Shown piece by piece: positions 1 to 37,487 of a stretch of DNA of 37,487 bases. The notes beneath the pieces were generated by a model. That model had not been told where the DNA came from. It saw only the letters and a program-made list of their open reading frames with translations, and did not search any database. Within the stretch, counting starts at the first letter, position 1. Every line of letters begins with the position of its first letter. Origin of the DNA: a virus. The DNA lies in IMG/VR virus record IMGVR_UViG_3300048672_000271, positions 1-37,487 of that record; one strand, written 5' to 3'. The position numbers were made by a program, and so were the translations under genes.

Positions 1-120
1 CAGGTCGGCACCGCACAGGTCGGCACCGCACAGGTTGGTTTTATTCTCTACTGCTGTTGTTTTGGTATCACCACCGGTGGCTATCACTGAGCCTGTAAAT
101 CTGTTTTTGATCTCGATCAC
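1..120 (-). CDS. Pentapeptide-repeat protein, N-terminal part (gene crosses the map junction)
   Basis: A GTG start at 120-118 opens a frame reading MIEIKNRFTGSVIATGG, followed by the first pentapeptide repeats (NLCGA, DLCGA, DL), and runs off the left end. GAGAGGGGG just upstream is a good ribosome site, and the start overlaps the stop of the preceding gene (GTGA). Phage proteins of this type usually begin MIEIK-R-TG before A(D/N)LXX repeats that fold into a right-handed quadrilateral beta-helix. The C-terminal part is at 37168-37487. Merging the identical 11-base ends gives one 142-residue frame; simple abutment would break it. Function is unknown. Confidence 0.85.
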   Translation of the reverse strand, partial: MIEIKNRFTGSVIATGGDTKTTAVENKTNLCGADLCGADL

Positions 121-365
121 TTTAGCCCCCTCTCAATCGCTTCCATTTTTCTATTGAACTCATAGGTGGCTTGACGCATAGCGGCGGGAGTGAGACGGAT
201 TATCTCGCCCTTGTCGGCTTCAAGTCGTGGCGCGGGGGTAGGTTCCTTCCATGTGAGCAAAATCCATCCGCATACTGAGATTATGAACACGGTTAGCACC
301 CCTGTAATCAAAGTTGATGCGGCACGAAGCGGTTGAGACTTGAACAGGTCGAATAGGTCTTTCAT
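117..365 (-). CDS. Small single-pass membrane protein (82 aa), unknown function
   Basis: It starts at the ATG at 365 (MKDLFDLFKSQPLRAAS), with GGGGTG six bases upstream. Residues about 16-40 form one hydrophobic segment, followed by a Pro-rich stretch (KEPTPAPR) and a charged helical tail ending IERGLK. It overlaps the upstream 58-codon gene by ATGA and the downstream pentapeptide gene by GTGA, so it sits in a tightly coupled operon. The frame is open further upstream, but that extension lies over a better-supported gene in another frame. I do not recognise the family. Confidence 0.7.
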   Translation of the reverse strand: MKDLFDLFKSQPLRAASTLITGVLTVFIISVCGWILLTWKEPTPAPRLEADKGEIIRLTPAAMRQATYEFNRKMEAIERGLK

Positions 366-538
366 GGCTTCACCCCGTACTCCAACGCCACAACTCTGAG
401 CAATATCTGGTCTGCCGCCCATTGGCGCAAACCTTGCGGGAAGTGGGTAAAAGCCATGCTGAGAATCACGCTCCTGTAGCAAGGCTTCCAATAAAAAGCG
501 TGTCTGCCATACCTGTCTAGCTTGCGTTGTGATTTCAT
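362..538 (-). CDS. Small basic protein (58 aa), unknown
   Basis: The ATG at 538 is preceded by AAGGGGGT, a strong ribosome site. The product (MKSQRKLDRYGRHAFYW...) is basic with many aromatic residues and ends EYGVKP. Its TGA overlaps the ATG of the next gene, and it begins shortly after the ribbon-helix-helix-like gene stops, which fits an early-operon gene. No family is recognised. The competing frame across the same bases lacks a ribosome site. Confidence 0.65.
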   Translation of the reverse strand: MKSQRKLDRYGRHAFYWKPCYRSVILSMAFTHFPQGLRQWAADQILLRVVALEYGVKP

Positions 539-552
539 GCTACCCCCTTGAG

Positions 553-720
553 TTATGCTTCTGCTGTCTCGTTTTTGGTTAGCTTTTCAATCAGTGGTCG
601 GCACATCTTTGAAACTGAGATTCTTTTCTTGTAGGCCAAATCCTTTATTTTCTTCTCTTCCTTTTCGGTACAACGGATTGTAATACTACCGTACATCGGG
701 ACTGTCTTTACCAAGTTCAT
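553..720 (-). CDS. Ribbon-helix-helix-like DNA-binding protein (about 55 aa)
   Basis: The product contains GSITIRCTEKEEKKIKDLAY followed by KKRISVSKMCRPLIEKL. This has the pattern of an Arc/CopG-type fold: a short basic beta-strand (SITIRC), helix A, then a turn into helix B. Such dimeric proteins usually repress phage promoters. The start is ambiguous. The ATG at 720 lies almost on top of the GAGG ribosome site, while the TTG at 714 has ideal spacing, so translation may begin at TTG. It is the second gene after the strong promoter at 905-932, so autoregulation is plausible but is inference. Confidence 0.65.
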   Translation of the reverse strand: MNLVKTVPMYGSITIRCTEKEEKKIKDLAYKKRISVSKMCRPLIEKLTKNETAEA

Positions 721-734
721 CACCTCGCTTTCGT

Positions 735-875
735 TTATCTGATTGCCACTAATGCCCATCCGTTTTTACCAATCATCGCAGATACGGCTTTGCGGTCATC
801 ATAGTCAAATACATCAAACTCTATTGTTTCCACCGGCCCAACATCAGGAGTTTTTCTTAACACATAGGTTTTCAT
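735..875 (-). CDS. First gene of the early operon, 46 aa, unknown
   Basis: ATG at 875 follows GGGGAGGCGGCAA. The product (MKTYVLRKTPDVGPVETIEF...) ends KNGWALVAIR. It is acidic in the middle (FDVFDYDD) and probably a small alpha/beta fold. It lies directly downstream of a near-consensus promoter, with a leader of roughly 25 bases, so it should be among the first and most strongly expressed phage products. Early phage proteins of this size often modify host enzymes, but nothing in the sequence identifies a target. Confidence 0.7.
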   Translation of the reverse strand: MKTYVLRKTPDVGPVETIEFDVFDYDDRKAVSAMIGKNGWALVAIR

Positions 876-904
876 TTGCCGCCTCCCCGTTGTTTGATGA
901 TTCC

Positions 905-932
905 AGTATAATAGTTATTTGTATCTTGTCAA
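905..932 (-). promoter_or_regulatory. Strong sigma-70-type early promoter
   Basis: The minus strand reads TTGACA (932-927), 16 bases, TATACT (910-905). This is one of the best matches to consensus in the window. Transcription would start near 898 and read 875 down through the pentapeptide gene and across the map junction into the recombination genes. The region just upstream (933-965) is very AT-rich, as in strong promoters with an UP element. Confidence 0.8.
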
Positions 933-978
933 CAAAATATTATCTATAAAGTAAATAATTCTTTTTCTCTTTCCCCCT

Positions 979-1003
979 TCCTTAGCCCCTCAGACTCTAA
1001 GGA
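979..1003. promoter_or_regulatory. Inverted repeat upstream of the early promoter (possible operator)
   Basis: TCCTTAG (979-985) and CTAAGGA (997-1003) form a perfect 7-base inverted repeat with an 11-base gap, about 47 bases upstream of the -35 box at 927-932. Its CTTAG/CTAAG half-sites match those in the palindrome at 31120-31131 beside the second early promoter. There is no U-run after it, so it is not a convincing terminator. A role as an operator is inference. Confidence 0.4.
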
Positions 1004-1063
1004 TTGCACTTGACACATGCAGGGTACTCGATATTCCCCGGTAGCTTACTTTGCGCCGCTACC

Positions 1064-1094
1064 AACTGCAAGGAGCGTCAACGTGCTTGCAGTT
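1064..1094. repeat. Perfect 9-base inverted repeat in the late/early junction region
   Basis: AACTGCAAG (1064-1072) and CTTGCAGTT (1086-1094) are separated by 13 bases. The stop codon of a small open frame lies in the loop. No T-run follows on either strand, so if it acts in termination it would be as a factor-dependent or RNA-stabilising hairpin at the end of the rightmost late transcript. Apart from this, the inverted repeat at 979-1003 and the doubtful small frame at 1078-1218, I see nothing in the stretch from 933 to 1251. Confidence 0.4.
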
Positions 1095-1218
1095 CTTCCA
1101 GCGCCACCCATTTAAGGGCCGGAAGGTCTGGGTCGGAATTAGCACCGTTGCCCAAATTTTGCTTTACATTCACTAGGTCGGAATGCTCGACGGTATTTAG
1201 TGCCGCACCCGCTATCAT
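1078..1218 (-). CDS. Possible 46-aa protein downstream of the HNH gene
   Basis: An open frame from ATG at 1218 encodes MIAGAALNTVEHSDLV and ends WVALEELQAR. There is no clear ribosome site (only GGCAAGAG about six bases upstream). It lies 33 bases after the HNH stop and fills an otherwise empty stretch, and the composition looks protein-like (acidic, amphipathic). I do not recognise it, and it could be a chance frame or the remnant of a longer gene. Confidence 0.35.
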   Translation of the reverse strand: MIAGAALNTVEHSDLVNVKQNLGNGANSDPDLPALKWVALEELQAR

Positions 1219-1251
1219 ACTACTCTTGCCGGAATCGGGTGATTGAACCGG

Positions 1252-1770
1252 CTAAAATAAATCTTGTTGAGGTCGTTTCTTTTTCGCGCGCCTTTTGGCT
1301 AATTCAGCCGTTTCTTTTTTATGGCAAGGGCAACATAACGTCCTGTAGTTTTCAAGGCCGCACAAACCCCCACCTTCAACGACAGGGTGTATATGGTCAG
1401 CATCCCACCATGAACGAGTGCCATACCAATCACACGGCCAGCCTTTGGCCTTCATGTGATGACGTACTCTTTCGGCCCGTTTATAGCGTTTTTTGGAGGT
1501 TATTTTCTGAATGAGCTTATAAGTTCTTCTTTGAAGGGAAACCGTGTCTATGCCGCATTTTGCACAAACGCCTTTATCTCTACGGAATGTTGCGGATCTT
1601 GCAAAGGAGGGATAACAGATAATCATGGCGGTTTCTGAGCATTCATCAGAACACCATGCCGTGCGTCTACCGGATAGGACTTTGCCACAATACCGGCAGA
1701 GATTTTCTCCAGCATCGTTTTTCTTGGGAGGGAATAATTTATGAGGCATTCCGCCTCGGTGGGTAGTCAT
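1252..1770 (-). CDS. HNH endonuclease with zinc-finger N-terminus (172 aa)
   Basis: The C-terminal half has a classic HNH nuclease core: DADHIHPVVEGGG, then ENYRTLCCPCHKKE, with the DH pair, the central Asn and the C-x2-C-H zinc knuckle in the usual order. The N-terminal half carries more zinc-type pairs (CRYCGK, WCSDEC, CAKCG). Phage HNH proteins of this layout are nicking or double-strand endonucleases and often act as mobile genes. The ATG at 1770 overlaps the stop of the 34-codon zinc-ribbon gene (ATGA). The pair has its own promoter (2029-2056) and a terminator-containing leader, so it is expressed separately from the lysis genes. Confidence 0.85.
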   Translation of the reverse strand: MTTHRGGMPHKLFPPKKNDAGENLCRYCGKVLSGRRTAWCSDECSETAMIICYPSFARSATFRRDKGVCAKCGIDTVSLQRRTYKLIQKITSKKRYKRAERVRHHMKAKGWPCDWYGTRSWWDADHIHPVVEGGGLCGLENYRTLCCPCHKKETAELAKRRAKKKRPQQDLF

Positions 1771-1871
1771 TTAACTTGCAGGTCTTCGCCACAAGTACAT
1801 ATCGGGAGAAGATTGTTTAAATCAAGTTCTTCCTGAGTAAACTCTTTTTTACATAATGGGCAATACCACAT
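1767..1871 (-). CDS. 34-aa zinc-ribbon mini-protein upstream of the HNH gene
   Basis: ATG at 1871 follows AAAGGGG. The product begins MWYCPLCKKEFTQEEL and ends CTCGEDLQVK, with C-x2-C and C-x-C pairs of a tiny zinc ribbon. Its TGA overlaps the HNH start, so translation is probably coupled. Another 34-residue MWYCP protein lies immediately upstream of the endolysin (3542-3646) in the same coupled arrangement. No function is known to me. Confidence 0.65.
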   Translation of the reverse strand: MWYCPLCKKEFTQEELDLNNLLPICTCGEDLQVK

Positions 1872-1890
1872 AATAAACCCCTTTATACGC

Positions 1891-1947
1891 AAAAAACCCC
1901 TCAGTATGATCGCGCCAACGATTCAAAGTAAGGGGTTTGGAGGGGTT
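1891..1947 (-). terminator. Rho-independent terminator in the leader of the HNH operon
   Basis: On the minus strand AACCCCT pairs with AGGGGTT, followed by a T-run (complement of 1891-1896). There are two alternative 5' arms: AACCCCT (complement of 1941-1947) and AACCCCT (complement of 1931-1937). Both can pair with the single 3' arm at 1895-1901. A smaller hairpin (ATCG/CGAT) sits in the loop. The structure lies between the promoter at 2029-2056 and the start at 1871, so it should attenuate the HNH transcript unless it is bypassed. Confidence 0.6.
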
Positions 1948-1952
1948 CTTTG

Positions 1953-1972
1953 CCAGCCACACTATGCGGCTG
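1953..1972 (-). promoter_or_regulatory. Leader hairpin carrying the TGGCTGGC element
   Basis: The minus strand reads CAGCCGC, ATAGT, GTGGCTG, a 7-pair stem (one G-T) that ends just before the terminator. The sequence TAGTGTGGCTGGC in it is matched, with one extra G, by TAGTGGTGGCTGGC in the other leader (31050-31063), also just 5' of a terminator. A role in antitermination is inference. Confidence 0.4.
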
Positions 1973-2028
1973 AAAAATGAATTATGTCTTTGTGGTAATA
2001 ATCCTACTTTAAATCTGTTGGCGTTGTC

Positions 2029-2056
2029 AACATATCACATTCACGCCGTTTGTCAA
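2029..2056 (-). promoter_or_regulatory. Sigma-70-type promoter for the zinc-ribbon/HNH operon
   Basis: The minus strand reads TTGACA (2056-2051), 16 bases, TATGTT (2034-2029), preceded by TGA as in extended -10 promoters. A second partial TTGACAACG copy overlaps the start site, so TTGACAA-CG occurs twice about 22 bases apart. The predicted leader runs about 150 bases to the ATG at 1871. Confidence 0.6.
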
Positions 2057-2128
2057 TTAAAACCTTTCAACAGTTAAAACAGCCATCAAAAAATATCCAG
2101 TACTCAGGGGCTTGCGCTATCCAGTACC

Positions 2129-2167
2129 TTACCTTTTTTTCCCGCCGCCGCACTTTTTTCCTGGCAT
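2129..2167 (-). CDS. 12-aa micro-ORF with a strong ribosome site
   Basis: AAGGAGG lies six bases upstream of the ATG at 2167. The frame MPGKKCGGGKKR ends at a TAA at 2131-2129. Such a ribosome site in front of a random frame would be unusual. It is the last frame of the lysis cassette, directly after the lipoprotein gene. The product is very basic and Gly-rich. It may be a real micropeptide, a leader, or the start of a decayed gene. Confidence 0.45.
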   Translation of the reverse strand: MPGKKCGGGKKR

Positions 2168-2180
2168 GGGGGCCTCCTTT

Positions 2181-2348
2181 CTAGGGTAGTGCCGAAATCG
2201 GTATCGTATTCCCATTCAGCCCGTCCAGTTTAACCGGCTTGTCCGTGGTTGAAGTGCAATGGATAATGCTGTTCACCGCGCAAATGGTAGTCTCGTTGTA
2301 GGCGCATCCGGCAAGCAACAGGATATAGATACAAAGTATATACTTCAT
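2181..2348 (-). CDS. Small lipoprotein (55 aa), possible outer-membrane spanin
   Basis: The N-terminus MKYILCIYILLLAGCAY is a lipoprotein signal with a lipobox (LAGC) and Cys15 as the lipidation site. The mature part is about 40 residues and contains two more Cys residues. The ATG overlaps the stop of the holin-like gene (ATGA) and there is no separate ribosome site, so translation is coupled. In Gram-negative phages a small lipoprotein after holin and endolysin is often the outer-membrane spanin. This one lacks the usual Pro-rich stretch, and no inner-membrane partner is evident, so that role is a guess. Confidence 0.7.
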   Translation of the reverse strand: MKYILCIYILLLAGCAYNETTICAVNSIIHCTSTTDKPVKLDGLNGNTIPISALP

Positions 2349-2512
2349 GGCTTATCGGAAGTGAATACACCTATCAGGCCAATCACGGCCAAACCTCCGG
2401 CAACGATGGCCTCTGTCTGCTCCGGTGTCAAAGCAACGCCACAGGCGGTCAGGATAGCGATAAGCCCCCGCCAGGTGCTAGGTTCTTTCATTCTTTCGAT
2501 AAGTGCGTTCAT
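2345..2512 (-). CDS. Holin-like small membrane protein (55 aa)
   Basis: GGAGGAAAC precedes the ATG at 2512. The product MNALIERMKEPSTWRGL has a charged N-terminus, then two hydrophobic helices (about 16-28 and 35-50) separated by TPEQTEA. It matches the size and topology of many small phage holins of the form KEPSTW-GL-A---GV-L-PE. It lies in the lysis cassette between DUF1353 and the lipoprotein. Holins form the membrane lesions that release or trigger endolysin. The XhlA-like protein at 3648-3950 is a second membrane candidate. Confidence 0.6.
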   Translation of the reverse strand: MNALIERMKEPSTWRGLIAILTACGVALTPEQTEAIVAGGLAVIGLIGVFTSDKP

Positions 2513-2520
2513 GTTTCCTC

Positions 2521-2880
2521 CTAGAAGTTATTGCCAATGCCGAAAAATGCCCCGATGCGTACCCCGATGTAACCTACCTTCTTTGTTATCCACCAGCTCG
2601 TAGTTCCAACGTCTATTTGAAACTGATCGTCTGCAAACTTTCTTTCCCATCTGTTTTTAGCATTTTTGCATCTGAAATCGTGCCGGCAAGAGGCTATCGG
2701 GTGATTGTGCCGCGGGAAGATACCTTGAAATATTAAAGGGACGCTCGAGCCATTCCATACAAAATCTTTCGGGACTTCTGACTCGGAACCATCAGGCATC
2801 AAAAGCGGTAGAGGTGCATCAAGCGCCCTATTGTCGTCAGTCCCGGGTACGTTCCGCATGTGGATTAACAAGTCAGCCAT
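2521..2880 (-). CDS. DUF1353 family protein (119 aa)
   Basis: The core FVWNGSSVPLIFQGIF, then HDFRCKN and DDQFQ, matches the DUF1353 family seen in phages and prophages near endolysin or tail genes. Its biochemical role is not established. The ATG at 2880 has GGAAAGGA upstream and overlaps the end of the preceding Cys-rich gene by eight bases. The length is usual for the family. Placement in the lysis cassette suggests a late function. Confidence 0.75.
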   Translation of the reverse strand: MADLLIHMRNVPGTDDNRALDAPLPLLMPDGSESEVPKDFVWNGSSVPLIFQGIFPRHNHPIASCRHDFRCKNAKNRWERKFADDQFQIDVGTTSWWITKKVGYIGVRIGAFFGIGNNF

Positions 2881-2980
2881 TCATGTATTCCTTTCCAACT
2901 TCGCAGTATTTAGCGTTCACACAACCAATGCACCTTGCGCCACGGCAGACGAAAGAGTTTATTTTGGAGTCTTTTGACAT
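2873..2980 (-). CDS. 35-aa Cys-rich protein
   Basis: MSKDSKINSFVCRGARCIGC, followed by a further Cys (KYCEVG), gives four Cys in CRGARCIGC-x5-C spacing and suggests a small metal-bound fold. The ATG at 2980 lies inside the end of the previous gene, and the stop overlaps the DUF1353 start, so it depends on coupling. It is too short for automatic callers. Function is unknown. Confidence 0.5.
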   Translation of the reverse strand: MSKDSKINSFVCRGARCIGCVNAKYCEVGKEYMNG

Positions 2981-3051
2981 TTGAGGCAACCGCTACAGTC
3001 ATTGTTTACTAGGCAAAAACCATTTAATTCAAAACAGAAGTGAGGTTCCAT
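2959..3051 (-). CDS. 30-aa Cys-rich protein downstream of the endolysin
   Basis: GGAGGCAAC immediately precedes the ATG at 3051. The product MEPHFCFELNGFCLVNNDCS and the following GCLKCQKTPK contain five Cys in 30 residues, probably zinc-bound. An in-frame ATG at 3117 overlaps the endolysin stop (TAATG) and would add 22 residues, but it has no ribosome site. It overlaps the next small Cys-rich gene by 22 bases. Confidence 0.5.
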   Translation of the reverse strand: MEPHFCFELNGFCLVNNDCSGCLKCQKTPK

Positions 3052-3116
3052 GTTGCCTCCATTGTTAATCCACCAGCACAAGTTAATAATATTAACATAT
3101 GCCCGTAGAGACTCCA

Positions 3117-3545
3117 TTACACTGTGGTCGGCCAGCGGTAAGAAAGCACTTCTGACTTGAGATAGGTTGAATATTTAACCTTATCCCCCTGATTCCCGCC
3201 TAGACAAACAATCTTATCCTCTCCTAAACTGGCCGTGTAGAAGGTAACGTGTCCAGAAGGCGGTGCGCCGCGTTTTAAGACCACAACGCAGCCAAGGGTG
3301 GGCTTGTCTATGCCCGTTCCCCATTTCAGCCAGCTACGGGCGTTGGCTAATCCAGTGCCTTTTATACCTGCCTGTTTGAAGCACCAATTTGTAAAAGACG
3401 AGCACCATGGTACGGAGTCCTCAGAAGCCTTGAGCGAAGTGCAAGCTGCATACTCAGCTATGCGAGGGTTATTGCCTGCCCCCGGCACTTCTGCTGTACC
3501 TAGTTCGCTTTCAGCGATTATCAGCCATTCGGGTTTGACAGTCAT
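3117..3545 (-). CDS. Endolysin, CHAP/NlpC-P60-type peptidoglycan hydrolase (142 aa)
   Basis: The sequence has the layout of TIGR02594/CHAP-type cysteine hydrolases: PWCSSFTNWC with catalytic Cys48, then SGHVTFY with His99, and GGNQGDKV as the third active-site strand. It spans one compact domain with no cell-wall-binding domain and no signal peptide, so export should need a holin. AGGAGCAAAG precedes the ATG, which overlaps the stop of a 34-codon gene. Neighbours (XhlA-like and holin-like proteins, lipoprotein) support a lysis role. Confidence 0.85.
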   Translation of the reverse strand: MTVKPEWLIIAESELGTAEVPGAGNNPRIAEYAACTSLKASEDSVPWCSSFTNWCFKQAGIKGTGLANARSWLKWGTGIDKPTLGCVVVLKRGAPPSGHVTFYTASLGEDKIVCLGGNQGDKVKYSTYLKSEVLSYRWPTTV

Positions 3546-3646
3546 ACTTTGCTCCTATTTGCTGGGTTCCATCTACACCGTGGGCAGTGTAGTCTATCCC
3601 TTCCATGTGCATTAACCGCCTTGCTCATGTAGGGACAGTACCACAT
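3542..3646 (-). CDS. 34-aa zinc-ribbon-like mini-protein upstream of the endolysin
   Basis: The frame MWYCPYMSKAVNAHGRD, then HCPRCRWNP, ends at a TGA overlapping the endolysin ATG. It has a C-x2-C pair near the end and a single Cys at position 4. Length, start (MWYCP) and coupling to an enzyme gene match the mini-protein at 1767-1871. The ribosome site is weak, so it may depend on read-through from the XhlA-like gene, whose stop lies two bases upstream. Confidence 0.5.
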   Translation of the reverse strand: MWYCPYMSKAVNAHGRDRLHCPRCRWNPANRSKV

Positions 3647-3647
3647 A

Positions 3648-3950
3648 TCATTCTAGGACTTTGACAATGTAGGCAACAACAGCAGAAATAACGATTGACA
3701 CAAACGCCGCAGCTCCGGTGATTTTAACATCAGCCTTTGCCCCTTCCAATTCGACCTGCCGTACTCTGCTGTAAAGCCCATCGGTGTCTGATTCAAGTTT
3801 GGTAATCTTCGTGCCTTGCGCGGCTATCGTTTCAAGTACGGTGATAAATCTCTCTTGCCCGTGTTTTAGGTCTTTCAGGCTTTCAGCTACGCTTTCCATT
3901 GTAGCCTCAAGCCCCCCGATAACTCCCTCTTGCTTGCATGGGTCTGCCAT
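3648..3950 (-). CDS. XhlA-like membrane protein, probable holin component (100 aa)
   Basis: TGGAGGTGAT precedes the ATG at 3950 (MADPCKQEGVIGGLEATMES). Residues about 10-75 form a charged coiled coil with a heptad pattern. They are followed by a single C-terminal membrane segment (about 77-97, AAAFVSIVISAVVAYIV). Haemolysin XhlA-type proteins share this layout and act with holins and endolysins. It is the first gene of the lysis cassette. A longer in-frame reading exists but would run into the preceding gene. Confidence 0.7.
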   Translation of the reverse strand: MADPCKQEGVIGGLEATMESVAESLKDLKHGQERFITVLETIAAQGTKITKLESDTDGLYSRVRQVELEGAKADVKITGAAAFVSIVISAVVAYIVKVLE

Positions 3951-3969
3951 ATCACCTCCAATCATTGAA

Positions 3970-5103
3970 TTAAACTTTGAATCTGCCGTTCTTGAATCTG
4001 CCGCCTTTTGGTCCTTGTATTGGGGTGGGTGCAGATTCTGGAAATGGTATACCTTGTCTTGCGTAATTGAATCTATCTCGCAAATCATCTATATGACCAA
4101 ATCCTAAATAAAAATCAGCATCCAACACCATTCCAGTAGTGTGGTGTTGTACTACACCGACCCCTGATGACGGATTTGGAAAGCCAAAAGAACCATAAGC
4201 ACTAAAAACAGTAGCAGGATGTGGAGAAAAAGATGCTTTACCATAACCAGTTACTGAATCGATCTGAGCAATCCAATTTTCCGTAGGATATAACCTCGCT
4301 TCACCTTCTGGGTCTGATGGAACTATCCCATCAACGCCTAAAGGATACGCATTTTTATTAAATATATTAGATACATATTCAGCATTTTCACCAGCCCAAG
4401 GATTGTTACCCCAATAACCTACATAAACGTGGTTTGGAGTTATGTATGATAGGACTTCATCTTGCCCACCATCCATAATTCCTATACCGATAAGCATTTG
4501 GTAGTTATCGTAATAACTCTGCCCAAGATAATCTAATGCTGTGTGCGTTGGGCCTCCATTAGCAGGTCCGGTGGCTCTGTTATACCAAGACTCGGTATCA
4601 TAAACTCCTTTTATCCAGTTAGTCGTATGGTTGTTGTAAGTTCTGTCTGGGCCATTGTAAACGTAATGTATTTTTTGATGTATTAACGGGCCTTCCAAGG
4701 AAACTTCAATATCAATATATGTAGCAGCATCTGATGCCCAATAAGTATCTTCACCGTCCATAGCATCAGAAAACCACAGTGCCATATCTACAATTCTGTA
4801 TCTAACTGTTGTGCCGTCATTGTCCCAATCAGGGGCTACAGAACCGCTAATATCCTCATTAGCGTTAAAACCTTGCTGTGGATTCCAAAGTCCTACCGTA
4901 TCTTGCAATGAGCCATTGTCTATCAAAGCACCAAAACAACCGAGTTCGTGAGCGTTTCTTAGGCTAACTGGATTCGACTGTTGGATGAACTTGTCAATAC
5001 CGTCAGGGGTGTTTTTGACAGTTATCTTTTTAATCCCCATTCCAGCGGTAGGATTAAAATCAATGCGTATAAACTCATTTTCAAGGTAAGGTGTTTGAGA
5101 CAT
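3970..5103 (-). CDS. Unrecognised late protein, probably tail/receptor-binding (377 aa)
   Basis: The protein begins MSQTPYLENEFIRIDF and is rich in Asn, Gly, Trp and Tyr, with many short beta-strand-like stretches. It ends KGGRFKNGRFKV, a basic repeated tip. There is no signal peptide, unlike the three genes before it. The ATG overlaps the previous stop (TAATG), with GAGGTGG upstream. The composition resembles carbohydrate-active or carbohydrate-binding beta-sandwich proteins. Its position after spike, fibre and a fibre-associated protein suggests a host-range function, but no catalytic motif is visible. Confidence 0.7.
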   Translation of the reverse strand: MSQTPYLENEFIRIDFNPTAGMGIKKITVKNTPDGIDKFIQQSNPVSLRNAHELGCFGALIDNGSLQDTVGLWNPQQGFNANEDISGSVAPDWDNDGTTVRYRIVDMALWFSDAMDGEDTYWASDAATYIDIEVSLEGPLIHQKIHYVYNGPDRTYNNHTTNWIKGVYDTESWYNRATGPANGGPTHTALDYLGQSYYDNYQMLIGIGIMDGGQDEVLSYITPNHVYVGYWGNNPWAGENAEYVSNIFNKNAYPLGVDGIVPSDPEGEARLYPTENWIAQIDSVTGYGKASFSPHPATVFSAYGSFGFPNPSSGVGVVQHHTTGMVLDADFYLGFGHIDDLRDRFNYARQGIPFPESAPTPIQGPKGGRFKNGRFKV

Positions 5104-5618
5104 TATGGTGCCACCTCAATAGTAATGTCGCTATACTCAGCCCAACTACCTTCTGCGGGATTTGAGAAGAAATTAACTCCGGTCACACCGCTAGGGGCAG
5201 TTATAGTGTATTGCGTGTATGTGCTGGTGAGAAGCGTAGCAATTTCGGTTGATGTTCCTGGCCCAAGCCATGAAATAGTTAAAGCTCCTCCGTTTCCTTT
5301 TGCGACAATGGACAACGTACTGCCCGACAAAACATTTATTGTTTTTTCAAGCAATCCAGCATCATCAGTATACTCGCTGTTTACAAAATATTCGCTCCTA
5401 ACATACCCATGACCGTTAGGGCCACCGGACGTGAAGAAGGTTATTCCTACACCCGGATCAGTGCTTGCATCAACCCATCCATCTTGACCAGGTTGGAAGT
5501 CGGAGAAGTCGGTGACCCCAGCAGGGGCATACGTCTTAAACCCAGGACCCGGCCCCATGCCCTGCCCTGCAAATAACAGGGAGGGAATCAGCAGGATTGC
5601 AATAATCAGCTTTTTCAT
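5103..5618 (-). CDS. Small secreted-type beta protein in the tail-fibre cluster (171 aa)
   Basis: The start is the ATG at 5618 (MKKLIIAILLIPSLLFAGQG): GGAAGGTG lies upstream and it overlaps the fibre stop (ATGA). Residues 1-17 are a textbook Sec signal with an LFA|GQ cleavage site. The rest (FSDFQPGQDGWVD..., then alternating hydrophobic strands to DITIEVAP) resembles a carbohydrate-binding-type jelly roll. It lies between the long fibre and the unrecognised 377-residue protein. A virion or envelope role is open, since export to the periplasm is odd for a tail component. Confidence 0.7.
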   Translation of the reverse strand: MKKLIIAILLIPSLLFAGQGMGPGPGFKTYAPAGVTDFSDFQPGQDGWVDASTDPGVGITFFTSGGPNGHGYVRSEYFVNSEYTDDAGLLEKTINVLSGSTLSIVAKGNGGALTISWLGPGTSTEIATLLTSTYTQYTITAPSGVTGVNFFSNPAEGSWAEYSDITIEVAP

Positions 5619-8134
5619 CTTATCACCTTCCAGTTTAAAGTAATTGCGCCAGGGGTGACACTTTCCGCTGTCAGGTTGCATACCTTGTAATTGACGTTGT
5701 TAGCCGTTGGATAAGCGATGATAGTTAGCATCCCGTTTGCTGTTGGTGCGTATCCCGTCACGCCGGTAGGGTCACCGTTGAAGCCCCAATTTATTACATC
5801 CGTTGTCGCGGTCCCTGTGGCCGATGTGGTTACTGCCGTAGCGCAAGCCCCTGATGCTATGGCCCCGGTGCCTAGTGCTGATGTTCCAGATGCGATTGTG
5901 AGCGATACAGGGATTGTTTCAACCGTTATTGCCCCCGCTCCTGATCTAGCAATAGTTGTATCCGTAGCGTGTCCGAGTTCTACAGAACCGACCCCAAGTG
6001 CTGTAGATGTTGAAGCCGTAATCCCTGCTACTGGTAAGCCTGTGGCGTTGGTCAAAGTCCCGCTTGAAGGTGTGCCAAGCGCCCCGCCTGAATAAAGGGC
6101 TGTAAAGTTAGCATCCGGTACGGTCATCACTCTTGTTGTGCCTGTAGCTGGCCCTGTGACCTGCAATATTCCAGTTGTGGCGTTTGACTTGACGCTGTTG
6201 GAGCTGCCGGTGATGCTGCCCGAAGGTGCTACATAGTCAGTTCCAGCTACGGCAGTAGATAATACTCCTGTTCCGGTGGTGTTCTTTAAAATGCCCGTAG
6301 CAAGTGAGCCAAGTATCTGAGCATTAGCAGGATTGTTGACTGCTGTCTGGACTATATAGGTTGCCAAAGGATTTGCAGGGGTAGCCCATGTAGGTGAACC
6401 GCCTGATACTGTCAACACTTGCCCTGCTGTCCCGCCTATCGCTAAACGTGCCGGAGTGCCGCCAGAAGCCCCGATAATGATATCCCCTAGCGTAGTCATA
6501 GGGTTACCCATGCCAGAGGCGCTACCGGATGATGCGGCTGTCAATCTACCTTGTGCGTCAACGGTCAGGGTCGTGTTTGTATAGCTGCCGGGGCTTACTG
6601 CTGTATTTGCCAGTGCAACAGTGCCGGAAGTGGTGATTACACCGCCTGATAAGCCTGTGCCTGCGGTGATGCTGGTAACTGTGCCTGTGCCGCCTTCTGC
6701 TACGGGTGTTGTGTCAAATAAAAGGACATTAGTGCCATTTGGGGGTAGATTGTTATCACCGTAACCTGAGTAGATAATCGGGTCGGTGCCGGTCTGCGCT
6801 ATGTTGCAGTATTTAGTACCTACTGCCGTTGTCATGCCTGTACTTGAAACGCTGGTGCAGTTGCTGAATGCCATCAGCCTGCGGGTGGTGGTGTGCAAAT
6901 TGTTTTTGGCGTTTACCAATGCCGGAGTTGATCCGGTGGTGTCGCTTGTGCTGGTTGGGTCATTGGCGAGGGTTAGGACGGCTCCACCTGCGTCTGTAAT
7001 ACCATAACCGGAAAGCGTTGTCGGCTTGTCAATCAGTTGTGCAAACGTCCTGTGTGCTGTGGAGTAGGTAGCGAAAGCGGTTAATGATTTATAGGTACTA
7101 GCGGCTGTCGCGGCTGTAATCGAGTCTGATATGCCGTAACCGGCCAATGTAGTCGGCTTTCCGGTCAACTCCGCGAAGGTTACGGTCAAACCGTGGAAGA
7201 TAGAACCCAATGCCGCCTTGATATTCGCCCAAGTGATCTTAGTCAGGATGTTGCTTGCTGAAGCATCGGCAACAGGCACCATGTCTGCATCGGCTATGGT
7301 GGTATTAGTTAAAGCCCCTGCCCCGTTTACCAGAGTGCCAATCCTCGCCGTTGTTTCATCCCCTGTGTTGGTGCCGGAAGTCGAACCTGAAAGACCGGCT
7401 AAAGCTGTCTGCTGTGCATCAGTTAGGAAGTTTTTGTTAGTGCTTGCGGCCAAGTTGGCAGTTGTTGAAAGTCCGATGTTTGACCGTATCGTGGCGTTAT
7501 CGGCTGAACCTAACATTGTCTGCACATTGGCAGAAGGGGTGATACCTGCGTATGTGGTCAAATCAGCATCATACGCCTGAACATTAGTACCTATGGCAAG
7601 CCCTAGATTAGCCCTTGCCGCCGCTGCAGTAGAGATAAACTCGGAAAGGTTATTGGCTGCAATCACATCACCAGAACCTGCCCCCGCTGCGCCTTGTGGA
7701 ATATACAAGTCAAGCAGTGCTGCCGTGTCAGTGCCTACGTTGACAACATAAGCCGGGGCGCCAGGGGATAGAGTAGAGGTATTCCTGAAAGCTATCGTAG
7801 CAGCAGCACCTGCTGCTCCAGCATCGCCATTAACCCCGTCAATACCTTGGACCCCTTGGATACCCTGCGGTCCTTGGATGCCTTGTGGTCCTGTCGGGCC
7901 TGTTACCCCGTCAACCTGAACAATGGTCTTGCCGCCTGAGTCGGTTACAGTAACCGCTGCGCCGGTGAAGTTCATATAGGTCTGTTGCGGAAGGGTCACA
8001 CTGTTTTTCTGTATGACATGCCCCCCACCTGTCCCGCCGCTGCCGGTACTTCCAGATGGGGAAACATAGTATATAGCTGAGTTAGCTATTGCCGCCGTTG
8101 CTATCAGTCCCGCTATAATCAAGAGTCTTTTCAT
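5615..8134 (-). CDS. Long tail fibre with collagen-like repeats and N-terminal signal sequence (839 aa)
   Basis: Residues 1-20 (MKRLLIIAGLIATAAIANSA) read as a Sec signal. A Gly-rich linker follows, then a Gly-X-Y stretch at about 78-110 (GPTGPQGIQGPQGIQG), which should form a collagen-like triple helix. The middle has fibre repeats such as TTLAGYGISD and TTLSGYGITD, and later LAIGGTAGQVL and NATGLPVAGI, all typical of trimeric phage fibres. It overlaps the next gene by ATGA and follows the tailspike gene. The signal-like start is unusual for a tail fibre. Confidence 0.85.
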   Translation of the reverse strand: MKRLLIIAGLIATAAIANSAIYYVSPSGSTGSGGTGGGHVIQKNSVTLPQQTYMNFTGAAVTVTDSGGKTIVQVDGVTGPTGPQGIQGPQGIQGVQGIDGVNGDAGAAGAAATIAFRNTSTLSPGAPAYVVNVGTDTAALLDLYIPQGAAGAGSGDVIAANNLSEFISTAAAARANLGLAIGTNVQAYDADLTTYAGITPSANVQTMLGSADNATIRSNIGLSTTANLAASTNKNFLTDAQQTALAGLSGSTSGTNTGDETTARIGTLVNGAGALTNTTIADADMVPVADASASNILTKITWANIKAALGSIFHGLTVTFAELTGKPTTLAGYGISDSITAATAASTYKSLTAFATYSTAHRTFAQLIDKPTTLSGYGITDAGGAVLTLANDPTSTSDTTGSTPALVNAKNNLHTTTRRLMAFSNCTSVSSTGMTTAVGTKYCNIAQTGTDPIIYSGYGDNNLPPNGTNVLLFDTTPVAEGGTGTVTSITAGTGLSGGVITTSGTVALANTAVSPGSYTNTTLTVDAQGRLTAASSGSASGMGNPMTTLGDIIIGASGGTPARLAIGGTAGQVLTVSGGSPTWATPANPLATYIVQTAVNNPANAQILGSLATGILKNTTGTGVLSTAVAGTDYVAPSGSITGSSNSVKSNATTGILQVTGPATGTTRVMTVPDANFTALYSGGALGTPSSGTLTNATGLPVAGITASTSTALGVGSVELGHATDTTIARSGAGAITVETIPVSLTIASGTSALGTGAIASGACATAVTTSATGTATTDVINWGFNGDPTGVTGYAPTANGMLTIIAYPTANNVNYKVCNLTAESVTPGAITLNWKVIR

Positions 8135-8149
8135 TGTGCGCCCCTTTAT

Positions 8150-10150
8150 TTAGAATGATGCCCATGTTGACGTTGCGCCCGATGATCCTGCTACTGTACA
8201 TCTCCATCCGACATTGCTACCCAGGTTGCTGTATCTTATATCCCCTACTTGATGAGTGTAGGTGTAGAACACTGATGAGGCGTTTGAAGGGATAACGCTA
8301 TCACGCGGGATATATCGCCCTGTTTCGTAATAATTTACCCCGTCTGGAGTGTAGAGGGTAAACACCGAACCATTACCGTATATCCCACCCTCTTTTAGTC
8401 GCAATTTAGAAGTAGGATAGAATCTGGTAAAACTATCATCTATGCGTATGGTTATGCTTTGACCTGGCTGGGTTGTCCCCGCGTAGAAATCCCCAATGTT
8501 TGTGGAGGCGGTGTTTCTGAAAACAAAGTTGTTAGCTGACTTCTGGAGTATGGGTAATGTTGCGCCTGTGTCCCTGACTACTTCCACCGTACTGATAGGG
8601 ACGTACATTAACTCCACTCCGGTCAGGTCGTTTCCGCTGTAGGCTGTGGAATAAACGGCATTGTTTCCCCACATAATAGATGAACCGCCGTTAGCTTTAA
8701 GCGGTGTCCTTGTGCCTGTGTTCCCCTTGAAAACATTTAAATCTATCTGGATATTCTGGGCAGATGTCAGGTCTATACCGATTGTGTCATCCCAAAACAG
8801 GTTATTGTTGATATTTGCGCCCCGCAGTAAAGAGGCGGTTTTTATTCCGGTTTCGTTGTATTCGATATGGTTTTCGGTGATGGTGACGTTGTGATAAGTC
8901 CCCGCTAAGAAGTCCATGCCGGTTGTGTTGTTGCCGAGTGCTGAGTTCACAAAAGAAAGCCCGTCCATAGCGGTCAGTCCTTCCCACTGTACGCCGGTCA
9001 GGTTGTATTGAAACAAACAGTCGTCAAACTTTATCTGTGTGTTGTTTTGTCCGGTGCCAGGAGTGCTAGACGAAATCCTAGCCCCTATGCCTTGAGGTGT
9101 CCCGGTAGTCCCCATGTTGGCTTGGCATGACAGGAAAAGAATATTGAAGCCGTTATTCACATGGAAACCTGTGGCTGTGGTCTTGGCAAAGTCTTTGACA
9201 TACACACGTTCAAGAGTCCAGATATAGACCCAATCCATGAATATTCCACCTAGTGCCGTGGCGCTGTTCTGCCCGTCTATGGTTAGATCGTGGATATAGC
9301 CTCTCACTTTGGATGTCCCGGTGCTTGTCCCCCCATAAACCTTGAAAGCAAAATCAGCCATTGCAGGGGCAACTTTTACAATGGTGTTAAGCCTACCCAT
9401 ACCGGCTAATTCTACGCCTGTGGGCAGTGAGATAGCTGAACTTACAAGGTAGGTAGTATCGCCTAGAATGATCTTACCTGCTCCCGTATTAGCTGCCTTT
9501 TGGATAGCATCAGACATGCTTGTAGTGCCAGGCGTGGTGTTTGTTCCAAACCACTCTGGTTTTGCCTCTTTTAGCCCTAACACCGTTCCAGTTCCCGCGA
9601 AAACCTGAGCATCGGGGAAGTGTACCGGCCCATTGATTGTGAGAGTCTTTCCGCTGTTGACGGTGATGATTGAGCCGTTGGTTGTCTGGAGTTCAATGTT
9701 CGTTGGTATGGTTACGCTGTCTGTGGTCGTGTCTGCCGCCACAATAAGCGTTGTCTTTGTCGTGCCTATTGTAGTTACTGCGTCTGCTAGTGTGTCGAAG
9801 TAAACCAGTTCGCGCGCTATGTCCCTGATGTTGACATCTTCCCAAAAGAACTTCTCCACGTTGGCAGAGTTACGCACTGAAATATCGTACAATCCATCCC
9901 CGTACAATTCAGCGGTGCCGTCTGCTGAGAGGGTGTAGGGGTTGGCCGCTGGTTGTGTGCTATTGCGGTCAAGATAGATAGGTTTCAGCGTTGTCGAACC
10001 GGGCACGTAAAAGTAAGCCTTGCCAGCCGCAAGCGTCACGCCCCCCGCCCTTTGAGATACCAGCAGCGGGTCGAATATTTGACTTTTATTGGCAGGATAT
10101 GCTGTGCCGCAAGTCAACAGTACGAGGATTATGGAAAGGTATCGTTTCAT
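8150..10150 (-). CDS. Tailspike with P22-like head-binding domain, beta-helix and N-terminal signal sequence (666 aa)
   Basis: Residues 1-20 (MKRYLSIILVLLTCGTAYPA) look like a Sec signal with an A-x-A-type site. Residues about 22-115 match the head-binding fold of P22-type spikes: FDPLLVSQRAGG, GKAYFYVPG, TLSADGTAELYGDGLYDI. Residues about 190-500 look like a right-handed parallel beta-helix with pectate-lyase-like turns (NGFNILFLSCQ, NNLFWDD). Spikes of this kind bind and often cleave surface polysaccharide. AAGGAG precedes the ATG, which overlaps the last ejection gene. The leading signal is absent from known P22-type spikes. Confidence 0.85.
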   Translation of the reverse strand: MKRYLSIILVLLTCGTAYPANKSQIFDPLLVSQRAGGVTLAAGKAYFYVPGSTTLKPIYLDRNSTQPAANPYTLSADGTAELYGDGLYDISVRNSANVEKFFWEDVNIRDIARELVYFDTLADAVTTIGTTKTTLIVAADTTTDSVTIPTNIELQTTNGSIITVNSGKTLTINGPVHFPDAQVFAGTGTVLGLKEAKPEWFGTNTTPGTTSMSDAIQKAANTGAGKIILGDTTYLVSSAISLPTGVELAGMGRLNTIVKVAPAMADFAFKVYGGTSTGTSKVRGYIHDLTIDGQNSATALGGIFMDWVYIWTLERVYVKDFAKTTATGFHVNNGFNILFLSCQANMGTTGTPQGIGARISSSTPGTGQNNTQIKFDDCLFQYNLTGVQWEGLTAMDGLSFVNSALGNNTTGMDFLAGTYHNVTITENHIEYNETGIKTASLLRGANINNNLFWDDTIGIDLTSAQNIQIDLNVFKGNTGTRTPLKANGGSSIMWGNNAVYSTAYSGNDLTGVELMYVPISTVEVVRDTGATLPILQKSANNFVFRNTASTNIGDFYAGTTQPGQSITIRIDDSFTRFYPTSKLRLKEGGIYGNGSVFTLYTPDGVNYYETGRYIPRDSVIPSNASSVFYTYTHQVGDIRYSNLGSNVGWRCTVAGSSGATSTWASF

Positions 10151-11721
10151 TGTGCGGCTCCTTGTTGGTTGGTCTGCTGTGCTGATAATGCCCCTGTACC
10201 TATAAGCCTTACAGCTTGGTTAATAGTTTTTGGGTCAATCCCCTTTGCCCTTCCAACTAGGCGTAAGAATTCTCCCTGTACGCGGGGAGAACTAGCTGCC
10301 ACTATGCCTAGATAGGTTGGGTCAACAAACTTGCCTAGAACGGCAAGGGGGGCCGATGTGGTAAGTAGGTTAGCCTGTATACCCCTTGGCATGACAGTGC
10401 TTGATGTGTAACCGGCTACCGCACCCATTACATCTTCCCCGCCTTTTGTGCCGAGTATGTCGATGAGTTCTTTTTTGATTCCGTCATTTCTCATTGCAGA
10501 CATAAGCCTATTAAGTGTCTGGTCAGCTGTGACCCTTCCGGTCATACCGTTTTTACGCATCATTAAGCCTGATTCCACATCTTTAATAAGGCGGGTTACC
10601 TCTGAATAGCCCTTGGTCATTTCCCCATATTCAGGGACGGCGGAGGTCACTGTGTCGCTAACCTTCTTTTTAAGGGATTGCACGAACTGACGGGCCTGTG
10701 ACGAATCTGAGTAGAAGTCGTCAAGCTGTCGTTTAAGGGTATCAAGTCCTATGGCCGAATCATCCCCAGCGGTAGAACCCCATTTGTTCACAGTTTCAAC
10801 TATCTCGGCTATATCGTTTCGCCCTGCCTTGCCCATAGCAGTTCTTGATGTATCAATAGCGCCGGTTGCAGGGTCAATCTTGACGTTGTACTTACCCATC
10901 AGGTCAGTCAGTTCATCCCGTATGGGTTGCATGTTGACGGTTGCGCCACTGGCTTGAACCTGTTGTAATTTGCCCTGATAGGCTGATAGTCGGCTTTGTT
11001 TCAGTGCGTTTAATGCTGTACGGGCAGAGTCCACCACCTCTTCACCTGACATTTCACCCCGTAAGGCTTTATCAAAAGCGGTCTGCGATTTAACGGGGTT
11101 TAGCCCTGTGGCGCTTTCTCCGCTTTTAATGGCTTGGTTTATGGTTTCAGTACCTGTTCCTGACATTTTGCCAAGTATGGGCTTGACTACTTTGCCAACA
11201 CCTTTAGCCACTCCTGACAAAACAGGGGCGGCAACTCTGCCCCCCATTTCAAGGGTTGCGCCGGTTGCCAAGTCTGCGAGAGACGTTTTAGCCCTGTCTG
11301 CCATCGTGCCGCCGTCTTTCAGTCCTACGGCTTCATCATACATATCGGCAAGGTTCTTGCCCCCTGCATAGCCTAATGCGCCTCCTGCAACTCCTGCGGG
11401 TATCGAACCTGTGCCGAAGGATGCAAGCCCTCCGGCTGTACCAGCGATTCCCGCCCCTGCTATCATTCCAGCACCTTCAAGTACGGGCCTAACGTATGGG
11501 CTTGCAGCTTTTGCAACTTCTCGCGCTCTTGTGCCTATTGTACCTTCATCCTTGACAAAATCAGCCTGTGACACTCCGGCCTTCTTGCCGGTGCCTTGTA
11601 CCCATTCGCTGCCGGCCATATCAGAGAATATCTTAGCGGCCTCCATTTCAGTCGGTGGGGAGTCGCCAGTTACCTTAAACTTCTTGCCAGTGGAGTTATC
11701 AGTAATGAGGTAGCTTGGCAT
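10147..11721 (-). CDS. Probable DNA-ejection (internal virion) protein (524 aa)
   Basis: It starts MPSYLITDNSTGKKFKVTGD, a small N-terminal beta domain with a GDSPPTEMEAAKIF helix that is common in podoviral internal proteins. Gly/Ala-rich hydrophobic helices follow at about 85-125, then long amphipathic helices to the end. It is last of three consecutive genes that match the size, order and composition of P22-like ejection proteins (gp7, gp20, gp16), which leave the virion to form a conduit across the envelope. The tailspike gene follows. Assignment is by position and composition rather than by a diagnostic motif. Confidence 0.65.
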   Translation of the reverse strand: MPSYLITDNSTGKKFKVTGDSPPTEMEAAKIFSDMAGSEWVQGTGKKAGVSQADFVKDEGTIGTRAREVAKAASPYVRPVLEGAGMIAGAGIAGTAGGLASFGTGSIPAGVAGGALGYAGGKNLADMYDEAVGLKDGGTMADRAKTSLADLATGATLEMGGRVAAPVLSGVAKGVGKVVKPILGKMSGTGTETINQAIKSGESATGLNPVKSQTAFDKALRGEMSGEEVVDSARTALNALKQSRLSAYQGKLQQVQASGATVNMQPIRDELTDLMGKYNVKIDPATGAIDTSRTAMGKAGRNDIAEIVETVNKWGSTAGDDSAIGLDTLKRQLDDFYSDSSQARQFVQSLKKKVSDTVTSAVPEYGEMTKGYSEVTRLIKDVESGLMMRKNGMTGRVTADQTLNRLMSAMRNDGIKKELIDILGTKGGEDVMGAVAGYTSSTVMPRGIQANLLTTSAPLAVLGKFVDPTYLGIVAASSPRVQGEFLRLVGRAKGIDPKTINQAVRLIGTGALSAQQTNQQGAAQ

Positions 11722-13202
11722 TACAGTGCCTCCACGGTGAACCTTCCTGACTGTTTGCCTGTGCCTGCGGGTGTTGCCGCCTTGCCGCCTACTTTTTTAA
11801 ATGCCTTCGCCACTGAAGGCTCAAGAGACGCCGCTGCATCCACGGCTTCGTCGTAGTTGCCTATCGTCCTGTCTGCTTCCTGCTTGTAGAACAGCAACAG
11901 TTCACGAATGGCCGTCCTTGCGCCACTCCCGCCACCGCTGACAGATTGCAGTAACTTCTGCTCGTAGTTGGATACCTGCCCAGGACCTATGACGGTAGAC
12001 CTCAACTGCCCGGCCCCTGCGCTTGCCAGCTTCTTGAACAGTTCTGCTTCTGAGGTTGCAGATACGTCAAACACGCCTGAAATGGATTGCAGGATGTTAC
12101 CTTTCAAGCCACCGGCAGAACCTTTGTCATACAGCTTAATCATCTGGTCAAGCCTTGCCTGTGATGCGGAGGCCATGTTTGCTTCCTTGCGGAGTTTGGG
12201 CAAATCCTTAACAGCTTCTCGTACTACAACGGGGTCCGGCTTGCCCTCTTTGGCGCTTGCGCCTGGGGTTATACCTTTGGGTTCATAATAAGGCTTAGTA
12301 CCGTCTCTTGGAATGTATTTTATCCTGTCGCCTAAATCTACAGTGTCGAAACCTTTAGTATCTTTAGCTTCCTTCACAATGTGACTTTTTCCATCAGGGC
12401 CGACAACCATAGTAAACCCGTTGCCTGTAAATTCGGTCATATCCCCTGTGATTTTTATTGTGGATGGGTCTATCCCTTTAAACACGTCCGGCAAGCTGGT
12501 TATCATCTGCCGTAGCAAGTTGCCTGTCGTATCTGCCTTGCCAAGAGTGCTAACTATTGTAGCTATTTTAGTCCCCTTTTCAATCTCAGCATCTAGCTTG
12601 TCAGAAGTGGCAATATCGCCATAAGCCCTTGCCTGTGCGCTTCTCTTTCTTAATACAGCTTCGACATTGAGTGCTTTTGTTGCAGGATCATAGTCTCCCG
12701 TTTCCATGCCGTATTTAAACAGTGCATCCATCGGGTCAGGGGGGGTGACTTTGGCAGGGATAGCAGGTGCGCCAATGGCTGTATTGAACTGCTGTTGTGC
12801 TTGCATATAAGCGGGATTAGGTGCATCCCCACCAGCTCCGCCATTCATCTCTTGGTCAAAGGCCATCTGCGGCATACGCCCTTGTGCATAGGCTAATGCG
12901 TCCGTTGTATAGGCATTTAACTGTTCTTGTGACTGCTGTGCGGGGGTAACAGTAGGTTGTAGACTGGAAAGGCTGTTTCTCAGCTTTGCCTTTTCGCCTG
13001 CAACCCTCTCTGCTTCTGCTACAGACATTTGATGCTGTTTAATCTGCAAGTCCACAAGCGAGTTACGGCGTTGGCCTTCGCCTTCCAGCATCTTCATCTT
13101 GCGGTCTTGGTCAACAGTATCGCCCAAGTCATTCAAGCCCGTAGCAATCGGGTTACGTGCGCCCATGTAAGCGGCATATTTCATGTAATCAACGTCTGCC
13201 AT
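11721..13202 (-). CDS. Probable DNA-ejection (internal virion) protein (493 aa)
   Basis: It begins MADVDYMKYAAYMGARNPIA and is largely helical and Gln/Ala-rich in its first 150 residues. The C-terminal part resembles internal virion proteins with SAGAGQLRSTVIGPGQVSNY, then long helices ending in a low-complexity AATPAGTGKQ tail. TAGGGGGCATT precedes the ATG. It is the middle gene of the three-gene ejection block between the cupin-like gene and the tailspike. No enzymatic motif is visible. Confidence 0.65.
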   Translation of the reverse strand: MADVDYMKYAAYMGARNPIATGLNDLGDTVDQDRKMKMLEGEGQRRNSLVDLQIKQHQMSVAEAERVAGEKAKLRNSLSSLQPTVTPAQQSQEQLNAYTTDALAYAQGRMPQMAFDQEMNGGAGGDAPNPAYMQAQQQFNTAIGAPAIPAKVTPPDPMDALFKYGMETGDYDPATKALNVEAVLRKRSAQARAYGDIATSDKLDAEIEKGTKIATIVSTLGKADTTGNLLRQMITSLPDVFKGIDPSTIKITGDMTEFTGNGFTMVVGPDGKSHIVKEAKDTKGFDTVDLGDRIKYIPRDGTKPYYEPKGITPGASAKEGKPDPVVVREAVKDLPKLRKEANMASASQARLDQMIKLYDKGSAGGLKGNILQSISGVFDVSATSEAELFKKLASAGAGQLRSTVIGPGQVSNYEQKLLQSVSGGGSGARTAIRELLLFYKQEADRTIGNYDEAVDAAASLEPSVAKAFKKVGGKAATPAGTGKQSGRFTVEAL

Positions 13203-13210
13203 AATGCCCC

Positions 13211-14194
13211 CTAGGTAAACTCACCATCTGGCTTGTTAGCGTTATATGTGGAAGGTTGCGCCCAACTACCAGCGTTGTATGCTTTCAGGCCGGTATTCAA
13301 TACGCCCATGCCGGTGCTGATTGCGTTATAGAGGTTGTTTTGTTGCATCATGCCGCCTGCTAAAGTCGCATTGGCTTGATTGTTTCCGCTATTGATAAGG
13401 TTGTTAGCCGCGTCGGTTGAATAAGCGTTGCCGCCTTGAGTCAGCGTAGAAGCTCCGCCCCTTGCTACGTTGGTGAGGTCGGACAAACGCGATAACTGTT
13501 TATCGTACTCGTTAGCGGCAAGGTTCTGCTGGGTCTTGAATTGTTCGCCCATACCGTAACTTGAGTTCTCCCTGCCTAATGCCCTTAACGTGCGGCTATT
13601 GTTCTTGTTGGCTTGTTCCTGCTGCCATGCGTAAGCGGGTGTCTCGGTAGGTGTCCATACTCCGGTTGACTTCATGGCGCTTGCTGGGGCTTCGGTAGAA
13701 ATACCGCCGTTAGCATCACGGTAGTATGTGCCGCCCATCTGATACGGTAAGCCTTCCCCACGTTTAAGACCGATAGCAATCATGTTATCTGTCCAGTCGG
13801 GGAACTGTTGTTTAATGGCGGCAATATTCGCGGCTTGGATTTCCTGATCGGTCAGCGTCTTAGCCCCTGGTGCGTTTGGGTCAACGTAAGACTGCGGCTG
13901 TCCAGTTACAGCAGAAAGATACTGATAATACGCAGGCATTGAACCTTTGTAGAACGGTTCATTCAGGGATTTCTGGTAATTGAATTGGTCACGCTGTAAC
14001 TGCAAAGCCGCTGCGCTTGCTTGCCCTTGCTGCCCTGCGGCATCACCAGCAGCATCGGCGGCGTTTTCTGAGGCCATATAAGAGCCTGTAGCGCCTATAA
14101 CCGCCCCGCCTACTCCTACGGCAACGGCAACCCACGACCTCGGCATTATGCTTGAATATTGAGGGCTAAATATCTTGCTGAATGAGAATACCAT
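13211..14194 (-). CDS. Probable DNA-ejection protein with hydrophobic N-terminus (327 aa)
   Basis: GGAGGCCGATA precedes the ATG at 14194. Residues about 19-40 (WVAVAVGVGGAVIGATGSYM) are hydrophobic. They are followed by a Gln/Ala-rich helix (QLQRDQFNYQKSLNEPFYKG) of the kind seen in many podoviral internal virion proteins, and by Asn/Gln-rich repeats. The C-terminus has NLYNAISTGMGVLNTGLKAY. It overlaps the preceding cupin-like gene by 29 bases. It is the first of three ejection-type genes and likely the shortest component of the trans-envelope conduit. Confidence 0.7.
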   Translation of the reverse strand: MVFSFSKIFSPQYSSIMPRSWVAVAVGVGGAVIGATGSYMASENAADAAGDAAGQQGQASAAALQLQRDQFNYQKSLNEPFYKGSMPAYYQYLSAVTGQPQSYVDPNAPGAKTLTDQEIQAANIAAIKQQFPDWTDNMIAIGLKRGEGLPYQMGGTYYRDANGGISTEAPASAMKSTGVWTPTETPAYAWQQEQANKNNSRTLRALGRENSSYGMGEQFKTQQNLAANEYDKQLSRLSDLTNVARGGASTLTQGGNAYSTDAANNLINSGNNQANATLAGGMMQQNNLYNAISTGMGVLNTGLKAYNAGSWAQPSTYNANKPDGEFT

Positions 14195-14666
14195 TATCGG
14201 CCTCCTGCAAGCCTAATGCTTGTTTTGCCTGTTCGATTCTTTCCGCTTCGTCATAGGATGGGTAAATCAATTCTTCTTCCAGCTTGATAAGGTCGGTTTC
14301 AGTCGTTACGTGTACCGTTGTCCAGATTGTGTCTGAGTGCGTATACAAAGCCCTCTTGGTAAGAGGTAGTGAGACAAACGTATATGGTGCTGTGTATCTC
14401 TCTGTTCCAAACTCTGTAACGACTGAAACCTCGCCTTTGGTGATAAAGTTCAAGTGACCGTGTTTATGTATCTTTCCGATTATCAGCGTGTTGGCTGGTA
14501 AGAATATCTCTCTTGCGTAAGCACCCTCTGTGAATCGGTGAGTCAAAGGGCAATCAACCTGTGGCAGTTCTGCAAGTTGCTCTTGGAGGGCAACTACGGA
14601 CTCCCTGAACTGTTTGGGGTCTTTATATTCCGGTAATGCGCTATCTATCATCACAGGCAAGGTCAT
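14166..14666 (-). CDS. Cupin-like protein, late region (166 aa)
   Basis: The central part (REIFLPANTLIIGKIHKHGH, then LNFITKGEVSVV and a closing strand pair) has the spacing of a cupin barrel: HKHGH at the metal-site position and a GEV turn. Similar small cupin proteins occur in phage late regions next to ejection genes; their role is unknown. The last 45 residues are helical and acidic. It overlaps the next gene by 29 bases, so the two are probably translated together. Confidence 0.6.
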   Translation of the reverse strand: MTLPVMIDSALPEYKDPKQFRESVVALQEQLAELPQVDCPLTHRFTEGAYAREIFLPANTLIIGKIHKHGHLNFITKGEVSVVTEFGTERYTAPYTFVSLPLTKRALYTHSDTIWTTVHVTTETDLIKLEEELIYPSYDEAERIEQAKQALGLQEADNGILIQQDI

Positions 14667-15220
14667 TTGTTCCCTATCTCCCTGCTGCCTGACATATCAA
14701 GCTCGTAGTGAACGCCGTAAGTAGTGACTACGACATCCCCTGCGTTCCCTGCTGTTCTGGCTATGGTCATGCCAAGGTTAGCCCCTAATTCTGTCGGACC
14801 TGCAAAGCCCGTTGTATCGAATATGTTGACCTTGTGCGGGTTGGAGTTTAACTGTGCGCTTGTTGCTGAAACTACAACACTTCCGGTGGTCGTGCCGGTT
14901 GACTGTCTCAACTCCCAGTAAAGGGTGAACGATACGCCTGTTGTGCCTACCGCTTCCCCGCCTTTCAGGAATACATGAGCATGGGGGTAAATAGTTCTGC
15001 CAAAAGAAAAAGCGTGGGGGACTTCCTGATTACTCCCGCAAAGTTGGTTATTCGCGTTGGTAAATTCCTTGTGGAAAATGTTGTTGATAACTACATCATC
15101 GGGCCGCGTAGCAACGGGACCGCCTGAACGGGTCGGGTCAAAGTTCAAGTCCTCCCAAACCGTTTCTCGGTTCGTTCCTCTTGATTCGGGGTGGAACTCT
15201 GATATGAAGCCCTTTTCCAT
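14663..15220 (-). CDS. Predicted virion structural protein (185 aa), unrecognised
   Basis: MEKGFISEFHPESRGTNRET opens a beta-rich protein with a PHAHVFLKGGEAVG strand and a final GVHYELDMSGSREIGNK. Composition (Gly, Thr, Asn, alternating strands) and position between the neck genes and the ejection block suggest a capsid- or tail-attached beta-sandwich. The start overlaps the preceding stop by one base (TAATG) and the stop overlaps the cupin-like start. No named family is recognised. Confidence 0.6.
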   Translation of the reverse strand: MEKGFISEFHPESRGTNRETVWEDLNFDPTRSGGPVATRPDDVVINNIFHKEFTNANNQLCGSNQEVPHAFSFGRTIYPHAHVFLKGGEAVGTTGVSFTLYWELRQSTGTTTGSVVVSATSAQLNSNPHKVNIFDTTGFAGPTELGANLGMTIARTAGNAGDVVVTTYGVHYELDMSGSREIGNK

Positions 15221-15564
15221 TATGGAGTTACCCTATCCCCTGCGAGGTGGATACTTACCTTGTCCGCTACGGTGGCAAAGCCGTAAACCTGCCCCCCTGT
15301 GGCTAGTCTCTGCTCTAAGCCGAATCGGCGGGTTTCTCCGGGGTTTAGCACGTAATTAGTGCTGTCCAGTATCCGGTTTGATGCGGTTGCAGAACCGGCG
15401 GCAGGTACAAGGTTAATCGTAACTCCTACGGCTGAGGTATGAGTGTTGCAGAATATGAACTCGTAGAGCTTGTCTGTGTACTCCGCAACGTAACTGCCCA
15501 GTGCCGCTGCCGGTGAAGACGGTAAGAGTACGCCTGCTATGAACTGCTTTGGTGTGGTTGCCAT
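15220..15564 (-). CDS. Small beta-rich structural protein (114 aa)
   Basis: MATTPKQFIAGVLLPSSPAA begins a compact beta protein with VTINLVPAAG and VLNPGETRRFGLEQ strands. Proteins of this size and pattern are common in podoviral late operons near gp10-like genes and may decorate or plug the neck. It lies two bases after the coiled-coil gene and overlaps the next gene by one base. Function is inferred from position only. Confidence 0.55.
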   Translation of the reverse strand: MATTPKQFIAGVLLPSSPAAALGSYVAEYTDKLYEFIFCNTHTSAVGVTINLVPAAGSATASNRILDSTNYVLNPGETRRFGLEQRLATGGQVYGFATVADKVSIHLAGDRVTP

Positions 15565-15565
15565 G

Positions 15566-15886
15566 TTAGAACCTCGCTGATTTCTCTATGCTGTCTATCC
15601 TGCGCTCAAGTTCGCTTATCTTGCTATTAAACGATAAGCCGTTTTCGTTTCTTAGCTGTTGTTCCAATGTAGCGATCTGTGCTTTTAATGGTGCAACGGC
15701 TGAATTGACTAAATCCCTTATTGCCCTGTCAAGGTCTGCCACTATCGGAGCGCCCGGCCAATTACTCCGCTGGTCTACTTCCTCAAGGGTTGAACTGGTG
15801 CCTTTCAGCTTGTCAACAACTTGAAGGTAAAACTGCTCAAGTTCGCCGGGGGTTGAAGGTACTATTTCACCGAATCTGCGGCTCAT
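15566..15886 (-). CDS. Coiled-coil protein between neck and tail genes (106 aa)
   Basis: Residues 1-50 (MSRRFGEIVPSTPGELEQFY...) are followed by a long helix with a clear heptad pattern (LKAQIATLEQQL, then ISELERRIDSIEK). It starts four bases inside the end of the gp10-like gene. The extended helix next to a neck protein suggests a tail-needle or plug-like role, as P22 gp26 follows gp10. It is much shorter than gp26 (about 233 residues), so that role is speculation. Confidence 0.6.
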   Translation of the reverse strand: MSRRFGEIVPSTPGELEQFYLQVVDKLKGTSSTLEEVDQRSNWPGAPIVADLDRAIRDLVNSAVAPLKAQIATLEQQLRNENGLSFNSKISELERRIDSIEKSARF

Positions 15887-17346
15887 CGTCTCAGTGCGTC
15901 AACATCTTCGGATATAGTGTTGATGATAAACTCGTTAGCATTAGTGCCTTTTACCCCACGCTTCACGTTGTAGCGGTAAAAATTAGAACGCTTGGTAACG
16001 TCAATCTGATGGTTTATCTGCCCTGACACAATGCAAGCCCTGAACATCTCCCCAGCATCGGTGAAGTCGGTATAACTAAATTCGTGTTGTCGGTTTAGGT
16101 AAATACCACATTGCGTCTGGTCGGGCGGTCTTTTGTAATCTCCCGCCTTCCCAAGTGATACATGGCGGGGGTTTGACCATTCCTTTTTATTGTCGTCTCT
16201 CCATCGGTGAGTAAGGAAAGATTCGCCCTCGTACTCAATGGTTTTATCGGAGTACATGCGGTATGTCTTGCCGTCTCTACCCCCTACTAATTGAAGATTC
16301 CATGCTTCGATGTAGCAGAATGAGCAACCGCGATAGGCTTTCCACTGTGCATCCTCAGAATCCCACCTTGACAAGATAATCCATGCCCGTTTCTGGATAT
16401 GGTAGGAAAGGGTGATTTCAGGAAAGTATTGCTCGTTAATCTCTGTATTAGCCGTGGGGAAGTGCAAGCAGTAGAAGTTTTGCCCACGGAAGGCCATTAT
16501 AAAGCCCTGTGCATCGTCAACACGTTCAAACTGCTCTATAGGTACGTCTATTGGAAAACTTATGGTCTGAACGGCTCCTGCTACGTTCTGGACAATCTTT
16601 CTGCTTTGTGCTATTTCAGTCAGGTAGTAGAGTGATTGACCATCGTAACAGGGGGAGTATTTAGCTATCGTTCCAAAAGACGAAATCCTGCCCGGATTGG
16701 CTCCAAAAGGATTATCAGGATTAGTGCCGAAAAACGTCACTTCCAAAGTCTCAGGGCCGATATTATAAATCCACTGGTTATCCACAAGCACAAGAGTCTG
16801 TAATTTATCAGGCTTGCTCTCGTTGTTGTATACCTCCCAAAGAGCGTACCCATTAACCTTGTCGTCTGAGTAGGTAACATCACCGGCGATTTCAGGGCCA
16901 TTGGCAAGGATAAAGCCGCCGTGGTAGATCATGGAAGTTACGCGGTCGGGAGAATTACCAGCCAGCGGCACAAGAGTTGTAGATACTTTGTATATCTTTG
17001 AATCTGCGGCAACAAAGATGCTTGCGGTATCCTCGCAGAAGCAAGGCGGCGTGTTAGGTGATAAAGTCCCGTCGGTTATCTCGGTCAATGCGCCATCTTT
17101 GGCGGTCTGAGTCCATACCTTGCCGTTGCAAACGATAACGCGAGTGCCGAAGGTCTTGCTGAAATAGTTGTAAACAGGGGAGTTAGCTTCTCCGGTATCG
17201 TCATGCTCGATAAGACCTGGGATGGTGTGGATCGAGTTCATCCGGTCAAACCACAAGTTATAGAAGGCAACAGCAACACCATCAGCGGCACTTGTAGCGT
17301 CGCCGTCTAGGTTGCTTGATGCGCCTATGGGGAGGGGTTTAATCAC
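15883..17346 (-). CDS. P22 gp10-like packaged-DNA stabilisation / tail hub protein (487 aa)
   Basis: MIKPLPIGASSNLDGDATSA and IHTIPGLIEH, followed by repeated blades (GTRVIVCNGKVWT, IYHGGFILANG, WIYNIGPETLEVTF), match P22 gp10-type neck proteins, which have a beta-propeller-like body. The length agrees with gp10 (about 470 residues). The start is a GTG at 17346, with GGAG nine bases upstream, immediately after the gp4-like stop. These proteins cap the gp4 ring, stop DNA leakage and carry the tailspikes. Confidence 0.8.
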   Translation of the reverse strand: MIKPLPIGASSNLDGDATSAADGVAVAFYNLWFDRMNSIHTIPGLIEHDDTGEANSPVYNYFSKTFGTRVIVCNGKVWTQTAKDGALTEITDGTLSPNTPPCFCEDTASIFVAADSKIYKVSTTLVPLAGNSPDRVTSMIYHGGFILANGPEIAGDVTYSDDKVNGYALWEVYNNESKPDKLQTLVLVDNQWIYNIGPETLEVTFFGTNPDNPFGANPGRISSFGTIAKYSPCYDGQSLYYLTEIAQSRKIVQNVAGAVQTISFPIDVPIEQFERVDDAQGFIMAFRGQNFYCLHFPTANTEINEQYFPEITLSYHIQKRAWIILSRWDSEDAQWKAYRGCSFCYIEAWNLQLVGGRDGKTYRMYSDKTIEYEGESFLTHRWRDDNKKEWSNPRHVSLGKAGDYKRPPDQTQCGIYLNRQHEFSYTDFTDAGEMFRACIVSGQINHQIDVTKRSNFYRYNVKRGVKGTNANEFIINTISEDVDALRR

Positions 17347-17706
17347 TTAGAAATACTCCGCTGCTACAACTTCTGTCGGTTGGCCGGATGCGAGTTGACG
17401 GCGGATAGTGTTGGTTGCTGATTGCTTGACCTTGCCCCATCCTTCGGGAGGCGAGGGGAGATTATAGAAATGCGCTATCTCAGCATAAATGAGGTCGATA
17501 AGAGGGAGTGAAAAGCGAATAGGTATGTCAGTGTATTCTGCGCCTGTCATCAAAGCCCACGTTACAAGGCCATCGTCTAACAGTGTGTAGTAAACGCCTT
17601 GGTAAGCGTCAGTTACATTTTCTAGGTCTGCCGCCTGTGGCGGGCTTCCGGCTTGGTGTATTCCCAACTTGCTCAACACTTTCACCGCTAACTGTTCGAT
17701 TGTCAT
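17347..17706 (-). CDS. P22 gp4-like head-to-tail adaptor (119 aa)
   Basis: ATG at 17706 (MTIEQLAVKVLSKLGIHQAG) follows GAGAGGGCG. The all-helical layout, with YYTLLDDGLVTWAL and LIDLIYAEIAHFYNLP, matches the gp4-type adaptor that docks under the portal ring. The gp10-like gene follows at once, the same order as in P22. It overlaps the small gene upstream (17609-17845) by 98 bases in another frame. A TTG at 17721 is a less likely start. Confidence 0.7.
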   Translation of the reverse strand: MTIEQLAVKVLSKLGIHQAGSPPQAADLENVTDAYQGVYYTLLDDGLVTWALMTGAEYTDIPIRFSLPLIDLIYAEIAHFYNLPSPPEGWGKVKQSATNTIRRQLASGQPTEVVAAEYF

Positions 17707-17845
17707 CTTTCGCCCTCTCAAACTGCGGGTTATTGCTGAGTTTCTTAATCGCGTGTTCGTCGGTGACTTCGGTTGGTACGTTTACCGGAAATGTAATATC
17801 AAAGGCTGTGGTGTCTCTTCCTGAACCAATGTAGATGAATTTCAT
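17609..17845 (-). CDS. Small late protein beginning MKFIYIGSGRD (78 aa)
   Basis: The first 35 residues (MKFIYIGSGRDTTAFDITFP, then EVTDEHAIKKLSNNPQFE) fit a small beta/helix module found in many phages between head genes, in which a short sheet precedes a helix and an NPQFE-type turn. The rest is polar and probably flexible. It overlaps the gp4-like gene by 98 bases, an unusually long overlap that still leaves the conserved part unique. The G6C hairpin sits where its ribosome site should be. Confidence 0.6.
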   Translation of the reverse strand: MKFIYIGSGRDTTAFDITFPVNVPTEVTDEHAIKKLSNNPQFERAKDDNRTVSGESVEQVGNTPSRKPATGGRPRKCN

Positions 17846-17855
17846 AATGATATGC

Positions 17856-17875
17856 GGGGGGCCGCGAAGCCCCCC
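17856..17875 (-). other. Strong GC hairpin between two late genes
   Basis: On the minus strand GGGGGGC, a TTCGCG loop and GCCCCCC form a 7-pair all-GC stem starting 10 bases after the stop at 17886. No T-run follows, so it is not a standard terminator. It could block exonuclease, pause transcription, or limit initiation at the ATG at 17845, 10 bases further on. Confidence 0.6.
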
Positions 17876-17885
17876 TATCCTTTCT

Positions 17886-18305
17886 TTAATCAGAAGTGGT
17901 GTAAACTGGTGTCAGGATGCAGTTACCGGCCACGGCGGTTGCTGCGGCGGTGGTGGCTTTCAACGATACGATGGTATCAGCCGTTACGGTGATCGGTCCA
18001 CCTGTGCAAGCAAAGAACGTCCCTGCTTTGGCTGTGGCGTTGGTGATACCGGCCTGAACAACGGTTGTACCGATAAGCACCGACCAGACAAGAGCCTCAG
18101 AGCCGGAGTCAAGGTCATCGGTAAAGAAGAAAAAGCCAAAGGTTGTGGAGTTAGCCGGTACTTTGGCAACTCCGGTAATGTCGTTAGTGGCGAGGTCGGT
18201 TGTTCTCAGTGCCACGGTGTGAGGTTGCGCAATCAATGCTCCGCAACTTGGCGAGGAAATCAGCGCGGTTGTTGGTACTAAATCGGTAGTTGTCTCGCCG
18301 GCCAA
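17886..18305 (-). CDS. Probable head decoration-type protein (139 aa)
   Basis: AGGAGGCCGACC precedes a TTG at 18305, the only plausible start. The product is Ala/Thr-rich and beta-sheet-like (TVALRTTDLATNDITGVAKV, then FGFFFFTDDLDSG) and ends LTPVYTTSD. It follows the capsid gene apart from the inserted HNH gene, a usual place for capsid decoration proteins. No conserved motif confirms the role. Confidence 0.55.
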   Translation of the reverse strand: MAGETTTDLVPTTALISSPSCGALIAQPHTVALRTTDLATNDITGVAKVPANSTTFGFFFFTDDLDSGSEALVWSVLIGTTVVQAGITNATAKAGTFFACTGGPITVTADTIVSLKATTAAATAVAGNCILTPVYTTSD

Positions 18306-18317
18306 GGTCGGCCTCCT

Positions 18318-18875
18318 TTATACGTGTTTCCAGTTAATGCGCTGGATAACACAGTCTATGGTGGGTTTCGTGACACCGTATCTTTCTGCTAAGTCTTTAC
18401 TATTTACGGTGCCTGCCAGTTGTCTGATTTCTAATACATCTGAAACTACTAATTTATTTGACCATTTGCCGGGAGTATTCCTCCCCTTTTTGACCATATC
18501 CGTCATATTGTCGGAGTCTGTGCCTAAAAACAAATGGGCAGGATTGCAGCAAGAGGGGTTATCGCATTTGTGGCAAACTAGCATTTTATCGGGAATTTTC
18601 CCTACTGTTATCATGTGCATATATCTGTGGCTACGGATTAGTCGTTTGGTTTCCATTCTAAACATTCCGTAGCCCTTAGCACACTTTGCCCCTTGCCACG
18701 GCCAGCAATCATTTTCCCCTCTTACTTCGATCTTTTCAAAGAACCGTTCTTTGTGCGTCTTTTCAAATCTCGTTTTCTTGCTGAGGTCTTGGCCCTTAAT
18801 GTGTCTTGCATAGTGCTTCTCGCAAAACGTCTTATGTGCCGATACCCCGATACATCCTTCTACTGAGCATTTCAT
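18318..18875 (-). CDS. Free-standing HNH homing-type endonuclease (185 aa)
   Basis: The nuclease core is LVCHKCDNPSCCNPAHLFLG (99-118) followed by DSDNMTDMVKKGR. This is the zinc-bound HNH form of I-HmuI-type phage enzymes. The last 40 residues (SDVLEIRQL, SKDLAERYGVTKPTIDCVI) are a helix-turn-helix that would read target DNA. The N-terminus (CSVEGC, FCEKHYARH) is a second zinc finger. It interrupts the late operon between capsid and the next head gene, typical of an inserted mobile endonuclease. It has its own promoter and a hairpin over its start codon. Confidence 0.85.
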   Translation of the reverse strand: MKCSVEGCIGVSAHKTFCEKHYARHIKGQDLSKKTRFEKTHKERFFEKIEVRGENDCWPWQGAKCAKGYGMFRMETKRLIRSHRYMHMITVGKIPDKMLVCHKCDNPSCCNPAHLFLGTDSDNMTDMVKKGRNTPGKWSNKLVVSDVLEIRQLAGTVNSKDLAERYGVTKPTIDCVIQRINWKHV

Positions 18876-18909
18876 AGTGTGCCTCCCCGGTTAAAGTTTG
18901 GCACACTAT
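18874..18909 (-). promoter_or_regulatory. 10-base inverted repeat masking the HNH start codon
   Basis: ATAGTGTGCC and GGCACACTAT flank a 16-base loop. On the minus strand the 3' arm covers the start codon and part of the GGAGG ribosome site. The 5' arm overlaps the -10 box of the gene's own promoter. Read-through late RNA can fold this hairpin, while RNA started at the internal promoter lacks the 5' arm. Confidence 0.7.
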
Positions 18910-18933
18910 AACATACTTGTCAGCGGTTGTATA
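18905..18933 (-). promoter_or_regulatory. Promoter for the HNH endonuclease gene
   Basis: The minus strand reads TATACA (18933-18928), 17 bases, TATAGT (18910-18905), with TGT just before the -10 box (extended -10). The start site would fall near 18898, inside the hairpin loop. The -35 match is modest (4 of 6) but the -10 is good. Confidence 0.5.
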
Positions 18934-18944
18934 CTATCTTTGTG

Positions 18945-20066
18945 TTATGCGCTGGCAAGTGCCGGACATGCGAAGAAGCCGGTAAAAATGCCGTTGTCTT
19001 TAGGGGTGGTCGTGTCCACGGTTGCGTCGGTGCCAAACCGCAGTTTTTCAATGCCCCTGACTTCCTGAATGGCGCAGCCCTGCTTGTCACCGTAATCAGT
19101 ATCGTCAGTGATGGTCTTGCTGCGTTGAGCTACCAAGAAACCAAGAGCCTGAGAACCGCAGAGGAACACAGGAGAAACATCGGCAGAAGTCCCACCGGCG
19201 ATGGCGAGGTCTGGAATTTCAGGAATCTCACGGATAATCATGCCGTTGGCAATCAGGGAATCGCCGGTAAATAGCGGGTTGTCGAGGCCGCGAACCCTTG
19301 CGTCCTTGTTGAATCCGACGATTGTAGCATCTTCGGAGAAGCGTTTGAAGGCTTTGGAACCGCAGAAAACGGCGTACCACTCTTCGTCACCATTGACCAT
19401 CGTCGGGCGTATGGCGGGGGAGGCGAGTTTCGCCAAAGACTTCATCAGGTTCAAACGGGCATAGGTCGGCAGGTCACCGGAGTCATCCACGTTGCCTACT
19501 GCGGTTGCAAAGGTTGTGGAGTAGTTGGAAACAGCGGACCCGAAAAGTACGCGGTCCACATTGGCGGTAACCCATGCATCCTGCGCGGCGGTGATAACGC
19601 CAGCATCGGAAGCCTGCCAGATGGTTTTGAATCCTGAATCATAATGCCCTGCAACTTGGCCGAGCGCGGAAACGATGTCATTTTTTGTAATGCGCAGAAT
19701 CCAGTCATTGAGAACGACTTTGGAAGCATTACGCAGACTGATTGCACTGTACTGCTCGTCGATTTCCGGCACAACTACCGCGTTACGGACTTTATCAACG
19801 GTTACGGGGCAAGAACGGCTGTTCATTTTCTCTTCTTGCCCTACCAGTGTTGCCGAACCTCTTTTGCCTGCGCCGGTCAGGGCGTTGACCAGTGTAAAAG
19901 TATCGGTTTTTCCCGGCTTGAGGGTGAGGGTTTCTTTCATCTGGATGATTGCGTTCTCATCCGTACCCATGTATTTTTTGAAGCGGTTGGCCCTGATGTA
20001 TTCGGTGTAAAACTTCTCGTCCCACTGCTGGACGGTCAAACCGGCTGCTACGGCTGTATTTGCCAT
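18945..20066 (-). CDS. Major capsid protein, DUF4043/N4-gp56-like (373 aa)
   Basis: GGAGAAAACATC precedes the ATG at 20066. The N-terminal arm (MANTAVAAGLTVQQWDEKFY) and LKPGKTDTFTLVNALTGAGK, then GSATLVGQEEKMN and RNAVVVPEIDEQY, match the DUF4043 group of HK97-fold coat proteins that includes N4 gp56. The length is normal for the group. It follows the scaffold gene, as in most podoviruses. It forms the capsid shell, and the rest of the head cluster is consistent. In P22 itself the coat protein belongs to a different sequence family. Confidence 0.85.
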   Translation of the reverse strand: MANTAVAAGLTVQQWDEKFYTEYIRANRFKKYMGTDENAIIQMKETLTLKPGKTDTFTLVNALTGAGKRGSATLVGQEEKMNSRSCPVTVDKVRNAVVVPEIDEQYSAISLRNASKVVLNDWILRITKNDIVSALGQVAGHYDSGFKTIWQASDAGVITAAQDAWVTANVDRVLFGSAVSNYSTTFATAVGNVDDSGDLPTYARLNLMKSLAKLASPAIRPTMVNGDEEWYAVFCGSKAFKRFSEDATIVGFNKDARVRGLDNPLFTGDSLIANGMIIREIPEIPDLAIAGGTSADVSPVFLCGSQALGFLVAQRSKTITDDTDYGDKQGCAIQEVRGIEKLRFGTDATVDTTTPKDNGIFTGFFACPALASA

Positions 20067-20108
20067 GATGTTTTCTCCGGGTGCCTGTTCTGGCACAAAG
20101 GGTTAGGG

Positions 20109-20801
20109 TTATTTGAGTATATCGTCTAGTGAAGCTGGCCCCTGCCATGCTGCTTGGTGCGTGCCTGCTGCGCCTCTTGCGCCTGCAATCGAGACAGGGG
20201 GTGTCTCTTTCTTCTCGTTTTTGGCTTTGTATTCTGCTTCCCACTTTTCTTTCAACTTGCGCTCGTACTCTTCGGGGTTTTCCATTTCCTTCATACGCAT
20301 GGCGTTGGAGGCGGTCTTATACATGAACTCTGCCGGATTGACCTGTTGAACCATCTGCGGGTAAAGCGCCGGATACTGCTTAATTAAATCAGAGAAAACA
20401 GTAAACTTCTCGTCAAAGTCGGCGTGTCTGTCCCTTGCGATGGATTCTGAAAGATCAAGTTTCTGCCGGACTAATTCAGCTTGAAACCGCTGTTCCGTCT
20501 CTTGGAACCTCGCCTCGTATTCTTCCCCAAGGTATGGCTTTTCTTCTTGGGCTTTCTTTGCCAGTTCTGCTTCAAGTTCCTGACGCTTGCGACGTTCTGC
20601 AAGCATGGCCTGTTTCAGCCCTTCCACGTCTGGTGTCTCTTTTGCGGCGGCGGCCCGCTGTGCTTCCTCTTCCTGCTGTTTGGCCTCTGCTTCTGCGGCT
20701 GCTACTGCTGCTAGCCTTTCAGCTTCTGCGGCCTCTTCTGCGCCCGTTTCATCTTCCTGTGTGGTATTGAGGAACTCATCAAGCTGGTTGTTTCCTGACA
20801 T
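20109..20801 (-). CDS. Scaffolding protein (230 aa)
   Basis: MSGNNQLDEFLNTTQEDETG starts a highly charged, Ala/Glu/Lys-rich helical protein with long coiled-coil stretches (about 20-105) and a shorter ordered region near 150. It ends PASLDDILK. This composition and its place between portal and capsid are typical of phage scaffolds, which direct capsid assembly and then exit. AAAGGG lies seven bases upstream of the ATG at 20801. A TTG two codons earlier is possible. Confidence 0.8.
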   Translation of the reverse strand: MSGNNQLDEFLNTTQEDETGAEEAAEAERLAAVAAAEAEAKQQEEEAQRAAAAKETPDVEGLKQAMLAERRKRQELEAELAKKAQEEKPYLGEEYEARFQETEQRFQAELVRQKLDLSESIARDRHADFDEKFTVFSDLIKQYPALYPQMVQQVNPAEFMYKTASNAMRMKEMENPEEYERKLKEKWEAEYKAKNEKKETPPVSIAGARGAAGTHQAAWQGPASLDDILK

Positions 20802-20886
20802 TTTCAAACCCTTTCTCGCCCATTTGGGTGGCGGCCCCGTTAATTTCGCCCGTTAGTCGGCGGCACTTTTTTGACGGTTGCGTCAT
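20779..20886 (-). CDS. Possible 35-aa leader frame on the capsid transcript
   Basis: An open frame (MTQPSKKCRRLTGEINGAAT, then QMGEKGFENVRKQPA) begins about five bases after the predicted transcription start and overlaps the scaffold start by 23 bases. There is no ribosome site, so it would have to be translated as a nearly leaderless message. It could be a chance frame in a 90-base leader. Confidence 0.25.
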   Translation of the reverse strand: MTQPSKKCRRLTGEINGAATQMGEKGFENVRKQPA

Positions 20887-20897
20887 TTCATTGACAG

Positions 20898-20926
20898 TCC
20901 ATAGCATTTTTAGCCGTGTTTGTCAA
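20898..20926 (-). promoter_or_regulatory. Promoter for the scaffold-capsid transcript
   Basis: The minus strand reads TTGACA (20926-20921), 17 bases, TATGGA (20903-20898), with TGC before the -10 box. The -35 box abuts the stop of the gene upstream. Downstream of the -35 the element shares AAAA-TGCTATG with the promoter at 25425-25453. Confidence 0.65.
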
Positions 20927-20928
20927 TT

Positions 20929-21264
20929 TTAATATTGCACAGGATTACTGCCCTGCTGAATAAATACTTTGCTGTTGGCAACGGATGAAGCCAGTTTAAA
21001 GGTTACAGTGCCATTGAGAACTATTCGCACATTCTCTGCTGATGCTATGGGGGTTGGTGTGCCAGTGCCTATGATATACGTTCCTGCGGCGTTTGTGCGT
21101 AACTGTACGATAGTTGGTTGCGACGTGGTGACTGTGGCTGTCTGGTATCCTGCCGATGATGCTGTGGCTGTAACTGAACTGAACAGTGTAGGCCAGAACT
21201 CTTGAAGCGCGAAGGCTGATGTTGCTACGGTCATAAGAATTGCGGTGATGATAAGTCGTTTCAT
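20929..21264 (-). CDS. Secreted-type small protein between portal and scaffold (111 aa)
   Basis: GAGGAGAAATGGC precedes the ATG at 21264. Residues 1-19 (MKRLIITAILMTVATSAFA) are a clear Sec signal with an AFA|LQ site. The mature part (ATASSAGYQTATVTTSQPTI, then beta strands) looks like a small beta-sandwich. It overlaps the portal stop by four bases. A periplasm-targeted protein in the middle of the head genes is unexpected. Its signal sequence resembles those of the fibre and spike genes. Confidence 0.7.
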   Translation of the reverse strand: MKRLIITAILMTVATSAFALQEFWPTLFSSVTATASSAGYQTATVTTSQPTIVQLRTNAAGTYIIGTGTPTPIASAENVRIVLNGTVTFKLASSVANSKVFIQQGSNPVQY

Positions 21265-23114
21265 GCCATTTCTCCTCTTTGTGGCGGTGCCTGCGGTGCC
21301 ATAGCCTGAACTTCTGCGTTGTATAGCTGTAACTGAGTGCCAGCTTCCTTTGATTCTGCGTCGGCAAGGTTCTTAATGCCAACTGTACGGAGATTAGCTA
21401 CCTCGCGGCGTAACTTCTCAAGCGTCAACAGTTTAATTTCCTGCTCCATCGGGTCAGGCGGAGCTTGCTGGCCTATACCTTTCAACTTCTCGATAAGCTG
21501 TTTTTTATTCCTGAGAGAAGACGCTTGCAGCATGATTTCCAAGCCCATCGGCTTCAATTCATCCGGCATGGCGGGGAATAACTGTGCAAGTTGCTCGTAC
21601 TGTTCAGCCTGAATGGTCACGGTATCAGGGACATCATCAAGGATAATGTCAACATCCAGTTCTGCTACGTTGTTTTCAATCACCGGCTGCTGTGCGCGGG
21701 GGTCCATCATTATCTGCTGTATCTGTTCGGGTGCGAGCTGTTCACCCTGCGCTTGTAGTTGCTTAATCATCTGCTCGCCTGCGGTGGTGGGGATATTCAG
21801 CCCGACATACTTCGGCGTATCTTCATCGTCGGTAACCCTGATCCACTTCTCGACGGTCCAGTATTTCTTGACTGCATACCACATCAAGCGGTAATTGCGA
21901 TGCTCCCAATCTCTCAAGCCGTCAATCGGTAGTGAGGTCTCAGTATTGCCGCCCTGCTGCAATGCTTGGATAGCCCTACCGGATAAGTCGCGGCTTTCTG
22001 CGCCTGTTAAGGCTGCATTTGGCCCCTGTGCATCAATCTCGGCCTTGGCCTCCTGTAGCATCTGGAAGTTGCCTGCGGCCATGTCGTTAGTCGGTACGAG
22101 GTCAAACTTCATACCTGGTGTTTGCTCAACGTGTCCATCAGGTTTGGCGAGTTCGCGCTTCATGGCGTTTACATCTGCAACAGCGCCCTTCTCCCCGATG
22201 GTCTGTCGGGAGTTCATCAGATGTAGACCTTTAGACCGGCGCTTATTGATCTCGTCCTGCATTGATATATATTGACGGACCTGCCCGTAGCGGTTGCCGT
22301 CGCGGTCAACATACAGGCTTTGATATTCAAGGGAAGGGATTGAATCGCCGTCATCATCCACGAAAGGTGATAACACAGGTTCTTTGATATATCCTGACTT
22401 GGTAAAGAAACAGCCGTACCACTGGCCTTGCTCAAGGTGTTCCATGTAGACGATTCTTACGCGGTTGCGCTTGGTGTCTACCCATCTGTTATGAGGCTTG
22501 TCGTCAAAGGTTTCTGTGCCGGCAGAACTCCATGTATCGGTTAAGACCTTTTCAGCGTCTTTGCCGAACATTTCAAGGGCATCTTCTTTGTCCTGCCAGA
22601 TAACAATACCCTTGTACTTGGCATCGGAAAAGTTTTTAGCCCTTGAGTGCGGATCATAAAACTGCCGGTCCCACGGAACATGAGTAGGGTTAATCTCGTA
22701 ACCGCCTTTCTTCTCGGTAATTACAAGCTGAGTGCCGTATGTGCCGTATTTCAGGCCGTCTTCGTAGCAAAGTGACTTGGTGCGGTTGAATGAGGATTTA
22801 TCGCAGATATAGCGTAAAGAATCTGTAGCGGCGTTGGCTGCTTCTTCGTCTACTTGTGGGTTGCGGGGAAATGCTTTGGGATCGGTGCGGGACTTCAACT
22901 CTTGCCCAAGCATAAAGTCAATCTTGGGTTTGATGCGGTTGTTGATTACAGGAGGTTGCTTACGCTTGGCAAGTATGTCTATTTCTTCTTTGGTAAGCTG
23001 GTTTCCATCGTAGTAGTCAGCATCACGCTCGGATAGCGTTCTAGCGTCTAGCGTGGAGTCCTCTGCTGCTTCAAACCACTGTACAAGCGTTGCGTGGTCG
23101 GTCTTGTATGCCAT
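21261..23114 (-). CDS. P22-like portal protein (617 aa)
   Basis: The start (MAYKTDHATLVQWFEAAEDS) and DADYYDGNQLTKEEIDIL, then KRKQPPVINNRIKPKIDFML, match the N-terminal part of P22 gp1-type portals. HVPWDRQFYDPHSRAKNFSD belongs to the wing region. The C-terminal 80 residues are helical and Gln-rich, suiting a short barrel. The length is close to other members (about 600-725 residues). AGGAGCAGACAA precedes the ATG. The portal forms the dodecameric DNA channel at the packaging vertex and binds terminase and the gp4-like adaptor. Confidence 0.88.
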   Translation of the reverse strand: MAYKTDHATLVQWFEAAEDSTLDARTLSERDADYYDGNQLTKEEIDILAKRKQPPVINNRIKPKIDFMLGQELKSRTDPKAFPRNPQVDEEAANAATDSLRYICDKSSFNRTKSLCYEDGLKYGTYGTQLVITEKKGGYEINPTHVPWDRQFYDPHSRAKNFSDAKYKGIVIWQDKEDALEMFGKDAEKVLTDTWSSAGTETFDDKPHNRWVDTKRNRVRIVYMEHLEQGQWYGCFFTKSGYIKEPVLSPFVDDDGDSIPSLEYQSLYVDRDGNRYGQVRQYISMQDEINKRRSKGLHLMNSRQTIGEKGAVADVNAMKRELAKPDGHVEQTPGMKFDLVPTNDMAAGNFQMLQEAKAEIDAQGPNAALTGAESRDLSGRAIQALQQGGNTETSLPIDGLRDWEHRNYRLMWYAVKKYWTVEKWIRVTDDEDTPKYVGLNIPTTAGEQMIKQLQAQGEQLAPEQIQQIMMDPRAQQPVIENNVAELDVDIILDDVPDTVTIQAEQYEQLAQLFPAMPDELKPMGLEIMLQASSLRNKKQLIEKLKGIGQQAPPDPMEQEIKLLTLEKLRREVANLRTVGIKNLADAESKEAGTQLQLYNAEVQAMAPQAPPQRGEMA

Positions 23115-23215
23115 TTGTCTGCTCCTGGCTGCTGTTAGGCGGCAAAGGGGTCAATTTTCAACTGTCTATTTTTATTACACAAAATGCCATGCGCTCAGTA
23201 CAAAAACACTTTGAT

Positions 23216-24604
23216 TTATATCGTCTTCCAATCGTTTTCCGGTTCTTCGTTAAAGGCGTTGTCCCAGCGGTCTTTTTCTGGTTCCGGTTCAGTCTTTGGC
23301 ATTACCCACGGCCTTGACATGCAAGCATAACGTATCTCGTCGGCTATGTGGTCTTCCCCATCTGTGTCGATATCTTCAATTTTGTTCTTGTCATGTTGCA
23401 TGCCTGGTAAAGTTCTGATGGTGTCAACGCAGGTATTGAAAAAGTAAATCATCGGCTGTCCATCTATGCCGATAAGCCTGTTATTTATCTGCGTCCATCC
23501 TGGCTGTCTCTTATTGTCTCCCGGCTTCCAAGCCAAAGGTAGCATTGATTGAGCTATTGAAGGGCCACCATTCTCTGCGAATATAGCAGGGTCGGCAACC
23601 CTGTAAGCCATGTTCTCATTCTCGCGTTCTTTGATACCACTTGCAACGGCTTGAGCTGACATTTTAAGCCCTACGTTCGGACGGGCCATGCCGTACCATT
23701 CCCTGTACCGTATCAACGCGCCTGATGGGTATTTTGGCAGCGTACCGTCTGAGACTGCCCACCATCCCACAGAGAACGGATGCGATGAACCCCAATCGAA
23801 AGAGCAAAAACGCGTCCAATCAGCGGGTATCTCAAAAGGTGCGATAACATGCTTATTACTGTCCCACCTTGAAAAGAACGCCCCTGCTACGATATCCCAA
23901 GCGCCCTCTGTCCATGCCTTTCTTAGAGCTTCGTTGCCTGATGTAGCGGCTAGTATCCTGTTGCGATAATTCGGGTCGTTCCTCACAAGTATCTGGTTAT
24001 CTGATAGTTTGGAAGGTATGAACATCCTTGTAAAGCCCGTTTCGGGGTCCGTATAAGGTGTGAACGGCGGGGATATATCAACATATCTCCCCTTTACCCA
24101 AACATGACCGATGCCGCCAGGATTGCCGGTTGATCTCATTGAGCAAGGCACGCCATTGGCTGAACGCAGAGTTGACAACATTTTTAAAAGACCGTCGGGA
24201 GTTGGATACTCAGTTACTTCGTCAAAGCTGATTCGTGTATATTGGTGGCCGTGATATCTGCCGTAATCCTTCTCGTTTTCGATATACCGCATTTTGACTG
24301 TTGCGCCGTTCGGCCAATACCAGCAGTTAGAAAACGGGTAATTGCCTGATGGCTGAGTCCTGAATGATGCGCCTGATGCGGTGAATATCTCTACCGCCCT
24401 GCTTTGTAGTTCCTCCATCTCAGGGTATGTTTTACGAAACATAATCCCGTTGGAGTGCTTACCATATTTCAAGGCTCCGTCTTCTTGGTAGCCTAGCTGT
24501 AAATCGGATTTACCCCCACCACGTTCACCACCAAAGAATAACTCATCGCACCAATCAGCTTCAAGTGCCGCTAACTGAGGTCCCTGTTGTGGTATCCAGG
24601 CCAT
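23216..24604 (-). CDS. Terminase large subunit (462 aa)
   Basis: The N-terminal ATPase has a Walker A motif GGERGGGKS (25-33) and a Walker B motif with catalytic Glu (ISFDE, 125-129). The C-terminal RNase H-like nuclease has SFDWG with Asp270 and an acidic EDHIADEIRYA near 425. This is a complete Terminase_6-type packaging motor that cuts and translocates DNA into the prohead through the portal. It overlaps the terminase small-subunit gene by 44 bases. About 100 bases without a gene follow before the portal. Confidence 0.92.
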   Translation of the reverse strand: MAWIPQQGPQLAALEADWCDELFFGGERGGGKSDLQLGYQEDGALKYGKHSNGIMFRKTYPEMEELQSRAVEIFTASGASFRTQPSGNYPFSNCWYWPNGATVKMRYIENEKDYGRYHGHQYTRISFDEVTEYPTPDGLLKMLSTLRSANGVPCSMRSTGNPGGIGHVWVKGRYVDISPPFTPYTDPETGFTRMFIPSKLSDNQILVRNDPNYRNRILAATSGNEALRKAWTEGAWDIVAGAFFSRWDSNKHVIAPFEIPADWTRFCSFDWGSSHPFSVGWWAVSDGTLPKYPSGALIRYREWYGMARPNVGLKMSAQAVASGIKERENENMAYRVADPAIFAENGGPSIAQSMLPLAWKPGDNKRQPGWTQINNRLIGIDGQPMIYFFNTCVDTIRTLPGMQHDKNKIEDIDTDGEDHIADEIRYACMSRPWVMPKTEPEPEKDRWDNAFNEEPENDWKTI

Positions 24605-25073
24605 GATGCTTTAACCATTCCTCTCTGGTGATTGAAGGGCGGTTCACAATTTCAAGCGGCTTTTCAGGGTCGCCTATGACTTCTTGCGTTACCTTGTCGC
24701 CGTATTTCTTAGGTGCCAGTTTTGAAGCTAACCACTTGCGTGCGTCTATCTGGAGCCGTGAGCGTTCAACCATATCTCCCGTGGTTGTCTCAATGCCTGA
24801 TGCTTTCTCTGTGGTCTTAACTCCAATTCGACACTCATCTGCTATCGACCGGATTTGTGCGGCCATGAAATCAGCTTGTAATTCTTTTGCGCGCGCGTAT
24901 TTGCGACATAATTTCTCATCATCTGCAATCCATCTAGCAAAAGTTCTGCCTGTTGGTGCTTCTTGCATTGTTTCGCATACTTCCCACAAAGACCTGTCGC
25001 TGTTTGCTATCTCTTCACATATGAGGTCGCATATCCGATGTTTGTCAATCTCTGGGGTTGCTTTGCGTGCCAT
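24561..25073 (-). CDS. Terminase small subunit (170 aa)
   Basis: The N-terminal 60 residues (MARKATPEIDKHRICDLICE) hold a helix-turn-helix-like region (SLWEVCETMQEAPTGRTFARWI). QIDARKWLASKLAPKKYGDK is the signature of Sf6 gp1-type small subunits. It recognises the packaging site and delivers DNA to the large subunit. AGGGGATTACGCGTA precedes the ATG, which overlaps the previous stop by one base. Confidence 0.85.
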   Translation of the reverse strand: MARKATPEIDKHRICDLICEEIANSDRSLWEVCETMQEAPTGRTFARWIADDEKLCRKYARAKELQADFMAAQIRSIADECRIGVKTTEKASGIETTTGDMVERSRLQIDARKWLASKLAPKKYGDKVTQEVIGDPEKPLEIVNRPSITREEWLKHHGLDTTTGTSVSGT

Positions 25074-25399
25074 TACGCGTAATCCCCTTCGACATAATCA
25101 CAGTTGCGCTTGACGGCAAGGGCTATAACCCGCTTGTGTGTTTCGCCTATGGTGGTTGTAATGGTGTTGGTGATTTCGTGACGGCCTGGTGAAGCGGTTA
25201 TTTTTGCTGTTGCTGATGTGGTTGTGTTGGAAGGATTTGCGACTGATGCTGTTGATGCTTCCCATGTGCTTGTTGATATCTCGGATGTTTGTAGAATTGA
25301 AGCGTAATTGATTGCGTATTGAAGGGTCTCCCCTTCCTGCTGAGTGGCGGGAAATCGGAAATACTGTGCGGCGTTTATGGTGCGGTCATTTATGTTCAT
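25073..25399 (-). CDS. Beta-rich late protein before the terminase genes (108 aa)
   Basis: MNINDRTINAAQYFRFPATQ opens a protein whose middle (ILQTSEISTSTWEASTASVA, then TTTSATAKITASPGRHEITN, TTTIGETHKRVIALAVKR) follows the strand pattern of the Ig-like fibre-tail adaptor proteins common in podoviruses. GGAGACGGA precedes the ATG. It is the first gene after the late promoter at 25425-25453. Its virion role is inferred from similarity of pattern. Confidence 0.6.
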   Translation of the reverse strand: MNINDRTINAAQYFRFPATQQEGETLQYAINYASILQTSEISTSTWEASTASVANPSNTTTSATAKITASPGRHEITNTITTTIGETHKRVIALAVKRNCDYVEGDYA

Positions 25400-25424
25400 T
25401 CCGTCTCCAATGGTATTATGCCGT

Positions 25425-25453
25425 TACATAGCATATTTTTAATGGCATGTCAA
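25425..25453 (-). promoter_or_regulatory. Promoter at the head of the late region
   Basis: The minus strand reads TTGACA (25453-25448), 17 bases, TATGTA (25430-25425), with TGC before the -10 box. It closely resembles the promoter at 20898-20926. It precedes the adaptor-like gene and the terminase-portal block. Confidence 0.65.
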
Positions 25454-25459
25454 TTCTTA

Positions 25460-25978
25460 TCACTCCACTCCGTAGCGAGACTTGATCGCGGCAATCAGAT
25501 TGTCAGGCAGTAATCCTCTCCACTGTAATTCAAGTTCTTGGCAAATCTCCCTTGCCGTCTCTTTCTGTGCGGATTGGAGGGCGGAAGTGAGTTGATTTAT
25601 TTCCTTTTCCCCTTCCAAAATCTGCTTGGCTAGTGCTTCGACATGAGGCGTAATATCATTAATTGCGTTTGATAGTGTCTCATTAGCTTGTGCCAGCCTT
25701 TCATTCTCCGCTTCCACCCTTGCGTTGTCGTGGTAGTATGTGCGGCCTGAGAGCTGAGTTTTAAGGTTAGCGTTCTCTGTGGTGAGGCGCTGGATTTCAG
25801 CCTGCTGTTTTTTAAAACTGTTACCCCTGTCAACCACTTGCAAAGCAAGGTCTTTGTGCATCAGCTTCATTAATTCTATACACTGCGCTACTGTCTTGCC
25901 GGTCATATCAAACCCGCATCCATCCAAAGCATCACAAGCATCGTTAAGATTTTTCTGCATATCTTTTGTCTCGCTCAT
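25460..25978 (-). CDS. Long coiled-coil protein (172 aa), unknown
   Basis: MSETKDMQKNLNDACDALDG is followed by a Cys-containing segment and then about 100 residues of unbroken coiled coil (EIQRLTTENANLKTQLSG ... LAQANETLSNAINDI). It ends LLPDNLIAAIKSRYGVE. It overlaps the gene before it by four bases and is the last gene of the accessory cluster. No function can be assigned from sequence. Confidence 0.6.
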   Translation of the reverse strand: MSETKDMQKNLNDACDALDGCGFDMTGKTVAQCIELMKLMHKDLALQVVDRGNSFKKQQAEIQRLTTENANLKTQLSGRTYYHDNARVEAENERLAQANETLSNAINDITPHVEALAKQILEGEKEINQLTSALQSAQKETAREICQELELQWRGLLPDNLIAAIKSRYGVE

Positions 25979-26211
25979 ACTCCGTCCCTCCTGATTGACT
26001 CGGCTATGTCAGATTGCCATATTGATAAAGGTGAGTGGTCAGACGTTGGCCTGTTATTACGTCTGAATTTTTCTGCTATCTCCGCCGCCCTTTCTTTGCC
26101 AGCGGCGTAACCGGCGTTCCAGTCTTTTTTACGTATCAAGTACGTGTTGCTCCGATAGAATGGGTCGTTGCTATGCGGATATTCCTCTTTTATCATTTCC
26201 TCAAAAGTCAT
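25975..26211 (-). CDS. Small protein with WNAGYAAGKERAAEI motif (78 aa)
   Basis: GGGGAGAGTGGAGT precedes the ATG at 26211 (MTFEEMIKEEYPHSNDPFYR). The central motif WNAGYAAGKERAAEI occurs in many small phage proteins encoded among replication and accessory genes; function unknown. The motif is shared with the gene at 26856-27164, and the start region is shared with the gene at 27161-27250, both at DNA level. Confidence 0.65.
   Translation of the reverse strand: MTFEEMIKEEYPHSNDPFYRSNTYLIRKKDWNAGYAAGKERAAEIAEKFRRNNRPTSDHSPLSIWQSDIAESIRRDGV
26078..26115. repeat. Direct repeat R2, copy 1 (38 bases)
   Basis: The stretch encoding GYAAGKERAAE is repeated at 27019-27056 with one mismatch (CTTTCTTTG versus CTTTCCTTG). 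The two copies are 941 bases apart in the same orientation. Confidence 0.75.
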
Positions 26212-26231
26212 ACTCCACTCTCCCCTTGGCC
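26201..26231. repeat. Direct repeat R1, copy 1 (31 bases, ribosome site and first codons)
   Basis: The sequence covering GGCCAAGGGGAGAGTGG, the start codon and the MTFE codons is repeated at 27240-27270 with one mismatch next to the ATG. It looks like a mobile or recombined gene-start module. Confidence 0.75.
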
Positions 26232-26275
26232 CGCATCTATTTTTTTACCCAGTTCAAGTATAACTCTTTGTTAGA

Positions 26276-26677
26276 TTACTCTGCACCATCCATCGATAAG
26301 CCAACTGGTTCCGCAGGGCCGTCAAGGTTTGGATGATAGTCATCCGCCGCCAGAGGTTGCACATACTGTCGGAGACGTTCAGACGGTACGAGTTTTAAGC
26401 CTCCTGGTACATTCTGAACTTCAAAAAGCTCTTTTGGTTCCGGCCAGTGTGCCGCAAAAGTCGCGGGGTCCGCCTGGCTCAGTGCCGCCACCAGTTCCGA
26501 TGTGTCAACGTTGATAACAAAGGGGCCAATGTTGCCAGGACAATTTTCGTTACAGTTTCTTAGTTTTGGTTCCATGATTTTCTCCTTATTGATTTTTCCG
26601 CCACAGTACCAACAGCAATCAGCGTCTATTTCCATTTTCGTTACGAAGTGACCTTCTTCACAACTTGGGCATTCCAT
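26276..26677 (-). CDS. Zinc-ribbon protein with possible internal start (133 aa)
   Basis: MECPSCEEGHFVTKMEIDAD and CCWYCGGK form a small zinc ribbon. The rest (from about residue 35) is a separate polar domain with INVDTSELVAALSQADP and LKLVPSERLRQYV. An in-frame ATG at 26575 (MEPKLRNCNENCPGN) has a strong AAGGAG upstream, so a shorter 99-residue product is likely made in addition to, or instead of, the full protein. The full-length start follows the preceding stop directly (TGAATG). Function is unknown. Confidence 0.65.
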   Translation of the reverse strand: MECPSCEEGHFVTKMEIDADCCWYCGGKINKEKIMEPKLRNCNENCPGNIGPFVINVDTSELVAALSQADPATFAAHWPEPKELFEVQNVPGGLKLVPSERLRQYVQPLAADDYHPNLDGPAEPVGLSMDGAE

Positions 26678-26929
26678 TCATCCCTTCAATGCTTTATCAG
26701 CAATTTTTTGCAGCATTAATGCTTGCTCGTAAATATGCCCCGGTTCAAGCCTAGCCTTTGCAATTTTGTCCAGTGCGTCAAGGTAATTATCGCTTGCACA
26801 TGCTTCTAGTCGTTCTATCTCTGCAAACAAGACACTCATTGCTTCTTCATCTCTCTTAGGCGGTTCCTGATGAAATTCCAGATAACTTCTTAAACTCCTG
26901 ACATGTTCCTTCGCTTCGTCTACTGTCAT
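26678..26929 (-). CDS. Small helical protein (83 aa), unknown
   Basis: AGGAGGGATTT precedes the ATG at 26929. The product (MTVDEAKEHVRSLRSYLEFH, then EEAMSVLFAEIERLEACASD) is almost all helix and ends IADKALKG. Its first 74 bases overlap the end of the gene at 26856-27164. I recognise no family; it belongs to the cluster of small accessory genes. Confidence 0.6.
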   Translation of the reverse strand: MTVDEAKEHVRSLRSYLEFHQEPPKRDEEAMSVLFAEIERLEACASDNYLDALDKIAKARLEPGHIYEQALMLQKIADKALKG

Positions 26930-27164
26930 AAATCCCTCCTTCGTAATCTAACCAGCTTATTCCAGCGGGTGAACCGCTGAAACGCCAGCCGTTCTTGTTC
27001 ACTGAGGTAATTAAGCATATCTCCGCCGCCCTTTCCTTGCCAGCGGCGTAACCGGCTCGCCAAGCGGCTTCACACCATGCCGTAACTGACGGGTGGATAA
27101 AGGGGTTATCGTCTAGCCCTCTTGCTATTTTCCATTTCTCAAATTCTTTCTCAATAAAGGTCAT
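26856..27164 (-). CDS. Small protein with WRAGYAAGKERAAEI motif (102 aa)
   Basis: The ATG at 27164 (MTFIEKEFEKWKIARGLDDN) overlaps the stop of the 29-codon gene upstream, with GGGAGG nearby. The motif WRAGYAAGKERAAEI is shared with 25975-26211. After this motif the sequence becomes Gly/Ser-rich and runs 74 bases into the next gene, so the tail may be degenerate. A nested 30-codon frame (26926-27018, MLNYLSEQERLAFQRF) ends on the next start codon and may be the real coupled product. Confidence 0.5.
   Translation of the reverse strand: MTFIEKEFEKWKIARGLDDNPFIHPSVTAWCEAAWRAGYAAGKERAAEICLITSVNKNGWRFSGSPAGISWLDYEGGIYDSRRSEGTCQEFKKLSGISSGTA
27019..27056. repeat. Direct repeat R2, copy 2 (38 bases)
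   Basis: This copy encodes GYAAGKERAAE in the gene at 26856-27164; its partner is at 26078-26115, same orientation, one mismatch. Confidence 0.75.
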
Positions 27165-27250
27165 TTGTGTAACCTCCCATAAAGATACCCATAGAAAAAG
27201 GTAACAGAACATATTGCTAATATTTTTAATATATCGCACTCAAAAGTCAT
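27161..27250 (-). CDS. 29-aa membrane micro-protein
   Basis: GGGGAGAGTGGAGA precedes the ATG at 27250. The product MTFECDILKILAICSVTFFY and GYLYGRLHK is one membrane helix with a basic end. The stop overlaps the next start (ATGA). Its ribosome site and first four codons are copy 2 of repeat R1, so the gene start was shared or copied from the gene at 25975-26211. Confidence 0.5.
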   Translation of the reverse strand: MTFECDILKILAICSVTFFYGYLYGRLHK

Positions 27251-27270
27251 TCTCCACTCTCCCCTTGGCC
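27240..27270. repeat. Direct repeat R1, copy 2 (31 bases)
   Basis: Matches 26201-26231 with a single change beside the start codon, covering ribosome site, ATG and MTFE codons. Confidence 0.75.
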
Positions 27271-27277
27271 GTGGCCG

Positions 27278-27457
27278 CTAATTATGTACGATAGCCTTAA
27301 TTCGCTCTGCCGGTATCTGTGTCACATTGCCGTAAGCGTCTTTTATGATGTACCATCCCATTTCTGCTTTTCCGGTAGTGCAATAACTTCCACCGGCTCT
27401 AGACGTTTCGGGGAATGTTTCACTTGTCCCATCCATGTATTTTACGATTATCTCCAT
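27278..27457 (-). CDS. Small beta protein (59 aa), unknown
   Basis: AGGAGACAGGGG precedes the ATG at 27457 (MEIIVKYMDGTSETFPETSR). The frame is open 21 codons further upstream, into the preceding gene, but the internal ATG has the ribosome site. Strand-like segments IIVKYMDG, GWYIIKDAYG and PAERIKAIVHN suggest a compact SH3-like or small barrel fold. Function is unknown. Confidence 0.6.
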   Translation of the reverse strand: MEIIVKYMDGTSETFPETSRAGGSYCTTGKAEMGWYIIKDAYGNVTQIPAERIKAIVHN

Positions 27458-27488
27458 CCCCTGTCTCCTTTCTCCCCACTCAGGAGGG

Positions 27489-27764
27489 CTATAAACACTG
27501 TCCAAACTGCCAGTAAACAAACTCCACAGTCTTGCCGCCTTTGGTACTGGTTGAGCGCGTAAATCCGACAGGGGCCAATGCAGCGTCTATATGTTTCTCT
27601 ATCTGCTGGATAAACTCAATATCGTATTCATCAAGTCCGTGGTTGATAGTCACTACAATATCCCTTTGTTCTCCTGCCAATCCAGCCGATGCAGCGGAAG
27701 GCTGGCAATCATCACAAGGCAAAGAACCGTTTGGCATATCTCCATCAGCTTTAATCCACTCCAT
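27489..27764 (-). CDS. Hypothetical protein (91 aa)
   Basis: MEWIKADGDMPNGSLPCDDC, then a central helix (DEYDIEFIQQIEKHIDAALA) and a final TVEFVYWQFGQCL. A GGGGGCG ribosome site lies upstream. It follows the C5-methylase-like gene by 17 bases and is followed by small unknown genes. No family is recognised. Confidence 0.55.
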   Translation of the reverse strand: MEWIKADGDMPNGSLPCDDCQPSAASAGLAGEQRDIVVTINHGLDEYDIEFIQQIEKHIDAALAPVGFTRSTSTKGGKTVEFVYWQFGQCL

Positions 27765-27781
27765 ACTCGCCCCCTTATTCG

Positions 27782-28366
27782 TTATCTCGACTGACTACCC
27801 CAATGTAAAACCATCGCTTTTGCCACTCCATCAAAGGTTTTACTTCTGTCCCGTTTCCTGTTGGGTCCTGGCGGCATCTTCCACACCCTCTGTTCTCTGC
27901 CGTCAACTTTGTTTGTAGGATGTAGTGGTTGCAGGTTGTGAAGTGCAAAGCCGGTTTTTTTGGTTTCTCCGTGGCCGTGGTCATGCGGCTGGATATAGTG
28001 GACATTCGGGAGGTACTTAAAAATGACGCTTACCGGATTTTCCAGCGCCACCCTATCACTATGTTTCTTTGCCAATTCCCAAAGCGAAAGCGTCCAGTTA
28101 ATAGCATTAATTCTTTCTTGGTGACGGGGCATGTTAGTGCCATACCATCTATTGCCACTTACAGCCATTGCGGTACAGTCGGGATGCAAAATAATTAAGC
28201 CCCACTGTCTAGACGGTATGACCGCCATAATATCCTGCTGATAGTGCCATGCCGGATTGCCGCGAGTCGGTTGCAGGTCGCATGAATATGCCTCATATCC
28301 AGCATCACGAAAAGCCTTACAAACCACCTGGCTTTCTTCGCACCCTATTAAAATTGGACCATCCAT
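27782..28366 (-). CDS. DNA cytosine-C5 methyltransferase-like protein (194 aa)
   Basis: ILIGCEESQVVCKAFRDAGY matches the cofactor strand of C5 methylases in its compact phage form. HPDCTAMAVSGNRWYG carries the candidate catalytic Cys64 with PDC in place of the usual PPC. VALENPVS corresponds to the ENV motif (Glu109). The protein is about half the size of classical enzymes and lacks a clear target-recognition domain. GAAAGGAGATGAGCG precedes the ATG. It may protect phage DNA, but activity is uncertain. Confidence 0.65.
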   Translation of the reverse strand: MDGPILIGCEESQVVCKAFRDAGYEAYSCDLQPTRGNPAWHYQQDIMAVIPSRQWGLIILHPDCTAMAVSGNRWYGTNMPRHQERINAINWTLSLWELAKKHSDRVALENPVSVIFKYLPNVHYIQPHDHGHGETKKTGFALHNLQPLHPTNKVDGREQRVWKMPPGPNRKRDRSKTFDGVAKAMVLHWGSQSR

Positions 28367-28397
28367 CGCTCATCTCCTTTCTCATCAGGGTTGTGGA

Positions 28398-28622
28398 CTA
28401 ACCACGGATATGTTTCAGCCTCATTGCCTCACGGGCTTTGTCACAAGTAGCGCACTCACAATAAAAGCCTTCTCCGTATGTTTCACGGATACTGTCGCTA
28501 TGTTCTTTCAAAAATGCCTCTGCTACGATTTCCAACAACAATAGCCGTGTTGACCTGTTACTGATGGTTTTGTAACTAGCACATATCATATCGGGATTTC
28601 TTTCCCTTTGACGGCAACTCAT
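28398..28622 (-). CDS. Small Cys-containing protein (74 aa)
   Basis: The ATG at 28622 (MSCRQRERNPDMICASYKTI) overlaps the preceding stop (ATGA), with GGGGA eight bases upstream. The middle is helical (RLLLLEIVAEAFLKEHSDSI). FYCECATCDKAREAMRLK near the end could bind zinc. No family recognised. Confidence 0.55.
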   Translation of the reverse strand: MSCRQRERNPDMICASYKTISNRSTRLLLLEIVAEAFLKEHSDSIRETYGEGFYCECATCDKAREAMRLKHIRG

Positions 28623-28768
28623 TCGATTATTCCCCAATTCGCCACTATATCCATGTCTCTAGACATTGCCGGTATCCATCCTTTGCGTAACCAGATAAAC
28701 CAGTAGTGCTCAACTCGGTACTGCTCTTTCTGCTCGGCTATGATGTAATTTTCAAGGTAATCGTCCAT
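28619..28768 (-). CDS. 49-aa acidic/aromatic protein
   Basis: GGAGAGG lies upstream of the ATG at 28768. The product MDDYLENYIIAEQKEQYRVE and HYWFIWLRKGWIPAM ends ANWGIIE. Its Trp/Tyr density is unusual and could reflect a small protein-binding helix. The stop overlaps the next start. Function is unknown. Confidence 0.55.
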   Translation of the reverse strand: MDDYLENYIIAEQKEQYRVEHYWFIWLRKGWIPAMSRDMDIVANWGIIE

Positions 28769-28795
28769 TGTTTCATTTCCTCTCCTATGCCGCGA

Positions 28796-29260
28796 CTAGG
28801 CCGAAAGATGCTTGACGGCTGTTATGAAATCTACGCCATCACGTTCCATTAAAATATCTATCGCTGAAAAGTCCTTATCACAAACAAAACAATGCGCCCT
28901 GTTGCGTTTCTTATCCCAAGTTAAAGAGGGCTTTTTGTCAGCATGGCAAAATGCAAGAGCGGTTCCTCTGTTGAACTCAATCAGTTTTTCAACAGGGTAT
29001 TCCCTGGCAGAATCAATGTTAGCATCTGTTATGCCTACCTTTTTCTTCCCAAGTTTTGCGTTCTGTGCGTATATACGAATCTTGCATATTTCAGCCATGA
29101 TGCCTAAGTATGTTGATTCTGGCATCTCGCTTGTTTTGAGGTCAAGGTAATCATCCCATAGGTCTAATTGCCCAAAGAGATATTTCACCCGCATTTCAAA
29201 GGCAATCTTCGGGCTGATATTCATTTCACGGGCCTTCATTTCTATCTGGTATGCTTCCAT
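28796..29260 (-). CDS. CHC2 zinc-finger primase-type protein without catalytic domain (154 aa)
   Basis: The C-terminal third holds the CHC2 zinc site of DnaG-type primases: FCHADKKPSLTWD with Cys105 and His106, then HCFVCDKDFSAID with Cys124 and Cys127. These are followed by the usual DAI-Lx-Gx-xFxxAV helix (FITAVKHLSA). In DnaG this finger reads the template start site. No TOPRIM or polymerase domain follows here. The first 100 residues are helical and unrecognised. The ATG overlaps the helicase stop, so both are made together. Confidence 0.75.
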   Translation of the reverse strand: MEAYQIEMKAREMNISPKIAFEMRVKYLFGQLDLWDDYLDLKTSEMPESTYLGIMAEICKIRIYAQNAKLGKKKVGITDANIDSAREYPVEKLIEFNRGTALAFCHADKKPSLTWDKKRNRAHCFVCDKDFSAIDILMERDGVDFITAVKHLSA

Positions 29261-30129
29261 TAAAACGGTGCCTCTTTTTTATTCTTCTTAGGCGGTATGT
29301 ACTCTTCTGCCCCCAAAAATTTAAGAGAAGTCTTGTCCATTAACATCTTGAATTGATTTCCAGCTACCCCGTTACGGTTTTTAAGTATCTTGAGTATCAC
29401 ATCTTCGTTGTCGTTACGATACAAGCCAAACATGAAATCAGCTCCTGCTTCTATATCTCCCCCGCCTTTGGCCGCGTCCATTTCCAATTCCCTGCCAGTG
29501 CTTTGGGCATATCCCCTGTTTACCTGTGCCAGAACGATAACAGGCCGCATCACGGTTTTAGCCAGTTCCTTTAATCCGAATGATAACTCTGCCATCTTGT
29601 GAAACAGGTCTTTACCTTGCGCCGCCATAAGACCAAGATAATCAATGCCAATGGTTTGTATCTCTCCGTACTCCCTGTCTGCAAGGTCAACGTAAGCGTG
29701 TAAATCTTCCAGCGACCTTCTAGACCTCTCCACAGTCAGGACCTTATCGCACCCTTTGGATTTGGCAAAGTCTATCATCTTTTGTTTGTGGCCTGTTTCG
29801 TTGCTAAAATGATATTCGATTGCCCCACCCATCATTTGATTGCTGATTTGTATAGCTCTCTCAAAAACCTTTTCCCCTGGCATCTCCATGCTAAAAAACA
29901 TCTGAAACATTCCTGATCTAAAAGCGGCGTCTTGAAGAAGGTTTTGAAGTAATGCGGTTTTGAATGTGCCTGAATAGGCAATTATTGTTAAGACCTCGCC
30001 AGGGGCTACGCCACGGATAATGTCGTCAATACCTCCTAGCCCTGTGGTGAATCGTGCTGACTGCATCCTTGCCATGTAGCTTCCATATCGTTTGGCAAGG
30101 TGGTCAAAGGTTAGTATGTCATTCAACAT
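29260..30129 (-). CDS. DnaB-like replicative helicase / RecA-fold ATPase (289 aa)
   Basis: TGLGGIDDIIRGVAPGEVLT leads into a Walker A-like loop AYSGTFKTALL (51-61). FFSMEMPGEKVFERAIQI is the H1a-like segment of DnaB. GIDYLGLM holds the Walker B Asp163, and PVIVLAQVNRG is the H3-like strand with the sensor Gln. Only the C-terminal RecA domain is present, without the primase-binding N-terminal domain. The Walker A loop lacks the usual Gly before Lys57 (Phe instead). It lies between the initiator and the primase-type protein, forming a replication block. Confidence 0.75.
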   Translation of the reverse strand: MLNDILTFDHLAKRYGSYMARMQSARFTTGLGGIDDIIRGVAPGEVLTIIAYSGTFKTALLQNLLQDAAFRSGMFQMFFSMEMPGEKVFERAIQISNQMMGGAIEYHFSNETGHKQKMIDFAKSKGCDKVLTVERSRRSLEDLHAYVDLADREYGEIQTIGIDYLGLMAAQGKDLFHKMAELSFGLKELAKTVMRPVIVLAQVNRGYAQSTGRELEMDAAKGGGDIEAGADFMFGLYRNDNEDVILKILKNRNGVAGNQFKMLMDKTSLKFLGAEEYIPPKKNKKEAPF

Positions 30130-30796
30130 AGTCGCTCCAGTTATTAAAAAACGAACTTCCCTGTTTTATGAACTTCATTTCCTGCCCTTCGGTGCGGTCC
30201 TTGTAATGCTGGATAGCTACAAACAGCTTCCGGGCATCGTCGATAGATTTTACACTTGCTTTATAATGTCTGATTGCCTCTTTCTTTCCCTCACGTCTCG
30301 GATATTCGCTCCAGCACTTTTCGAATATTTCAAGGTTCCCATCAAAAAACTCTATAGCTTTATTCTTTTCATTCTTTAATTCATTCTCTATGGTACTGTT
30401 TGTGGTCCGTTTGTGGCCCGTTTTTCGTTCGTTCTGTGGTTCGTCTGCTTGATACTTGTCGTAATTTATTATTGTAATTAAGCTAGTTACGTTTAAATTC
30501 TGTGGCCCGTTTTGTGGTCCGTTATGTGGTTCTATTTGCTTTTCTTCTTTTAAATCATCAAGGAATCTACGCACTTTACCCCTTGACCATCCCCATCTAT
30601 CGGCGAGCTGTCTTTCCGACCATCCGACCTGACCTCTGAGGACTTCAATTTTAATACCTCTCTTAAAAAGAACACTATCTTTATGGTTAGCCAGCATAAT
30701 TAAATCTATCCAAGCTCGGCCTCTATCGAAAGGGGTATCTTGCCAGAATAGGTTTTCTTTTATGCACCTCCAAAGCCTTATATATCCCCTGTGCAT
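30119..30796 (-). CDS. Replication initiator / helicase-loader-like protein containing the candidate origin (225 aa)
   Basis: The N-terminal half is a winged helix region (VGWSERQLADRWGWSRGKVR, then RFLDDLKEEKQIE). A low-complexity linker (NGPQNGPQN ... EPQNERKTGHKRTTN) follows. The C-terminal 75 residues (FEKCWSEYPRREGKKEAIRH, SSFFNNWSDYVE) match the end of many phage replisome organisers. In lambda the O protein has the same layout and its gene contains the origin. The linker here is encoded by six repeats and an AT-rich gap. It is followed by the helicase gene, overlapping by 11 bases. Confidence 0.75.
   Translation of the reverse strand: MHRGYIRLWRCIKENLFWQDTPFDRGRAWIDLIMLANHKDSVLFKRGIKIEVLRGQVGWSERQLADRWGWSRGKVRRFLDDLKEEKQIEPHNGPQNGPQNLNVTSLITIINYDKYQADEPQNERKTGHKRTTNSTIENELKNEKNKAIEFFDGNLEIFEKCWSEYPRREGKKEAIRHYKASVKSIDDARKLFVAIQHYKDRTEGQEMKFIKQGSSFFNNWSDYVE
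30401..30534. other. Candidate replication origin: iterons and AT-rich spacer inside the initiator gene
   Basis: Plus-strand 10-mers TGTGGTCCGT (30401), TGTGGCCCGT (30412), TGTGGTTCGT (30435), TGTGGCCCGT (30501), TGTGGTCCGT (30513) and TGTGGTTCTA (30525) form two clusters of three around an AT-rich stretch (30449-30500). Spacings are 11, 23, 66, 12 and 12 bases. On the other strand the consensus is ACGRRCCACA. The layout resembles lambda ori inside gene O. Confidence 0.6.
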
Positions 30797-30798
30797 AA

Positions 30799-30978
30799 TC
30801 AGCCTTCCTTGTGGCTGATCTCTGCTAGATACCTTTTAAGCGCATATCGGGCTATCTGTTCCGGCTTGTAGCCTGATTCTATGCACTGTTGCATTAATTC
30901 CTTTGTAATATCGTCATTGATACGGAAAGCGACAACAAACTTCATCGGCGGATTGTGTGATTTGCCCTCACCAAACAT
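30799..30978 (-). CDS. Ribbon-helix-helix-like small regulator (59 aa)
   Basis: MFGEGKSHNPPMKFVVAFRI then NDDITKELMQQCIESGYKPEQ and IARYALKRYLAEI has a basic strand (MKFVVAFRI) and two helices, as in Arc/CopG folds. GGGG lies eight bases upstream of the ATG at 30978. It is the first gene after the second early promoter and its attenuator-like leader. It may bind the palindrome at 31120-31131 (inference). The helical half could also be a protein-binding module. Confidence 0.6.
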   Translation of the reverse strand: MFGEGKSHNPPMKFVVAFRINDDITKELMQQCIESGYKPEQIARYALKRYLAEISHKEG

Positions 30979-30990
30979 ATTTTATCCCCT

Positions 30991-31037
30991 TAAAAACAGA
31001 AATCTCGCTCAAGAGTTGGTGGACTCCTGGCGAGATT
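30991..31037 (-). terminator. Leader terminator upstream of the replication genes
   Basis: The minus strand has AATCTCGC-CAGGAGT, loop CCACCA, ACTCTTG-A-GCGAGATT: 15 pairs with one bulged A and one G-T. It is followed by TCTGTTTTT. It lies about 12 bases upstream of the start at 30978 and about 45 bases after the predicted transcription start, so it should stop most transcripts unless countered. Confidence 0.75.
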
Positions 31038-31059
31038 AGATATACGTTAGCCAGCCACC
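31018..31059 (-). promoter_or_regulatory. Possible antiterminator overlapping the leader terminator
   Basis: On the minus strand GGTGGCTGGC (31059-31050) can pair with GCCAG and CCACC in the 5' arm and loop of the terminator (31031-31018), with GAGT bulged out. The pairing gives ten Watson-Crick pairs and excludes the terminator stem. The GGTGGCTGGC segment is nearly identical to one in the HNH leader at 1951-1963. Confidence 0.5.
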
Positions 31060-31085
31060 ACTAGCAAATATGAAATTGTATGATC

Positions 31086-31114
31086 TGTATACCAAAAATC
31101 AGCGGGTAATGCAA
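31086..31114 (-). promoter_or_regulatory. Second early promoter (replication operon)
   Basis: The minus strand reads TTGCAT (31114-31109), 17 bases, TATACA (31091-31086). The transcript would start near 31079 and carry a leader of about 100 bases. Confidence 0.7.
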
Positions 31115-31119
31115 GTGAA

Positions 31120-31131
31120 TCTTAGCTAAGA
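31120..31131. promoter_or_regulatory. Perfect 12-base palindrome (candidate operator)
   Basis: TCTTAGCTAAGA is fully self-complementary and lies five bases upstream of the -35 box. Its CTTAG/CTAAG half-sites match the inverted repeat upstream of the first early promoter (979-1003). The stop codon of the MazG-like gene is next to it. Confidence 0.55.
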
Positions 31132-31132
31132 C

Positions 31133-31417
31133 TTATTTTTGTGCTTGTTCAAGATATTTGCGCCTGGTGAGTTCCAATTTCATGTACCCTGCATCCAAAA
31201 CATCAACCACTCCGTATCGCTTGAGCAGTTTAATTGAAACGTTCATTACATCGATACACTCGCCTATGCGGTCGGCTGTATCAGATTCCTGCAAGATAGC
31301 CCATTGAAGCTCTTGCATTTCCTCCATCAGTTTATCTTCTACTTCTTCAACCGTTGCTGTAGGGCAGAACTGCTTATCAAAATGGCTGTAGTGTAACAAA
31401 TATTCGTGCATGTCCAT
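31133..31417 (-). CDS. MazG-like nucleotide pyrophosphohydrolase (94 aa)
   Basis: AGGAGG lies seven bases upstream of the ATG at 31417 (MDMHEYLLHYSHFDKQFCPT). The helices KLMEEMQELQWAI and RIGECIDVMNVSIKLLKRYG carry the EExxE and ExxD acidic pairs that bind magnesium in all-alpha NTP pyrophosphatases. Phage members hydrolyse NTPs or ppGpp to alter host metabolism. The protein is a little short, and the second metal-binding helix is less conserved. Last gene of the first early transcript. Confidence 0.65.
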   Translation of the reverse strand: MDMHEYLLHYSHFDKQFCPTATVEEVEDKLMEEMQELQWAILQESDTADRIGECIDVMNVSIKLLKRYGVVDVLDAGYMKLELTRRKYLEQAQK

Positions 31418-31953
31418 CAGTGAACCTCCTTTAGTTTGGAACGGTAATGGTCGCGGATGGTGATTAATTCTTCGATTGTGTATTTCTTCGGCTCGTGCGG
31501 CCCTTCCAGCCATTCAACGCGGTCAAGGCCGATCTTCTTAATCAGCGAAATGCGGTAGAGCGCGATATTGCCTGACAAGTGGTTATTACAAGCTGAACAT
31601 TGTTTATGGTTATTGTCCTCTTCAAACCTGAGTTCTGGCCGCGCTCCGGTGGATAGGTAGTGACCGGCATGGTACTGTCCGGTGTGATGCCTACCGCAAG
31701 AGATACACGGCAGGGCTTCATCACGTTTGCGGATATAAGCGTTAAATGCTACCTGTGCCAGCTTTAACCAATCGCGCCGTGATCTTGCCTTGACCTTTGC
31801 CGCTAAATGCTCTCTACGGGCACGTTTAGCCTTGTCTCGCTGCATTAATTCGATAGCACAAGCAGGGTTTGAGCAAGTCTTTTGAGTGACAGACCACTTC
31901 TTGTATTCGCCTTCGCAACCTTCACTCTTTATCCGGCACTTGGTGAGTCTCAT
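31417..31953 (-). CDS. ninG: NinG/Rap-like recombination endonuclease (178 aa)
   Basis: The N-terminal zinc region (MRLTKCRIKSEGCEGEYKKW, CSNPACAIE) and the C-terminal CISCGRHHTGQYHAGHYLST, with LRFEEDNNHKQCSACNNHLS, match NinG (Rap) proteins. In lambda Rap is a Holliday-junction and D-loop endonuclease used in phage recombination. The ATG overlaps the methylase stop. NinB and an annealing protein lie upstream, as expected for this module. The length is in the family range (about 200 residues). Confidence 0.85.
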   Translation of the reverse strand: MRLTKCRIKSEGCEGEYKKWSVTQKTCSNPACAIELMQRDKAKRARREHLAAKVKARSRRDWLKLAQVAFNAYIRKRDEALPCISCGRHHTGQYHAGHYLSTGARPELRFEEDNNHKQCSACNNHLSGNIALYRISLIKKIGLDRVEWLEGPHEPKKYTIEELITIRDHYRSKLKEVH

Positions 31954-32591
31954 AGGGATAGCTTTAACTGCTGTTGGCTGCGTTCGATACGTTCAACCGC
32001 CGCCGTGAAATACTCTGAATCTATTTCGTATGCCGTGATACTAAAACCCATATCTAAACAGGCTATTGATAGACTGCCGCTGCCGTGGTGAGTATCTAGG
32101 ATGGTGTCACCGGGTTTGGCAAACATTTGCAATACTTTTTTATAGAGCATTACCGGCTTTTGGCAAACATGCGCCCGATCTTCGGTAGACTGGCTAGAAT
32201 GGTTTATCACTTTGGCATTGCGATCGAATGAGGTTAGCGCCAGTTCGCAATCTGCCATTGTGTGCATACCTGACATATTAGGTTTGACCCATGATATGAA
32301 ACAACGGGCAGGCTTTATGAACTCAGTGAAGAAGTTTCCGCCCCATATTATTTGATTGACGCTCACCCTTCTTAGTTCGTCAAAATATTCTTTGTCGGGC
32401 GCAACATCCCACGCCGCACCCTTCTTTTGGTATTTTACTGACCATGTACCGCCAGCGACAAGGGCCTCGCCTATCCCATACGGCGGATCAACAATCGCAA
32501 GGGAAAAGGCATTATCCGGCATGTCCCGCATAGCCTCAAGGCAACAGCCCAGATACAGAGTCGCCCCGCCTATTATCACCGGGGAGGTCAT
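31950..32591 (-). CDS. DNA N6-adenine or N4-cytosine methyltransferase (213 aa)
   Basis: AGGGGCAA precedes the ATG at 32591 (MTSPVIIGGATLYLGCCLEA). Motif IV is DPPYGIG (35-41) and the cofactor motif DTHHGSGSLSIAC (166-178) follows it, so this is the beta-class order. DPPY fits adenine methylases but also some N4-cytosine enzymes. It probably masks phage DNA from host restriction or tags it for packaging. The alternative upstream start lies in a region used by a 40-codon gene in another frame. Confidence 0.85.
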   Translation of the reverse strand: MTSPVIIGGATLYLGCCLEAMRDMPDNAFSLAIVDPPYGIGEALVAGGTWSVKYQKKGAAWDVAPDKEYFDELRRVSVNQIIWGGNFFTEFIKPARCFISWVKPNMSGMHTMADCELALTSFDRNAKVINHSSQSTEDRAHVCQKPVMLYKKVLQMFAKPGDTILDTHHGSGSLSIACLDMGFSITAYEIDSEYFTAAVERIERSQQQLKLSL

Positions 32592-32710
32592 TTGCCCCTC
32601 TTCTTCTGCGCTCTGCGCTGGTGCCTGTTGGTGGGAGTGGTAATTTCTTCCTCTCCGTCCATCTGCTTTGCTATCATGCTGGTTAGTGTCTTGATGCGTA
32701 GGGGGTTCAT
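32588..32710 (-). CDS. 40-aa basic protein between regulator and methylase
   Basis: The frame starts at 32710 (MNPLRIKTLTSMIAKQMDGE) and ends NRHQRRAQKKRGK, a strongly basic tail. Its start overlaps the previous stop (ATGA) and its stop overlaps the methylase start (ATGA). This coupling supports a real gene. Function is unknown; the tail could bind nucleic acid. Confidence 0.5.
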   Translation of the reverse strand: MNPLRIKTLTSMIAKQMDGEEEITTPTNRHQRRAQKKRGK

Positions 32711-33102
32711 GCTGTGGCCCTTTTCCTTCCTCTTTTGCCCAATAACATACCATCCATTATCCGGCCAAAGTGTTTTTGAAGTGTTGTATGGTTCATGCTG
32801 AATTCCAGCCGGTCAACAATGGCTCTGAAAGAAACACCCTTTACCCTCAGTTGCTTAATCGTTTCAAGGTTGGCAGAAACAATCCCATGTGCGTCAATTT
32901 GCTCGATGCACCTCTTGGGTTTGACAATCTTCGGTTTCGGCATAGGCTCGACTTCGTAATCCTCCCATGTGCCACAAAGAATACATTTGTAGCCCACTAT
33001 CCTGCCGCTGTCGGCTTCTTCGTCACTATGGAAAGAACTAGCCCATCCAATGTCGTCAGCGAGGTACATCAAGCCGGTGGAGCATTTAGTGCATGGTTTC
33101 AT
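32707..33102 (-). CDS. Zinc-ribbon plus helix-turn-helix protein (131 aa), possible regulator
   Basis: The ATG at 33102 (MKPCTKCSTGLMYLADDIGW) and KCILCGTWEDYE give a C-x2-C ... C-x2-C ribbon over residues 4-45. Residues about 78-115 (LETIKQLRVKGVSFRAIVDR) look like a helix-turn-helix. The C-terminus is basic (GKRGRKRATA). This layout fits a DNA-binding regulator, perhaps of late genes, but no relative is recognised. It lies between the 58-residue gene and the methylase unit. Confidence 0.6.
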   Translation of the reverse strand: MKPCTKCSTGLMYLADDIGWASSFHSDEEADSGRIVGYKCILCGTWEDYEVEPMPKPKIVKPKRCIEQIDAHGIVSANLETIKQLRVKGVSFRAIVDRLEFSMNHTTLQKHFGRIMDGMLLGKRGRKRATA

Positions 33103-33106
33103 TATG

Positions 33107-33283
33107 TTAATCCTCCGGGTGTGGTAGTCGTGCAAATTTAAATTCTGACACACAATAGGTTTCAACTTTACCTGAACTGATAAGTTTTTTCAGTTCGTTA
33201 TCATCTACAAAACCGTCAGAATACCGTCCATCTACAACTCTTATATCTTCATGCTTGAGTATTTCTAGGATTTCAGATTCCAT
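33107..33283 (-). CDS. 58-aa acidic protein next to ninB
   Basis: GGAGGGATT precedes the ATG at 33283 (MESEILEILKHEDIRVVDGR). An acidic helix leads into strands (DDNELKKLISSGKVETYCVS). It overlaps the ninB stop by 11 bases. No family recognised. Confidence 0.6.
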   Translation of the reverse strand: MESEILEILKHEDIRVVDGRYSDGFVDDNELKKLISSGKVETYCVSEFKFARLPHPED

Positions 33284-33665
33284 AATCCCTCCATTTCACG
33301 CCGTGCTGAGTACCAAAGGCGGTTATTAGTTCTATCATCTCGGAAAAGTCGGCTACACTCATTCTTGATGTTGATTGCGCCATGACAACAAACCCTGTGT
33401 CAAGCCCTGGTACGACTTTTTGTTGATGTAGAGACGCAGAAAATACACATTTCCATTCATCCTTTGATAGCTTTTGGCCGTACCACTCCACCTGAGACGC
33501 CACATCGGTCAACATTGCCCATAACTTCGCGTTCTGGTCGAGGTTGCGGCGTTTTTTGTGCTGTTTAATCTCCACCTCCATCACAGGTTCAAGCGGCAAG
33601 CCCTTGATGGTCTGGATAGCGTGGCTTCGCTGGAGTTCTCCGGTTAGGATGATTTTCTGTTTCAA
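33273..33665 (-). CDS. ninB: NinB-like recombination mediator (130 aa)
   Basis: RRNLDQNAKLWAMLTDVASQ, then VEWYGQKLSKDEWKCVFSAS and FVVMAQSTSRMSVADFSEMI, match the NinB family (lambda Orf), a small DNA-binding protein that helps load recombinases in place of RecFOR. The start is a TTG at 33665 with GGAG about seven bases upstream, overlapping the previous stop. The next ATG is far inside the protein. Confidence 0.85.
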   Translation of the reverse strand: MKQKIILTGELQRSHAIQTIKGLPLEPVMEVEIKQHKKRRNLDQNAKLWAMLTDVASQVEWYGQKLSKDEWKCVFSASLHQQKVVPGLDTGFVVMAQSTSRMSVADFSEMIELITAFGTQHGVKWRDYGI

Positions 33666-34360
33666 AACCTGACTCCAGTTGTCTTTTGGATACTCAGGCC
33701 GGGGAAACTGTCAAAGCCATTCGCATTCACCCATGATTTAAGCGCCGCCGTTTTTGCGTCCAACATTGTCGGGAACATATTGCGCTTGACCAACTCCGTG
33801 ATAAACGCCTTCATGTCAGTTATGCCGACAATCGTTTCTTTGGCCTGGGTGATGTTGCCCCCATTAACAGCAACAGTTTTTGCAACAGTCGGTGCAACAG
33901 TCACCGGGGCAGAATAGACCATTTCAGCCTGTTCAAGTTTTTCCTCGGCCTTTTCCATCTTTCCGGCGGCTTCGGCCTTGATAGCGGCTGCAAGGAGCTT
34001 CTCGCGTTCTTTTCTGGCCTCTTCGTCGGCTATGGCTTGGAGTCTGGCCTGTTCGATACGTTCAAGGCGTTTCTGTTCTTCGTTAAAGGCGTTCATGGTA
34101 TTGCGGAGAATGCTGATTGCTTCGTCAACCGGCTTGAGTTCTTCGGCCTCTTTGGTCGTGATTGCCTTGTGAGCTTTGTGGGCGGCTTCCTTCAAGGGCT
34201 GGAAGTAATCAACAATCTTCGCGCGGAGTTCCTTGATGGATTTTCCAAGCTCCCCAGCGGCAGAGTATCCGGTTACGTCCTTGACGACCATCGCCGTTGC
34301 CTGGTCTTTCAAAGTGAGTGCCGTTGTTTCCAGTTCCTTCTCGATTACTTGGTTTTCCAT
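33662..34360 (-). CDS. Coiled-coil protein of the recombination module (232 aa)
   Basis: GAGGAGG precedes the ATG at 34360 (MENQVIEKELETTALTLKDQ). Residues about 35-150 are a continuous coiled coil (AHKAITTKEAEELKPVDEAI ... EEARKEREKLLAAAIKAEAA). A short Val-rich linker and a C-terminal domain (ITDMKAFITELVKRNMFPTM, then WVNANGFDSFPGLSIQKT) follow. The layout is found in phages next to annealing proteins, and a nuclease-inhibitor or DNA-end-binding role is possible. The function is not established. Confidence 0.6.
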   Translation of the reverse strand: MENQVIEKELETTALTLKDQATAMVVKDVTGYSAAGELGKSIKELRAKIVDYFQPLKEAAHKAHKAITTKEAEELKPVDEAISILRNTMNAFNEEQKRLERIEQARLQAIADEEARKEREKLLAAAIKAEAAGKMEKAEEKLEQAEMVYSAPVTVAPTVAKTVAVNGGNITQAKETIVGITDMKAFITELVKRNMFPTMLDAKTAALKSWVNANGFDSFPGLSIQKTTGVRF

Positions 34361-34947
34361 CGTGAAACCTCCTCGTTCATTTTGTGAAGATCCAGTAAAT
34401 AACGGAACCGTTGCCAACTTTCCGTTTGCAGTTTTTTGGTACGGTTGACACAAGTAAAGACGTAGCTTGCATCCTGTTTCAGTTCTAGCACGAACCTCTC
34501 ACGGCCACCGCTTCCGGTCATGTTGTCATACGCCGCAAGCTGGATAGGGTCAGTCAACATATTTACCGGGCGACTTTTGAGGTCAATCAGGAAGTTTTTA
34601 GTCTCGACGTCCGGCGTTCCGGCGTATTTCAATTTTTCATGGTAGCCAGGAACCTCTATGTTCGCGCTGGTCGTAATCTCGTATTCATAGAAATCTGACT
34701 GCCATGCCTTGAAAGCCAGTAACGGATTGTAGAGGTTTTCATCAAGCCCATCCTCATCAAGATCGTCGGCAAGGTATAACTCGATTGTCTTATGTACCGC
34801 CGTACCGAAAGCCCCGGCCCTTGCCAGTACGTCCCTGTTGACGGTTGAGAAGTCATACAGCGGTTTCATTATCTGAGTGACAGACGGCAACACAACGCCG
34901 TCAAGCGTGTATTTATGCAACTCCTCGTTAAAGACAAAGTTACTCAT
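34345..34947 (-). CDS. PD-(D/E)XK-type exonuclease/nuclease (200 aa)
   Basis: GAGGGCAAAGAGT precedes the ATG at 34947 (MSNFVFNEELHKYTLDGVVL). FGTAVHKTIELYL holds a His (52), as in RecB/Cas4/YqaJ-like folds. YAGTPDV provides Asp113, FLIDLKSR the D-x-K pair (Asp122, Lys124), and QLAAY the Q-x3-Y motif. It is the partner expected for an annealing protein: a 5'-3' exonuclease that exposes single strands. It overlaps the annealing-protein gene by eight bases. Confidence 0.75.
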   Translation of the reverse strand: MSNFVFNEELHKYTLDGVVLPSVTQIMKPLYDFSTVNRDVLARAGAFGTAVHKTIELYLADDLDEDGLDENLYNPLLAFKAWQSDFYEYEITTSANIEVPGYHEKLKYAGTPDVETKNFLIDLKSRPVNMLTDPIQLAAYDNMTGSGGRERFVLELKQDASYVFTCVNRTKKLQTESWQRFRYLLDLHKMNEEVSRWKTK

Positions 34948-35965
34948 ACTCTTTGCCCTCACAGCAAGTCATGTTCCGGCAGGCCCCGTCAATCCTCGGT
35001 TGCATACATTCAGCGCAAACATCCGGCAACACCTCTGCTTCGATAACCTTTTCTTCCGGTTTGACTTTCTCGGCCAGTTTTTCAAGTTTGGTGCAGAGTA
35101 TTTCAAGGCGCTTGCCGTCCAGACTCCGGTAATCTTCTACACCTTCCGTTTCCTTGTATGTCCCTTTAGCGGGGATAAAGGATTCAGTTTTGAGCGTAGC
35201 TTTCTTGGCTTCCATGTCTGTACCGTGGAGTGTATCAAGAGCTGCCTTGATACGCGGGAAATATGTTGTCTGGTTCTCCGTCAGTTTTTTGGATTGTGGC
35301 TGAGTAACGGCAGGCTTGCCGACTTTTGATGTTTCATCTTTAACAAGTTCGTCGCGTACCTCTTCCGGCAGGTCTTCAAGGTCTTGCGAGAAACAGTCAC
35401 TTGCGCCGGTAGCAGTCAGCGTTAAATCTATCTGAGCGCGTTTCTTTGCCATCTTCAAGACGGTATTGGCAAGGTCGGCAGGGTTTGTGCGTACCTGTTG
35501 AGTTAATCCATCCTTGTTCCAATTTGTAGGCTTGCTGAATTTAATACGGCGGCGGTCTTCCGGCGTGGCTTCAAACTCGGCAGGAGATACAGCCCCGCGC
35601 CATTTGTATTTATCTTCATCCGTGGAACACTCGCCGACACCGGACCCCACTATTTCACCGGAGGGGAGAACGCCACGGCACGTCACACGATACCGGAAAC
35701 AGTCGTAACCTGAAAGGTCTTCCACGGAAGGATCAACGGCAATTCGGAAAGTTGAAAGAATAACCTCGGAACCGGCCTTGTAAAGTGACGGCAATTTGCA
35801 CCCTGGGATTATCCCGTAATGAACACCCGCCGGGTTCTTCTCGGTAGGCCCGATCATCACAGATTGCATGACTTCCTGAATCAGCCGTTTTTGGGCTATT
35901 ACAAGCTGTTTGGTTAGCGGCATATTCCCGCTTGCCGCTGGTATGGTCGTCAGTTCGTTGCTCAT
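34940..35965 (-). CDS. Candidate single-strand annealing protein (341 aa)
   Basis: Residues about 25-200 (VMIGPTEKNPAGVHYGIIPG, YKAGSEVILSTFRI, GSGVGECSTDEDKYKWRG, ANTVLKMAKKRAQIDLTLTA, DCFSQDLEDL) follow a pattern common in phages beside exonucleases and NinB. This pattern looks like Rad52/Sak-type annealing proteins, and the KMAKKRA segment would face DNA. A zinc-finger-like tail (VCAECMQPRIDGACRNMTCC) ends it. Naming the protein an annealing protein rests on context and fold pattern. Confidence 0.55.
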   Translation of the reverse strand: MSNELTTIPAASGNMPLTKQLVIAQKRLIQEVMQSVMIGPTEKNPAGVHYGIIPGCKLPSLYKAGSEVILSTFRIAVDPSVEDLSGYDCFRYRVTCRGVLPSGEIVGSGVGECSTDEDKYKWRGAVSPAEFEATPEDRRRIKFSKPTNWNKDGLTQQVRTNPADLANTVLKMAKKRAQIDLTLTATGASDCFSQDLEDLPEEVRDELVKDETSKVGKPAVTQPQSKKLTENQTTYFPRIKAALDTLHGTDMEAKKATLKTESFIPAKGTYKETEGVEDYRSLDGKRLEILCTKLEKLAEKVKPEEKVIEAEVLPDVCAECMQPRIDGACRNMTCCEGKEYE

Positions 35966-36222
35966 ATCTTCGCCTCGATTTCCGCCAGTTCAGCCAGCGC
36001 TTTCAATGCTTCTTCCCTGCCGTTGGCGATAGCATCGGTTATTGCGTCAATCTTTGTGGGACCAAAGCCGCCAGGATACATGGCTTGGGTTGAGATAAAT
36101 TGAAGCTGTGCCTGATATTTGCTAACTGTGTCAAGGTCGCTTTCATAGGGAAACACTATCCCGATAACCTTGCCGTCCAGCACTACCTTCTCTCTCACCA
36201 CTTGTGGTGTGAATGTAATCAT
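35962..36222 (-). CDS. 86-aa hypothetical protein upstream of the annealing protein
   Basis: CGGAGGAACAACC precedes the ATG at 36222 (MITFTPQVVREKVVLDGKVI). Two beta strands lead into a long helix (TDAIANGREEALKALAELAE). It overlaps the annealing-protein start (ATGA). No function known to me. Confidence 0.65.
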   Translation of the reverse strand: MITFTPQVVREKVVLDGKVIGIVFPYESDLDTVSKYQAQLQFISTQAMYPGGFGPTKIDAITDAIANGREEALKALAELAEIEAKI

Positions 36223-36261
36223 GGTTGTTCCTCCGTTTCTTCGAGTTTTGAAAGATAGATT

Positions 36262-36531
36262 TTATCGGTCGTCCTCGTCTGGATAGTCCGGTTCTCTGCT
36301 CATAAATGCGTCCCACACCAAACCTTCAATATCAATAAACGCAGATTCAAGCAGGTTCACCACATCTATTCCCTTATACATAATAGACTCAATCTCAATG
36401 CTTGCCGGTTCGTCGGGTTCAAGCTGCAAACCTGTGCCGCGTTCCCTCATGCCTCTACATGCTTTGTAGTAACAGCCGGAGACTTCTATTTCTTCTCCGT
36501 TGTATACAACTGATTCAGTAAATTTACTCAT
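36262..36531 (-). CDS. 89-aa acidic hypothetical protein
   Basis: GAGGTGATGCT precedes the ATG at 36531 (MSKFTESVVYNGEEIEVSGC). It has three or four strands, an acidic helix (VNLLESAFIDIEGLVWDAF) and the tail YPDEDDR. The phage beta-barrel-like start (VVYNGEEIEVSG) is common in early accessory proteins. Function is unknown. Confidence 0.6.
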   Translation of the reverse strand: MSKFTESVVYNGEEIEVSGCYYKACRGMRERGTGLQLEPDEPASIEIESIMYKGIDVVNLLESAFIDIEGLVWDAFMSREPDYPDEDDR

Positions 36532-36535
36532 AGCA

Positions 36536-36706
36536 TCACCTCAATTCATCCAAAGTTTCCCGCCTACTCTTTCCGCTTGCGGGGTCAATCTCTACACGTA
36601 TAAGCCTCTCTTGCTTTGAGAAAGGGACTCTTGAAACGTGAGTTATGGTCTTGGCTATCTCGTCAAACTCCGGCGTTCCTGGTGTGTAGTGGATGCAATC
36701 ACTCAT
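36536..36706 (-). CDS. 56-aa hypothetical protein
   Basis: The ATG at 36706 (MSDCIHYTPGTPEFDEIAKT) lies eight bases inside the end of the upstream membrane gene (ATGAGTGA). The product has a helix and one strand pair and ends SRRETLDELR. The earlier in-frame start has no ribosome site. Confidence 0.55.
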   Translation of the reverse strand: MSDCIHYTPGTPEFDEIAKTITHVSRVPFSKQERLIRVEIDPASGKSRRETLDELR

Positions 36707-36809
36707 TGTCGTCTCGCTTTTTATCAGGCGGTAGCACATACTTCTCGATTAACAAGGTTGCCATGTACAGGGCAAGGAAGAAAAAGCCGGTTATGTAGAG
36801 GTCAGTCAT
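36699..36809 (-). CDS. 36-aa membrane micro-protein
   Basis: AGAGGTAACCCC precedes the ATG at 36809. MTDLYITGFFFLALYMATLL is one membrane helix followed by a charged tail (EKYVLPPDKKRDDNE). Its start overlaps the previous stop (ATGA). It may belong to early superinfection-type membrane factors, but nothing confirms this. Confidence 0.55.
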   Translation of the reverse strand: MTDLYITGFFFLALYMATLLIEKYVLPPDKKRDDNE

Positions 36810-37012
36810 GGGGTTACCTCTCCGCTGTGTGGTACATCCGCCCATTCGGTCCATTCTAATAATGCGGTTTTACTGTCAGCCGTTTCAAACTCAGGGACAA
36901 TCACACGGTATTGTAGTTTTTGAAAGAGGCGGCTATGTGAATCAACACATATTGACCCCATTGGTGGTGGACCAGATTTCATGCTATGCCATACCCATCT
37001 TATTTCAACCAT
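36806..37012 (-). CDS. 68-aa hypothetical protein
   Basis: GGGGAGAGGGGG lies upstream of the ATG at 37012 (MVEIRWVWHSMKSGPPPMGS). Strands WVWH, LFQKLQYRVIVPE and LLEWTEWADV suggest a small beta barrel. The spacing to the upstream stop is four bases. No function can be seen. Confidence 0.6.
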   Translation of the reverse strand: MVEIRWVWHSMKSGPPPMGSICVDSHSRLFQKLQYRVIVPEFETADSKTALLEWTEWADVPHSGEVTP

Positions 37013-37015
37013 GCC

Positions 37016-37171
37016 CTATTCCCCCTCTCCCCTGACTATGTAGTCGCAGTCCTCGCACATGCTGGTGCGGCCAGCCATAGCGCACAAAGCCATGACAAAC
37101 ACTCCCATGCAACTTCCAACAGCTAGGCCGCAGGAAAACGCAGCCCAATGCTCCCAGATATATTCAATCAT
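37016..37171 (-). CDS. 51-aa membrane protein with C-terminal Cys pair
   Basis: The ATG at 37171 overlaps the pentapeptide-gene stop (ATGA). MIEYIWEHWAAFSCGLAVGS begins a hydrophobic helix (about 10-33), then MCEDCDYIVRGEGE with a C-x2-C pair. Start coupling supports it; the family is not known. Confidence 0.55.
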   Translation of the reverse strand: MIEYIWEHWAAFSCGLAVGSCMGVFVMALCAMAGRTSMCEDCDYIVRGEGE

Positions 37172-37487
37172 TTAATGCCCTCCATAGACGTAATAAACTG
37201 AATAGCAGCGTAGTAATCAGCCCTATCTGTTCTTTCAGATAGTTCAGCCAAAGAACCTGAAAAGCATCCTGTTCTTACAATAGTTTGCTTGTCAGTTACA
37301 AAAACTTGTAGATAGTCGTTACGTGAACCAATCGGCCCGACGGCGAAGTATTTAACTAATGATTCTTCTCCATACTTGGCAACGCGCAGGTCGGCACCGC
37401 GCAGGTTGGCATCGCACAGGTTGGCAACGCGCAGGTCGGCACCGCGCAGGTTGGCATCGCGCAGGTTGGCATCGCACAGGTCGGCAC
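37168..37487 (-). CDS. Pentapeptide-repeat protein, C-terminal part (gene crosses the map junction)
   Basis: From the right end the frame reads seven A(D/N)L-x-x repeats (DANLR, GADLR, VANLC), then a conserved tail KYGEESLVKYFAVGPIGSRN, LQVFVTDKQTIVRTGCFSGS and MEGIK. The DNA repeats in 15-base units. Phage relatives carry the same tail after the beta-helix. With the N-terminal part at 1-120 it makes one 142-residue protein once the shared 11 bases are merged. The repeat count may be under-resolved in the assembly. Confidence 0.85.
   Translation of the reverse strand, partial: ADLCDANLRDANLRGADLRVANLCDANLRGADLRVAKYGEESLVKYFAVGPIGSRNDYLQVFVTDKQTIVRTGCFSGSLAELSERTDRADYYAAIQFITSMEGIK

Follow-up and report, generated by a model that had tools for sequence, protein, structure and literature searches.

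The way in which selfish nucleases persist within essential phage operons that are strongly expressed has been worked out in detail mainly in T4-type phages, and the present locus places a putative gene of this kind between two structural genes of another kind of phage. The window, which here means the whole stretch of DNA analysed (37,487 bases of a virus record), carries its structural genes on the minus strand, and profile matches from Pfam and PHROG identified a P22-type portal, a terminase and a major capsid gene of the Phage_capsid_3 type. An HNH endonuclease gene lies between the capsid gene and that of a probable capsid cement protein (Table 1). Its product passes the HNH_3 family cut-off (42.5 bits against PF13392, cut-off 24.8), has the conserved columns in the alignment, and combines an N-terminal CX4CX9CX2H knuckle, the HNH_3 domain and a C-terminal tail that looks HTH-like by eye. 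Further genes of the window, located upstream of the structural ones, encode two DNA methyltransferases and a NinG/Rap junction endonuclease (27782-28366, 31950-32753, 31417-31953).

An HNH gene occupies the capsid-cement junction in the window and in the related phages L004, L005 and L006/L007, and is absent from the junction in L001, L002, L003 and L008, in which the cement gene comes directly after the capsid gene. Capsid identity to the window is 76-78% in the former group and 77-90% in the latter. Variable presence at a fixed junction among close relatives indicates a polymorphic insertion, as expected for a mobile nuclease. The HNH gene of the window is free-standing, and its product is a putative homing endonuclease of the HNH_3 kind. 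The junction HNH genes of the relatives are diverged (42-46% identical). In three of the HNH-less phages (L001, L003 and L008), GC-rich hairpins such as GGGGGGCGATAAGCCCCCC fill the capsid-cement gap; they are missing from the HNH-carrying phages, implying that the HNH insertion replaced them.

Table 1. Positions of the features around the HNH start, given in window coordinates
Feature	Position	Strand	Remarks
Major capsid protein gene (Phage_capsid_3)	18945..20096	-	Pfam PF13252, E=1.8e-39; phrog_334; directly upstream of HNH gene
Capsid stop codon	18947-18945	-	
-35-like element TATACA	18933-18928	-	Sequence match, 4/6
Extended -10 TG-T-TATAGT	18913-18905	-	TATAGT (18910-18905) overlaps 5' arm
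Hairpin 5' arm ATAGTGTGCC	18909-18900	-	Extendable to 18917
Hairpin loop, 16 nt	18884..18899	-	Contains predicted transcription start, ~18898
HNH Shine-Dalgarno (SD) GGGGAGG	18888-18882	-	Final GG within 3' arm
Hairpin 3' arm GGCACACTAT	18883-18874	-	Extendable to 18866; covers part of SD and start codon
HNH start codon AUG	18875-18873	-	A and U within 3' arm
HNH endonuclease gene, 185 aa	18318..18875	-	PF13392, E=5e-11; phrog_59, E=4e-31
Probable capsid cement protein gene	17886..18305	-	Synteny with L001-L003, L008 and the Pseudanabaena phage Pam5 cement gene; next gene after HNH

According to the sequence-only reading, a 10-base inverted repeat covers the HNH start codon and part of the ribosome site, the -10 box of a promoter lies in its 5' arm, and the predicted transcription start falls in the loop. 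The coordinates of the repeat proved correct, the two arms forming 10/10 Watson-Crick pairs on the minus strand, and the stem can be extended to 18 columns with 15 Watson-Crick pairs, 2 G-U pairs and 1 mismatch (18917-18900 with 18883-18866). Folding predictions also agree with the two RNA states proposed in that reading. Over 81 nt, the readthrough RNA reaches a predicted -26.3 kcal/mol (z=-3.9), a stability equalled by 0/200 shuffles, and the hairpin dominates the fold of a 440-nt capsid-HNH RNA (pair probability 0.91-1.0). An RNA begun at 18898 is predicted to fold at only -1.5 kcal/mol (z=+1.7), leaving the start region open. Moreover, the capsid stop codon, upstream of the hairpin, is separated by ~27 nt from the outermost pair that could form and by 35 nt from the core arm; judging from the size of the ribosome footprint, ribosomes terminating there should leave the hairpin unmelted. 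Repeat length alone was dropped as evidence: the window has a single perfect 10-bp repeat with a loop of 3-20, and shuffled windows have 0-3 (~0.75 on average). A length of 10 bp is therefore unremarkable for 37 kb, and the case rests on the position of the hairpin and its recurrence. A separate 9-nt perfect complementarity exists between the capsid 3' coding region (19030-19038, GTTTGGCAC) and the 5' arm and loop of the hairpin (18896-18904, GTGCCAAAC), which could free the ribosome-binding site (RBS) by alternative pairing when the capsid gene is untranslated, or could be due to chance.

The promoter claimed to be nested in this hairpin is present as a sequence match, comprising TATACA, a 17-nt spacer ending in TGT, and TATAGT, with the TG one base ahead of the -10 box. 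The start, placed by its distance from the -10 box, would yield a transcript that lacks the 5' arm. Of the 37,427 minus-strand positions scored, that of this promoter has the 10th-best sigma70 score under E. coli rules, which may fit the host imperfectly. The promoter has the form of a sigma70 promoter with a -35 element and an extended -10 box, and not that of a T4 late promoter.

Control of the I-TevI type, exerted through a host-type promoter, is probable for this gene, which would be silent on readthrough RNA and translated from the RNA of the nested promoter. The HNH gene may have replaced the capsid-cement intergenic region and brought its own insulated expression cassette. Readthrough RNA from the capsid gene would carry both arms, so that the hairpin would hide the end of the SD and the AUG, and the nuclease would stay untranslated. 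On the other hand, an RNA polymerase with the housekeeping sigma factor would initiate at the promoter that draws its -10 box from the 5' arm, and the short RNA, beginning in the loop without that arm, would leave the SD and AUG accessible for translation. The nested promoter, rather than the capsid transcript, would then set the level of the nuclease.

The arrangement recurs at the same junction in other phages. The L006 leader has different arms (CATTGTGGTATCT/AGATACCACAATG) with TTGACT-18-TATCTT preceded by TGG, and is as clear as that of the window. The stems in L004 and L005 are shorter and weaker, with TGA-TACTAT and folding z-scores of -1.7 and +0.8, which are not striking. A more distant podovirus, MW202691 (a metagenome genome), carries CCGTATAATG.TCGGG/TCCCG.CATTATACGG and TTGCAC-18-TATAAT between its coat gene and an HNH gene. 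No hairpin-promoter arrangement was found at the junction of the four HNH-less relatives.

A wider survey compared 252 distinct endonuclease leaders with 1344 leaders of neighbouring genes on the same contigs. Homologous endonucleases were gathered in two independent ways, through protein similarity and through a DNA pattern matching the N-terminal zinc knuckle, neither of them drawing on the leader. The full arrangement was defined as a stem score of at least 24 and a promoter score of at least 7, with the promoter start in the interval from the middle of the 5' arm to where the 3' arm begins; scores and thresholds were fixed after the first examples were known, start codons were set by rule, and the sigma70 weights were E. 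coli-like. With the same scoring, the T4 I-TevI leader, used as a positive control, reaches 27.5 and twelve other T4 leaders at most 14. The full arrangement was found in 13/252 endonuclease leaders and 4/1344 controls (p=3.8e-8). Among leaders matched for the gap to an upstream same-strand gene (40-130 nt), the counts were 13/88 and 3/344, and with GC<0.5 in addition, 12/44 and 3/129. Stem scores >30 occurred in seven endonucleases of the first sample and in 0/644 controls, and scores of at least 30 in 4/62 endonucleases and 1/644 controls of the second (p=2.5e-4); the last subsample, which was small, gave 1/31 at a stem score of at least 24 and 2/31 at 20 or above. Pooled mean stem scores hardly differ between endonucleases and controls, the difference being carried by the upper tail. 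With ~5-7% of the surveyed endonuclease leaders showing it, the full arrangement is a recurrent option among endonucleases and no rule.

The positives are mutually <50% identical (at least 80 residues compared), and 17/18 of those measured have a same-strand gene 43-107 nt upstream. Their nuclease families include HNH_3 and, in L332, Endonuclease VII, whose leader promoter is TTGAAA-17-TATAAC with TGG. Other leader promoters are TTGACA-17-TATATT (L383), TTGACA-17-TATGCT (L372, stem 20), TTGAAA-17-TATAAT (L087) and TTGACT-17-TATTTT (L072). The same arrangement was present in a LAGLIDADG endonuclease gene (L335, minus strand, start 1773), with CTTTCGGCTATAA/TTATAGCCGGGAG and a 5' arm that ends in TATAAT; this gene, whose CX4CX9CX2H knuckles are C-terminal, was found via a downstream knuckle and lies outside the 252 leaders. 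Among the ten looser control matches, the proteins of two, L333 (6667) and L342 (4251), themselves look HNH-like by eye, although neither has a Pfam match.

About 20 annotated phage endonuclease leaders were checked for a clear case in a cultured phage, and MW202691 alone was strong, but its genome is metagenomic. A weak candidate is the endonuclease VII leader of Pectobacterium phage Jarilo (L428, 1225), whose stem scores 19.5 and to which no promoter was assigned; the gene lies between two DNA polymerase fragments, AGTGGCCTTT/GGAGGTCACT abut its AUG, and it may offer a cultured test case. Several other leaders show related features. That of a knuckle protein in L293 (1794) has a consensus TTGACA and a 10-bp repeat that overlaps the promoter and ends 7 nt ahead of the SD, resembling the non-sequestering seg43(25) case. 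In the L328 leader (minus strand, start 955), ATACCTCCTT could pair with either an upstream GAGGTAT or the SD AAGGAG, a possible two-state switch. Several tandem CX4CX9CX2HY knuckles occur in proteins or gene clusters of L286, L291 and L337.

Instead of an RNA hairpin, the inverted repeat could be a DNA operator: the gene would be autoregulated through binding of the nuclease, or of some other repressor, to the dyad that overlies the promoter. The overlap of repeat and promoter, the HTH-like tail of the HNH protein and the documented autorepression of I-TevI at its own promoter (PMC2988022) are in favor of this explanation, which is nevertheless unlikely. When stems were picked on Watson-Crick pairs alone and the remaining positions were then counted, the ratio of G-U to A-C was 26:8 in endonucleases and 20:27 in controls; a DNA dyad predicts no such bias, and the G-U excess favors pairing in RNA. 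Moreover, homologues at the same site differ in their arm sequences. The leader was also compared, as a possible operator or homing-site copy, with the L001 empty site, and the similarity (14/19 matching) was not significant, being equalled by 108/1000 shuffles. An operator resembling the homing site is a feature of I-TevI and is not known to be required for mobE or segB. The two layers, RNA hairpin and DNA operator, could coexist.

Slightly less likely still is that the hairpin silences the HNH gene and the promoter match is fortuitous, in which case a little protein would be made through breathing of the hairpin. Matches to sigma70 promoters are indeed common (6 found in 3 kb vs 3.0 +/- 1.6 expected). 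However, in strong-stem endonucleases a promoter starting in the loop scores 8.5 on the coding strand; the mirror strand yields 3.3 (p=4e-6), and strong-stem control genes yield -0.1 (p=1e-5). The placement and strand of the promoter in independent genes are thus far better than in either comparison, and the spacer among the positives is nearly always 17 nt.

A role of the hairpin in RNA processing or stability, or as a weak terminator between the capsid and HNH genes, would fit the GC-rich hairpins in the same gap of HNH-less relatives and the processing of T4 seg/mob transcripts (PMC2988022), but appears very improbable: the arms cover the start codon, Rfam has no match for the hairpin, and its identity as a terminator was rejected, with no U-tract after the stem and no terminator call. 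Least credible is a chance repeat, which the frequency of such repeats in shuffled windows would allow but which the position over RBS and promoter, the counterparts in homologues at this site and the survey statistics oppose.

The preferred explanation, in which the hairpin acts in readthrough RNA and is bypassed from the nested promoter, has an established precedent in T4 I-TevI (PMC2988022, PMC3014915). There, too, the hairpin forms only on upstream-initiated RNA and holds the SD and AUG, and the nested start removes the 5' arm (PMC2988022). However, I-TevI is a GIY-YIG nuclease within a group I intron (td) and uses a T4 late promoter, whereas the present HNH gene is free-standing between two structural genes and has a host sigma70-type promoter. 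The reviews describe similar arrangements, all from T-even phages, for I-TevII, I-TevIII, segB and Aeh1 mobE (PMC2988022, PMC3014915). Aeromonas phage Aeh1 mobE and T4 segB are also genes for free-standing homing endonucleases, and a hairpin that sequesters the RBS has been shown for mobE and implicated for segB (PMC2988022, PMC3014915). Both belong to T-even phages with T4-type promoters; the portal and capsid genes of the phage studied here are P22-like. The leaders of T4 genes e, soc and 49 likewise have a start covered by a hairpin on long RNA, and for gene e the block is lifted when the RNA comes from promoters close by (PMC3014915); they differ in using T4 promoters and are no endonuclease insertion cassettes. 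In the part of the literature that was searched, no account of the arrangement in other than T-even phages was found, which is weak evidence of novelty.

The parallel with T4 drawn in the sequence-only reading is supported in its logic by the recurrence in diverged relatives, the comparisons with matched controls and the mirror strand, the G-U excess and the I-TevI positive control. Its timing may differ, as the promoter is sigma70-type instead of late: the nuclease may be expressed early or constitutively and silenced late, the reverse of T4.

These findings suggest that the start-masking hairpin with a nested promoter, known from T4-type phages, is more widespread than documented. What is new relative to the T4 cases is the host-type promoter, the free-standing gene at a capsid-cement junction, and the occurrence in unrelated phages and nuclease families. 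A single set of bases supplies the promoter box, the antisense of the ribosome site and one part of a hairpin, a combination that recurs in genes <50% identical and in three nuclease families. It is possible, though somewhat short of probable, that a hairpin with a nested housekeeping promoter is a general cassette, repeatedly evolved or exchanged, of free-standing phage nucleases (HNH_3, Endonuclease VII-like and LAGLIDADG) far beyond T4-like phages, with the T4 timing reversed, so that the nuclease would be made early and silenced on abundant late readthrough RNA. The arrangement offers a signature by which mobile nucleases can be searched for, and may predict which of them are insulated from the host operon and when they would be expressed.
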